The position numbers and the translations under genes are program-made. Under the pieces are notes generated by a model that saw only the letters and a program-made list of their open reading frames with translations, was not told where the DNA came from and did not search any database. A stretch of 46,457 bases of DNA from Marine Group II euryarchaeote MED-G35 (GTDB taxonomy: Archaea; Thermoplasmatota; Poseidoniia; Poseidoniales; Thalassarchaeaceae): the NCBI GenBank assembly GCA_002457155.1, contig NTJS01000011.1, positions 1-46,457 of the forward strand, given 5' to 3'. Of this stretch, positions 1 through 46,457 are shown piece after piece. Each line of letters opens with the position of its first letter. Position 1 is the stretch's first letter.

Positions 1-31
1 AACCCTAAAGTCAGAGACCGGCATTAGGGAA

Positions 32-1636
32 TTGGAAGAATCGATAGTCGGCAAAAGCGGCAACCCATGGATAAACCACGAGAACGAAAGAGCGGTCTCT
101 TCCTTTGTATTGGGGCTATCCATAACTATGGCGTTCGCCTTCTCAATGGAGTCTTGGAGAGCAGCAACAATGGAGCTCAACCCGGTAATGGGGCAGTCTA
201 CCGGCGATGCCGACCTACTGGCTATCTTGTACTTCCTGCTAGCTGCATTCACCTACTGGGTCACCATTTCCTCGATGGTGAAACTAACTTGGGTCAAGTC
301 CACATCGACTGCTCTTCTCGGAATCTCGACTGCGTGGATAATATTCATCGTCTCCACATTCCTGATCCACTGGTCGCTCATAGAGGCGGACTGGGTCGTG
401 GTCTGGGCGAACAGAGATCTGGTGATGATGGGACAGCTGATGAAGGAGCAGATGACCCAGTCCCCAGGATCACACGTCTGCATAAATGAGTCGAACTGCT
501 ACGGCATTAACCAGAACTTCCGACTTTGGTGGTCACTTTACCTGACCTTCGGGATTCTGGGTGGCGCTTATGGGGCAAGCGGGGAGAAGCCCGGGAAATT
601 CCTGGTCCCATTCTTGGCCATCATGGGACTAGTGACTCTGATAGCCCTCAATCCGACCGAGGTCAGTTACAAGACTGACACTGTCGGGGTCAAGCTGTCA
701 ATCGCAACACTCTGGGCCCTCGTGGGATACGGCCTAGCGTACTGGTACTCGAAGAACAACGAGGAGTACAAGGTAAACCGACTGAGGTCATATCTGGCAG
801 TATCGGCCGTGGCCACGTTCTTCTTCGCAATCCTGATCATGGATCCACCCCAGTTCGTCAAAGACGGGGCAGAGGTACTTGGAGGGACTCCGGCCCAATC
901 TTTCTCAGAGGATATCATCGCAGGCGACAGAACCCCCTCGACCTGGGACAAGCTTGCCGGCAACGGAATAGAGGCATCCCAATGGGGCGGTCTGTTCGTG
1001 AACCTGATTATCGCCACCGCAGGATGCGTCCTAGGCTTCGGGATAGGGGTCGTCCTAGCCTTCGGGAGGCAGAGCGACCAGACATTCTTCAGCATCCCAT
1101 CCATCGCCGTGATAGAGCTGGTGAGATCAGGGCCACTGATCTGCTGGCTGTACTTCGCGGTGTTCATGATGCCCGACCTGATGGACCCATTCTACAACGC
1201 AGAGGACATAATCAGGATGCTCCTGATGTTCGGAATATTCGGTGGGTGTTACATCGCCGAGGTCCTCAGGGGCGGTCTGCAGGCCGTTGACAGCGGTCAG
1301 AAGGAGGCAGCAGCAGCACTGGGGCTATCGCCCTTCCAGACCAAGCTGCAGGTCGAACTCCCCAACGCGGTCAGGACCACCCTGCCCTCGATCATCAGCG
1401 TGTTCATCGGCCTCTGGAAGGACACCACCCTCCTCTTCATCGTCAACATTCTCGACTTCTTCAAGCTGGCAAAGGACCTGCCCAACTCAGATCTGAGGTT
1501 CCTCGGGGACTTCCTCGAGCCGCTCTATGTCACCGCAGTGGTGTTCTGGATTTTCGCATTCTACCTGTCTAGGGTCTCGATGAAGGTCGAGAAGAACCTT
1601 GGGCTCGTAAGAGAAGGAGGAGGAGAAGCTGCATGA
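32..1636 (+). CDS. Polar amino-acid ABC transporter permease with extra N-terminal membrane helices (possibly 5' partial)
   Basis: Inner-membrane permease of the His/Glu/Gln/Arg ABC importer class. The last ~215 residues form the BPD_transp_1 domain, with the cytoplasmic EAA loop starting near E425 (EAAAALG...LPNA) that docks on the ATPase. Before it lie about seven further hydrophobic segments (roughly residues 22-44, 61-83, 88-115, 166-185, 190-207, 222-240, 250-268), resembling AapM/GltK-type permeases with extra helices. The next gene, an ATPase, overlaps by 4 nt (ATGA), so they are co-translated. The listed start is TTG at 32, but the frame is open to the window edge, so the true start may lie upstream. 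A partner permease may also lie to the left, outside the window. Confidence 0.85.
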
Positions 1637-2385
1637 GTGAAGAAAGCGATGAGATGATAATTGAAACAGAGGGAGTTAGGGTGAACTTCGGTGACTTCTG
1701 GGCACTGAAGGGAGTGGACATCAAGGTCAGGAAAGGCGAGATAATAGTCATCCTAGGGCCATCGGGTTCCGGGAAGTCCACATTCATAAGGACCCTCAAC
1801 CGACTCCAGCCCCACAGCGGTGGGACGATCAAGATCGATGGTATTACCGTCGATGAGGACACAACGGTATCCGACCTGAAGTACGTTCGCTCGGAGATCG
1901 GGTTCGTATTCCAGCAGTTCAACCTCTTCCCCCACCTCACAATAATGGAGAACATCACGCTAGCCCCAATGAAGGTAAAGAGAACGCCAAAGAGGGAGGC
2001 CGAGGCGAGGGCCATGGAGCTGCTGGAGAGGGTAGGAATCCCCGAGCAGGCATACAAGTACCCAAGCGGCCTTTCAGGTGGGCAGCAGCAGAGGGTGGCC
2101 ATTGCCAGGGCCCTAGCCATGGATCCGAAGATCATGCTCTTCGACGAGCCGACCTCGGCTCTCGACCCGGAGATGATCAAGGAGGTCCTCGAGGTCATGA
2201 TAGACCTGGCGAAGCGAGACATCACGATGATCGTGGTCACTCACGAGATGGGTTTCGCCAAGGAGGTCGCCGACAGGTGCATCCTCTTCGACGAGGGGCA
2301 TCTGATAGAGGAGAACACTCCCGAGGAGTTCTTCTCGAAGCCGAAGCACGATAGGACCAAGCTGTTCCTAGAGCAGATCCTCTAG
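1633..2385 (+). CDS. glnQ: Polar amino-acid ABC transporter ATP-binding protein (GlnQ-like)
   Basis: Cytoplasmic ATPase that powers the permease encoded just upstream. All ABC motifs are present: Walker [10 protein letters not shown] at residues 42-50, signature LSGGQ at 147-151 and Walker B ending in D171-E172 (FDEPTSALD), followed by the H-loop region VTHEMGFA. The length of 250 residues is normal for GlnQ/HisP proteins. The ATG sits inside the stop region of the permease gene (ATGA overlap). The stop codon overlaps the stop of the opposing NAD-kinase-like gene within the self-complementary CTAG at 2382-2385. The family assignment is firm, but the transported amino acid cannot be read from the sequence. 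Confidence 0.95.
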
Positions 2386-3257
2386 GTCCTGGAGAGCCAC
2401 TGGGAGACGCCGTCCAGTATCGCCCCCCTGAAGGTGAGCAGGCTCAGACTCGGTCCATTCAGGCCTATCGTCAGGGTGGCTCCCCTGGTGAAGTGGGTCT
2501 CGTCCCACCCGTCACTGACCACGTAACCCCTGTGCATGTCACTGGTGATCACGGTAGGCTCACTGACCCACTCCCAGTAGGATCCATCTGCCGACCTGTC
2601 CGCACGAGGGAGGTCCCTGGCAACGTACAGGTAGTGATCGTCAATCTCGTTGGTCGGGAAATCGATTCCCTCGATGTTGGCGACGTGCCTGAACCAGGCC
2701 CCCTGTCCCACGAAGGTTGAGAATAGGCACCCGGAAGAGTGCTGCATCGAGTCAATCCCTCCCCTCTGGAGCCTGTACTTGGATGGCTGGTACTGGTGAG
2801 TGTTGGCGACGAGGAGGTCATTTAGGGCGGGATCGCATCGTATCACGTTCCCGCTCGTGGTCTCGATCTCGGCTTGCAGACGAGGCAGGACGTTGACTAT
2901 CGCCTTCCCATCCAGGGCATCCCTAACGTCCTCGGAGAACGTGCTTGGGTCGCTGCCCATGAAGAATCCGTACGAACCCCCGTTCCCCTCGACGCGCGGG
3001 TGGCTGTTTACCCCCATTACCGGGGTGTTCTCGTCGACCGAGTGAGCTATCGACGTCAGAGTCCCATCGCCACCCAGCACGATGACCAGGTCGAGCTCCA
3101 CGAAGTCGGCCCGCCTGACGGTCTCCCTAGCGGTGTAGCCAACGTTCAGCCCCCTCTCTGCCACGAGATCGTCGAGCACTCGCCTGACTTCCTCAAGCGA
3201 CCTGTCGTGGACTTCCTCGAAGTTCTTCTTGTAGACGACGAGGATGTCTCCGCTCAT
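2382..3257 (-). CDS. NAD kinase-like (diacylglycerol/NAD kinase fold) protein
   Basis: Probable ATP-NAD kinase relative, which would phosphorylate NAD to NADP in the cytoplasm. The key motif GGDGT lies at residues 62-66 after a predicted Rossmann-like strand ([10 protein letters not shown]). A later N-D-L-L-V segment sits where NAD kinases carry an Asn-Glu motif, so the second motif is divergent. The protein has 291 residues, close to typical NAD kinases. I chose the ATG at 3257 rather than the longer frame to 3311 because a GGGAGG ribosome-binding site lies about 8 nt upstream. The gene is wedged, reversed, between the ABC ATPase and a lipoprotein gene. A sugar or lipid kinase of the same fold is the main alternative. 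Confidence 0.7.
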
Positions 3258-3342
3258 AGTTGGCCTCCCTCGGCAATCGCTCCACGTGCCCTCCATATAG
3301 GGGCCACGCAAAGCGACTCACGCCCAAATCCATTGAGGAACG

Positions 3343-3350
3343 CATATTTG
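3343..3350 (+). promoter_or_regulatory. TATA-like box for the lipoprotein gene
   Basis: CATATTTG is centred about 26 nt upstream of the GTG at 3372, the distance expected between an archaeal TATA box and a leaderless start. It lies in the 114-nt divergent spacer between the NAD-kinase-like gene and the lipoprotein gene. Confidence 0.45.
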
Positions 3351-3371
3351 GGCACCCATTCAGCCATCGAC

Positions 3372-4487
3372 GTGCTCAGACCCGTCCTGCTGTCGATATT
3401 GTTCTGCATCCCGGCGCTATCCGGCTGTATGGAGGTCGAGAGGCCCTGCCCGGAGGGCACATGCTTCCCACTCACCAGCAGCGCATTCAACTCCATCCTG
3501 GAGGAGGTCGGGGAGATAGACGCACTGCAACTGGCCGAGGAGTACGACAGGCTCAGCGTCAGCACCCTATCCAGGTTCACCGAATCCGGAGTCAGCGGGG
3601 AGATGCAGTGGAAGGTCGAGAAGGACGACGATAGGGAACTCCGGCTAGTCGTCAACTCGGTCGTGGTCGGTGGGGTCGGAGTGGTCGGTTACGAGATCTG
3701 GGACGGCGGTCCCGACACCTACACCAGGACCTCGGATCACTGGATGAAGGGGAGGGACATGGAGCCGAACTACGAGGACCCCTTCCTGGAGATAGCGAGG
3801 CTGGCAACAGAGGACCCCAATGGGAGGTGGCCGCCATTCAGGTACGACGTCTCCCAGTTCTCAGACCTAAGTTGGACGATAACCGGGGACGCCATGGAGT
3901 CATACCAGATAGCCAGGGCAACCAGCGGCCCGGATGAGATTTACTTCGAGATACATGGGCTGACACCGAGGATAGTCGGCCTCACGATATACTCGGAGGG
4001 GCTCAGCCAGGAGGATGTGACATTCTCCATGTCCATCGCCACGGAAGACTGGGACCACGCACTCAGCATCGACTACTACCTGGCCCTGCTCGAGGGCAAC
4101 TCATACCTGAGTATGAGCGGACTGTCTGAGTTCCCACGGGCTCCCGTCCCATTCATCCCAGTCCCAGGCCAGCAGTCGGTCACAGGCGACACCACCACGG
4201 TCACTGGGACGGTCCCCGGGGAGATGTCCCACGAGGTTTCCCTGTCTGAGGTGGAGTTGCACGTCTTCTCAGGCGGGTCTTCCGTTGCGAGCGTAATGCT
4301 CAACGATGGGCAGGCCAACACATCCACCGAGGGCGGGACGTGGTGGGACCTCGCATGGACTGACTCCGGAGTCCCGGGCCTGCTGTCGAAATTGGACACC
4401 TTCTCGGTCAGGACGAACTCGGACGAGACCTTCGAGATCCGAATCTTCGATCATTGGGCACAGGCATGGACCGATGGCCTAGGATAG
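3372..4487 (+). CDS. Putative secreted lipoprotein, unknown function
   Basis: Not recognised as a known family. A 19-residue signal peptide ends in a lipobox-like L-S-G-C, with the Cys immediately before MEVERPC, so the mature protein would be lipid-anchored outside the membrane. The remaining ~350 residues are polar and look beta-rich, with many Trp and Asp residues and no further membrane segment. The start is GTG at 3372. A longer frame runs back to 2874 but lies antisense to the NAD-kinase gene, and a TATA-like element at 3343-3350 sits ~26 nt before this GTG, fitting a leaderless transcript. Its place just before the binding-domain protein suggests a role at the same surface complex, which is inference. 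Confidence 0.7.
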   Translation: MLRPVLLSILFCIPALSGCMEVERPCPEGTCFPLTSSAFNSILEEVGEIDALQLAEEYDRLSVSTLSRFTESGVSGEMQWKVEKDDDRELRLVVNSVVVGGVGVVGYEIWDGGPDTYTRTSDHWMKGRDMEPNYEDPFLEIARLATEDPNGRWPPFRYDVSQFSDLSWTITGDAMESYQIARATSGPDEIYFEIHGLTPRIVGLTIYSEGLSQEDVTFSMSIATEDWDHALSIDYYLALLEGNSYLSMSGLSEFPRAPVPFIPVPGQQSVTGDTTTVTGTVPGEMSHEVSLSEVELHVFSGGSSVASVMLNDGQANTSTEGGTWWDLAWTDSGVPGLLSKLDTFSVRTNSDETFEIRIFDHWAQAWTDGLG

Positions 4488-4504
4488 AGAAATCCGGGAC
4501 CAAT

Positions 4505-4512
4505 TCTATAAC
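4505..4512 (+). promoter_or_regulatory. TATA-like box for the large surface protein
   Basis: TCTATAAC is centred about 26 nt before the ATG at 4534, with no ribosome-binding site between. This fits a leaderless archaeal promoter and suggests that the surface protein is transcribed independently of the lipoprotein gene ending at 4487. Confidence 0.55.
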
Positions 4513-4533
4513 CCGGCCAATCGGTGCACACGC

Positions 4534-7500
4534 ATGAACAGGAAGCCTATCACACTCGTGATGTGCATGCTAATGGTCGTCTCAACGACGCCCATATCTA
4601 ACGCAGAGGGACAGGAAGAGTCCTCGATATGGGGGATTACGTACGACTGGTCCCACTTCGAGGGAGATGCATTCAACATGACCGGGGTCGATGTGAATGA
4701 ACTGAACATGGACCTAGAGGCAGCCGCATCATACGCAGGCTTCGACCTCGATTACGACCAGGTCCTGAGCGGCACGACCCAGATGTTCGTCGAGTCATGG
4801 GACGAGGCCGGGCCCTTCACTGTGGTCACCGATGACGGGACCCCGCACCAGGTCAGCAAGCGCATCACAGAGCTGACGATCAGGCACGGGAGCATGGCCG
4901 ATACCGGGATGGCGACGAACTGGTCGGATGGCGACGAGAAGATCGAGGCGTGGGTCAACGCATACCAGGACTACCTCCTGGTGCTGAATGCGAATTACGT
5001 CGAGTACGTGGACGAGAACATGTTCGTCTACGGTGCGGAAATACTGCTCGACTCCGTGTTCTCGGTCAGCATGGGGTTCGAGGCCGAGCTGGGCGTCACA
5101 GCAGCCAACGAGGCCATCTCACCAGACATCTCGACGAACGTGCAACTCTCCTTCGAGATCCCAAACCTGGAAGCTACCTGGACCCCATACGATGCTGTCG
5201 ACTACCACTTCGTGATGGGTTCCGCACCGTCCCAAGACTCAGGCCCAGCTACCGATCCAAGTGACGACTGGCACCCATACACATACTGCTCAAGCGAAGA
5301 ATTCCAGACATACCAGATGTGCAATGAGGCCGAGTTCGAGCAGGGCGATCTCAGTTTCATACAGCACCACGACACCGACTCCGGTGAACTGCAGGGGAGC
5401 TTCTCCAGCATCACCGGTTACTCGATGGAGGTTTCCGCAGCGGGCATCCCCACCGAGGAGTTCGACGTGGACATCGACGTGTTCAACGTGGCACTCTCGG
5501 ACTCCATCTCCGACCAGGGCGTAATCTACGGCGAGATGGACGTGAGCTCATACGCCCTATGGGGGCACAACTGCCCACCCATCTCCAACACCGAGTTCGT
5601 GACCGTGGAAGGCATCGAATACCAGGCCCAGTGCGGCATGGTCCTCCCGGTCCCATGGGCAATGGCGCATATGATGGGGCACTCGATGTCACAGGCTCTT
5701 GAGAGCGGCGTACAGGAGCTCGGCGACGCGGCCTTCGAGCAGGTCGAGGAGTGGGTCGAGGAAGCCGGCCTCGAAGGCGGCGACGATGACTATTACGACA
5801 ACCCCCCTGACTTCGTCTGCGACAGCGGCGAGACAATCCCCAGGTACTGGTTCAACGACGGGTACCCTGACTGCTACGACGGCTCCGACGAGATCACCTC
5901 TAGCGAGGACGATGCATTATACTACGAGTGGCACGAGGAGCTGCCCACCGATTTCCCCACCCCGACGGAGGGCAGCTCGCTGCACCACGTCCTGTCGACC
6001 GGCGAGCTTACCTACTGCACCGACCCCTACTACCCGCCGTTCGAGTCGTACGACGATGAAGTCACGCTGGTCGGTTTCGACGTGGATGTCGCAGATTATC
6101 TGGCATCCGCCCTAACCGCCGAGTACGGGACCCCAGTCCAATTCGTGCCGGTCGAGTCCGGTTGGGACCCCATCATCCCCAACCTGAATGGCGGCGAGAT
6201 GTGCGACGCCATCATCTCGGCCATGACCAAGACACCCGAGCGTGACTATGCCGTCGACTTCACGCGTGGCTACTACACGTCGAGCCAGGGCGTCATAGGC
6301 GGCCCCGGATCCCCATCCATCAACGATGTCTACGAGCTCAACGATCCTGGATTCACCATTGGGGTACAGCACCAGACTATCCCCCAATGGTTTGCTGAAG
6401 AAAACCTTCCAGAGGCAACGGTAAATGTGTACGATGACTACACAGCAGTCATCGAAGCCCTGGACAACGGTGAAGTGATGTACGCATTGGGGCACACATC
6501 CGAGCTATCGATGAATGGCACGATAATGACCACATTCTCCGAGGAGAATCTCGGAATAGCCCTACGAGAGGGCAACAACGAGCTTCTGACAGCGCTTGAC
6601 GTAGGGATCACGAACCTAGTTCAATCCGAGGCGTACGGTAGCATTTTCTCGACTTGGCTCGAAGGTGAGCCACATGTGATCAATGACTGGTCGCCCGACT
6701 GGGACTTCGGCTCGCAGGAGTACTACGGGGAGGGTACCAGCGACAGCAGTGGCAATGGCTTCACCTGCCTACACGATACATGGCAGACCATCCCCTCATC
6801 CGGAGTGGGTGACGGGTACCCGGACTGCTACGACGGCACCGACGAGGAGATGCAACCCCAGGTCTGGTCATGTGCGGTGGATGTTAGACTCGACTCAATC
6901 GAACATGACTTCGGTAGTGGAATTGGAGCTAACCACCCGTTGAACAGCTGGCAAGCTTTCGATGAAAAAATAGATGATCACCCGGGCTTCCCTGAATGGT
7001 GCGGTACCGAAGTAGGAGTGCTGGAGATCGGAGAAACGCAGCCAAACCTGCCTCCTGCAGATGACATTTACGGGTCTTGGTACGGCGATGATAACTATGA
7101 CCCGTATGACGTAGGGATACGCGCAAGGAACGCAACGCACTTTCACGAGCTGTGGGCCGGGGGCGAAGGCAATCAGCATCAGGATTGCGAGAACTATGGG
7201 GGGTCATGGTCCGCAGAGTACAATTCATGCGCTTTTCAAGCGAGCCCGGACTATGCCATCGACGGTGAACTTATCTGGGGCGAATACGGATGGACTAGGT
7301 ACCATTGGTCCGGCGACTACCTGTACCTAGCGATACCTGCCACGGTCGACACCCCCCCCGATATCGTCTGGAATGGTATGGGGCCTCGGGTGACTGACTT
7401 CATCTGCGACCAGGACGACCGGTGGGAGCGTGTCCAGGAGTGGCAGGTCGGAGACGGCATCGAGGACTGCTCCAACGGCGAAGACGAGAATCCAGATGCA

Positions 7501-8142
7501 TCCACAGGGGGGACCACAGGCCCCGCAGGGTCCACCGACCTCGATATGATGTTCGAGGCGCTCGAGGCATCGAACCTCGAGAAGACCATGGAGGCATTCT
7601 CGGAGAGGCTGGAGGTTCTGCTGCAGGACAACGTCCCCGAGGAGCCCAAGTACGATCTCGAGGATCTCTGCGCGACCATGCTCTGGGATCCCAGCGACGT
7701 CAGGGTTCTGGGAGTCGCACTGGTCCTGGAGGGAGGCCTTCTCTTCGGACCGCAGATCAAGGATTCGATACCCCATCCCACGACCACCATCAACGTGGAG
7801 TTCCTATCGGGACAGGCGGCCAGAGACGCGAAGTCCGGCATCGCCCCCCGGGTTTCTCTGGATGAAATGGCGCCAGCCTCCAAGCACAACTTGGCCGAGC
7901 TCTATGAGATTCTGGGGCCGAAGTACCTCCCGAACCTGGACACCACGGACAGCGATGGGGATGGGACGATGGACTTCTTCGACACGGACGACGACAACGA
8001 CGGAGTGCCGGACTGGGAAGACTCAGAGCCAACTTCGGTCGAGGCCGAAGCCGAATCATCCAGCCTACCTGCTCATGGCTTGGTGGCATCGCTCTCGGTA
8101 ATCGCCGCGGCAGCCATGCTCATCCCTAGAAGGGATGACTAG
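4534..8142 (+). CDS. Large surface-anchored protein with amino-acid-type substrate-binding domain and LDLa-like modules
   Basis: A 1202-residue exported protein. An N-terminal signal peptide (hydrophobic to about residue 24, ending SNA) is followed by ~400 residues of unknown fold. An LDL-receptor-A-like module lies at ~427-453 (C429, C447, DGSDE). A family-3 extracellular solute-binding domain follows at ~488-711, containing the PPFE and GFDVDVA segments typical of amino-acid binding proteins. Two more LDLa-like modules lie at ~743-771 (C745, C765) and ~956-986 (C958, C979). A helical stretch and an Asp-rich thrombospondin-3-like calcium repeat (~1139-1166) precede a C-terminal hydrophobic segment ending in R-R-D-D. 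This domain probably supplies ligand to the permease/ATPase encoded at 32-2385. GC3 falls sharply in parts of the gene. Confidence 0.85.
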   Translation: MNRKPITLVMCMLMVVSTTPISNAEGQEESSIWGITYDWSHFEGDAFNMTGVDVNELNMDLEAAASYAGFDLDYDQVLSGTTQMFVESWDEAGPFTVVTDDGTPHQVSKRITELTIRHGSMADTGMATNWSDGDEKIEAWVNAYQDYLLVLNANYVEYVDENMFVYGAEILLDSVFSVSMGFEAELGVTAANEAISPDISTNVQLSFEIPNLEATWTPYDAVDYHFVMGSAPSQDSGPATDPSDDWHPYTYCSSEEFQTYQMCNEAEFEQGDLSFIQHHDTDSGELQGSFSSITGYSMEVSAAGIPTEEFDVDIDVFNVALSDSISDQGVIYGEMDVSSYALWGHNCPPISNTEFVTVEGIEYQAQCGMVLPVPWAMAHMMGHSMSQALESGVQELGDAAFEQVEEWVEEAGLEGGDDDYYDNPPDFVCDSGETIPRYWFNDGYPDCYDGSDEITSSEDDALYYEWHEELPTDFPTPTEGSSLHHVLSTGELTYCTDPYYPPFESYDDEVTLVGFDVDVADYLASALTAEYGTPVQFVPVESGWDPIIPNLNGGEMCDAIISAMTKTPERDYAVDFTRGYYTSSQGVIGGPGSPSINDVYELNDPGFTIGVQHQTIPQWFAEENLPEATVNVYDDYTAVIEALDNGEVMYALGHTSELSMNGTIMTTFSEENLGIALREGNNELLTALDVGITNLVQSEAYGSIFSTWLEGEPHVINDWSPDWDFGSQEYYGEGTSDSSGNGFTCLHDTWQTIPSSGVGDGYPDCYDGTDEEMQPQVWSCAVDVRLDSIEHDFGSGIGANHPLNSWQAFDEKIDDHPGFPEWCGTEVGVLEIGETQPNLPPADDIYGSWYGDDNYDPYDVGIRARNATHFHELWAGGEGNQHQDCENYGGSWSAEYNSCAFQASPDYAIDGELIWGEYGWTRYHWSGDYLYLAIPATVDTPPDIVWNGMGPRVTDFICDQDDRWERVQEWQVGDGIEDCSNGEDENPDASTGGTTGPAGSTDLDMMFEALEASNLEKTMEAFSERLEVLLQDNVPEEPKYDLEDLCATMLWDPSDVRVLGVALVLEGGLLFGPQIKDSIPHPTTTINVEFLSGQAARDAKSGIAPRVSLDEMAPASKHNLAELYEILGPKYLPNLDTTDSDGDGTMDFFDTDDDNDGVPDWEDSEPTSVEAEAESSSLPAHGLVASLSVIAAAAMLIPRRDD
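5812..5892 (+). other. LDLa-like module 1 coding segment
   Basis: Encodes residues ~427-453 of the surface protein, with the pattern F-x-C ... I-P ... D-G-x-x-D-C-x-D-G-S-D-E. It aligns by eye to the second-to-fifth cysteine span and calcium site of LDL receptor class A repeats. The other four cysteines are missing. Confidence 0.6.
6760..6846 (+). other. LDLa-like module 2 coding segment
   Basis: Encodes residues ~743-771. It has the same pattern as module 1, with C745, I-P, D-G-Y-P-D-C765 and an acidic D-G-T-D-E-E end. It follows the solute-binding domain directly. Confidence 0.6.
7399..7491 (+). other. LDLa-like module 3 coding segment
   Basis: Encodes residues ~956-986, with C958 and C979 and the acidic end S-N-G-E-D-E. 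It is more divergent: I-P is replaced by R-V, but the D-G-I-E-D-C and acidic calcium-type ending remain. Confidence 0.5.
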
Positions 8143-8153
8143 GTCCCGTCACC

Positions 8154-9026
8154 ATGGCAGTCGGACGCAAGGTGGCCCTCGGGCTCGCCGCGTTGCTCGT
8201 CATGGTGGCATGGTCCAGCGCTTGGTTCGAGATAACGGCCACTGGGACGTACATCGAGGGCCTTGATAGGGAGCCGACCATCAAGACGCAGTACTCCATT
8301 GACAATGATGAGCAGACCTTCGAGATATCGATAGAGAACGCGACTCCCTTGATACTCTACTGGATGCAGAGGGAAGACATCACACAAGATGGAGGGCCTT
8401 CTGGGGATTCCTCCGATGGGCCCTCTGACGAAGCACAGGAAGAGGCCGAAAAAGAGCAGTCCGATCCCTGCAATGGCGAGTGCATGGGGCTGGCCAGGAC
8501 TTCCCTAGCGCTCCTGATGGCAACCTTCGTCGCCACCCTCGCCGTCTCGGCACAAAGGCCCAGCAGGTGGGCCGATGCTGCAGCAGGGATGTCATGGCTG
8601 GTCTGCCTCGCTCTGATAGTCTTTGGAGTCCCCATGGCAGCCGCAGCCGACTTCGGAATCCTCGGCTCTGACGAGGGTGCCGAACCCGGGTCATCAACAG
8701 GGGGATTCGACTCGGAGACGGATGGCTCGGTCTCCGTCGATCAGTTCGCCCACTTCTCCTCCAGAACCGGCAATGGCTTATCCTCGACAGGTCTGGTATT
8801 CACTTACGACTCGACTGGTTTCGATCTGGGACTGCTGGATGAGGATGACAGGCAAGCAGTCATCGACTCGGCACCAAGCGAAGGCCAACCGGGCTACGAG
8901 TCACTGATAGGTTTCCATGGCGAGTTGGTGGCCGGTCCCGGCCCCATCTTCTCATGGTGGTTCTTGATTCTCCCTCTCTATGCATACTCGCTTCGAATAG
9001 GGAAGAAGTCAGACGAGGAAGAGTGA
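8154..9026 (+). CDS. Membrane protein of unknown function
   Basis: Unrecognised 290-residue protein. It has a hydrophobic N-terminal segment (residues ~7-25), a polar acidic region with a Gly/Ser/Glu-rich linker, two adjacent membrane segments around residues 117-165, a second extracytoplasmic region and a final membrane helix near the C-terminus, followed by a charged K-K-S-D-E-E-E tail. The start ATG lies only 11 nt after the large surface-protein gene, so the two are probably co-transcribed. It may be a membrane partner or assembly factor of that protein, but nothing in the sequence proves it. Confidence 0.75.
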   Translation: MAVGRKVALGLAALLVMVAWSSAWFEITATGTYIEGLDREPTIKTQYSIDNDEQTFEISIENATPLILYWMQREDITQDGGPSGDSSDGPSDEAQEEAEKEQSDPCNGECMGLARTSLALLMATFVATLAVSAQRPSRWADAAAGMSWLVCLALIVFGVPMAAAADFGILGSDEGAEPGSSTGGFDSETDGSVSVDQFAHFSSRTGNGLSSTGLVFTYDSTGFDLGLLDEDDRQAVIDSAPSEGQPGYESLIGFHGELVAGPGPIFSWWFLILPLYAYSLRIGKKSDEEE

Positions 9027-9029
9027 GGC

Positions 9030-9425
9030 CTAGACCCAATCGTCATTTGGGGCGGTCAGTTCGCTATCCGCCTCTCCTGTGTTCACTACGCCTCTCGGCT
9101 CTACCAGCATCACCTTGCACTCAGAGTCGGCACAGGGCTTGTGCCGCACTCCCTTCGGCACAATGTACATCTCGCCCTCGCCCAGTTCTACTGATCCGTC
9201 CTCGAACTCGATCCTCATGCTCCCCTCGATGACGATGAAGGCCTCGTCCGTATCATCATGCTCGTGCCAGACGAACTCGCCCTCTATCTTCACGAGCTTG
9301 AACTGGTAGTCGTTCATCTCGGCGATCACCTTGGGAGACCACTGGTCTGAGAAGCTGGAGAGCTTTTCCTCGAGGTTGATCTTGCCCATTTCCGCTCGTT
9401 TACCGGAGGGTGTCGGCGTATTCAA
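9030..9425 (-). CDS. Small cupin-domain protein
   Basis: Single-domain cupin of 131 residues. The first cupin motif is clear as [11 protein letters not shown] followed by a GSMRIEF strand. The second ends in P-K-G-V-R-H-K, giving the two His plus Glu plus His set expected to bind a metal. Small cupins include isomerases, dioxygenases and sugar-binding proteins, so no substrate is assigned. The start at 9425 is the longest ATG. A second in-frame ATG at 9389 (Met13, then GKINLEEK) is equally plausible. The gene converges on the membrane protein gene with only 3 nt between stops. Confidence 0.8.
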
Positions 9426-9536
9426 CTGTCTTGTTCGCGTAACGTATTCAACCGCTTACAATTCCCACAATTCAATGCACAAGATTCCTCCGTTCATTAT
9501 TGGGGCTTTGGTTGTCATATCCTCGTAACTAGGGCG

Positions 9537-9546
9537 CAATTATTAG
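9537..9546 (+). promoter_or_regulatory. TATA-like box for the FabG-like SDR
   Basis: CAATTATTAG is centred ~26 nt before the ATG at 9568, consistent with a leaderless start. The 142-nt divergent spacer at 9426-9567 otherwise holds only a 17-codon hydrophobic frame (9476-9529), which I do not call a gene. Confidence 0.5.
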
Positions 9547-9567
9547 GGCGGACTAATCACAAGGAAC

Positions 9568-10332
9568 ATGGAAACAGGACTTGGGGGCAAGGTCGTGCTA
9601 GTCACAGGCGGCGCTGGAGGGATTGGCCGGGCAATATGCAGGAAGTTCGCTGAGGATGGAGCCAAGGTGGCAGTACATTTCCACACTTCATCCGAAGAGG
9701 CCGAGTCACTAGCCACGGAGATCGGCGGGATTGCAGTCCATGCTGATCTTAGGGTGCCCTCCCAAGCCGACGAGATGGTGGCCGAGATCGTCTCGCAGAT
9801 GGGGGGGATAGACGTTTGTGTGGCAAATTCCGGGTCATACCCCCCTGAGCCCAGGCCAATGTGGGAGATTGACGAAGAGAGGTGGAACTCAACGATCATG
9901 TCCAATCTGGGGGTAACTGCCAACACTTCTCGCTCATTCCTCTCCCATGCGTTGACCAGGGGATCGGGCTCCCTCGTCCTTGTTGGCTCAACTGCGGGAG
10001 TATACGGGGAGGCTGGCCACTCGGACTATGCTGCCGCCAAGGGGGCGATAACCACCGGGCTACTCCTGTCTCTGAAGAACGAGGTCTCCCGCTTGGGCTC
10101 AGTCAGGGTGAATGCCGTAGCGCCGGGCTGGACGCTCACCGAGAAGAAGGCCGAATCCGGTCTGGACGAGGGGGTGATTGAGAGGGCTAAGTCCACAATG
10201 GCACTCAAGAAGCTGGCTACTCCGAATGACGTGGCTATGGCCATCGTCTCCCTGTCTTCAGACGAGGTATCCGGGCACATCACCGGACAGGTCATCGAGG
10301 TCGCTGGTGGTATGGAAGGCAGACTGGTCTGA
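9568..10332 (+). CDS. Short-chain dehydrogenase/reductase, FabG-like
   Basis: Classical SDR of 254 residues, an NAD(P)-dependent oxidoreductase acting on carbonyl or hydroxyl groups in the cytoplasm. The cofactor motif is TGGAGGIG near the N-terminus, followed by C-V-A-N-S-G in place of the usual NNAG. The catalytic set is Ser (VGSTAG) and Y-A-A-A-K, and the C-terminal region V-A-P-G-W is typical of FabG proteins. Sequence alone cannot separate 3-oxoacyl reductase from other SDR activities. No fatty-acid genes are adjacent. It is probably expressed as a leaderless single gene. Confidence 0.88.
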   Translation: METGLGGKVVLVTGGAGGIGRAICRKFAEDGAKVAVHFHTSSEEAESLATEIGGIAVHADLRVPSQADEMVAEIVSQMGGIDVCVANSGSYPPEPRPMWEIDEERWNSTIMSNLGVTANTSRSFLSHALTRGSGSLVLVGSTAGVYGEAGHSDYAAAKGAITTGLLLSLKNEVSRLGSVRVNAVAPGWTLTEKKAESGLDEGVIERAKSTMALKKLATPNDVAMAIVSLSSDEVSGHITGQVIEVAGGMEGRLV

Positions 10333-10333
10333 A

Positions 10334-10450
10334 TTAGTCGGAACGTGATCTTAGCCACTTCCATATGTAGGCGGAGACCGCCAGTAGGGCTATCGCCCAG
10401 CCGGGAGTTAGTATCAGAATCGCCGCCGTGGCCGCAATCTCCTCTAGCAA
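10334..10450 (-). CDS. Possible 38-residue single-pass membrane protein
   Basis: Small frame from TTG at 10450, 4 nt after the stop of the SDR gene at 10455. It predicts a short acidic N-terminus (L-E-E-I), one membrane-length hydrophobic segment rich in Ala, Ile, Leu and Trp, and a basic end (K-W-L-R-S-R-S-D), which would place the C-terminus inside. Support comes only from the frame, its topology and tight spacing downstream of the SDR. The start codon is weak and no ribosome-binding site is obvious. It could be a chance frame. Confidence 0.35.
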   Translation of the reverse strand: MLEEIAATAAILILTPGWAIALLAVSAYIWKWLRSRSD

Positions 10451-10454
10451 GCGC

Positions 10455-11357
10455 TCACACCTCGCTGAGGAAACTGACTCCGGTGAGACTCTCGCTGACC
10501 TCCCAAAGCCTCCTCGCAGTCTCCTCGTTTCGAGCCTTCGCGTTTATCTCCGCCTTCCCAGTCCAGCCCCTCATCTCGATAAAACCAGTCGGCCCCCAGT
10601 ACGGGTACTCCAAGGCATCCTTCTCGGTTGCAGCGTAGAGCGTCGCCTCCGCGCCCCTCTTGGCCGGAATTGCCACGATAAGATTCAGGAATCTCCAGAA
10701 CAGTGAGTGCCTCTGTAGGTCAGTCGCAGAGTATCCGGGATGACTAGCTATCGCCGAGACCCCAGAACCGTTCCTCTCCAGCCTCCTGGCCAACTCGAGA
10801 GAGAATGTCAGGTTCGCAATCTTGCTCTGCGAGTAGAAACCCCATTTGTTGTACCTCTTCCTCTCTCCGTTTAGGTCGTCGAAGTCTATCACGCCCGGGT
10901 TGTGTGCGATGCTCGAGACAGTCACCACCCTGCTTCCCTCTGTCTTCTCCAAGATAGGCAATAGGTGACCAGTGAGGGCGAAGTGCCCCAGGTGATTGGT
11001 TCCGAACTGCATTTCGAAGCCGTCCTTGGTGAATGACTTGGGCGGAATCATCACTCCCGCGTTGTTTATCAGGATGTCCAATCGATCAGATTGCGAAACG
11101 AAGTCCTCCGAGAATGATCGCACGCTAGATAGGTCCGCCAGGTCAAGGACGGAGGTCGAAACCTCTGATCCGGGGAACTCTTCGAGGATACTGCGCATAG
11201 CGACCCCAGCCTTCTCTTGATTCCTGCACGCCATAATCACCTTTGCACCATTGGAAGCGAGAGCCCTCGCCATGTGGAATCCTATGCCCGTGTTGGATCC
11301 TGTTACTATGGTGACTTTCCCACTCTGGTCTCTCATCATGGCCTCGGACCACTTCAT
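10455..11357 (-). CDS. Short-chain dehydrogenase, retinol-dehydrogenase-like
   Basis: SDR of 300 residues, of the longer type that resembles retinol dehydrogenases and related light-dependent protochlorophyllide-reductase-like enzymes. Cofactor motif TGSNTGIG, NNAG (L-I-N-N-A-G-V-M), catalytic Ser in VSSIAH and Y-S-Q-S-K with the catalytic Tyr/Lys are all visible, as is the HPG segment in A-S-H-P-G-Y. The ATG at 11357 starts MKWSEAMMRDQ, and Met7 or Met8 are alternatives. It is read away from the RluA gene. The substrate is unknown, probably a hydrophobic alcohol or ketone by family analogy. Confidence 0.85.
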   Translation of the reverse strand: MKWSEAMMRDQSGKVTIVTGSNTGIGFHMARALASNGAKVIMACRNQEKAGVAMRSILEEFPGSEVSTSVLDLADLSSVRSFSEDFVSQSDRLDILINNAGVMIPPKSFTKDGFEMQFGTNHLGHFALTGHLLPILEKTEGSRVVTVSSIAHNPGVIDFDDLNGERKRYNKWGFYSQSKIANLTFSLELARRLERNGSGVSAIASHPGYSATDLQRHSLFWRFLNLIVAIPAKRGAEATLYAATEKDALEYPYWGPTGFIEMRGWTGKAEINAKARNEETARRLWEVSESLTGVSFLSEV

Positions 11358-11452
11358 GGGTCCGTCCCAAATCGCACGACTATTTCACAGATGGGTGTAA
11401 GTTGCCTCAGGCCTTCCGTCAAACTTGATGGGCCACTCCTTCTGCCCGGCTC

Positions 11453-12346
11453 ATGGCGAACCCCAGGATAGAATCGGATGAGAAGGCGCATCTGATAGAT
11501 GTCCTCTCCGCCTTGCATCCAACCGCCAAGAAGAACTCGCTCCGGAGGATGATCGATCACGGACGGGTCCTCGTAGATGGGAACAAGGCATCACGCGCAA
11601 AGGAGATGGTCCACAAGGGTTCCATCGTGGAGACACTTTCTCGTTCGGAGGGCGATGGTCCGGCAAGGAAGGAGGATGGAATCCCTGACCCAGAGGTTCT
11701 GTACGATGATTCCGAAATATTGGTCGTCAACAAACCCGCCGGACTTCTCTCGGTCGCCACCCCCAGGGGGGAGGCCGACACCATGTTCGACCGGGCGCTC
11801 CTCTGGTCTTCCAAGAACCACTCGACCCGTGTCCATCTCGTTCACCGTCTCGACAGGGAGACCTCGGGATGCCTGATCCTAGCAAAGTCCACAGGAGCCA
11901 AGGACATGCTGCAGCGGCAGTTCAAGGACCGCACTATCGAGAGGATATACCATGCCGTAGTGTTCGGCAAGCCGAGCTCTGAGTCCGGAGTTCAGAGGGC
12001 TCGAGTAAAGGAGACAAAGGACAAGCGAGTCCGCCTGATCCAAGAGGGGGAAAGAGGGGGAAAGGAGGCAATAACCAACTGGAGCATCGAGCAGACCGGC
12101 CCGATTCACACGCTGATAAGGATCAAGATCGACACAGGAAGGAGGGCACAGATTAGGCTCCATATGAGTGACATGGGATGCCCGGTATCAGGGGACACCC
12201 GTTATGGTCGTGGAAAGGCAAGCGTGAACCGACTCTGCTTGCATGCTTCTTCTCTGGGATTCGAGCACCCCAATGGCCGTAGGATGAGGGTTGAGAGCGA
12301 GATCCCACCCAAGCTTTTCTCCGAGCTAAAGAGGAAGTCACTGTGA
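11453..12346 (+). CDS. RluA-family RNA pseudouridine synthase
   Basis: Converts specific uridines in rRNA or tRNA to pseudouridine. An N-terminal S4-like RNA-binding segment (R-R-M-I-D-H-G-R-V-L-V-D-G) is followed by the catalytic domain with V-H-R-L-D-R-E-T-S-G, in which D134 is the expected nucleophile. The later segment G-R-R-A-Q-I-R-L-H is the conserved family motif that closes the active site. The length of 297 residues is normal. RluA-type enzymes are mostly bacterial and eukaryotic, so a bacterial origin is plausible. The target site cannot be named from the sequence. Confidence 0.9.
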   Translation: MANPRIESDEKAHLIDVLSALHPTAKKNSLRRMIDHGRVLVDGNKASRAKEMVHKGSIVETLSRSEGDGPARKEDGIPDPEVLYDDSEILVVNKPAGLLSVATPRGEADTMFDRALLWSSKNHSTRVHLVHRLDRETSGCLILAKSTGAKDMLQRQFKDRTIERIYHAVVFGKPSSESGVQRARVKETKDKRVRLIQEGERGGKEAITNWSIEQTGPIHTLIRIKIDTGRRAQIRLHMSDMGCPVSGDTRYGRGKASVNRLCLHASSLGFEHPNGRRMRVESEIPPKLFSELKRKSL

Positions 12347-12447
12347 TCAGAAGCCCCCTCGGCTCGTCCCAAATTCAGTTACTGAACCACAAAGTCGCCC
12401 ATTTCTTACTCTCCATACTAAATAGGGCGCGGAGGGCGCGGCCAATT

Positions 12448-12454
12448 AGAGGAG
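12448..12454 (+). promoter_or_regulatory. Shine-Dalgarno that fixes the helicase TTG start
   Basis: AGAGGAG lies 4 nt before the TTG at 12459. An ACTAAATAG stretch near 12417-12425 could be the TATA element of this leadered transcript. The rest of the 112-nt spacer after the RluA gene shows nothing else. Confidence 0.5.
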
Positions 12455-12458
12455 CAGA

Positions 12459-13961
12459 TTGGTTCGATTTTCAGACTTAGGGGTCGAGCCAGTTTTGGTC
12501 GATGTTTTGCGAGAAGAGGGCATAGTGGAGCCCTTCGAGGTCCAACGGGAGGCGATTCCCGATGCAATGCTCGGAAGGGACGTTTGCTGTAGGGCCCCGA
12601 CAGGATCGGGGAAGACGCTGGCCTTCGGGCTGCCACTGATCTCCCGGACCAAGGAGGCCAAGTCGAAGAGGCCGACCTCATTGATACTGACTCCAACTCG
12701 GGAGCTGGCGGAGCAGATCCGCAAGGTTCTGCAGCCTCTAGCCAGGACATCTGGGCTAGGTGTCCTCTCTGTTTATGGCGGGACCCCATACAAGGGGCAA
12801 CTCAGGAGTCTGAAACAGGGAGTCGAGGTTCTCGTGGCATGCCCAGGACGCTTGATCGACCTTCTTGACAGGAACGCGCTCCGCTTGGATGACGTCGGCA
12901 TCGTGGTCCTAGACGAGGCCGACAGGATGGCTGACATGGGATTCATGGAACCAGTCTGCTCGATACTAGACAAGTGCAGCCCAGACAGGCAGACGATACT
13001 CTTCAGCGCCACTCTAGACGACGATGTTGCTGAGATAGTCTCGGCATACCAGACTGACCCAGCTAGGATAGGGATAGGCCCAGAGGAGATTAGCATGGAC
13101 AGCATGCAGCACCTATTCTGGAAGGTCAACTCCAGGGGGAAGGCCGATCTCTCGGCCTACATCACCGAGAAGTGCGGACGCAGCATCATCTTCTGCCGAA
13201 CTAGGGCCGGAGTTAATCGCCTAGGGGACGAGATGAGCGAGATAGGGACTTCATTCACCACTCTACATGGGGGGATGAACCAGAAGCAGAGAGACAGGTC
13301 GATGCAGAAGTTCAGCGCCGGCCGATCCCGGGTTCTGATAGCTACGGACGTCGCTTCACGTGGAATAGACGTTACAGACGTCAACTGCGTAATCCACTTC
13401 GACCCACCGGACGACGGCAAGGCGTACAAGCACCGAAGCGGAAGAACAGCGAGGGCTGGTTCGACTGGCACCGTGGTCTCCCTTGTCCAGAGGTCCCAGA
13501 ACAGAAAGTACAAGAGGATCCAGCAAGATGTTGGAATCAAGTGCAGATTCACCGAGCCCGACGTCGATATCCTCGAGGAGAGGGAGTTCGTCATGGCACC
13601 CCCTGTGAAATTCAGGGGCGGCAGCAATTCAAGGGGGCCGAAGAACAACAAGAGGGCCCGAAGGTCTAGGAAGAGTAACCAATCCAGGTCCTCTAACCAA
13701 GGCGGTAACAGTAACGGCCGCCGAAACGGCCACCGAAACGGCCACCGAAACGGCCACCGAAACGGCCACCGAAACGGCCACCGAAACGGCCACCGAAACG
13801 CCAACAGTGACGGCAACAGTGACGGCAACAGTAACGGTAACAGTAACGGCCACCGAAACGGTCGTCGCAAGGGCAAGAACAATGGCAACTCTCCAGTCAA
13901 GTACAAGGACAAGCGCAAGGGAAGGAGAGGACCCCCAAAGAAGGCCCAACCCCGGTCATAG
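12459..13961 (+). CDS. DEAD-box RNA helicase with Gly-His-Arg-Asn repeat tail
   Basis: ATP-dependent RNA helicase of 500 residues. Motif I is A-P-T-G-S-G-K-T (residues 46-53), motif II is D152-E-A-D155, motif III is S183-A-T185 and motif VI starts at H325 (H-R-S-G-R-T-A-R-A-G). The two RecA domains end near residue 385. The C-terminal ~115 residues are basic and low complexity, including six exact G-H-R-N copies and N-S-D/N-S-N units, probably disordered and RNA-binding like the basic tails of RhlE/DeaD proteins. The start codon is TTG with a clear SD. Likely roles are ribosome assembly or RNA unwinding. Confidence 0.93.
   Translation: MVRFSDLGVEPVLVDVLREEGIVEPFEVQREAIPDAMLGRDVCCRAPTGSGKTLAFGLPLISRTKEAKSKRPTSLILTPTRELAEQIRKVLQPLARTSGLGVLSVYGGTPYKGQLRSLKQGVEVLVACPGRLIDLLDRNALRLDDVGIVVLDEADRMADMGFMEPVCSILDKCSPDRQTILFSATLDDDVAEIVSAYQTDPARIGIGPEEISMDSMQHLFWKVNSRGKADLSAYITEKCGRSIIFCRTRAGVNRLGDEMSEIGTSFTTLHGGMNQKQRDRSMQKFSAGRSRVLIATDVASRGIDVTDVNCVIHFDPPDDGKAYKHRSGRTARAGSTGTVVSLVQRSQNRKYKRIQQDVGIKCRFTEPDVDILEEREFVMAPPVKFRGGSNSRGPKNNKRARRSRKSNQSRSSNQGGNSNGRRNGHRNGHRNGHRNGHRNGHRNGHRNANSDGNSDGNSNGNSNGHRNGRRKGKNNGNSPVKYKDKRKGRRGPPKKAQPRS
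13716..13863 (+). repeat. 12-bp in-frame tandem repeat in the helicase tail
   Basis: Six identical copies of GGCCACCGAAAC run from 13728 to 13799. A diverged copy precedes them (13716-13727, Arg replacing His), and N-S-D/N-S-N-type 12-bp units plus one more exact copy follow. The unit keeps frame, so copy-number change would lengthen or shorten the tail without a frameshift. Confidence 0.9.
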
Positions 13962-14048
13962 TCAGCGATGATTCGACAGGTAGATGTCTGACGATCAATT
14001 CACATTCTAACCATCCTACCTTCATCGAGTAATCGGTTACTTGTAGGA

Positions 14049-15725
14049 GTGGCTCTCGCGAAGGCTGTGGCAAGGGAGCTAATCCGACTCGAAGAGGTAC
14101 ACAGGGCCTTCGGACCACTCACTGTACTCGAGGGGGTCAACCTCAGAATCGACGAGGGGGATCGAATCGGCGTCATCGGTCACAATGGCTCGGGCAAGAC
14201 CACCTTGCTTCGGACCATCAGCAACCAGGACCAGGACGTGGGCGACATCAATTTCGCACCTGCCCTGAGGCTCGCCTTCCTTACGCAGGTCCGTGACATA
14301 GACGACGAGGCGACCCTCGGTCAGGAGCTCAATCGCAGGGGGAGGCAGTTCCTCGAGCTTGAGGCGGAGATATCCGAGATCGAGCGGAGGATGGAGGAAC
14401 CCTCCTTCTACGACGGGGACTGGCAGCCCACCATGGATAGGTACCAGGAGCTGCAGAGCCTAATGGCACTCTCCGGAGGGAGCGACGTAGCAGGTCACGC
14501 TACTGAGATACTGAAGGCCCTGAACCTCGATCAGAGCTCCATGGAGGTCCCCCTTAACTCCCTCTCTGGGGGAGAGAGGGCAAAGGTCGCCCTAGCCAGG
14601 CAGCTCGTCGGGCTGGACCAGATCGACGTCTTCTTCCTCGACGAGCCCACGAACCACCTGGACTTCAACACCCTGGAGTGGTTGGAGAGGTTCCTCAACG
14701 GCTTCGAGGGGGCACTGATGATCGTTAGCCACGACCGCTACTTCCTAGACAGGGTCTGCAACAACATAGTGGAGATACAGGACGCCCACACCAAGGGATA
14801 TCCGGGAAACTACACCTCATACCTCAAGCAGAAGGAGATCTTCCTCCAGACTCTGAATGACAGGATAGAGAAGACGCAGAAGGAGATCAAGAGGTTGCAG
14901 GGAGCTATGCAGTCGATGAAGAGGTCGAATAAATTCGACAAGTCTGTTTCCCAGAAGCACTTCATGATCACTCGCGCCCAGAGGGAGCTGAAGTGGCTCA
15001 AGTCGATCAAGCCGAGGAAGCGACAGAGTCTGAAGTTCAACCTGCAGTCCGCAGAGAAGAGCAGCCTGGACGTCCTGGAGTTCCGGGATGCCAACCTGTC
15101 CTTCGAATCACTGACTAGGCCGATACTAGAGGATGTCGGGGTGAGTGTTAGGAGAGGTCAGAAGATCGGAGTCATAGGCCCGAACGGCGCTGGAAAGACG
15201 ACGCTGCTTCGACTCATCACTGGAGACCTGGGACTAGACTCCGGCGAGCTCGATATCAGCCCGGGGGTGCAAATCGGCTACTTTCACCAGGACCACAGGA
15301 CCCTCGACTTCGACCTAACGCCCACCGAGGAGGTCCGCAGGCTCAAGCCGAGGATGGACTACGGTGACCTCCGAGCCCTACTCGGTCAGTTCCAGTTCAC
15401 CAAGGAGATGGTATCCACGCCACTCAGCAAGCTCAGTGGTGGAGAGAGGGCCAGGATTGCCCTGCTCCGCCTCCTGCTGGAGGAGAACAACATGCTCCTC
15501 CTGGACGAGCCGACGAACCACCTCGACACGGATGCAAAGGAGGCTTTGGAGACGGCACTGGGCGAGTTCGACGGCGGGATAATCACAGTCAGTCACGACC
15601 GGTACTTCCTGGACAAGGTGTGCGATACAATCTGGGACCTGCAGGGGGACGGAAGCATCGTGGTCTGGCCGGGCAACTACTCCGAGTACAAGAGCCACTC
15701 CATCTCCAGCACGCGTAACCGCTAG
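14049..15725 (+). CDS. ABC-F family ATPase (translation-associated)
   Basis: Soluble protein of 558 residues with two ABC domains and no membrane segment, the ABC-F architecture of Uup/EttA-like ribosome-associated factors. Both Walker A motifs (GHNGSGKTT and GPNGAGKTT), both LSGGERA signatures and both LDEPTNHLD Walker B motifs are intact, so both sites should hydrolyse ATP. Between them is the charged helical P-site-tRNA-interaction-type linker with a Q-K-E-I-K-R-L-Q coiled coil. The start GTG at 14049 immediately follows an AGGAG run; an in-frame GTG at 14067 is an alternative. Its position after the helicase fits a role in translation. Confidence 0.93.
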   Translation: MALAKAVARELIRLEEVHRAFGPLTVLEGVNLRIDEGDRIGVIGHNGSGKTTLLRTISNQDQDVGDINFAPALRLAFLTQVRDIDDEATLGQELNRRGRQFLELEAEISEIERRMEEPSFYDGDWQPTMDRYQELQSLMALSGGSDVAGHATEILKALNLDQSSMEVPLNSLSGGERAKVALARQLVGLDQIDVFFLDEPTNHLDFNTLEWLERFLNGFEGALMIVSHDRYFLDRVCNNIVEIQDAHTKGYPGNYTSYLKQKEIFLQTLNDRIEKTQKEIKRLQGAMQSMKRSNKFDKSVSQKHFMITRAQRELKWLKSIKPRKRQSLKFNLQSAEKSSLDVLEFRDANLSFESLTRPILEDVGVSVRRGQKIGVIGPNGAGKTTLLRLITGDLGLDSGELDISPGVQIGYFHQDHRTLDFDLTPTEEVRRLKPRMDYGDLRALLGQFQFTKEMVSTPLSKLSGGERARIALLRLLLEENNMLLLDEPTNHLDTDAKEALETALGEFDGGIITVSHDRYFLDKVCDTIWDLQGDGSIVVWPGNYSEYKSHSISSTRNR

Positions 15726-15769
15726 TGCCCAGAGACTCCATTCAAGTAGAATGACCCAGAGGAGCAGGC

Positions 15770-16441
15770 ATGCTTCGACTGGTATACTTCCCATCCCCCG
15801 GCAGGGCGGAGGCGATACGCATCGCACTCTCGCTCTCTGGAGTCGATTGGGAGGACGTATCCATCGATGGTGCTAGCTTCCAGGCCATGAAGGAGGCCGG
15901 GCAGCTGCCATGGGGCATGGTCCCGGTCCTGCAGACCCCAGATGGGGCCATAGCGGAGTCATCCGCCATACTGCGGTACGCCGGACGCATGGCCGGTCTG
16001 GTCCCCGAGGACCCATACCAGTGTGCCAAGGCGGACGAGTTCATCGATGGCATGGAGCCATTGTCCAAGGCCCTAGACTCGACCTTCGGTATCCCGGACG
16101 TGGACGAGAGGATCAGGCTCAGGAAGGAGGTGTTCGGACCCCGTGGAAAGGGGTCCAGGAACCTCCTACTGCTCGAGAGGAAGGTGACCGAGTCGGAGAC
16201 CGGCTGGGCAGCGGGTACCGATGACATGAGCATAGCCGACCTGAAGCTGTTCACCGGCCTGTTCGGACTCTTCTCCGGGAACTACGATGGTATCGATGCC
16301 TCCGTTGTATCGGGCTACCCCGGTCTCATCGATTACCATGGCAAGGTGTCCACAGATCCTCGGATACTAGCGCACTATGCCGATGTTGGGGATGGCGACA
16401 TCCGTTGGACTTTCCTCCCTGGTGCCTTCGAGGTCCGGTGA
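15770..16441 (+). CDS. Glutathione S-transferase-like protein (sigma-class-like)
   Basis: Complete two-domain GST of 223 residues. The thioredoxin-like N-domain has the catalytic-type Tyr6 (LVYFPSPGRAE), cis-Pro52 in M-V-P-V-L and the glutathione-gamma-glutamyl contact pair E63-S64 in A-E-S-S-A-I. The helical C-domain carries the S-I-A-D-L-K-L-F N-capping box. The N-terminal pattern is closest by eye to eukaryotic sigma-class GSTs. GSTs are rare in archaea, which mostly lack glutathione, so the thiol substrate is open. The next gene overlaps by 4 nt (GTGA), indicating translational coupling to a small membrane protein. Confidence 0.85.
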   Translation: MLRLVYFPSPGRAEAIRIALSLSGVDWEDVSIDGASFQAMKEAGQLPWGMVPVLQTPDGAIAESSAILRYAGRMAGLVPEDPYQCAKADEFIDGMEPLSKALDSTFGIPDVDERIRLRKEVFGPRGKGSRNLLLLERKVTESETGWAAGTDDMSIADLKLFTGLFGLFSGNYDGIDASVVSGYPGLIDYHGKVSTDPRILAHYADVGDGDIRWTFLPGAFEVR

Positions 16442-16713
16442 CAAACGTGTTAGGGGCATTGCTAGACTTCGCCCATAGCGAGGCGGTCGCTTACATGGGG
16501 ATGGTCCTCATCCTGAGTGCGTTCTTCATGGAGACTCGTGACATCCTGCACAGCAAGGCAGCCCCCTACCTGGGTCTGATGGCTCTGGGATCGGGCCTGC
16601 TCGCCATACGCGCCTACCTGATCGACGAATGGGCATTCTTCATCCTGGAGGTCGCTTGGTTCGCGGCTGCGGCATTGGGCATGTGGTCGCTATGGTCTTC
16701 CCTAGGGGAATAG
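16438..16713 (+). CDS. Small three-helix membrane protein coupled to the GST
   Basis: Unrecognised 91-residue protein with three predicted membrane segments, roughly residues 18-32, 42-60 and 66-86. I start it at GTG 16438, which overlaps the TGA of the GST gene as GTGA, rather than at the longer upstream ATG (16405) inside the GST gene. The coupling suggests the two proteins are made together. A function in transport or membrane anchoring of the GST is possible but unsupported. Confidence 0.7.
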   Translation: MTNVLGALLDFAHSEAVAYMGMVLILSAFFMETRDILHSKAAPYLGLMALGSGLLAIRAYLIDEWAFFILEVAWFAAAALGMWSLWSSLGE

Positions 16714-16730
16714 AACAAACAGGCCCTATC

Positions 16731-17195
16731 CTATGATTCGTACTCGTTCCTCTCACTGGGGTCTTCGCTGAGGTACTGTACGAACTCGTACTCGTTACCA
16801 TCGTGGTCGAAGAAGTAGTATCGGTGCCTGTGAGGGTGGTCGATGTAGGTGGCCCCCTGCTCGTACCCTGCCTCCAGCAGGCGTTCGGCCAGTGCCGAGG
16901 CGTCGGTGACGACGAAGCCCATGTGGTTCATCCCGGGATGGACATACGGCCTGTGTGGCCCTCTCTCAGTGGCCCCGCGATCTTCCACGCATAGGTAGGA
17001 ATCCTCGGTACCGACGTGGACCCAGCGCTGCGCCTTCTCCCCGCCCCCCTCTCCTCTGATGCTGAACTCCGGCATCGCGGTCAGTAGGAATCGGACGGTC
17101 TCGTCGACGTCAGTGGAGTTGATGTTCAGGTGCTCGAGATAGGGCTTCATGGGAGTTGGGGGGCCAATTACGCTTATGTTGCCATCGGTAGTCAC
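16731..17195 (-). CDS. VOC/glyoxalase-fold protein
   Basis: Vicinal-oxygen-chelate fold protein of up to 154 residues. Two beta-alpha-beta-beta-beta halves are visible, one starting L-E-H-L-N-I-N and the other G-M-N-H-M-G-F-V-V, with a closing H-R-Y-Y-F-F-D-H-D-G-N-E-Y-E-F that gives the usual metal-binding His and Glu. Members include glyoxalase I, ring-cleaving dioxygenases and epimerases, and the substrate is not assignable. The GTG at 17195 lies 7 nt after the upstream membrane-protein gene. An ATG at 17150 (Met16, M-K-P-Y-L-E-H) also fits the fold start. Confidence 0.8.
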   Translation of the reverse strand: MTTDGNISVIGPPTPMKPYLEHLNINSTDVDETVRFLLTAMPEFSIRGEGGGEKAQRWVHVGTEDSYLCVEDRGATERGPHRPYVHPGMNHMGFVVTDASALAERLLEAGYEQGATYIDHPHRHRYYFFDHDGNEYEFVQYLSEDPSERNEYES

Positions 17196-17202
17196 TTCCG
17201 GG

Positions 17203-17781
17203 CTATTCCTCTGGTTCCGGAAATCTCTTCACGAGCCACAGGAAGCAGATGTAGAACACCACTGGAGCCACCACCCATACTGCTTGTGGGATCAATGTGT
17301 ATCCCGGTGACATCGGCGCGGAGCCGGGCACTGTGGGAATGATCACAGGGTTCCAAGAGAGTGGCTCGTAGATCCAGACCCTGCCGTTGAACAGGTACTC
17401 CACCAGCAGCTCCTGGAAGATCCCCCATCCGGACATGATGCCGAGCTCCTTGCGGTCGAAACCCCGGAACAGGTCCCCGCCAAGCCAGCGATGGCAAAGG
17501 TAGACCCCGAACATGAAGATGGCACCATCCCAGACGGAATGGGAGACCTTGCGTGGCCATCCATCCAAGCCCCATGGCCATTCCACTGCCCCATGGAGGA
17601 ACTCAGGGCCGAGGAATAGGAATGTGAACTCCCAAGTCGATCCGATCAGTGTCCCGATCCAGAATGCATACAGGTAGGAGAGCGGGATCTTGCCAGTGCG
17701 ATGCAACCAGTGGAAAAGGAATACGAATACAACTGCCAGCGTGAAGTCGGCAATCATCAGGAATGCTGCTAGAGGCTCCAT
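17203..17781 (-). CDS. Polytopic membrane protein of unknown function
   Basis: Unrecognised 192-residue protein with about five hydrophobic segments (near residues 4-28, 38-58, 83-100, 110-130 and 165-187). It is rich in Trp, Phe and Tyr, with conserved-looking W-E-F and H-R-W elements between helices. It is probably co-transcribed with the VOC protein gene, which starts 7 nt after its stop. A TATA-like GGTTTATTTC (17800-17809, read as GAAATAAACC on this strand) lies ~24 nt before its ATG. Confidence 0.75.
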   Translation of the reverse strand: MEPLAAFLMIADFTLAVVFVFLFHWLHRTGKIPLSYLYAFWIGTLIGSTWEFTFLFLGPEFLHGAVEWPWGLDGWPRKVSHSVWDGAIFMFGVYLCHRWLGGDLFRGFDRKELGIMSGWGIFQELLVEYLFNGRVWIYEPLSWNPVIIPTVPGSAPMSPGYTLIPQAVWVVAPVVFYICFLWLVKRFPEPEE

Positions 17782-17799
17782 GGCCCTCTAGGGTGCATG

Positions 17800-17809
17800 G
17801 GGTTTATTT
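17800..17809 (-). promoter_or_regulatory. TATA-like box for the minus-strand membrane protein
   Basis: On the minus strand this reads GAAATAAACC, about 24 nt upstream of the ATG at 17781, as expected for a leaderless archaeal gene. The 108-nt divergent spacer to 17890 holds nothing else I can identify. Confidence 0.45.
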
Positions 17810-17889
17810 CTCTAATGTGCAAAGATGAAGTCCCCTTTCGAGGGTAGCCCATGGGGCAGGATTGAAGCCATCCAGTTCTAGCGGAGACC

Positions 17890-19659
17890 ATGTCCGAGAC
17901 ACGTCACCCACTGGCTCGGCTCATGACTCAGATGAGTGACCATAGGGGTACGATCATCCTAGCATCGATATGCTCGGTCCTGAACAAGATATGGGACCTC
18001 GCACCACCCGTCCTGATTGGGATGGCCATCGACGTAGTCCACCAGCAGGAGGAGTCCTTCCTAGCCGAATTCGGGTACACCGACCCTTGGGTGCAGCTCC
18101 AGGTTCTAGCTGGGATAACAGTGGCTATTTGGGTCCTCGAGTCGCTCTTCCAGTACTTCTACGGGGTTCTATGGAGGAATCTAGCCCAGACGGCGCAGCA
18201 CGAGCTCAGGATGGATGCATACAGACACATCCAGGACCTCGAGATGCAGTGGTTCTCCGAGCAGAGCACTGGCGGGCTCATGGCTATCATGAACGACGAC
18301 GTGAACCAGCTCGAGCGGTTCCTCGACCACGGAGCCAACGATCTCCTGCAGGTTGGGACCACGGTGATAGTTGTCAGCGGAATCATGTTCTCCCTAGCCC
18401 CTGAGGTCGCAATTCTCGCGATACTGCCAGTACCGATCATCGTCGGGGGCTCGTTCCTCTACCAGAGGAGAATCGGGGTTCGCTACATCGAGGTGCGCAA
18501 GGAGGTTGCCGAGCTGAACGCCATCCTGAACAACAACCTGCAGGGAATCACCACGATCAAGTCATTCACAGCGGAGGAGCGGGAGGCTCAGAGGGTTAGC
18601 GAGGCATCCCAGTCGTACAGGGACGCCAACAGGTCTGCCATCCGACTCTCCGCATCCTTCGTCCCCCTGATCAGGATGGCCATCCTGTTCGCCTTCACGG
18701 CAAATCTTCTCGTGGGCGGGAAGTACGCCCTCGAGGGCAAGATCGGTCTCGGAGAGTACTCCGTGATTGTGTTCATCACCCAGCGCCTGCTCTGGCCTCT
18801 CACCAGGCTGGGGGAGACATTCGACCTCTACCAGAGGGCGCTCGCATCGACAAGCAGGGTCCTCGACCTTCTCGACACCGAGGTGGGAGTTGTCGAGGGG
18901 GAAACAAGCCTCACTGGGGTTGACGGCGACATCAGGTTCGAGGGCATTCAGTTTACCTACCCAGGCAGGGAGGACGTGCTCAGGGGCATAGACCTCGACG
19001 TACCTGCCGGCAAGACGGTCGGACTGGTGGGGGCGACTGGCTCTGGTAAGACGACCCTAGTTCGACTCCTGCTCAGGTTCCACGACCCGCTCGAGGGGAG
19101 CGTCACCATGGATGGTCACGACGTCAAGGAACTCACGCTCGACTCGCTGAGGGGGGCAATATCCCTCGTCAGCCAGACCACGACGCTGTTCCCCGGGACC
19201 GTGAGGGACAACGTGCTGTATGGTCGTCCAGAGGCCTCCGAGGATGAGATTGTCGAGGCAGCACGTATCGCAGAGGCCATCGGATTCATCGACGAGCTTC
19301 CTGAGGGGTGGAGCACCAACATCGGAGAGGATGGCCATCGCCTGTCGGGTGGGCAGAGGCAGAGGATAGCAATCGCCCGAGCGGTCCTGAAGGACGCTCC
19401 AGTCCTGGTCCTCGACGAGGCAACGAGCAACGTCGACAACGAGACCGAGGCGGCCCTGCAGCGCTCGATAGAGAGGATATCCAGGGGTCGAACCACCCTG
19501 ATCATCGCCCACAGGCTCTCCACGGTAAGGAACGCGGATACCATCGCCGTGATGGAGAGGGGATTGATCACAGAGATGGGGAGCCATGACGACCTAGTGT
19601 CCCAGGAAGGTCTGTATGCGAGGCTATGGGCAGTCCAGACAGGGGAGGCATCAGAATGA
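17890..19659 (+). CDS. ABC exporter, fused transmembrane and ATPase domains (MsbA/MDR type)
   Basis: Half-transporter of 589 residues that would dimerise in the membrane. The N-terminal ~320 residues form the six-helix ABC exporter domain, with the coupling segment near [11 protein letters not shown]. The ATPase domain has Walker [10 protein letters not shown] (~380-388), a Q-loop in S-L-V-S-Q-T-T, signature LSGGQRQR (~484), Walker B L-V-L-D-E-A-T and switch His in I-A-H-R-L-S-T. Substrates of this family range from lipids to peptides and drugs; none is indicated here. The thioesterase gene overlaps its stop by 4 nt (ATGA). Confidence 0.93.
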
Positions 19660-20075
19660 GCCACGAGGGGGACGTACCGAGACTGACCGAACTTGCCGAG
19701 ACCCTTGGGATGGAGATCACCGAATTCAGCGAGGGCTCATGCGTAGTCGAGCTAACAGTGGGTAGGGGGCACCTGAACATGGGTGGAGTGGCCCATGGTG
19801 GGGTCCATGCTACCCTCCTTGACACGGCGATGGGGGGGACTCTCGTCTCGATCCTCTCCAAGGAGGAGTGGTGCGCAACTGCTCAGTTGGACATTTCGTA
19901 CCTTAATGCGGTCAACAAGGGAGAACACATCGTAGCAACGGCAGAGGTCGTTAGAAGGGGCAGGAATCTTGCTCATGTGGAGGGAAAGCTGGTTACCGTA
20001 GAGGGCAATCTAGTGGCTACAGCCAAGGGAACGTGGGCCATCTGGGAGACTCGCCCGAAGAGCAGAGGCGGATGA
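19656..20075 (+). CDS. PaaI-type hotdog thioesterase
   Basis: Acyl-CoA thioesterase of the hotdog fold, 139 residues. The family motif is seen as [18 protein letters not shown], with the expected Gly-rich helix and Asp, followed by central strands containing T-A-Q-L-D-I-S-Y-L and a final V-A-T-A-K-G-T-W. I start at ATG 19656, which overlaps the ABC exporter stop as ATGA, instead of the longer frame at 19626. The coupling suggests a shared role in lipid or acyl-group handling, which is inference. Confidence 0.88.
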
Positions 20076-20100
20076 TTAAGGCTCATGCAGGCGTCATATT

Positions 20101-20122
20101 CAAGAGGGGTAATATCCTCTTG
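20101..20122. repeat. 7-bp perfect inverted repeat upstream of the membrane-protein/flotillin cluster
   Basis: CAAGAGG (20101-20107) and CCTCTTG (20116-20122) flank an 8-nt AT-rich spacer containing TAATAT. The repeat lies 5 nt before the ATG at 20128, so it could be an operator over the promoter or a hairpin at the mRNA start. Confidence 0.6.
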
Positions 20123-20127
20123 CAATC

Positions 20128-20472
20128 ATGGCGAGGAAGGACTCACTAACATGGTTCATGATGGGAATAGCGCAGATACTAATCGGAGAGGCGATCATCA
20201 ATGCAGGCACCTCTGAAATAATAGGCTCACTTATCCAGTTGTCCGGTGGAGGGACGATAGCGCTTGGAATCTACTTCCTACTTTTCATTGCACGTCACGA
20301 CACAGAGTTCTCCGAGCTATACAGCAAGGCTGAGAAGACGATCATGCAGACGGATCCGGCTACTGGCAGGAAGGAACTAGTGGACGACTCCCCGAAAGCG
20401 GTCAAGGCGGCTTGGTACGCAGTGCCTGTGGTGATGACATTCATAGGCGCGATGGCCTGGCTCGTTGGCTGA
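20128..20472 (+). CDS. Small membrane protein, unknown, first gene of NfeD/flotillin cluster
   Basis: Unrecognised 114-residue protein. A long hydrophobic region at residues ~10-55 probably makes two helices, followed by a polar cytosolic or external segment (E-F-S-E-L-Y-S-K-A-E-K) and a final helix at the C-terminus (~92-112). It starts with MARKDS after a perfect inverted repeat. The following gene begins 9 nt after its stop, and NfeD and flotillin genes come next on the same strand, which suggests one membrane module. No family is assigned. Confidence 0.7.
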   Translation: MARKDSLTWFMMGIAQILIGEAIINAGTSEIIGSLIQLSGGGTIALGIYFLLFIARHDTEFSELYSKAEKTIMQTDPATGRKELVDDSPKAVKAAWYAVPVVMTFIGAMAWLVG

Positions 20473-20481
20473 GGAAGGCCG

Positions 20482-20745
20482 ATGTCCCCCAAAGAGGACG
20501 ACACGATCGTCGACAAGGTGATTGGAAACCCCGCATTCGACCAGATGTTCGGTTACCACATCTTCTTCAGAAGAGCAGCCATCCCCGTCCTCCTTTTCCT
20601 GATAGGGCTCTTGGCTTACACTATATTCGACTCATTCCTCTCTTCCCAGAACACCCTCACACTGTCCTTCGTTATCGTCGGACTCTCATTGGGGCCGATT
20701 CTGAACCTAGAGCGATACATGGGCTCCATATTATCTAAGAAATGA
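20482..20745 (+). CDS. Small two-helix membrane protein, unknown
   Basis: Unrecognised 87-residue protein with a charged N-terminus (K-E-D-D-T-I-V-D-K) and two membrane segments at roughly residues 33-50 and 57-74, ending in a basic tail (S-K-K). It lies 9 nt after the preceding small membrane protein and 58 nt before the NfeD-like gene. The context points to the flotillin module; its own role is unknown. Confidence 0.7.
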   Translation: MSPKEDDTIVDKVIGNPAFDQMFGYHIFFRRAAIPVLLFLIGLLAYTIFDSFLSSQNTLTLSFVIVGLSLGPILNLERYMGSILSKK

Positions 20746-20803
20746 GACTTCTCGTTACCCGTTCCGCCGAACAAGTCAAATCTTACCCATCGTACGCAGT
20801 GGC

Positions 20804-21391
20804 ATGGCTGAGTTCAGTTTGTTTGAATTAATAGGTTTCGGAGATGCAACGGGGGTCGAACTGCTCTTCGCAGCAAGCGCGCTAGTGGGCGGGATTCTAT
20901 TCGTCCTCTACTTCTTCCTACTGATGATAGGGGGCATTGCAACCGATGTCTTCGATGGCCTGTTTGGCATAGATGTCGACCTAGGGGCGGATGCCTCGTT
21001 CAAGGCACTCACTTTCCAGGGAATCATGGCTTTCTTGATGTTCTTCGGTCTTGGTGGGCTCTACGTTCTGAAGTCAGATGGGGGGGCCAGCCTCTCCATA
21101 CTCGCGGGAGGCATAGCAGGAACGGCATCGATGTACGCAACAGGCAAACTATTCGAGCTCTTCGTCAATCTGCAGCAGGATGGGACTACAGATCTGGTTG
21201 AGGCAGTCGGATCAAAGGGACAGACATACCTGAGGATAGCCAACGATGGAGTAGGGCAGGTCACCGTGGAGGTTAACGGTGCCCAGAGGACCTACAATGC
21301 AAAGTCAGAGGACGGTGCCGAAATAGCAACTGGAGACTTCATCGAAGTGGTCGATGTCATCGGCGAGGTATTGGTAGTAAAGAGGATCTAA
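20804..21391 (+). CDS. NfeD-like membrane protein with C-terminal OB-fold
   Basis: Probable NfeD-family partner of flotillin, 195 residues. Membrane segments fall at roughly residues 18-45, 66-85 and 92-112. A C-terminal ~75-residue beta-rich domain (G-S-K-G-Q-T-Y-L-R ... G-D-F-I-E-V-V-D-V-I-G-E-V-L-V-V) has the shape of the NfeD OB-fold. NfeD proteins bind SPFH-family scaffolds in membrane microdomains and are usually encoded beside them; here the flotillin gene starts 95 nt downstream. The serine-protease domain of long NfeD proteins is absent. Confidence 0.8.
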   Translation: MAEFSLFELIGFGDATGVELLFAASALVGGILFVLYFFLLMIGGIATDVFDGLFGIDVDLGADASFKALTFQGIMAFLMFFGLGGLYVLKSDGGASLSILAGGIAGTASMYATGKLFELFVNLQQDGTTDLVEAVGSKGQTYLRIANDGVGQVTVEVNGAQRTYNAKSEDGAEIATGDFIEVVDVIGEVLVVKRI

Positions 21392-21486
21392 CTTCTAGTT
21401 GAAATTTCCTAGTCCTATCCCACCAGAGGCCATGGCGGGTAAGCATTCATAGGTGACCAACCCTTCATCTGGAATGAGTTGAGCCA

Positions 21487-22905
21487 ATGGCAACGTCAGC
21501 AGATATACTAGGAATAATGATTTTTGCAGTTGTACTGATTCTTGTGGCTGCTGTGATGTTTTTCGCACAGCGCTACAAGAGATGTCCACCTGACCAGATA
21601 ATGGTGATTTATGGACGCACGGAAAGAACGGCGGATGGTCGTCCGAAACCATCCAAGACCCTGCACGGTGGTGCCGCCCTAGTATGGCCCCTGATTCAGG
21701 ACTACGCATACATCTCTCTGAAGCCGATGACAATCAACATCGACCTCAGAGGAGCCCTATCCTTGCAGAACATCAGGATCAACGTTCCGAGCACCTTCAC
21801 GATCGGCGTTTCCACTGAGCCTACCATAATGGCCAATGCAGCCGAGCGTCTTCTGGGATTCAAGGTGGACGACATTGAGGAGATGGCCAAGGAGATAATC
21901 TTCGGGCAACTCCGTCTAACTGTAGCGACCCTGACAATCGAGCAGATCAACCAGGACCGCGACTCATTCCTGGAGCTGATTCAGAAGAACGTCGGCCAGG
22001 AGATGAGGAAGGTCGGGCTTTACCTGATTAACGTGAACATCGCTGACATCACCGATGAGTCGGATTACATCGAGAGCATCGGTAAGAAGGCAGCATCCAC
22101 AGCAGTTGAGCAGGCTAGGATCGATGTAGCAGATGCTCAGAGGGACGGTGCAATCGGTCAGGCAAAGGCAGACAGGGCAAGGGAGATCGAGGTAGCTCAG
22201 AACACGGCCGAGGCCGAGAAGGGCCGCAAGGCCGCTGAGGCAGACCAACGTGTGTTCGTCGAGCAGCAAGAGGCAATGGCGGTTGCTGGTGAGAACTCTG
22301 CCCAGGCAGAGATAGCCAGGGCAAACGCCGACCTCGCCGAGGCTGAGGCTTCAGCCAAGCAGAGAGCCGACGTGGCTACAGCACAGTCAGAGGCAGAGAT
22401 TGCCAAGGCGACCTACGATGAGGAAGAGCAGAAGCTCAGAGCCAGTGAGATTGCCCGTGAGACCGTTGCCAAGCAGCAGGTCGAGATCGCCGCAGAGGCC
22501 GAGGCTGAGAGGCAGAGGAGAATCGCTCGTGGTGAGGCAGATGCAATTCTTGCCAAGTATGAGGCAGAGGCCGAGGGTATCCAGAAGGTCCTGGAGTCCA
22601 AGGCTAAGGGTTACAGCAATCTGGTCGCTAGCGCTTCTGGCGACCCCAAGGCAGCAGCAACCCTCCTGATGGTCGAGAAGATCGAGGCCATGGTCAATGC
22701 ACAGACCGAGGCCATCCGGAATCTGAAGATCGATAAGATCACGGTATGGGACAGTGGCAACAGCGCTGATGGAAACTCGGCTACTAGCAACTTCGTAAGC
22801 AGCCTCGTCCAGAGCCTGCCACCAATCCATGACGTAGCCAAGATGTCCGGCGTCGAGCTCCCAGACTACTTGGGTTCGATGACAGACAATTCCGATGAGT
22901 CTTGA
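21487..22905 (+). CDS. Flotillin-like SPFH-domain protein
   Basis: Membrane microdomain scaffold of 472 residues. One N-terminal membrane helix (~9-27) precedes an SPFH/band-7 domain (~30-210). A long Ala/Glu-rich coiled coil follows (~210-390, repeated A-E-A-E and A-K-A patterns). The C-terminal segment includes the flotillin-type run K-I-E-A-M-V-N-A-Q-T-E-A-I-R-N-L-K-I-D-K. Flotillins oligomerise through the coiled coil and organise membrane domains; NfeD, encoded just upstream, is the known partner type. Its stop nearly abuts the thiolase gene. Confidence 0.92.
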   Translation: MATSADILGIMIFAVVLILVAAVMFFAQRYKRCPPDQIMVIYGRTERTADGRPKPSKTLHGGAALVWPLIQDYAYISLKPMTINIDLRGALSLQNIRINVPSTFTIGVSTEPTIMANAAERLLGFKVDDIEEMAKEIIFGQLRLTVATLTIEQINQDRDSFLELIQKNVGQEMRKVGLYLINVNIADITDESDYIESIGKKAASTAVEQARIDVADAQRDGAIGQAKADRAREIEVAQNTAEAEKGRKAAEADQRVFVEQQEAMAVAGENSAQAEIARANADLAEAEASAKQRADVATAQSEAEIAKATYDEEEQKLRASEIARETVAKQQVEIAAEAEAERQRRIARGEADAILAKYEAEAEGIQKVLESKAKGYSNLVASASGDPKAAATLLMVEKIEAMVNAQTEAIRNLKIDKITVWDSGNSADGNSATSNFVSSLVQSLPPIHDVAKMSGVELPDYLGSMTDNSDES

Positions 22906-22925
22906 TCGTTATCGGAAGTGATGGC

Positions 22926-24158
22926 ATGACCGAGAGCGCGGTTGTCGTGGAGGGGGCTAGGACCCCGTTCTGCGAATGGCTGGGTGGAAAGAGAGGGGAC
23001 GGCGGCCCAGGTGGAAGATTAGCATCCGTGTCTGCAGAGGAACTGGGTACCATTGCTATCAAGGGCGCAATGGAGAAGTCAGGAACCGATCCAAATTCCG
23101 TTGAGCATGTCGTTATGGGCCATGCACTACAGACTTCCGGACAAGCAATTTTCGGAGCAAGGCATGCCGGACTCAGGGCAGGAATTCCCCAGGAAGTCCC
23201 GATGCTCACTCTAAACCGACTTTGTGGAAGCGGCGCCCAGTCGATTATCAGCGCAACCCAGATGATCATGCTGGGAGAGGCTGAGGTAGTTGTCGCAGGG
23301 GGGATGGAGAACCTCAGCCAGGCCCCACACGTACTCAGGGGCATGAGGGGGACGTACAAGCTCGGTAGACCTCCTTCCGCTGGGGAAGAAATCCCACAGG
23401 ACATGGAGGACTACCTTTTCACGAACCTGGTAGACGGGGTCAGTGGCATGTTCATGGCTCAGACCAGTGACGAATTATGTCGTAGGAAGGGCGTTGTCAG
23501 GGAGCAGGCGGACGAATACGCCGCTCTGAGCCATCAGAGGACTGAGTCCAGCGTATCCTCTGGCGCTTGGGAGAACGAGATAGTTCCAGTCGAGACTCCA
23601 GATGGAGTAATTGACCATTCCCATGAGGATCACGTAGTCCTCGGCACGACCATCGAGACCCTCTCGGGGCTGAGGACCCACTTCGGGCCAGACTCCCTGG
23701 TCACGGCAGGAAATGCGTCTGGAGTCGTCGATGGTGCCGCTGCGGTCGTAGTGAAGTCTGAGTCCCGAGCAGAATCTGACGGTGACGAACCACTGGCGAG
23801 AATCGTCTCATGGGGGATAGTCGGACTGGAGCCCAGCATCATGGCTTACGGCCCGGTACCCTCCAGCCAGAAAGCGATAGAGAATGCAGGCCTGACAGTC
23901 TCGGACATAGACCTCTGGGAGATAAACGAGGCATTCGCAGGACAGGCAGTAGCCTGCATCAAGGACCTCGGGATAGATTATGACAGAGTCAATGTGAATG
24001 GAGGTGCTGTGGGGCTGGGACATCCCCTAGCCGCAACCGGAACGAGACTGGTCCTGACTCTCTCTCACCAGTTGAAGAGAACGGGTGGGCGTTACGGGGT
24101 AGCCACAGCCTGCATTGGTGGCGGACAAGGAATAGCCGTCGTCATAGAATCGCTTTAA
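22926..24158 (+). CDS. Acetyl-CoA acetyltransferase / thiolase
   Basis: Thiolase superfamily enzyme of 410 residues that condenses or cleaves acyl-CoA thioesters. The nucleophilic Cys is C100 in L-N-R-L-C-G-S-G, the general base is H366 in G-L-G-H-P-L-A-A-T-G, and the second active Cys is C396 in C-I-G-G-G-Q-G. N-E-A-F-A is also conserved. I start at ATG 22926 (M-T-E-S-A-V-V-V-E-G-A-R-T-P-F), the usual distance from the first strand. An in-frame TTG at 22902 overlaps the flotillin stop as TTGA and could be used for coupling. It could serve beta-oxidation or the mevalonate pathway. Confidence 0.92.
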   Translation: MTESAVVVEGARTPFCEWLGGKRGDGGPGGRLASVSAEELGTIAIKGAMEKSGTDPNSVEHVVMGHALQTSGQAIFGARHAGLRAGIPQEVPMLTLNRLCGSGAQSIISATQMIMLGEAEVVVAGGMENLSQAPHVLRGMRGTYKLGRPPSAGEEIPQDMEDYLFTNLVDGVSGMFMAQTSDELCRRKGVVREQADEYAALSHQRTESSVSSGAWENEIVPVETPDGVIDHSHEDHVVLGTTIETLSGLRTHFGPDSLVTAGNASGVVDGAAAVVVKSESRAESDGDEPLARIVSWGIVGLEPSIMAYGPVPSSQKAIENAGLTVSDIDLWEINEAFAGQAVACIKDLGIDYDRVNVNGGAVGLGHPLAATGTRLVLTLSHQLKRTGGRYGVATACIGGGQGIAVVIESL

Positions 24159-24182
24159 TCAGTGATGAGCCAAGTGGCGGAG

Positions 24183-24206
24183 GGGTTATCCCTAATCGAA
24201 TAACCC
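24183..24206. repeat. 7-bp perfect inverted repeat between thiolase and DUF2061 genes
   Basis: GGGTTAT (24183-24189) and ATAACCC (24200-24206) flank a 10-nt spacer. It sits 25 nt after the thiolase stop and 7 nt before the ATG at 24214. It may act as an operator or a weak hairpin; there is no following T-run, so an intrinsic terminator is less likely. Confidence 0.6.
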
Positions 24207-24213
24207 ATTGTTC

Positions 24214-24486
24214 ATGAGCCATATACCCGGGACCGGACACGCAACTTCAAAGAGAAGCCTAGTGAAGACAGTAACTTGGAGGACGATAGGGACAATTGAT
24301 ACCGTCATCATTGCTAGAATTATCACAGGAAGTTGGACGGCAGGAGCAGCCATAGGGGGAATCGAGGTCTTCACCAAGATGGTGCTATATTTCCTGCATG
24401 AGAGGGGATGGAGTTTTATCGACTGGGGTTTGGAGGATGTCGATCCAATAGATCCATCTTCTATTGTGGCAATTCCACGTTCATAG
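24214..24486 (+). CDS. DUF2061-like small membrane protein (copy 1)
   Basis: Protein of 90 residues matching the pattern of DUF2061 membrane proteins: K-T-V-T-W-R near the start, two hydrophobic segments (~25-40 and ~46-66), then L-Y-F-L-H-E-R-G-W with D-W-G. The function of this family is not established. The ATG at 24214 gives M-S-H-I-P-G; a TTG two codons earlier is possible. A second member follows 47-68 nt downstream, depending on its start, so the two are a tandem pair. Confidence 0.78.
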   Translation: MSHIPGTGHATSKRSLVKTVTWRTIGTIDTVIIARIITGSWTAGAAIGGIEVFTKMVLYFLHERGWSFIDWGLEDVDPIDPSSIVAIPRS

Positions 24487-24533
24487 TAAAACAATGAGCC
24501 TGTCTCACTCGAACCGCTTAACTTAATTGCCCT

Positions 24534-24779
24534 ATGCTAGGCCCCGGCCCTGATATGGCGATGGGTATGTACACTAGGGAGCGTGTCTTGGCAAAGACAT
24601 TAATCTGGAGAATAATAGCGACTTTGACAGGAGCAGCGGTAGCTGGAATGCTGACTGGAGAGATAGAAACAGCGGGCTGGTTCATCATCATCGAGTTCCC
24701 GTTGAAGATGGGATTCTACTACGTCCATGAGAGGGCTTGGGAAGCAGTGGAGTGGGGAGTCGCTGAACCCGCGGTATGA
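24534..24779 (+). CDS. DUF2061-like small membrane protein (copy 2)
   Basis: Second member of the pair, up to 81 residues. It repeats the order K-T-L-I-W-R, two hydrophobic segments, Y-Y-V-H-E-R-A-W and E-W-G. The longest start is ATG 24534; Met8 at 24555 is a good alternative because an ACTTAATT element near 24523 is better spaced for it. The copies differ at most positions, so the duplication is old. Its TGA is one base from the stop of the opposing Mo-oxidoreductase gene. Confidence 0.75.
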   Translation: MLGPGPDMAMGMYTRERVLAKTLIWRIIATLTGAAVAGMLTGEIETAGWFIIIEFPLKMGFYYVHERAWEAVEWGVAEPAV

Positions 24780-24780
24780 T

Positions 24781-27507
24781 CTACTCGCGGATGAACCAGT
24801 GCTCCTTCCTAGGAGGTAGTGGGCGTTTCATCCACAGGGGTCTCCTCTCACCACGAGGATGTACTTCCTTATCCTTCGCCATTTCGTTCCACTTCTTGTA
24901 GTACTCAAACGACTTGTTGGTATCGACCTCGACATCTCCGTAGTTCTCCCCCTCGACTGGCCTTGAGATCCTAACCTTCTGAAGCCAGCAATGCGCACCG
25001 CTGATCGGATCGGGCTGAACTGCATGGGTGATGTTCTGATGCACTCCGCCATCCCTCCACCAGACCCTGTTGGTGTCTGGATCGTCAGACTCCCACGGCC
25101 TTACTCCTGTGACTGTCCTCATCCTCATCCTGCCTTCGCCTAGGTCCTCTATCTCGACCTCGTTGGTCATGTACCTGTTGCCCGAGTCCTGCTTCCTCCT
25201 CCATCTGCCGATATGATGCGAGCATCCGATTATCCCTGGCTTAATGCCCTCTGTAACCCAGACCTTGTCGATGAACCAGCCTATCTCGGTCTCGACTTTG
25301 AGGAGGTCTCCCTCGCCGACCCCTAGCTTGGCAGCATCTTTCGGATGGACCCAGAGGGGATTCCTATGGGCTATCTCTGCAAGCCATTTGGCATTGGCGG
25401 AGCGAGAGTGGATGTGTTGGGGTAGTCGGAAGTTCGGGAGTAGGCAGTATTCGTCCTCACCCTGCAGATTATCCGGATGCACGTGGCTCATTACCCTGTA
25501 GTGGGGGATTGAGTGCTCTGGATGTCCGAACTCGACCATGCTTTTCGAATAGATCTCCTGCTTTCCGCTCGGAGTTGGCCATCCATCCTCCTCGTGCTTG
25601 TTGTAGGTGGCTTCCTCGATCAGGAAGGCACCGTGCTTCCGCATGTAACCAAGTGGATCAGTCCCTTCGGCATTCGCTGCCTCGGGCAGCCCCGGTATCC
25701 TCTCGAACATGTACTGGTAGTATTCGTCGATGGTGATTCTCTCTCCCTCTCGGTATGGGCTCATGAAGTGCTCCCTGATTCCCATCGTGCCATCGTCTAT
25801 CCTCCATGAAAGCTCGTTCCAGAACTCGTCCTCCTCCCACACCTCTCCGGGGTTGACCTCGTGAGTAAATTCGACTTCCTTTCCCTCTCTGCGCGCATAT
25901 TCCCTCAGCACAGGTTGTCTGAACGCTACCCACTTCCCTGAGCTGGTTGCATATGAGTTGACGTCATGCCTCTCCGAGGCATGCCCCATGGGGAGTACGT
26001 AGTCAGCGAAGAATGCAGTCTCGTTCCAAGTCGGGGTCAGAGCCACGTGGCACCCAACAGCATCCTCATTCTGTAGCATCTCGATCCAAGAGAATCCGTC
26101 TGGATAGGTCCAAACCGGGTTGAATACTCTAGTGAAGTAGACGTCCATCTCTCCCCTTCCGTCTTTGACCAGGTGAGGCAGGATGTGACTCATCTCGTAG
26201 TGGGACATCGTGTACTCTGGTGGGAAGTGCAACTCGTTCCAACCATCGGGATCGGGGGGGACGTCGAAGAGGTCAGGCTTGTACTTGGACCACGAGTTGG
26301 GGGAGGTCCCCCCTTCGGTACCCACGCTCCCTGTTAGGACGTTAAGCAGATGAAGGGTCCTACTTACTTGCCATCCACCGAGATTGCCTATGGCTGCAGC
26401 CCTCCAGACGTGGGTAGCAAGTCTGCTTCCAGCACTTGCCACGATCTCTCCCACTTCTATTACCTGCTCTACTGGGATCCTGCACTCCTTCGCCGCGAAC
26501 TCAGGAGTGTACTGCGAATACTCCTCCTTCAGAAGCTCGATGAAACGATCGAACTCCCGAGGCTCTTCTGGGTGGTCCGCCTCCAACCACTCCTCCCAGT
26601 TTACCCATTCCTCTACGAAGTCCCTGTCGAACAGCCCTCGCTCCAGGATCATATTCGCCCAGGTTAGGAAGAGAGCCGACTCCGATCCGGGCCAAGTCGG
26701 GAGCCAATGGTCAGCCATGGCTGCCGTGTTGGAGAGCCTCGGATCGATTACGATGAGTTTGGCCCCATCCATCATCCCTTCCAGAATCCTCTGTGCATGC
26801 GGATTGAAGTAGTGTCCAGTCTCCAAATGTGATGAGGTTAGAAGGATCACCTTTGCGTTGGCGTGATCAGGTGATGGCCTATCGTGACGATGCCAGAGCG
26901 CATACCCTGTCCTGGCCCCGGCGGAGCAGATGTTGGTGTGGCTGTTGTGCCCATCAACCCCCCAAGCCTTCAGGATCCTGTTTGTGTACCCCTCGTGCCC
27001 TGGACGTCCGACGTGATACACGACCCTGTCCTTGGCCCCCGTCTTCAGAGAGTCGCGAATCTTGGTTGAGATCTCGTCCAATGCTTTGTCCCAGGATATC
27101 CTCTCCCAACCACCCTCTCCCCTTGGGCCAACTCTCCTCATTGGGTGGAGTATCCTCTCGGTGTCGTTGATTTGGTTGATAGTCGCGGGACCCTTTGCAC
27201 AATTCCTGCCCCTGCTACCGGGGTGGTGGGGGTTCCCCTCGAACTTAGACACCTTTCCAGAGCCCTTGTCCACGTATGCTAGAAGGCCGCATGCGGACTC
27301 GCAGTTGAAGCAAGTAGTCGGTACCAAAGAGTACCGCTTCTCGACCATCTTCGGCCACTCGTTAGCATCGAGCTCTACGTGATCGTGCCATTCTTCCGGA
27401 TCGGGGAAGTGCCTGAGTGAACCACTGGCGCCGACTGCTTCCGACCTGTCCAGATTAGGGATGATTCTGAGCTTCTGCGCTACGTTCTCTATGAATGTCT
27501 TACCCAA
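24781..27507 (-). CDS. Molybdopterin (bis-PGD) oxidoreductase catalytic subunit, CISM family
   Basis: Large catalytic subunit of the DMSO-reductase superfamily, 908 residues. The N-terminal [4Fe-4S] site is complete: C66-x2-C69-x3-C73-x29-C103. C194, in N-I-C-S-A-G-A-R, is the likely Mo ligand. Later cofactor-domain segments include I-D-P-R-L-S and V-L-P-M-G-H-A-S-E-R, and a C-terminal molybdopterin-dinucleotide domain contains N-P-L-W-V-H-P-K-D-A. There is no twin-arginine signal, so catalysis is probably cytoplasmic. TTG 27507 is preceded by GAGGTG overlapping the upstream stop. The partner is the fused FeS/NrfD gene 9 nt upstream. Substrate unknown; polysulfide, thiosulfate, DMSO and related reductases are family options. 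Confidence 0.88.
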   Translation of the reverse strand: MGKTFIENVAQKLRIIPNLDRSEAVGASGSLRHFPDPEEWHDHVELDANEWPKMVEKRYSLVPTTCFNCESACGLLAYVDKGSGKVSKFEGNPHHPGSRGRNCAKGPATINQINDTERILHPMRRVGPRGEGGWERISWDKALDEISTKIRDSLKTGAKDRVVYHVGRPGHEGYTNRILKAWGVDGHNSHTNICSAGARTGYALWHRHDRPSPDHANAKVILLTSSHLETGHYFNPHAQRILEGMMDGAKLIVIDPRLSNTAAMADHWLPTWPGSESALFLTWANMILERGLFDRDFVEEWVNWEEWLEADHPEEPREFDRFIELLKEEYSQYTPEFAAKECRIPVEQVIEVGEIVASAGSRLATHVWRAAAIGNLGGWQVSRTLHLLNVLTGSVGTEGGTSPNSWSKYKPDLFDVPPDPDGWNELHFPPEYTMSHYEMSHILPHLVKDGRGEMDVYFTRVFNPVWTYPDGFSWIEMLQNEDAVGCHVALTPTWNETAFFADYVLPMGHASERHDVNSYATSSGKWVAFRQPVLREYARREGKEVEFTHEVNPGEVWEEDEFWNELSWRIDDGTMGIREHFMSPYREGERITIDEYYQYMFERIPGLPEAANAEGTDPLGYMRKHGAFLIEEATYNKHEEDGWPTPSGKQEIYSKSMVEFGHPEHSIPHYRVMSHVHPDNLQGEDEYCLLPNFRLPQHIHSRSANAKWLAEIAHRNPLWVHPKDAAKLGVGEGDLLKVETEIGWFIDKVWVTEGIKPGIIGCSHHIGRWRRKQDSGNRYMTNEVEIEDLGEGRMRMRTVTGVRPWESDDPDTNRVWWRDGGVHQNITHAVQPDPISGAHCWLQKVRISRPVEGENYGDVEVDTNKSFEYYKKWNEMAKDKEVHPRGERRPLWMKRPLPPRKEHWFIRE

Positions 27508-27516
27508 GCTAGCACC

Positions 27517-28929
27517 TCACAACAACGGCTCCATCTGCGGCCCCATGACCAATCTATTGTCATGGGCCAGAATCCCAACAAGGACCGCTCCACCTATTAC
27601 GAAGGCAAGTGGCTCCATCAAAGAGAGGGGGAAGAAAACTGCAGCCCCGATTGCCAATGTCTCGACGAGGAATTTAGCAGGAAGCAGGGAATCTTCTGAC
27701 CAGGACCTGCCCTTGGCCTGCATTAGCAGCCAAGCCGTGTAAACTCCGGTCAGCAAGGCAAGGGGCACTCCGGCAATTGCCAGATATGTCAGGAAGGACC
27801 TGTCCAAGTCGAGGATCATGACTCCAGCACTCAGGGCCAGAACGCCACCATAGCCAGAGAGGATATACGCCCCCTTCACTAGCCAAGAGTCCCAATTTGG
27901 CCTCAGCATCACGTATAGGAACCTCTCTGGCCTATCGAGGTCGATGACGAGGAGGATCCCAGTGATGGCAAGGAACACGATCCCGACCCCTAGGGTCATC
28001 GCCCAAAGGCCATCGCTCATCTCAACCAACCCAGAAAGCATTGCTAGAATCGCCACTACGTAGGTTCCCGCTGCTATCCCCTTCGTCCAGATGTAAGTAG
28101 ACACCTCCCATCCCCATAGGACTCCTTTGCTGGGCTGGTCGTAACTTCGCTTGGCTACATCTGACTCTTCCGATAGTCTTTCCATGACATCTCTGATGAT
28201 TGCCTGGTCCCGGGGGGATGACTGCTTAGCCTTCTTTTCCAGAGCCAGTTGAACGATCATTGAGGTAGTGTCCGCTTCGTCCAACCTGTTGTCTGCGTAC
28301 TTTGCGAAGTGCCCGACCCCGAATGCCTGCTCGGTCCACATGCCAGAACCAGTAACCTCGGTGGCGTATGGGTCTAGCATCTCCTCGCTGGCATCAATGT
28401 AGTACAAGTTAGGGGTCGCTCCCGATTGGGGCTTCCTCACGGTTGTCTCATGCGTGGCGACTAGATTGGAAATTGCAGAGTTGGGGTCATCCAAGTCACC
28501 CGAGACTATGGATTCAGTAGGGCACACAATTACGCATGCGGGCTCGTATGAGTGTTCTATTCTGTGTGCGCAGTAGTTGCACTTCGCGGCAGTGCCCTTG
28601 TTTGGGTCGATGTAAAGGGCGTCGTAAGGGCACGCCTGCATGCATGACTTGCATCCTATGCATCGCTCGTCATCGAAGTCAACTATTCCATCAGACCTCG
28701 TGAAAAGAGCAGTAGTTGGGCATATTGTCGTACAGGGGGAGTCCTCGCAATGGTTGCACCGATGGACGCTGAACTCTCTGGTCGAATCTGGATAGGTCCC
28801 CTTTTCGATGTACTTGACATGGGTCCTATTGACTCCTATCGGTATGTCGTGCTCCGACTTGCAGGCTACGGTACAAGCATGGCACCCGATGCAAGTCTTG
28901 TTGTTAATCACGAATCCGTAGTTCGTCAC
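27517..28929 (-). CDS. Fused four-cluster ferredoxin and NrfD-like membrane subunit
   Basis: Electron-transfer and quinone-reactive subunits joined in one chain. The first ~200 residues hold sixteen Cys in four motifs (C-I-G-C-H-A-C, C-N-H-C-E-D-S-P-C, C-I-G-C-K-S-C, C-N-Y-C-x11-C-x3-C), as in PsrB/DmsB proteins. The rest has about eight hydrophobic segments and resembles NrfD/PsrC (I-D-L-D-R-P-E-R-F). These are usually separate B and C genes. I prefer GTG 28929 (M-T-N-Y-G-F-V-I-N), which matches the usual PsrB start; a TTG at 28956 extends it by nine residues. It should pass electrons between quinone and the Mo subunit. Confidence 0.85.
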   Translation of the reverse strand: MTNYGFVINNKTCIGCHACTVACKSEHDIPIGVNRTHVKYIEKGTYPDSTREFSVHRCNHCEDSPCTTICPTTALFTRSDGIVDFDDERCIGCKSCMQACPYDALYIDPNKGTAAKCNYCAHRIEHSYEPACVIVCPTESIVSGDLDDPNSAISNLVATHETTVRKPQSGATPNLYYIDASEEMLDPYATEVTGSGMWTEQAFGVGHFAKYADNRLDEADTTSMIVQLALEKKAKQSSPRDQAIIRDVMERLSEESDVAKRSYDQPSKGVLWGWEVSTYIWTKGIAAGTYVVAILAMLSGLVEMSDGLWAMTLGVGIVFLAITGILLVIDLDRPERFLYVMLRPNWDSWLVKGAYILSGYGGVLALSAGVMILDLDRSFLTYLAIAGVPLALLTGVYTAWLLMQAKGRSWSEDSLLPAKFLVETLAIGAAVFFPLSLMEPLAFVIGGAVLVGILAHDNRLVMGPQMEPLL

Positions 28930-28968
28930 TATTGTCGCGACGAGGCTTCGACGCAAAATGGTTCTGTG

Positions 28969-30135
28969 TCAGCCAAGGAGCATTCCCAGAATCGCTCCAC
29001 CTGCAAGCCAAGCACCCGCCCACGAACCTATATTGCCCATTGCAGTAACCATCAGAACCCTCCCAACACGGTTCTTCCAGAAAAGAGACACCTCATCAAG
29101 CACCAGGAAGTCCTGAGCGTCCTTCCCTGTGGGGGATGCGACCTTCAGCTGTGTGTATCCGGCGAACCACCCAGCTGCTAGAGTCGGATTTAGGGATGTG
29201 ATCGGGGATGCAATTGCCCCTACCAGAATAGAGAGCGGATGCCCCCTGGCGATTAGGACCCCGATCCCGGCCCCCACTGCATTCAGGATGAGCCATGTCT
29301 GAGCAGTCTGCTTCAGAGCATCCATCTCCCCATTCGCAACCATCCAAGCAACAGCCCCAAAGAGGAAGATTGGGATTGCAGCCATCAGCAGTTTGGGCCA
29401 GATGGACTTCGGTGGTTCCTTGCCTAACTCAGCCAGCCTCGATGTGGTTTCGATTGCAGGCTCGCTAAGGTTGTGCGCAACCCCACTGAGGTGGCCAGCG
29501 CCGATTACTGCCAGTATCTTCCCCTTCCCTCGAATCTGCTGAATCCTTCCCGCTAGGAAAGAGTCGCGTTCGTCAATAAGAACCTCTCCTGCCCCAGGTG
29601 CAATCTCCCTAGCCTCCTCCATCATGCTGCTGAGCAGGTCGGAGTCCCCAAGCACCTCGTCTATGGAAACATCGTCATCGTCCTCATCCCAAAGCAGAGC
29701 GTTCAGAATTCTCCATTTCTCTATAATTCTCATCCTCCTCCATGCCCTCCTAAGGGTGACAACTACGTCCCTGTCGATCATTTCAACCGGGATTCCAGAG
29801 TCCTCGGCGGCGTTCACCGCAGCCAGGAGTTCTGCACCAGGCTTCTCTCCGGATGACACCCCCATCCTCCTCTGTTGGGCCGCGAGTGCCGATTGAAGGA
29901 GGATCATTGCCGACCTCCCCTCTTTGATAATCTTCAGAAGGTCTTCAGATTCTAGTGAGTCCGGTTTTGTCAATGCAGCCATTCTCGACGGGCAAAGTTC
30001 CACCGCGACCAAGTCAGGCCCCCATTCTTCGATTTGGCTCCGAACTAGGTCCACAGATTCACTACTGACGTGCGCAGTTCCCAATATTCTCAGGCTATCA
30101 TCGATATCGATGATGTTGTTGCCTTTCTCTAACAT
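28969..30135 (-). CDS. TraB/PrgY family membrane protein
   Basis: TraB-family protein of 388 residues. The N-terminal domain carries the family hallmark L-G-T-A-H-V-S, V-A-V-E-L-C and the later G-A-G-H-L-S-G-V. The C-terminal ~160 residues hold about four membrane segments. Relatives (PrgY, GumN/TIKI) include proposed metalloproteases, but the archaeal function is unknown. The ATG follows the folP stop by 4 nt, with GGTGA in the folP end as a ribosome-binding site. The next gene downstream starts 12-39 nt after its stop, placing it in one operon with folP and the Mo oxidoreductase. Confidence 0.85.
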   Translation of the reverse strand: MLEKGNNIIDIDDSLRILGTAHVSSESVDLVRSQIEEWGPDLVAVELCPSRMAALTKPDSLESEDLLKIIKEGRSAMILLQSALAAQQRRMGVSSGEKPGAELLAAVNAAEDSGIPVEMIDRDVVVTLRRAWRRMRIIEKWRILNALLWDEDDDDVSIDEVLGDSDLLSSMMEEAREIAPGAGEVLIDERDSFLAGRIQQIRGKGKILAVIGAGHLSGVAHNLSEPAIETTSRLAELGKEPPKSIWPKLLMAAIPIFLFGAVAWMVANGEMDALKQTAQTWLILNAVGAGIGVLIARGHPLSILVGAIASPITSLNPTLAAGWFAGYTQLKVASPTGKDAQDFLVLDEVSLFWKNRVGRVLMVTAMGNIGSWAGAWLAGGAILGMLLG

Positions 30136-30139
30136 CTGA

Positions 30140-30973
30140 TCATCTCACCGCCTTCATCGCCGAGAAAGCATCCGAATGCTCGATCACATCATGGACTCTG
30201 ATTATGTCAACCTCTTTCTGCATGGAAACCGCCGCAATACCTAGGGTTCCAGCGAGCCTCTCTTCGCTACTTTCCCGGCCAAGAAGGTCCCGAAACATGA
30301 TCTTCCTACTGACTCCCCACATCAACCCCATTTGTTTGTCAGGGACAATCCCCCTTCCTGAAGAGAGCAGCGCAAGGTTATGATCCAGAGTTTTTCCGAA
30401 GCCTATCCCGGGGTCAGCAACTATGTGCGATGGGTGGACGCCTGCTTCGACTAGTCTTCCTGTAGTTTCGGCTAGGTGTGACCTCACTTCATCCACCACG
30501 TCGCCATACTTGGGGTTATTCTGCATGTTTTCGGGTAGTCCTTGCATGTGCATGACGCATACTGGGCACCTGAATTCTACTACCACATCTATCATTCCCG
30601 GATCCCCCATTCCCGAGACATCATTCACCATGTCAGCCCCGAATTCCAGAGCCCGACGTGCAACCGCCGCCCTTCTAGTGTCCACGGATATGCAGATGTC
30701 CGGCAGTTCGCCCCTGATTCCCTCTATTGCAGGAACAACTCGCGCCAACTCGTCTTCTACTGACACCGAATCAGCACCAGGTCTCGTAGATTCACCCCCT
30801 ACGTCAATCCACTCAGCCCCGTCTGCAGCCATTCTGGTTGCAACGGCAACCGCCTGTTTGGTGTCTGCCGACCTGGAACCGGAGTGAAATGAGTCTGGAG
30901 TTACGTTGACAACCCCCATAATCCTCGGAAACCCATCCTCTCGGCGATTTAGCATAGGTCGCCAGTCGGCCAT
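30140..30973 (-). CDS. folP: Dihydropteroate synthase
   Basis: Joins 6-hydroxymethyl-dihydropterin diphosphate to p-aminobenzoate or an analogue in folate/pterin synthesis. The protein has 277 residues. Signature segments are M-G-V-V-N-V-T-P-D-S-F and D-V-G-G-E-S-T-R-P-G; the later D-P-G-I-G-F-G-K and the C-terminal I-I-R-V-H-D-V are also present, so the active site looks complete. ATG 30973 is ~27 nt from a TATA-like element at ~31000, suggesting a leaderless mRNA. It is the first gene of the folP-TraB-FeS/NrfD-Mo operon. A pterin-carbinolamine dehydratase is encoded at 42321. Confidence 0.92.
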   Translation of the reverse strand: MADWRPMLNRREDGFPRIMGVVNVTPDSFHSGSRSADTKQAVAVATRMAADGAEWIDVGGESTRPGADSVSVEDELARVVPAIEGIRGELPDICISVDTRRAAVARRALEFGADMVNDVSGMGDPGMIDVVVEFRCPVCVMHMQGLPENMQNNPKYGDVVDEVRSHLAETTGRLVEAGVHPSHIVADPGIGFGKTLDHNLALLSSGRGIVPDKQMGLMWGVSRKIMFRDLLGRESSEERLAGTLGIAAVSMQKEVDIIRVHDVIEHSDAFSAMKAVR

Positions 30974-30994
30974 ATGGGACTCGCAAACGACGAT

Positions 30995-31004
30995 TGCTTT
31001 ATGA
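30995..31004. promoter_or_regulatory. Shared divergent TATA-like element for folP and the 31028 gene
   Basis: TGCTTTATGA is centred near 31000, about 27 nt from the folP ATG (30973, minus strand) and about 28 nt from the ATG at 31028 (plus strand). One AT-rich core therefore sits at the right distance for both genes. The plus-strand gene also has a GGAGG at 31011-31015. Confidence 0.5.
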
Positions 31005-31027
31005 TGTGACGGAGGGGCAATCGAGCG

Positions 31028-31675
31028 ATGGTTCTGGGCGAGGATGCTTCCCCAGAGGTCTCAGAGCCACAATCTGTGCAAGACTCAGGAGATTCCCATG
31101 ATCCGGAGACCCTGTTCATCCTAGATTCAATTGTACAGAGGCTTAAGCCTCGTGATGCACATCATGTTAGGGACATGATTACCGAGCGAGGCAGAACCTC
31201 CGGGGCTCTATTTCTTTCAAGTGCACTATGGTGGTGGATTACTATTAGTAAAGGCCAGGATAAACTCGATGACTCTCTAATCCCGCCCTCGACTCTAGGA
31301 TCTCTAGACTTCGAAACAGTCAGCATGATCATCCCGGCTCTCGTCGTCGCAGCCATCCTCTTCACAGGAATAGGGAGGGAGAGGGGGAATGCCACAATGT
31401 CACAGATAGGTGGTGGTCTGGGGGTCCTTGCCGCGTTCTATATCATCGAGCCAGCGATGATGAACTGGGGGGAGCTCGAGGGAGATGCGCTATTCGCAAC
31501 CGGCCGGGTCCTCGTTCTTGCGGTGATGGTAGGTTTCGCTTCACACATGATGTTTGACGCCCTTCTTCTTCAATGGGTCAGAGCCAGCATGCTGAACATG
31601 GGAGTCGACGTCTTCCCATCCGCTGGAACAGATGCCCTAGAGGGTCATGCTGATGAGTCACCCCCTTACGCATGA
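31028..31675 (+). CDS. Membrane protein of unknown function
   Basis: Unrecognised 215-residue protein. A polar N-terminus (~55 residues with acidic and Ser-rich sequence) is followed by a short hydrophobic Trp-rich stretch (L-W-W-W-I-T-I) and three clear membrane segments (~100-116, 128-146, 160-185), ending in a polar acidic tail. It lies 3 nt before the Trm56 gene and so is probably its upstream operon partner. There is no evidence for a role in tRNA modification itself. Confidence 0.72.
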   Translation: MVLGEDASPEVSEPQSVQDSGDSHDPETLFILDSIVQRLKPRDAHHVRDMITERGRTSGALFLSSALWWWITISKGQDKLDDSLIPPSTLGSLDFETVSMIIPALVVAAILFTGIGRERGNATMSQIGGGLGVLAAFYIIEPAMMNWGELEGDALFATGRVLVLAVMVGFASHMMFDALLLQWVRASMLNMGVDVFPSAGTDALEGHADESPPYA

Positions 31676-31678
31676 GCC

Positions 31679-32233
31679 ATGAGTAACGAGATGCCACCAA
31701 GTCTGTCCGTGCTTCGGCTGGGGCACCGACGTGACAGAGACAAGAGGATAACATCTCATCTCGGTCTCACTGCTCGGGCTTTCGGGGCTGACGAGGTTAT
31801 TCTCGCAGGAGACAGGGACCCCTCTGCGCTGGAGACATGGGATTCAGTGACAGAACGATTTGGAGGGGAATTCTCGAGTAGGTTCGAGGAGAGCCCCATG
31901 TCATTCCTCCGGAAGCAGTCTAAGTCTGGAGGGACGACAATAGTCCATCTCACCATGTACGGAAGCCCTTGGAGGGAGACCATCCCCAGTATCCCCATAG
32001 GCAAGTCTGCCTTGGTGGTTGTAGGGGGGACAAAGGTTCCAGCTGAGGTCTACCACTTGGCTGACTACAATGTTTCCGTTGGGAACCAACCTCACTCGGA
32101 AGTAGCTGCTCTTGCGGTATTTCTCAACTCTTGGCTAGGCCCTGTGGACAACGACTCAAAGTTCTCTGGAGCTAAGATGAAAGTGGTCCCATCGGCCAAG
32201 GGAAAGGTCGTAATCAACGATGATGAAGAGTGA
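31679..32233 (+). CDS. tRNA cytidine(56)-2'-O-methyltransferase, Trm56 family
   Basis: SPOUT-class methylase that modifies C56 of the T-loop in archaeal tRNAs. The N-terminal V-L-R-L-G-H-R-R-D-R-D-K-R-I-T and A-R-A-F-G-A-D-E segments are typical of archaeal Trm56 (COG1303). So are the trefoil-knot region V-V-V-G-G-T-K-V-P-A-E-V-Y and the closing Y-N-V-S-V-G-N-Q-P-H-S-E-V-A-A-L-A-V-F-L. The length of 184 residues is normal. This is one of the clearest archaeal markers in the window. Confidence 0.93.
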   Translation: MSNEMPPSLSVLRLGHRRDRDKRITSHLGLTARAFGADEVILAGDRDPSALETWDSVTERFGGEFSSRFEESPMSFLRKQSKSGGTTIVHLTMYGSPWRETIPSIPIGKSALVVVGGTKVPAEVYHLADYNVSVGNQPHSEVAALAVFLNSWLGPVDNDSKFSGAKMKVVPSAKGKVVINDDEE

Positions 32234-32267
32234 ATTTGTGATAGCGGAAATTCCTATTCTCTGTCAA

Positions 32268-32277
32268 CCATTAAGAA
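32268..32277 (+). promoter_or_regulatory. TATA-like box for carAB
   Basis: CCATTAAGAA is centred about 27 nt before the ATG at 32300, with no ribosome-binding site between. This favours that ATG as a leaderless start over the upstream in-frame TTG at 32294. Confidence 0.5.
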
Positions 32278-32299
32278 TCGTACTTGGGCAGCGTTGCTG

Positions 32300-33634
32300 A
32301 TGTCGGAGAGTTCAGTAGACGGGGGATTCTGCCCCGGCGCTGGTATTCGTGGCGTTGACTCCCCTCCAACCTTCCCCGATGCAGTGGACCCTCTCCTCGA
32401 TTCTGGACGCTTAGAGCATCCTAGTGGCTCCCGGGGAATCCTACTACTTGCCGATGGAACGAGGTTCGAGGGTCGGCTGTTCGGCTCCGAGGAAATCGCT
32501 GAGGGGGAGTTGGTTTTCACTACCGGAATGTGCGGATATCAGGAAAGTCTGACAGATCCATCCTTCGCTGGGCAAGTCCTAACTTTCACATATCCGCTTC
32601 TGGGGAACTACGGTGTCCACCCGGGAATCTCGGAGTCGTCTTCGGTCCATCCCCGAGGGGTCGTCTGCAGGCAGCACATGACGTCTCCCGACCACCGAGA
32701 CTCTGTGGGAAGCGTGCATGACCTATTGGTCGCCCACAACGTTCCTGGCATAGAGGGGATCGATACACGATCTCTAACCAGGAGGGTCAGGGAGCATGGA
32801 ACTCTTCTTTGCGTGTTCGGACCCTCTGAGAGGCTCGAGGAAATGGAGGTGATTCTTTCGGAACTATCTCCCCCTGATACAGAAGACTTGGTCGCCCAAG
32901 TATCCTGCGAGGGACCTACTCTGCTCAATCCTGGGGCCGAGGATGGCGAAGGACTTCCGCTACCACGCCTCGCTGCTATCGACTGTGGTGTCAAGCACAA
33001 CATTCTGAGGGAGCTTTGCACTAGGTTCGAGGTGGTCTGGTGTCCCGCTGACATGCCTTTAGAGGAGATTGTCCGAGACTGGTCCCCAGATGCTCTCTTT
33101 GCGTCCAATGGGCCTGGTGACCCAGCCCATCCGGGAGCCGCAACAGTTGCGAGGAGGAGTTTGGCAGCAGCCGTTCGACAGGGGATGCCAGTAATGGGAA
33201 TCTGCCTAGGGCATCAATTGATGGGTCTTGCAGCCGGACTAAGGACGTACAAGCTGAGATATGGTCACAGAGGGTCTAATCAACCGGTCATGGACTTGGA
33301 GACGGGGAGGGTCCACATCACAAGTCAGAATCACGGATTCGCTGTCGAGGATCCAGTAAAGGGGATGCTAGCCCCTCACCCTAGTGGGGCCCGCTCTGAA
33401 AATAGTGACAATGTTCTGGGTGCTGAGTTCAGAGTCCGGCATGTCAACTCCAACGATGGCACAGTAGAGGGTCTTGACCTATTGGACAAACCTGCATTCA
33501 CAATCCAATTCCATCCCGAGGCTTGCCCGGGACCGCATGACGCCTCACCACTATTCGACAGATTCCAGCAAATGGTTGCAGATCATCTCGAGAGCCCAGA
33601 GGCAGAACTAGTAAGCAAGGAAGGCGGTTCCTGA
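32300..33634 (+). CDS. carA: Carbamoyl-phosphate synthase small (glutaminase) subunit
   Basis: Hydrolyses glutamine and channels ammonia to CarB for carbamoyl phosphate, the precursor of pyrimidines and arginine. The protein has 444 residues. After ~45 polar N-terminal residues with no counterpart in typical CarA, the small domain begins (G-I-L-L-L-A-D-G-T-R-F-E-G). The class I amidotransferase domain has the nucleophile C302 (G-I-C-L-G-H-Q) and H405 with E407 (F-H-P-E-A). The stop and the carB ATG share one base (TGATG), so the pair is coupled. The start is ATG 32300, leaderless. Confidence 0.95.
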   Translation: MSESSVDGGFCPGAGIRGVDSPPTFPDAVDPLLDSGRLEHPSGSRGILLLADGTRFEGRLFGSEEIAEGELVFTTGMCGYQESLTDPSFAGQVLTFTYPLLGNYGVHPGISESSSVHPRGVVCRQHMTSPDHRDSVGSVHDLLVAHNVPGIEGIDTRSLTRRVREHGTLLCVFGPSERLEEMEVILSELSPPDTEDLVAQVSCEGPTLLNPGAEDGEGLPLPRLAAIDCGVKHNILRELCTRFEVVWCPADMPLEEIVRDWSPDALFASNGPGDPAHPGAATVARRSLAAAVRQGMPVMGICLGHQLMGLAAGLRTYKLRYGHRGSNQPVMDLETGRVHITSQNHGFAVEDPVKGMLAPHPSGARSENSDNVLGAEFRVRHVNSNDGTVEGLDLLDKPAFTIQFHPEACPGPHDASPLFDRFQQMVADHLESPEAELVSKEGGS

Positions 33635-36600
33635 TGCCTCGTCGTGATGACTTGAAGAGAATCCTCATCCTTGGCAGCGGTCCTATTCGTATCGGTCAGG
33701 CAGCAGAGTTCGATTTCTCTGGTTCGCAGGCCTGTCGAGCACTCCGCTCAGACGGTTACGAGGTCATTCTCGTCAACTCCAACCCCGCAACTATTCAGAA
33801 CGACCCCGAGATGGCAGACAGGATATACATCGAACCACTACTGCCAGAGGTGGTAAAGCGGATAATGGAGGCAGAGAAGCCAGACGCACTACTAGCTGGA
33901 ATGGGGGGTCAGACTGCCCTGAACATAGCATCTGCTCTCGCTAAGGACGGAACTCTTGACGAATTAGGAGTTGAGTTGATCGGTTGCAACCTTGCTGCGA
34001 TAGATGAGGCGGAGGACAGAGACCTCTTCAAGAGGGTCTGTGAGGAGATCGATCTTCCAGTCTGCAAGGCCATGGCTTGCGAATCAATAGAGCAAGTCAT
34101 CGCAGCCGCAGAGGAACTGGGCTCCTTCCCATTGCTGATTAGGCCGGCTTTCACCCTAGGTGGTCTTGGCGGTGGCACTGCATCCAACATGGGCGAGTTG
34201 GTTGAGATAGCGAGTCAAGGGATATTGCACTCAGCTATTGGCCAGGTGCTCATAGAGGAGAGTATTCTAGGTTGGCAAGAGCACGAGTATGAGGTAATGA
34301 GGGACAGCTCAGACAATGCAATCATCGTTTGCACGATGGAGAACATCGATCCGATGGGCGTTCATACGGGCGAGTCGATCGTAGTGGCACCACAGCAGAC
34401 TCTTTCCGATCGTGACCACCAGGGACTTCGAGACTCGGCTCTGAAACTAATAAGGAGACTAAACATCAGGGGCGGGTGCAATGTCCAGTTCGCAGTGGAG
34501 CAGTCCACTGGAGATTACAGGGTAATTGAGGTGAATCCTCGTGTCTCCCGTTCCTCTGCATTGGCATCGAAGGCCACCGGTTACCCAATCGCAAGGATGG
34601 CAGCGTTGATTGCTGTTGGTTACACTCTGGACGAACTCCCCAATCCAATTACTGGTGAGGGGACGACGGCCGCTTTCGAACCAACTCTAGACTATTGTGT
34701 GGTCAAGATTCCTAGATGGCCGTTCGACAAGTTCAGAACTGCGGACAGGACTCTAGGGACATCGATGAAGTCTACTGGCGAAGTAATGGCCATTGGGCGT
34801 TCCTTCGAGGAAGCATGCCTCAAGGCATGGGCTAGTTTGGAGTATGGCAAACCCCATCCAAGGCCATTGACGATGTCCGATGCTTCCGATGGAGAGACAA
34901 TGGATGAACGTGCCTCTGAGAGACTCCCAACTGCACTTCACGAGGACTGGCTCAGAATACCTACGGATAGGAGGCTGGGAGCTGTCATTGAGGCTTTTCG
35001 TAGAGGGTACTCCATCGAGGACGTGAGGGATCTGACTGGTGGGATTACGAGATGGTTCCTCCGAAGGTTCGAGAGAATTGCGGCAATAGAGACAGAGATC
35101 AGAGCAGCAGGGGAGATTGGGATGCGCCCAGCCGAAATACCCCAATCCGAGATGAACTCCTGGAAGGGAGCAGGATTCACCGATTTGCACATTGCGGATG
35201 CGCTTTGTGGCTTCCCCGAGAGCGGCTTCAAGAATCTCCCAACCGGACAAGATGAAACTGCTGTAAGGATGAGGAGGCATGAACTAGGGGTGCATCCACG
35301 ATATCGAATGGTCGACTCGTGCGCCGCAGAGTTCGCTGCAGTCACCCCCTACTACTACTCGACTTATGAGGGGGGTTCGGCGGAGACGGGAGTAGATTAC
35401 GTTCCGGGATTAGCAGGCTCCGTCAAGCAGAGGATAGCTGTGGTAGGCTCAGGCCCTATTCGAATCGGACAGGGAATCGAGTTCGACTACGGATGCGTGC
35501 ACGCTGCCGGCGCGATTCAGGACCTAGGACATGAGGCGATAATAATCAACAACAATCCTGAGACGGTATCCACTGACTTCGACACCAGCGACAGATTGTA
35601 CTTCGACCCACTTACCCTGGAATCTGTATCGGAGATCCTCCTCAGGGAGGATGCAAATGGAATTCTACTCCAGTTTGGTGGTCAGACTGCAATCAACCTG
35701 GCACTCCCTCTATCCGATGAACTCCCACATCTTTCCTCCATGGGTCTAGAACTTGTGATGGAAGGCACATCTCCCGAATCAGTTGACGAGGCAAGTGATC
35801 GTGAAAGGTTCGAGGAATTCGCGCTACGATGTGGTCTGAGAATGCCCGACGGAGCGACTGCTACCACTCCAGAGGGAGTGAGGCATGCAGCTAATGAGAT
35901 CGGGTATCCTGTTCTTGTTCGCCCTTCTTATGTCCTCGGAGGGAGGGGGATGGAGATACTGGCCAACTACAAGCAGTTGGAGTCATACATGAGGGATGCG
36001 TACCTCTCATCAGACAGGCCCCTTCTGATTGACAAGTATCTCGGAAACGCCATGGAGCTAGACGTTGATGCTGTCTGCGATGGCGAGGATGTCCTCGTTG
36101 GAGCAATAATGGAGCACCTCGAGGAAGCGGGGATTCACTCCGGTGACTCAACTTGCTTCATCCCTCCGCAGAACGTAGCAGATGACATCCTCAAGCAAGT
36201 CGATGAATGGACTAGGGTGATCGGACTGGAGCTCGGTATTCGCGGCTGCTATAACATCCAGTTTGCAATTCATGATGGTCTATTGTACGTTCTCGAGGTA
36301 AATCCTCGGGGGTCTAGGACGTTTCCCTTCGTAGCTAAGTCTACAGGAATCCCACTTGCTAGGATTGCTGCGAGGGTGGCCCTAGGAGAGAGGTTGTGTG
36401 ATCTTGAGGTACCAGAGCCACAGACCGATGCTGTATGTGTAAAGGCGCCAGTATTCCCATTCATCAAACTTCGTGGATTGGATCCGGCACCGGGCCCGGA
36501 GATGAAATCCACGGGAGAGGTCATGGGTTCTCACGTCAGAGCCTCAGCTGCTTATCTCAAGGCAAGACTTGCAACCGAAATACCCGTTCCGACCGAAGGA

Positions 36601-37002
36601 GGGGTCTACATCACCGTGAAGGATGAAGACAAGTACGCAATGATCCCACTAGCGGAGAGCCTCAGGGAAATGGGATTCACTATTTTCGCTACTAGGGGTA
36701 CTTCTCGAGTTCTCCGAGGCGTGGGGGAGCTGGAGGTCGAGACATGCTACAGGATTGCAGAGGGACGTTCTCCAGATGCCCTAGATCTGATGCGCCAAGG
36801 GAAGATACAACTCGTAATCAACACTCCTAGATCTACTGGGGGGGCAGTTCTAGATGGCAACATGATGAGACGGCTTGCTGTAGAACTAAACATTCCATTC
36901 GTCACTACCATGGCAGGTGCAAGAATGGAGGTTGAGGCAATCAAGGAAGCCCTCCTGGGAGTCCCAGAACCACGTTTACTAGATATCAAGTCCCTTAATT
37001 AG
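33634..37002 (+). CDS. carB: Carbamoyl-phosphate synthase large subunit
   Basis: Synthase subunit of 1122 residues, slightly longer than the usual ~1070. It shows the two homologous halves, each opening with the same pattern (L-G-S-G-P-I-R-I-G-Q and V-G-S-G-P-I-R-I-G-Q) and each with an ATP-grasp domain ending in E-V-N-P-R. The oligomerisation region lies between them. A C-terminal MGS-like allosteric domain begins near Y-A-M-I-P-L-A-E-S-L and includes N-T-P-R-S. It is fully intact and coupled to carA. No other pyrimidine or arginine genes are adjacent. Confidence 0.97.
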   Translation: MPRRDDLKRILILGSGPIRIGQAAEFDFSGSQACRALRSDGYEVILVNSNPATIQNDPEMADRIYIEPLLPEVVKRIMEAEKPDALLAGMGGQTALNIASALAKDGTLDELGVELIGCNLAAIDEAEDRDLFKRVCEEIDLPVCKAMACESIEQVIAAAEELGSFPLLIRPAFTLGGLGGGTASNMGELVEIASQGILHSAIGQVLIEESILGWQEHEYEVMRDSSDNAIIVCTMENIDPMGVHTGESIVVAPQQTLSDRDHQGLRDSALKLIRRLNIRGGCNVQFAVEQSTGDYRVIEVNPRVSRSSALASKATGYPIARMAALIAVGYTLDELPNPITGEGTTAAFEPTLDYCVVKIPRWPFDKFRTADRTLGTSMKSTGEVMAIGRSFEEACLKAWASLEYGKPHPRPLTMSDASDGETMDERASERLPTALHEDWLRIPTDRRLGAVIEAFRRGYSIEDVRDLTGGITRWFLRRFERIAAIETEIRAAGEIGMRPAEIPQSEMNSWKGAGFTDLHIADALCGFPESGFKNLPTGQDETAVRMRRHELGVHPRYRMVDSCAAEFAAVTPYYYSTYEGGSAETGVDYVPGLAGSVKQRIAVVGSGPIRIGQGIEFDYGCVHAAGAIQDLGHEAIIINNNPETVSTDFDTSDRLYFDPLTLESVSEILLREDANGILLQFGGQTAINLALPLSDELPHLSSMGLELVMEGTSPESVDEASDRERFEEFALRCGLRMPDGATATTPEGVRHAANEIGYPVLVRPSYVLGGRGMEILANYKQLESYMRDAYLSSDRPLLIDKYLGNAMELDVDAVCDGEDVLVGAIMEHLEEAGIHSGDSTCFIPPQNVADDILKQVDEWTRVIGLELGIRGCYNIQFAIHDGLLYVLEVNPRGSRTFPFVAKSTGIPLARIAARVALGERLCDLEVPEPQTDAVCVKAPVFPFIKLRGLDPAPGPEMKSTGEVMGSHVRASAAYLKARLATEIPVPTEGGVYITVKDEDKYAMIPLAESLREMGFTIFATRGTSRVLRGVGELEVETCYRIAEGRSPDALDLMRQGKIQLVINTPRSTGGAVLDGNMMRRLAVELNIPFVTTMAGARMEVEAIKEALLGVPEPRLLDIKSLN

Positions 37003-37011
37003 AGCGAACTC

Positions 37012-37341
37012 TCACTGGATCAGGGTTGCCCCAGTTTCAGTTCTGAATATCATTCCGTCCTTCTTGGTGTGGACTGCCATCACAGCCTCAGTCGTGCCAT
37101 CTGGGAAGTCCATAACAGAGTGCTCGACTAGAATATCATCGTTCTCGTAGATGCATCTTGGTTCATTGATCACTACATCTTCATTGGCCATCATGCTAAC
37201 CATCATCTCACTCATCTGGGACTTGCCAATTGTTGTCCCAGTTTGGTGGCGAACGAATTCGTAGTCATCGTGTAGTGCCTCTATGTAGTGCTTCGCATCC
37301 CTCTCTTCCATTGCCTTCATCAGTAGTTCGTAAACTCCCAT
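37012..37341 (-). CDS. NTF2-like/SnoaL-like small protein
   Basis: Single-domain 109-residue protein with the helix-helix-strand start of the cone-shaped NTF2/SnoaL fold (M-K-A-M-E-E-R-D-A-K-H-Y-I-E-A-L-H-D-D-Y-E-F) and four later beta strands. The family includes isomerases, cyclases, dehydratases and non-enzymatic binding proteins, so no function is assigned. It converges on carB with 9 nt between stops. The 164-nt spacer at 37342-37505, on its upstream side, shows no tRNA-like or convincing coding signal. Confidence 0.75.
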   Translation of the reverse strand: MGVYELLMKAMEERDAKHYIEALHDDYEFVRHQTGTTIGKSQMSEMMVSMMANEDVVINEPRCIYENDDILVEHSVMDFPDGTTEAVMAVHTKKDGMIFRTETGATLIQ

Positions 37342-37505
37342 GCGGGCCGGTCCACTATGGTGGATTTGAGAGTTTTCTATACCATTGCGAATCCGATCAG
37401 TAGAATTGGAAGGAGAGTAGCAGAGCAGTCACCAAGTCATCCTTATGATTCACCAGGTTAGAAAGTGAACGTGAAACGATGATGTGCGACTATTCCCTTT
37501 CCACC

Positions 37506-39080
37506 CTATGCATTCCTCAGGAGGGACAGGACTCCCCCTCTGTCCATCTCGAAGAGGAGGGAGGAAGCCTTGGGCCCGTGACTCCGACCAATTAGGGCCC
37601 AATATATCGAGGAATACCCCTTCCTTCTTGGGATCCCTGAAGATTCGCAAGCATTTGCAATCGACTCATTGATTCCCTCATCCGACCATTCGCATTCAGA
37701 CAGTAGCGTGGAAAGCGCAGAAAGGAATTGCTTGCTTTCATCATCTAAATTATCCCTCGATTCATCACTCAGGGCCATCTTGATCTCAATCTTAGCATCT
37801 TCGGGGAAGTGTGGCCCCTCAATCCAAGTCCTCATCCTTGCGAGCCGGACCACCAGTGATTTTCCCGGTTCCCCTTGGATATGCCCGGACCTGTTCAGAG
37901 AACTCCACACATCTTCATCGGAGGACTTGATCTGTGCGAGCATTGAGAGGTGCCTGAATGAGACTCCGCCTATCGATTCACGGGGATCAGAACCAGATTC
38001 AACTTGACTCATCCTGATTGCACCGCTTTGGGTTTGGGCTGCAACCAACTGTCTTTTTGTCATCCCCGACTCCTCCTGAGCCGGGCTGGAAACCAGTCTC
38101 TCATACTCATCAGCCGTTCGGAAAAGGGCACTTCCAGTATCGAATTCTATATGTCTATTGATCTTGCTTCTTGCAATAACATAGCGAAGAATCTCTGGAG
38201 GGACCAGGGAGAGGGCCTCCATCGGGCCTACGGTGAGGCCTGTCGAGCTGGACATTGGCCCCATCCCCTTCAATTGGATCCATTCGTAGACAATTTTGTC
38301 TGGAGGATCGCCACCTAGGACCCTGCAAATCGGAATTCCAGTGTCGTAACTTCCTCCAGCAGCGCCATGGTCCTTACCGGCTGGTTCGCAAGTGATCCCG
38401 TGAATCGCCCATCTGGCAGCCCAGTCGATTCGCCAGGGCATCTTGCCCTCGGCCTTCCTGATGTCGGACTTCCCCTCAATTCCATGGGAGTCAACCCAGA
38501 GAACAAATGGGTTCTCGTAACCAGTCACAGTCACTCCATCGAGACTACCATCTGATCCCATTGGGTTGTAAGGGAACCAGTCGTCAGCTAGCTCTCTCCC
38601 TGAAATGTCCTGGACAATGCCTCTGATTTCTTCCCTCTTTGAGATCGCTAAGTCGATGTACTCGGCGAATCTACCGGATTCGTAAGTCTCGTGATTCATC
38701 ACCACCTCCGGAAGAACTCCAATTTCACTCAGAGCTTTCAGGAACGGGGCAAGGAAGTGCTCGGCGTAGGTTTGCTTCCCATCTCCCGGTTTTCCATCAG
38801 GACCAGGAGCTGGGATGAATGCGAGTGGGTGGCCAATGTATCTCTTGTATTCGGGTGATAGGAATTCATACACCCTTCTAAGTGGGTCCATCGAGTCGAC
38901 GATGAAGATGTATTTCGATTGAATGCCAGCATCAAGGCATGCCCTATGTATCATCTCAGCAGAGAGAATCTCCCTCAGATGGCCGATGTGGAACTCTCCG
39001 GACGGCGTAATTCCCGAGGCTGATACCTGTTCCCCTCCACGCTCGATGAGCCTTTGTGCGGTATAATCCGCCCAGTGCAT
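37506..39080 (-). CDS. lysS: Lysyl-tRNA synthetase, class I
   Basis: Charges tRNA-Lys with lysine using the class I fold found in most archaea. The protein has 524 residues. The HIGH motif is exact (G-E-F-H-I-G-H-L-R-E). The KMSKS-equivalent is M-S-S-S-T-G, within the Ser-rich variation known for class I LysRS. The C-terminal half is the helical anticodon-binding region. ATG 39080 has GAGGTG 5 nt upstream, which overlaps the stop of the preceding regulator gene (TGAGGTG), so the two are translated from one mRNA. Confidence 0.94.
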   Translation of the reverse strand: MHWADYTAQRLIERGGEQVSASGITPSGEFHIGHLREILSAEMIHRACLDAGIQSKYIFIVDSMDPLRRVYEFLSPEYKRYIGHPLAFIPAPGPDGKPGDGKQTYAEHFLAPFLKALSEIGVLPEVVMNHETYESGRFAEYIDLAISKREEIRGIVQDISGRELADDWFPYNPMGSDGSLDGVTVTGYENPFVLWVDSHGIEGKSDIRKAEGKMPWRIDWAARWAIHGITCEPAGKDHGAAGGSYDTGIPICRVLGGDPPDKIVYEWIQLKGMGPMSSSTGLTVGPMEALSLVPPEILRYVIARSKINRHIEFDTGSALFRTADEYERLVSSPAQEESGMTKRQLVAAQTQSGAIRMSQVESGSDPRESIGGVSFRHLSMLAQIKSSDEDVWSSLNRSGHIQGEPGKSLVVRLARMRTWIEGPHFPEDAKIEIKMALSDESRDNLDDESKQFLSALSTLLSECEWSDEGINESIANACESSGIPRRKGYSSIYWALIGRSHGPKASSLLFEMDRGGVLSLLRNA

Positions 39081-39088
39081 GTGCCACC

Positions 39089-39670
39089 TCAGACCGTCGC
39101 TGCTCGAATCAGCGCCCTCAATGGCACTCCATCGACGTCATCGTCCCAGGACTTGTTTACAAGAACCATGCACATCTTGACATCGGCACCCGAGGCCTTG
39201 AGATCGGCTGCAGTCTTCTGCATGGTCGTGCCAGAAGAGTATACGTCATCAATGATGATTACTCTTTTGCCATCGACCCCTGCATAGACTTCTGAGAGAT
39301 GTCCGCCAACTTCCTCGTTGATGCTTCTTACGACTGCCATTTCCAGATCCATCGTGGAAGAAATTGCCTGGGCGAAAGCGATCCCGTTGATGCTAACCCC
39401 AACAATGGTGTCGACTTCTTCACCTACCATCTCATCAATGATGTCGCAGAAAATGTATGAAACTGCTTCTATACGATCACCTTTGACGGCAATTGACCTC
39501 CATCCGACCTTAACATCAAGCGGTTTGTCACCTACCTCGAAGTCACTGGCAGAGAGCCACTGTACAGTGGTCTGAGACAGAGAAAGCTCATCCGCTATTT
39601 GTTGGGTGTTGAGTCCGCTTGATCTGAACTCTTCGACCTTGGATCTCAACTCATCTACACTTAGGTGCAT
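39089..39670 (-). CDS. HTH-phosphoribosyltransferase regulator (OPRT-like, GfcR-type)
   Basis: Probable DNA-binding regulator of 193 residues. The N-terminal helix-turn-helix (L-N-T-Q-Q-I-A-D-E-L-S-L-S-Q-T-T-V) is followed by a type I phosphoribosyltransferase domain with the PRPP loop R-V-I-I-I-D-D-V-Y-S-S-G-T-T. This arrangement matches the archaeal orotate-phosphoribosyltransferase-like proteins, of which halophile GfcR is a studied transcription factor. It is co-translated with lysS downstream. PRPP or a nucleotide is the likely effector, by family analogy. ATG 39670 is ~27 nt from a TATA-like element. Confidence 0.88.
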   Translation of the reverse strand: MHLSVDELRSKVEEFRSSGLNTQQIADELSLSQTTVQWLSASDFEVGDKPLDVKVGWRSIAVKGDRIEAVSYIFCDIIDEMVGEEVDTIVGVSINGIAFAQAISSTMDLEMAVVRSINEEVGGHLSEVYAGVDGKRVIIIDDVYSSGTTMQKTAADLKASGADVKMCMVLVNKSWDDDVDGVPLRALIRAATV

Positions 39671-39692
39671 CAGTCGATGCCAGCGTTAGAGT

Positions 39693-39701
39693 GCTATGAA
39701 T
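39693..39701 (-). promoter_or_regulatory. TATA-like box for the regulator-lysS operon
   Basis: On the minus strand this reads ATTCATAGC and is centred ~27 nt before the ATG at 39670, suggesting a leaderless transcript for the HTH-PRT regulator and lysS. Confidence 0.45.
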
Positions 39702-39742
39702 CCACCGGGGGTATTCTATGGTGGATGTTGTATTTGCCGTAT

Positions 39743-40192
39743 TCAGAATCTGCCGGTGCTTCCGAAGCCACCCTCTCCTCTAACGGTATCTCCTAGATCC
39801 ACAACATCAACTTCTGAGAATTGGACATCGGGAATCGGTGCAATCACTAGTTGGGCAATCCTCTCTCCGGATTTCACCTTGTAGGACTCCCCTTCACCAA
39901 TCCACGTCATTAGGACGAACAACTCGCCCCTGTAATCAGCATCAATTGTCCCTATGCTATGGGGCAGGATGAGTCCTTTCGAACCAAGTGATGACCTAGC
40001 CCTAACTTGGCCCTCGAAACCCTCTGGGATAGCAACTCTTAGCCCGGTTCTGAGCTTCACACTAGACCTGAAACTCACAACCGTGTCCTCCAAGCAGTAC
40101 AGGTCCCATCCAGCGGCGTGAGCGCTTCCCTTAGTGGGTATCTTTGCATGAGGGTCAGTCTTTGCGACCTTGACAACGGGCGCCTCGTCCAC
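39743..40192 (-). CDS. dut: dUTP diphosphatase (trimeric dUTPase)
   Basis: Hydrolyses dUTP to dUMP, protecting DNA from uracil and feeding thymidylate synthesis. The protein has 149 residues, with all five trimeric dUTPase motifs in order: A-A-G-W-D-L, R-S-S-L-G, G-T-I-D-A-D-Y-R-G-E with the catalytic Asp, G-E-R-I-A-Q-L and the C-terminal R-G-E-G-G-F-G-S-T-G. The start is GTG 40192. A nearby ATG at 40194 is out of frame. It ends 72 nt before the HTH-PRT regulator gene on the same strand. Confidence 0.95.
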   Translation of the reverse strand: MDEAPVVKVAKTDPHAKIPTKGSAHAAGWDLYCLEDTVVSFRSSVKLRTGLRVAIPEGFEGQVRARSSLGSKGLILPHSIGTIDADYRGELFVLMTWIGEGESYKVKSGERIAQLVIAPIPDVQFSEVDVVDLGDTVRGEGGFGSTGRF

Positions 40193-40266
40193 ATGTTGCC
40201 GAGCTAGAACCGGCCCTTGACCGTTCCCAAGACTCCCGGTGGGGTGAAAAGCCCCCCTATTCTCGC

Positions 40267-40683
40267 ATGGCCATGTCGAACCGCGGATACGAGGACCTCT
40301 TGGATCGTGCTAGGGAGAGGATACCCAAGGACATCAGTGAGCGTTCTAGGTGGACAATGCCACAGCCAGACATCATGATCGAGGGTAGCCAGACGATTCT
40401 TCGAAACTTCTCAGAGATTGTCGATGCGATGGATAGGGATGCAAATCACGTTTTCCAGTACCTGTTGAATGAACTTGGAACCTCAGGTAGCAGGGAACAA
40501 GTCAGAATCATGCTGAAGGGCAAGGTCCCCCCCAAGAGAATCAAGGAGAAGATTGTCTCCTATGTCAAGACGTACATCCTATGTGGGGAGTGCAAGGCTC
40601 CCGACACCAGGTTCGTGCGAGAAGATAGGACGACCCTGTTGAAATGCCAGGCATGCGGTGCTACAAGGCCAGTACGTCTGTAG
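40267..40683 (+). CDS. Translation initiation factor aIF2 beta subunit
   Basis: Subunit of the archaeal aIF2 complex that delivers Met-tRNAi to the small ribosomal subunit. The protein has 138 residues. The N-terminal helix region (Y-E-D-L-L-D-R-A) and central alpha-beta domain (L-R-N-F-S-E-I) are followed by a C-terminal zinc ribbon, C-G-E-C ... C-Q-A-C. The first ATG is 40267. The second, at 40273, is better spaced from a T-G-A-A-A-A-G element near 40248 and may be the real start. Its TAG abuts the stop of the opposing MDR gene. Confidence 0.95.
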   Translation: MAMSNRGYEDLLDRARERIPKDISERSRWTMPQPDIMIEGSQTILRNFSEIVDAMDRDANHVFQYLLNELGTSGSREQVRIMLKGKVPPKRIKEKIVSYVKTYILCGECKAPDTRFVREDRTTLLKCQACGATRPVRL

Positions 40684-41706
40684 TCACTCTGGTGAGAAGT
40701 CCAATAGGACCTTTCCTCGATTTTTCCGATTATGTATATGCATCTGTGCTTCCGCCACTTTCTCGAATCGCCACACGGAGTCGATTACCGGATCTATCTC
40801 TCCTTTCTCTAGCATCTCGGACAACGAAGCAAGATGCCCCTTGAATACCGACTCATCCTCCAAGAGACCCATATGAACTCCGAAAACAGCTTTGTTTGAG
40901 GTCATAAGCCGGATAGGGTCGAATCTGGGCATACCCCACCACATTCTCAGTTCGGACAATCTCGATCTCTTTTCGCCCTTAACCGCTGAAGATGCTCCGA
41001 AGTAGTACAATTTCCCCCCCTTCCTAAGGGACTTGTATGACCTTAGCAGGTGACTGCCACCCACGGGGTCGATGGCATGATGCACCCCTCGGCCATCGGT
41101 CAACTCCTTGCAGACTTCTACGAAGTCTTCCTTTTCCCTATCTACGAATCTCATTCCCATCGATTCGACAAAATCCCTCTTGGGGGTGGAGGCGGTTCCA
41201 ACTACCAATGAAGCCCCAAAGGACTTGCAGATCTGTGCTACTGCAGTTCCCACCCCGCCAGCAGCGTGATGGATGAGTACCGAGTCTCCCTCGCGAATTC
41301 TTCCTAGGTGCACCAGCATGTGGAATGCAGTACCATAGGTGACCGGAATCGCAGCAGCTTGATCGAAAGAGACCGAGTCCGGAATGGGGATGACTCTTCT
41401 AGCATCCAGACAGACTTTTTCCGAATACCCTCCGAAGCCGGTCATTGCCAGGACCCGATCCCCTTCCTTCAGAGTGTCCTCTTGGTCTCCGACACCAATT
41501 ACTACTCCCGATGCCTCATATCCAGGCGTGAATGGGAAGTCTGGACTAGAGCCGTATAGCCCCTGCCTCATCATCAATTCTGCGAAGTTTACCCCTGCCC
41601 TATGGATTTCGACGCATACTTGACCGCTCTCTGGAACGGGGGCCTCCTCTTCCACGATCTCGATTGTCTCGACACCACCAGCCCTTGGATAGACAATTTT
41701 CCTCAT
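40684..41706 (-). CDS. MDR-superfamily quinone oxidoreductase, VAT-1-like
   Basis: NADPH-dependent medium-chain reductase of 340 residues. It has the zinc-free quinone-reductase features: R-A-G-V-N-F-A-E, P-G-Y-E-A-S-G-V-V, and cofactor loop H-H-A-A-G-G-V-G-T-A-V-A-Q. The structural zinc Cys cluster of alcohol dehydrogenases is missing. Overall it resembles VAT-1/QOR proteins, which reduce quinones or enones. An AGGGGG stretch a few nt before the ATG is a likely ribosome-binding site. It lies 39 nt after the nitroreductase gene on the same strand, so it may be the last gene of that operon. Confidence 0.88.
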   Translation of the reverse strand: MRKIVYPRAGGVETIEIVEEEAPVPESGQVCVEIHRAGVNFAELMMRQGLYGSSPDFPFTPGYEASGVVIGVGDQEDTLKEGDRVLAMTGFGGYSEKVCLDARRVIPIPDSVSFDQAAAIPVTYGTAFHMLVHLGRIREGDSVLIHHAAGGVGTAVAQICKSFGASLVVGTASTPKRDFVESMGMRFVDREKEDFVEVCKELTDGRGVHHAIDPVGGSHLLRSYKSLRKGGKLYYFGASSAVKGEKRSRLSELRMWWGMPRFDPIRLMTSNKAVFGVHMGLLEDESVFKGHLASLSEMLEKGEIDPVIDSVWRFEKVAEAQMHIHNRKNRGKVLLDFSPE

Positions 41707-41745
41707 TCAAATCCCCCTATCTATTTCTGCTCCATCCAAAGACCT

Positions 41746-42324
41746 CTATGGGAGGTATTCTCTAATTTCCTCTAGTCCCTTCTTGTTCTTAGATGGCACC
41801 CCTCCCGAGGGGTAGCCGATCTTGATGAAGCCAATTATTCGCTCTTCATCCGGGGATGCTCCGATTGCCCCATAAGACGCCTTCGAACGAGTAATCGCAC
41901 CGGTGCTCCACTGTGATCCGATGCCATTCCCCCACAGCGAGAGGACCAGATTGTGTGTCGCACATACTGTTGCCGCATAGTCTTCCTCCTCTCTAAAGGA
42001 ATCTTGAGGGCTCAAAGCACTAGTAACACAAATTAGAACGGGAGGTGATAGAATCTTGTCGACTGCCTTGGAAATGCCCGCCTCTGAATTCTCCCCATCG
42101 GGGATCTTCTTCTTCGCCAGTCTTTTGACCTCGGGGATGATTTCTTTTCGGGCCTCATCCCCCATTACGTAGAATTTCCAAGGATGGGTATTCTTGTGAC
42201 AAGGGGCATTCCTCGCCGCATCAAAGGCCAATTCCAGTGCCACTGCATCCACCTTCTTTCCGCTGAACCTATAGATGGTGCGCCTTGAGGTTAGGACATC
42301 CTGGAATCCGGACATTTCCCTCAC
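41746..42324 (-). CDS. Nitroreductase-family flavoprotein
   Basis: FMN-dependent nitroreductase fold of 192 residues. The N-terminal S-R-R-T-I-Y-R-F and the following A-P-C-H-K-N-T-H-P-W-K-F-Y-V segment are the family's FMN-phosphate and dimer-interface hallmarks, and G-I-G-S-Q-W is the usual central motif. Substrates of this family range from quinones to nitroaromatics and flavins. The start GTG 42324 overlaps the pterin-dehydratase stop as GTGA. An ATG three codons later (42315, M-S-G-F-Q-D) is also possible. Confidence 0.88.
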   Translation of the reverse strand: MREMSGFQDVLTSRRTIYRFSGKKVDAVALELAFDAARNAPCHKNTHPWKFYVMGDEARKEIIPEVKRLAKKKIPDGENSEAGISKAVDKILSPPVLICVTSALSPQDSFREEEDYAATVCATHNLVLSLWGNGIGSQWSTGAITRSKASYGAIGASPDEERIIGFIKIGYPSGGVPSKNKKGLEEIREYLP

Positions 42325-42653
42325 CGTTCGATTGCATCGAACTTGGAGGCTAAAACGAAGTCTGACTCGGAAAGCGCGTCGATTTTATGGGTGAAAATTA
42401 CGGCCACCAATTTACCCCATCCGAGATTGAAATCGGCATGGTGGGCTTGCTCCTCGCATATGGTTCCAAGTGCATTGGTAAATTCAAGAGCTGATGCAAA
42501 GTCTGGAAAGGTCCAGGTCCGAGTGATGTGGTGGTTGTCTACTAATTTCCAGTCACCATGAATCTGAACGAGGAATGCCATCGACTCTTCTTCGCTGAGC
42601 GGTGGTACACCTCCTTCGCAAGGAACACAGTCCATGGCAGACAGATTATCCAA
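42321..42653 (-). CDS. Pterin-4a-carbinolamine dehydratase
   Basis: Dehydrates 4a-hydroxy-tetrahydropterin, or acts in a related pterin step. The protein has 110 residues. The three catalytic histidines are at H71, H72 and H89, with the same spacing as His61/62/79 of the human enzyme. The bacterial-type N-terminal C-V-P-C-E-G-G-V-P-P-L segment is present. The start may be TTG 42653, which gives the family's usual N-terminal length, or ATG 42635 (Met7). It lies 4 nt after an unknown gene and overlaps the nitroreductase gene. No aromatic amino-acid hydroxylase is seen nearby. Confidence 0.9.
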   Translation of the reverse strand: MDNLSAMDCVPCEGGVPPLSEEESMAFLVQIHGDWKLVDNHHITRTWTFPDFASALEFTNALGTICEEQAHHADFNLGWGKLVAVIFTHKIDALSESDFVLASKFDAIER

Positions 42654-42657
42654 CTAT

Positions 42658-43110
42658 TCACCCCCAGGATAGATTGTTTCCATGACCTTCACTGGTCTTC
42701 TCAGCCATCTCGTGGACTTCTGACCTTCTCTTCATGTCATCCTTCTCGAATTTTAGTAACTCTTCGTCTTCGATGTATGTTTTTCTCAGATGCGTGACAA
42801 GCCTTACTTCCACAATAGCGTCACGGGAGATTGATCTGAATTCACCATTCTCATCCAGTACGTCTATCGAAGAACTCCTCCCTCCAATCATCATTCCACG
42901 TACCAATGGGTCCCTGTCATCAGGTAGCATCCTCCTGTCTAGGAGCATCTCGACCAAATCGTCCTTCCTCAGACCGTATTTCCTGTCCAGGAGGGGCCCA
43001 TGGAATACATCACCAAGCTCATCTAGAATCGGAGAGCCATAATCCTCGAAGAAACTAGCAGCCCAGGGGGGCAACTCAACTTCTCCCCCACCTCCAGCTG
43101 CGTCGGACAC
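42658..43110 (-). CDS. Conserved-looking protein of unknown function
   Basis: Not recognised. 150 residues, hydrophilic and charged, with no membrane segment. A Gly/Glu-rich N-terminus leads to a helical part (F-F-E-D-Y-G-S-P-I-L-D-E-L), then a probable small beta barrel (G-G-R-S-S-S-I-D-V-L-D-E-N-G-E-F) and a basic/acidic C-terminal helix, an arrangement that could bind RNA. The start is GTG 43110. It is divergent from NOG1 across 43 nt and operonic with the pterin dehydratase, which starts 4 nt later. Confidence 0.7.
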   Translation of the reverse strand: MSDAAGGGGEVELPPWAASFFEDYGSPILDELGDVFHGPLLDRKYGLRKDDLVEMLLDRRMLPDDRDPLVRGMMIGGRSSSIDVLDENGEFRSISRDAIVEVRLVTHLRKTYIEDEELLKFEKDDMKRRSEVHEMAEKTSEGHGNNLSWG

Positions 43111-43153
43111 ATGCCCTCGTTCCGGCAGTCATAGAAAAACCAGCGGGTCGGAC

Positions 43154-44263
43154 ATGGGTGCCAATTTGCTCCATTCATTACTAATGATTGAAGTGCGATA
43201 CCGTGGCGGAGTCGACGGAGGTAGTTGCTTGGCATCGGTGGAATGGAGGTCGATTCCGACAGTACTTTATCCTCAGGAGATTCTTGACAAGGCATTTGGG
43301 AGGGCGAGCAGTCAGGCGGATTTAGTCGAGGATCCGGACAAGTACCATCGAGTCAGGAAGCAGATGAATCGGATGGTTCAGTCTGCTTGCGATGTCGCGA
43401 CAAAGACCCTGAACTCGTACGTGGATAGATGGCCTAGCCTAAACGCGTTACCTGAGTTTGACCAGGCTCTTGTAGATGCAGCAGTGGGGTGTGATGATTA
43501 CAAAAAGAATCTGGCATCATTGCAATGGGCCGCCGAGAGGTCTCAGAGGATTTCCGGAGAAGCGCAGTCAAAGATACTGAGACTAAGAGATATTGACGGA
43601 TTTCACAAGGCAAGGAGGCACGCATATGGGCGTTTATCTTCCATTATCGACCAGATTTCACCTCAGATTTTGTGGTTGGGAGAGGCTCGAGACGTTCTCC
43701 GGAAACTTCCCTCTACCGACCCATTCGAACCATGCATTGTCGTGGCTGGATCACCCAATGTCGGAAAATCAGCATTAATTGGTGCACTTTCCAGTGGCGA
43801 ACCACAAGTCGCATCGTACCCATTTACGACCAAGCAAATCCATCTTGGTCATTTCACGCATCGGCGCAGAGTATACCAGATGGTGGATACCCCTGGACTT
43901 CTCGATAGGCCTATGCCGGAGAGGAACCAGATCGAAATGCAGGCTATTGCCGCTCTGGAGCATCTCGGCGACGTCTTATTGTTTTTGATTGATAGGACCG
44001 ATGATTCGACAACCCCAGTTTCCGAGCAGGAGCATCTCCTCGGGGAGGTGAGGGGGCTCCTGTCTGACAGGAGGGTCCTTGTCGTTTCTACGAAGTCGGA
44101 CCTGATCGAGAATATTGACTCCTCTGACGATCATAGCATCAGCTCAATTACCGGGGAAGGATTAGAGGAACTAAGGTCAGACCTAATCGAAATTATCGAT
44201 GCCGATAGGGTAGAAGATCCGCTGACTCTCCCCGATCATTGGCCCCGCCAGGATGAGGGCTAG
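43154..44263 (+). CDS. NOG1-type GTPase (ribosome biogenesis)
   Basis: Archaeal NOG1/Obg-related GTPase of 369 residues, expected to act in large-subunit assembly. The helical N-terminal domain (~residues 35-190) is followed by G1 G-S-P-N-V-G-K-S, G2 region P-F-T-T-K, G3 D-T-P-G and G4. G4 reads T-K-S-D rather than the common N-K-x-D, a substitution seen in some functional GTPases. The G5-like segment is I-S-S-I-T-G-E-G. An ATG at 43184 (M-I-E-V-R) is an alternative start. A T-A-G-A-A-A-A element at 43131-43137 may serve both this gene and the divergent one. Confidence 0.9.
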   Translation: MGANLLHSLLMIEVRYRGGVDGGSCLASVEWRSIPTVLYPQEILDKAFGRASSQADLVEDPDKYHRVRKQMNRMVQSACDVATKTLNSYVDRWPSLNALPEFDQALVDAAVGCDDYKKNLASLQWAAERSQRISGEAQSKILRLRDIDGFHKARRHAYGRLSSIIDQISPQILWLGEARDVLRKLPSTDPFEPCIVVAGSPNVGKSALIGALSSGEPQVASYPFTTKQIHLGHFTHRRRVYQMVDTPGLLDRPMPERNQIEMQAIAALEHLGDVLLFLIDRTDDSTTPVSEQEHLLGEVRGLLSDRRVLVVSTKSDLIENIDSSDDHSISSITGEGLEELRSDLIEIIDADRVEDPLTLPDHWPRQDEG

Positions 44264-44276
44264 CTCATTCCAAGAA

Positions 44277-44393
44277 TCATACGTGCCACGAATGGCCGCA
44301 GACTACGCAGTAGAAGTTATGCCCGCCATAAGACTCAGAAAGTCCTGAGACGTCAACCTCAGAGCCGCAGTTGGGGCATTTTGTCACGCGCAT
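44277..44393 (-). CDS. 38-residue zinc-ribbon microprotein
   Basis: Small frame with two Cys pairs, C6-P-N-C9-G and C29-V-V-C32-G, separated by 19 residues: a complete single zinc ribbon. It starts at ATG 44393 (M-R-V-T-K-C-P) and ends in H-S-W-H-V. A TATA-like AATAAC near 44417 (minus strand) lies ~24 nt upstream. The intact knuckles, start and promoter spacing make it more convincing than a chance frame. It follows the gene at 44439 on the same strand. It may bind nucleic acid or protein, which is inference. Confidence 0.65.
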   Translation of the reverse strand: MRVTKCPNCGSEVDVSGLSESYGGHNFYCVVCGHSWHV

Positions 44394-44438
44394 ACATTCT
44401 CCAATACGGATTGGTTATTCAACGATACTGAGGAAAAC

Positions 44439-45029
44439 TCACTTCTTACCTTGGATTCGCTTCATCAGGCCCCCAATCGGAAACGCCATCTCCCCAGCTC
44501 CAAGCAGGAGCAGTCCAGAAGTGCCAGCGAGGATAATCTCGACGAAATTTTCTAAGTGTATGCTCGAGGTCATCTCGACCATCTGGGAATCGAGACCAGC
44601 CCCCTCATAACCAGCGGTAACGAAACGGTAGGAACCGGGCTTGACCCTGAAACTCATCGAACCGTCATTCTGCGGCCCCCCTGCTACTAGGAACTCACCA
44701 ATCTCTTCCTCTGTGCACATGGTTAGGCCAGACGAACCATCGGGGGGGCACTCTTCCGCCGCCGAGGAATCTACTACCCCCAGCCATCCCCTGTCCGGTT
44801 CCTTCCACTCAACATCAAGGGTGATTTCCAATAGACCGAATGCCCTTGGAACTTTCATATCCTCAGTCGTCATTCCGACATTGCATCCAGCATCACCATC
44901 CGAGCACGGGACAATCGGTACCTGGTTCCCTGTTGCCGGCGTCTGGTATCCGATTAGGCTGAGTACGAGGATCAAAGCGCATAGTAATCCGACCAACATC
45001 GGTAGAATGGAAAGGATTCTGACCATCAT
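44439..45029 (-). CDS. Membrane-anchored extracytoplasmic protein, unknown
   Basis: Unrecognised 196-residue protein. A hydrophobic N-terminal segment (residues ~5-28) acts as signal or anchor. A Cys-containing polar domain (C-S-D-G-D-A-G-C, later E-E-C-P-P and T-M-C-T) of ~120 residues could carry two disulfides, and a C-terminal helix (~160-188) is followed by a basic tail (K-R-I-Q-G-K-K), giving an exposed domain held by two helices. The domain resembles a small beta sandwich (F-R-V-K-P-G-S-Y-R-F). It lies 28 nt after the zinc-ribbon membrane protein gene. Confidence 0.7.
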   Translation of the reverse strand: MMVRILSILPMLVGLLCALILVLSLIGYQTPATGNQVPIVPCSDGDAGCNVGMTTEDMKVPRAFGLLEITLDVEWKEPDRGWLGVVDSSAAEECPPDGSSGLTMCTEEEIGEFLVAGGPQNDGSMSFRVKPGSYRFVTAGYEGAGLDSQMVEMTSSIHLENFVEIILAGTSGLLLLGAGEMAFPIGGLMKRIQGKK

Positions 45030-45057
45030 TCTAACATGCCTCCGGATTCAACGTGAT

Positions 45058-45366
45058 TTAACCTGACGCTCCCATGATGATTTGGAATGCAAGGAGGCCA
45101 ACGAAAAGCGCAATCCCGAAGTACATCAAGAAGGTGAACCTCTTCCTTGATTTCTCACGCCTATCAAACATTTTTTCACAAACGTCGTCACCGCATATTG
45201 CAGGTTCGCTATCCAATGAGATAGGCTTCCAGCAAACGGAACAATGCCTGTGCGGCTCTATGCCAACCCTAGCTCTGGGCTTGCTCCCTCTCTTCGAGGC
45301 TGCGGCATGAGCCTGCTTCGCAGTCCTCTTCGCCGCCTTCAGAATGGTGTCTTTCCTACTGGCCAT
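45058..45366 (-). CDS. DUF2116-like zinc-ribbon protein with C-terminal membrane helix
   Basis: 102 residues. A basic Lys/Arg/Ala-rich N-terminus (~35 residues) is followed by the zinc knuckles H-C-S-V-C and C-G-D-D-V-C, then R-R-E-K-S-R-K-R-F and one membrane helix at the C-terminus. This order matches archaeal DUF2116/COG4068 proteins, whose function is unknown. Its ATG shares bases with the UMP kinase stop (TAATG), so the two are coupled. Confidence 0.82.
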   Translation of the reverse strand: MASRKDTILKAAKRTAKQAHAAASKRGSKPRARVGIEPHRHCSVCWKPISLDSEPAICGDDVCEKMFDRREKSRKRFTFLMYFGIALFVGLLAFQIIMGASG

Positions 45367-46067
45367 TAATCCCTCACCCTAGTTCCCTCGAAATCATCCC
45401 CCTCGAGTGACATCTTGATCACTTGAGTGTCCCTGCCGTCAAGCACATCCAGAGGGAGGCCATGCTCAACTGCTTCCCCCACTCCTACTGGATCAACTAC
45501 CTGAGAGGTCCCCGCCTCTGCATGTTCCGGGGGTCCCACTATCTCTTGCAATTCTCTTAGTGTCAGATGATCGAAAGATTTTGCTTCAGGATATTGGCTG
45601 GGATCCTGTGAATAGACGCGGGCTACGTTCGTCGCGATAACACACTTTTCTGCCTCACTCTGTATAGCCAACCTAATTGCAACTGCATCTGTAGTGTGTC
45701 CCGGTTCAGTACCCCCCATCACGACAACGTCACATTTCTCCAATTCTAGCACTGCTTCTCCTGTACTTTCCGGAATCTTCCTCGATACTGCCAAACCGCC
45801 TTCGGAGAGTGCCTCTCTGACAATGGTGGCGTTGAGCCTCGTCGCGGCAATTCCAATCCTGTCCAAGTGAGATACATCTTCAATAAATGGCTTGGCCAAT
45901 TCAATCCCCTCTCTCGCTGGAGCGCCACCCCCAACTACCAATGCCACCTTTGACCCAGATTCCACACTTGCTACAATTACTTCGACCATACTCTGTAACC
46001 AGTTGTGCCTCTCTTCGACTTCCGGCCTAAGCAAGCTCCCGCCGAGCGCAACAACAACCGTCGCCAT
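45366..46067 (-). CDS. pyrH: Archaeal-type UMP kinase
   Basis: Phosphorylates UMP to UDP, the entry to pyrimidine triphosphates. It is an amino-acid-kinase fold protein of 233 residues, the archaeal length. Motifs are the phosphate loop A-L-G-G-S-L-L, V-V-G-G-G-A-P-A-R, D-R-I-G-I-A-A-T-R-L-N-A of the archaeal UMP-binding site, and A-T-N-V-A-R-V-Y. It differs from bacterial PyrH in the UMP-binding segment. It heads an operon with the DUF2116-like gene, which overlaps it by one base. It is divergent from the aRF1 gene. Confidence 0.92.
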   Translation of the reverse strand: MATVVVALGGSLLRPEVEERHNWLQSMVEVIVASVESGSKVALVVGGGAPAREGIELAKPFIEDVSHLDRIGIAATRLNATIVREALSEGGLAVSRKIPESTGEAVLELEKCDVVVMGGTEPGHTTDAVAIRLAIQSEAEKCVIATNVARVYSQDPSQYPEAKSFDHLTLRELQEIVGPPEHAEAGTSQVVDPVGVGEAVEHGLPLDVLDGRDTQVIKMSLEGDDFEGTRVRD

Positions 46068-46135
46068 CGACCATAGGTTGGCACCTTGCCTTTCAATACG
46101 TATGCTCTACTGGTGCTGAAGGGTTGAAATGCCGC

Positions 46136-46157
46136 CCGTGATGGCAAATCACGGAGG
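46136..46157 (+). promoter_or_regulatory. Hairpin overlapping the aRF1 ribosome-binding site
   Basis: CCGTGAT (46136-46142) pairs perfectly with ATCACGG (46148-46154) around a 5-nt GGCAA loop. The 3' arm includes the first two G of the SD GGAGGAG (46153-46159), which lies 4-5 nt before the ATG at 46164. Folding would partly mask the ribosome-binding site. Confidence 0.55.
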
Positions 46158-46163
46158 AGTAGC

Positions 46164-46457
46164 ATGTCTGACGAGATAGCCCAGCAACAGCGTAGGCTCA
46201 GACTCAAGAAGTCACTTGCGGAACTATCCGTAATGAAGGGCATGGGAACCGAGTTGGTTACTGTCATAATCCCACCTGAAAAGATGATGCACGATGTTCG
46301 CCATCATCTTGTAAATGAGGCCGGCCAAGCCGCCAACATCAAGTCGAAATCCACTAAGAAGCATGTTACTGATGCCATAGAATCAGCAATTTCTACACTT
46401 AATCGATACAAGACACCAGGAGAGGGCGGAATCGCTCTTTTCGTCGGCCATGTTATC
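46164..46457 (+). CDS. prf1: Peptide chain release factor aRF1, 5' part (cut by window end)
   Basis: The first 98 residues of the archaeal class I release factor, which recognises all three stop codons and triggers peptide release. The stop-codon recognition domain is visible, with N-I-K-S at residues 58-61 (61-64 in human eRF1) and G-T-E at 28-30. The GGQ catalytic domain lies beyond the window. ATG 46164 has a strong SD, GGAGGAG. The hairpin over that SD could tune translation. Confidence 0.95.
   Translation, partial: MSDEIAQQQRRLRLKKSLAELSVMKGMGTELVTVIIPPEKMMHDVRHHLVNEAGQAANIKSKSTKKHVTDAIESAISTLNRYKTPGEGGIALFVGHVI

Follow-up and report, generated by a model that had tools for sequence, protein, structure and literature searches.

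The surface protein P0001 of Marine Group II euryarchaeote MED-G35 (order Poseidoniales), encoded in the 46,457-nucleotide stretch of DNA analyzed here (the window), carries modules of the LDL-receptor-A (LDLa) type that keep only two of the six cysteines of that domain, and this reduced form is the norm across the whole clade. The modules sit at domain-insertion joints: a cassette composed of a solute-binding domain between two modules is present or absent in close relatives, and is found relocated, at the module ends. Based on sequence comparison and structure prediction, these reduced LDLa relatives are in our view probably calcium-folded spacers with a single disulfide that double as recombination joints. 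An earlier note on this DNA had read the modules as single-disulfide LDLa domains, and that reading is supported. Here, the evidence is laid out for the protein, for its relatives in archaea and bacteria, and for the joints.

Architecture of the Surface Protein

The source genome comprises 1.2 Mb and is 68% complete. From the N-terminus, P0001 consists of an N-terminal domain, module 1, an amino-acid-type solute-binding domain (SBP_bac_3), module 2, a middle domain and module 3, followed by a C-terminal domain, a TSP3-like acidic tail and a hydrophobic segment which, judged by eye, is probably a membrane anchor (Table 1). The N-terminal domain could not be assigned a confident fold, the best Foldseek probability among the 50 PDB matches listed being 0.15; its model has very long beta strands, and homologs of this domain occur in both families of the order. 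The SBP_bac_3 domain scored 87.5 bits against a Pfam cut-off of 26.4, and the same domain was matched by NCBIfam TIGR01096 at E 4.5e-32, under the own cut-off of TIGR01096. Residues 727-1202 are 46% identical (blastp) to a homolog in genome G086, which belongs to the same genus. The acidic tail gave a weak match to NCBIfam NF047638 over residues 1132-1174 (E 8.4e-4, under cut-off).

Table 1. Positions in the window of P0001, its parts and the neighboring genes
Feature	Position	Strand	Basis
ABC permease, polar amino acid type	32..1636	+	PF00528; TIGR01726 HEQRo_perm_3TM
ABC transporter ATPase	1633..2385	+	PF00005 E 3.2e-38
Surface protein P0001, 1202 aa	4534..8142	+	ORF listing, Pfam; signal peptide and anchor by eye
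N-terminal domain, aa 25-425, beta-rich	4606..5808	+	AlphaFold mean pLDDT 76 (aa 25-465)
LDLa-like module 1, aa 427-453	5812..5892	+	PF00057 34.8 bits (isolated module, hmmscan); AlphaFold model
SBP_bac_3, amino-acid-type solute-binding domain, aa 492-710	6007..6663	+	PF00497 E 8.7e-25
LDLa-like module 2, aa 743-771	6760..6846	+	25.5 bits (Asn-type profile); PF00057 20.2 bits
Middle domain, aa 780-955	6871..7398	+	resembles tail half of G086 homolog
Probable LDLa-like module 3, aa 956-985	7399..7488	+	8.4 bits vs shuffle maximum 7.3
TSP3-like DxDxDG acidic repeat, aa 1137-1165	7942..8028	+	weak NCBIfam match; by eye
C-terminal hydrophobic segment, then RRDD	8062..8139	+	by eye from translation
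Conserved downstream neighbor of P0001, function unassigned	8154..9026	+	tblastn

Sequence and Predicted Fold of the Modules

The earlier note had claimed three reduced LDLa-like modules in P0001 that keep F-x-C, D-G-x-x-D-C, the acidic positions and usually I-P, with only two of the six cysteines, and all of this was found: I-P occurs in modules 1 and 2 but not in module 3, and the cysteines are C429 and C447 in module 1, C745 and C765 in module 2, and C958 and C979 in module 3. The calcium-ligand positions are D442, D446, D452 and E453 in module 1, D760, D764, D770 and E771 in module 2, and D974, D978, D984 and E985 in module 3, giving D/D/D/E in three of three window modules.

The Pfam profile that the note had pointed to, PF00057 (Ldl_recept_a), scores P0001 at 34.9 bits against a curated cut-off of 24.1, and module 1 alone at 34.8 bits. 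Taken module by module, module 1 is the one that lies over the PF00057 cut-off. In the whole-genome search with this profile, module 1 was matched at E 1.1e-7 and module 2 at E 1.2e-3 (20.2 bits, under cut-off), and module 3 was absent from the matches at E ≤ 10. The Asn-type profile, made of 101 other modules with no P0001 module included, gave 48.6, 25.5 and 8.4 bits for modules 1, 2 and 3, the last over profile columns 5-27 only; the best of 5000 shuffles of P0001 reached 7.3 bits. The assignment of modules 1 and 2 as LDLa-like can be regarded as secure. Module 3 is near noise and probably LDLa-like, in view of its weak score, the core DGIEDCSNGEDE and a location on a domain boundary. The final 36 bases of modules 1 (5857-5892) and 2 (6811-6846) are identical at 34 of 36 positions and the first halves differ; the shared 3' bases look as if they had been recently exchanged or copied.

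In structure prediction, module 1 adopted the LDLa fold. The AlphaFold model (39 aa) has a mean pLDDT of 86, with residues 11-30 at 93-94, and a pTM of 0.52, and 50 of the 50 Foldseek matches listed for it were LDLa-bearing proteins, among them CD320 and NRAP-1, which we take to be LDLa bearers. The best E was 4.2e-3, no match of module 1 being found at E 0.001 or better, and the rmsd was 1.1 Å on 1ajj, 1.0 Å on 2kri and 0.7 Å on 2fcw over 29-30 superposition columns (30 for 1ajj). VIA-align, which covered module 1 only, placed model residues 3-37 on 6-40 of 1ajj (35 aligned, gapless, Z 4.8, rmsd 2.5), with its best result on 2kri (Z 5.2). The Foldseek E above 0.001 and the VIA-align Z of 5.2 or less reflect the tiny size of the domain. 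AlphaFold may itself recall the LDLa fold from related sequences.

On 1ajj, model residues C9 and C27 fall at residues 12 and 30, and D22, D26, D32 and E33 at 25, 29, 35 and 36. In that structure (LDLR module 5) we take C12 and C30 to be C2 and C5, and D25, D29, D35 and E36 to be the calcium side chains. By this gapless register of the model the retained pair would be C2 and C5, as proposed. Profile A1, made of 78 modules, is invariant at C9, C27, D32 and E33 and nearly invariant at columns including D22 and D26; we presume, from the ligand list, that C9 and C27 are C2 and C5 and that D22, D26, D32 and E33 are the calcium side chains. Against the PDB, A1 found LRP2, VLDLR and LDLR chains (best E 1.7e-113, for a many-repeat chain) as well as glucosidase II beta (best E 9e-17). 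The standard LDLa pairing given in PMC5026343, CI-CIII, CII-CV and CIV-CVI, agrees with the pairing that the earlier note had assumed.

LDLa membership was judged by four features. The PF00057 cut-off is exceeded by P0001, the fold is that of LDLa in the predicted model of module 1, and the acidic calcium-cage residues are present in all three window modules; six cysteines in three bonds were not found, each window module having only C2 and C5. The P0001 modules are thus LDLa by profile and predicted fold, and are a variant of LDLa because they fail its six-Cys definition.

The Reduced Form Across Archaea

Of the 145 genomes examined from the order, 96 matched PF00057 at E ≤ 1e-3 (86 over cut-off), and none of 14 control genomes did. 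Among the 389 genomes of the phylum, 84 matched at E ≤ 1e-4, 83 belonging to the order and 1 to the same class. To score cysteine content, a motif with C2 to C6 unconstrained was searched in archaeal loci outside the Cys-dependent DNA pattern: C2 and C5 were present in 64 of 64 motif cores, C3 or C4 in 0 of 64, and a Cys in the C6 window in 3. These loci came from PF00057 matches, for which Cys itself adds to the score, or from similarity to P0001. The two-cysteine pattern is hence conserved in relatives, as the earlier note would have it.

Among pattern-chosen archaeal loci, both cysteines were found in 167 of 168 cores, the exception being L077, with its Cys farther upstream; the scan of genome contigs, a sample of at least 114 stretches, needed a Cys at C5 and N, S, Y or C at C4. 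In the profile alignment of 319 archaeal modules, C3 or C4 was present in 0, C5 in 318 and C2 in 292, counts whose seed profile favors C2 and C5, the Cys-neutral motif being the fairer test. The alignment begins later in the 27 modules without an aligned C2, of which 23 have a nearby Cys and 4 do not. Counts that need complete modules cover 263 of the 319 archaeal ones and 116 of the 166 bacterial ones, the rest being without complete ends or flanks; a C6-window Cys without C4 was seen in 8 of the 263. The D/D/D/E positions are occupied in 300, 303, 306 and 303 of the 319 modules (94-96%), calcium ligands and Cys being what the profiles also select for. The C3 position is mostly E, T or V and the C4 position mostly Asn, with Gly in window modules 2 and 3.

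No six-Cys form was found in the 145 genomes of the order, where the PF00057 maximum was 39.4 bits; such forms are detectable, because bacterial six-Cys modules reach 53.3 bits with the same model. By sequence, the reduced form is clade-wide in the order Poseidoniales. Several relatives bear tandem modules. In the window's own genome, loci L182 (contig C2) and L183 (contig C5) are frames of 980 and 2240 aa, each with a pair of modules and DxDxDG repeats. When viral contigs were scanned with A1, none of the 23 pattern matches was confirmed, so that viral spread is not supported.

Bacterial Modules and the Loss of Bond Partners

The earlier note had held that both partners of a lost bond disappear together, and the bacterial modules bear this out fully for C4 and C6 and for the majority in the case of C1 and C3. 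The full set of six Cys is found in 39 of the 116 complete modules from bacteria; a further 41 have C2, C4, C5 and C6, 20 are without only C3 and 15 without only C1; the remaining one, L046, keeps C1, C2, C3 and C5, with C4 and C6 gone. Every one of the 116 has C4 and C6 either together (115) or not at all (1). For C1 and C3, 40 modules have the pair and 41 have neither cysteine, giving 81 concordant cases, and 35 have just one of the two; upstream Cys of neighboring repeats blur the C1 calls. Together with the archaeal form, the bacterial ones make up a graded series in which three, two or one disulfides are possible.

Five complete modules without C4 stood on the bacterial side at first, and four of them came from L116 and L118. 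These loci, titled Deltaproteobacteria AH-558-G13, were counted as archaeal, because by the genome set, where they show the same places and scores as genomes of the window's order, they belong to that order; the Deltaproteobacteria title looks wrong. The C4/C6 table reads 115/0/0/5 with L116 and L118 and 115/0/0/1 without them (Fisher p 0.009), p values being only a guide since modules of the same protein are not independent.

Four of the 166 bacterial modules have Asn at C4 (one in L046, two in L037 and one in L054); those of L037 and L054 are incomplete in the profile alignment and lie outside the 116. L037 (Crocinitomicaceae, Bacteroidota) has Asn at C4 and Cys at C3. L054 (a Bacteroidetes record) has Asn at C4 without a C3 Cys and looks close to the archaeal form, and the reduced form may therefore extend beyond the archaea. 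Among the 112 genomes in the phylum of G407, a Minicystis genome, 12 match at E ≤ 1e-5.

Nearest Known Systems

The archaeal modules resemble the LDLa modules of LDLR, VLDLR and LRP2 in the F-x-C hairpin, I-P, the D-G-x-x-D-C-x-D-G-S-D-E cage, the length, the predicted fold and the places of C2 and C5, but they are without C1, C3, C4 and C6 and belong to the archaeal cell surface, where P0001 has single copies amid large domains. The single-module PDB chain that scored best with window module 1 was VLDLR 8ua8_R (32.0 bits), and glucosidase II beta 8d43_B scored below it (25.2 bits); a typed consensus gave 30.8 bits with 8ua8_R.

Glucosidase II beta shares the I-P..VND signature and Asn at C4, and its first module has Thr at the C3 position (TIPFDQVNDDYCDCKDGSDEP), as in archaeal modules. 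The archaeal module of L014, which was picked for its glucosidase II beta-like look, scored 25.5 bits with the first module of glucosidase II beta versus 20.1 bits with LDLR 1ldl_A. In contrast to the archaeal modules, those of glucosidase II beta carry an extra Cys (YCDC), found in 0 of 319 archaeal modules at that column. Module 1 falls outside the PRKCSH-like family (PF12999; 12.5 bits, E 0.13), and the G046 protein reached 31.3 bits against the cut-off of 34.9 (E 2.2e-7). The candidacy of glucosidase II beta as the closest eukaryotic relative is weakened, VLDLR being higher for both module 1 and the typed consensus.

Bacterial LDLa modules (Myxococcota and others) belong to the same profile family and many are without C1 and C3, but C4 and C6 are kept in 115 of the 116 complete modules. 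Searches of the open-licence PMC literature for LDLa modules of archaea, including Marine Group II and Poseidoniales, brought up no such paper among those listed. In PMC6461757, thrombospondin genes in Poseidoniales are mentioned as adhesion proteins; the main text of that paper and that of PMC6336850 contain 0 occurrences of "LDL".

The Cassette, Its Joints and the Gene Neighborhood

The surface protein of G086 has one module and no SBP domain at the place where the window has module-SBP-module. In G046, which belongs to another genus, a module-SBP-module cassette 58% identical to that of the window lies at another place in the homolog, and G078, a genus mate of G046, has a single module at the position of the G046 cassette. 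Ahead of the module the proteins of G046 and G078 agree at 228 of 235 residues and beyond it at 266 of 280, and that of G046 has 305 extra residues there, namely the SBP domain and a module. In DNA, 87 of 90 bases are identical on either side. The single G078 module is identical to G046 module 1 at 74 of 81 bases and to G046 module 2 at 62 of 81, and the identity of the two genomes resumes within the DGSDE codons of the second G046 module. An insertion in G046 and a deletion in G078, either of them through recombination between modules, would account for this equally well. A match spanning module 1 through the SBP domain was found in 2 of 145 genomes, the window's and G046, and some match at E ≤ 1e-35 in 46 of 145; in G063, a linear SBP match begins past module 1. 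The idea of a joint is drawn from the two cassette cases.

SBP domains related to that of the window show a circular permutation, with the body (equivalent of aa 535-720) preceding the head (aa 488-532) in the same frame. Permuted SBP_bac_3 relatives were seen in 24 of the 24 genomes examined outside the two with the linear cassette, at loci L175 (the window's own genome, C1:52500-56500), L154-L174, L178 and L186. At L175, Peripla_BP_6/ANF_receptor matches follow the SBP domain, and a lipoprotein-like signal is seen by eye at the start.

The permease upstream of P0001 matched TIGR01726 (HEQRo_perm_3TM, NCBIfam) at 43.5 bits, over the cut-off of 42.2. The gene order in G086 is the same as in the window: permease (87% identity), ATPase (94%), NAD-kinase-like (80%), lipoprotein-like (42%), surface protein and downstream ORF (63%). 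The downstream neighbor adjoins the surface-protein gene in 7 of the 8 regions that have this gene, a contig end intervening in the eighth. G086 keeps the ABC genes though its surface protein is without an SBP domain, and no ABC permease was found near the surface-protein gene of G046; therefore, the link between the ABC genes and the SBP domain is only positional. Elsewhere in the window, the ORF at 12459-13961 is DEAD-box helicase-like by eye, with a C-terminal tail of repeated HRNG units.

A Probable Calcium-Folded Spacer and Its Alternatives

In the explanation that we favor, the module would keep the F-x-C hairpin, the acidic calcium cage and the C2-C5 pair and would have lost the C1-C3 and C4-C6 bonds. 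Calcium from sea water would bind in the cage and hold the fold, and the single C2-C5 bond would staple the hairpin to the cage. The calcium concentration of sea water is about 10 mM. In PMC4500599, the native form of LDLR LA4 is reported to be largely dominant at 10 mM Ca, which makes a less-stapled module plausible in sea water. The modules would serve as short, calcium-stiffened spacers that separate the larger extracellular domains of P0001 and would hold the amino-acid-type SBP domain in a surface protein whose gene lies close to those of an ABC permease and ATPase of amino-acid type. Nearly identical copies of the module recur at domain boundaries, and for that reason they may also act as joints for the recombinational gain and loss of domains.

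A more specific account for the Poseidoniales, which we consider rather unlikely, would make the one-disulfide LDLa a cut-and-paste joint used generally in surface proteins, whose repeated DGSDE codons recombine, with Asn in place of C4 marking an older LDLa branch. On this account, domains such as the amino-acid-type binding domain of P0001 would be inserted, moved or lost between modules, with a calcium-folded module staying as the linker on each side. That the Asn-for-C4 branch is common to glucosidase II beta, with the six-Cys animal modules arising beside it, is likewise a speculative proposal to which we give little weight.

Ligand capture in the manner of LDLR and LRP could instead be the main job of LDLa-like modules. 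A Trp before C4 in LDLa aids lysine binding, and in the archaeal modules the acidic cage and this Trp would line a pocket in which lysine-rich or cationic substrates, for example peptides, are caught to feed the adjoining solute-binding domain. Module 1 does have W439 two residues before C4, the same Trp occurs in 109 of 319 archaeal modules, and the tandem modules of several relatives would suit such a role; yet the Trp is missing from two thirds of the archaeal modules and from window module 2, and the modules of P0001 are single and placed between other domains, which leaves ligand capture improbable as the main function. In module 3, a Trp lies, by eye, one residue off the expected place.

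A calcium loop of unrelated origin, acidic and of the TSP3, dockerin, MopE-like or EF-hand-like kind, might have converged on an LDLa look, the motif being short and DxDxDG acidic repeats being found in the same proteins. Against this, hmmscan of module 1 at E ≤ 10 gives PF00057, LDLRAD1_C and PRKCSH-like only, the similarity of module 1 is gapless from F-x-C to SDE, and the Foldseek matches listed are LDLa-bearing throughout; with LDLa-type families alone in the hmmscan result, a convergent TSP3, EF-hand or MopE loop is disfavored and very improbable. A lone Cys pair on a surface protein could also be redox active or bind a metal instead of forming a structural disulfide, but the cysteines stand at the C2 and C5 places of LDLa and are invariant together, and we give such a site hardly any probability.

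If the reading of the modules as calcium-folded, single-disulfide spacers and joints is true, this natural one-bond form would show the minimum of bonds and ligands that the LDLa fold needs and would offer a small scaffold for design, and LDLa modules would be present on the surface of widespread marine archaea. The SBP cassette, present in one and absent from another of two close relatives, would be a clear-cut example of how domains are shuffled at a repeated module.
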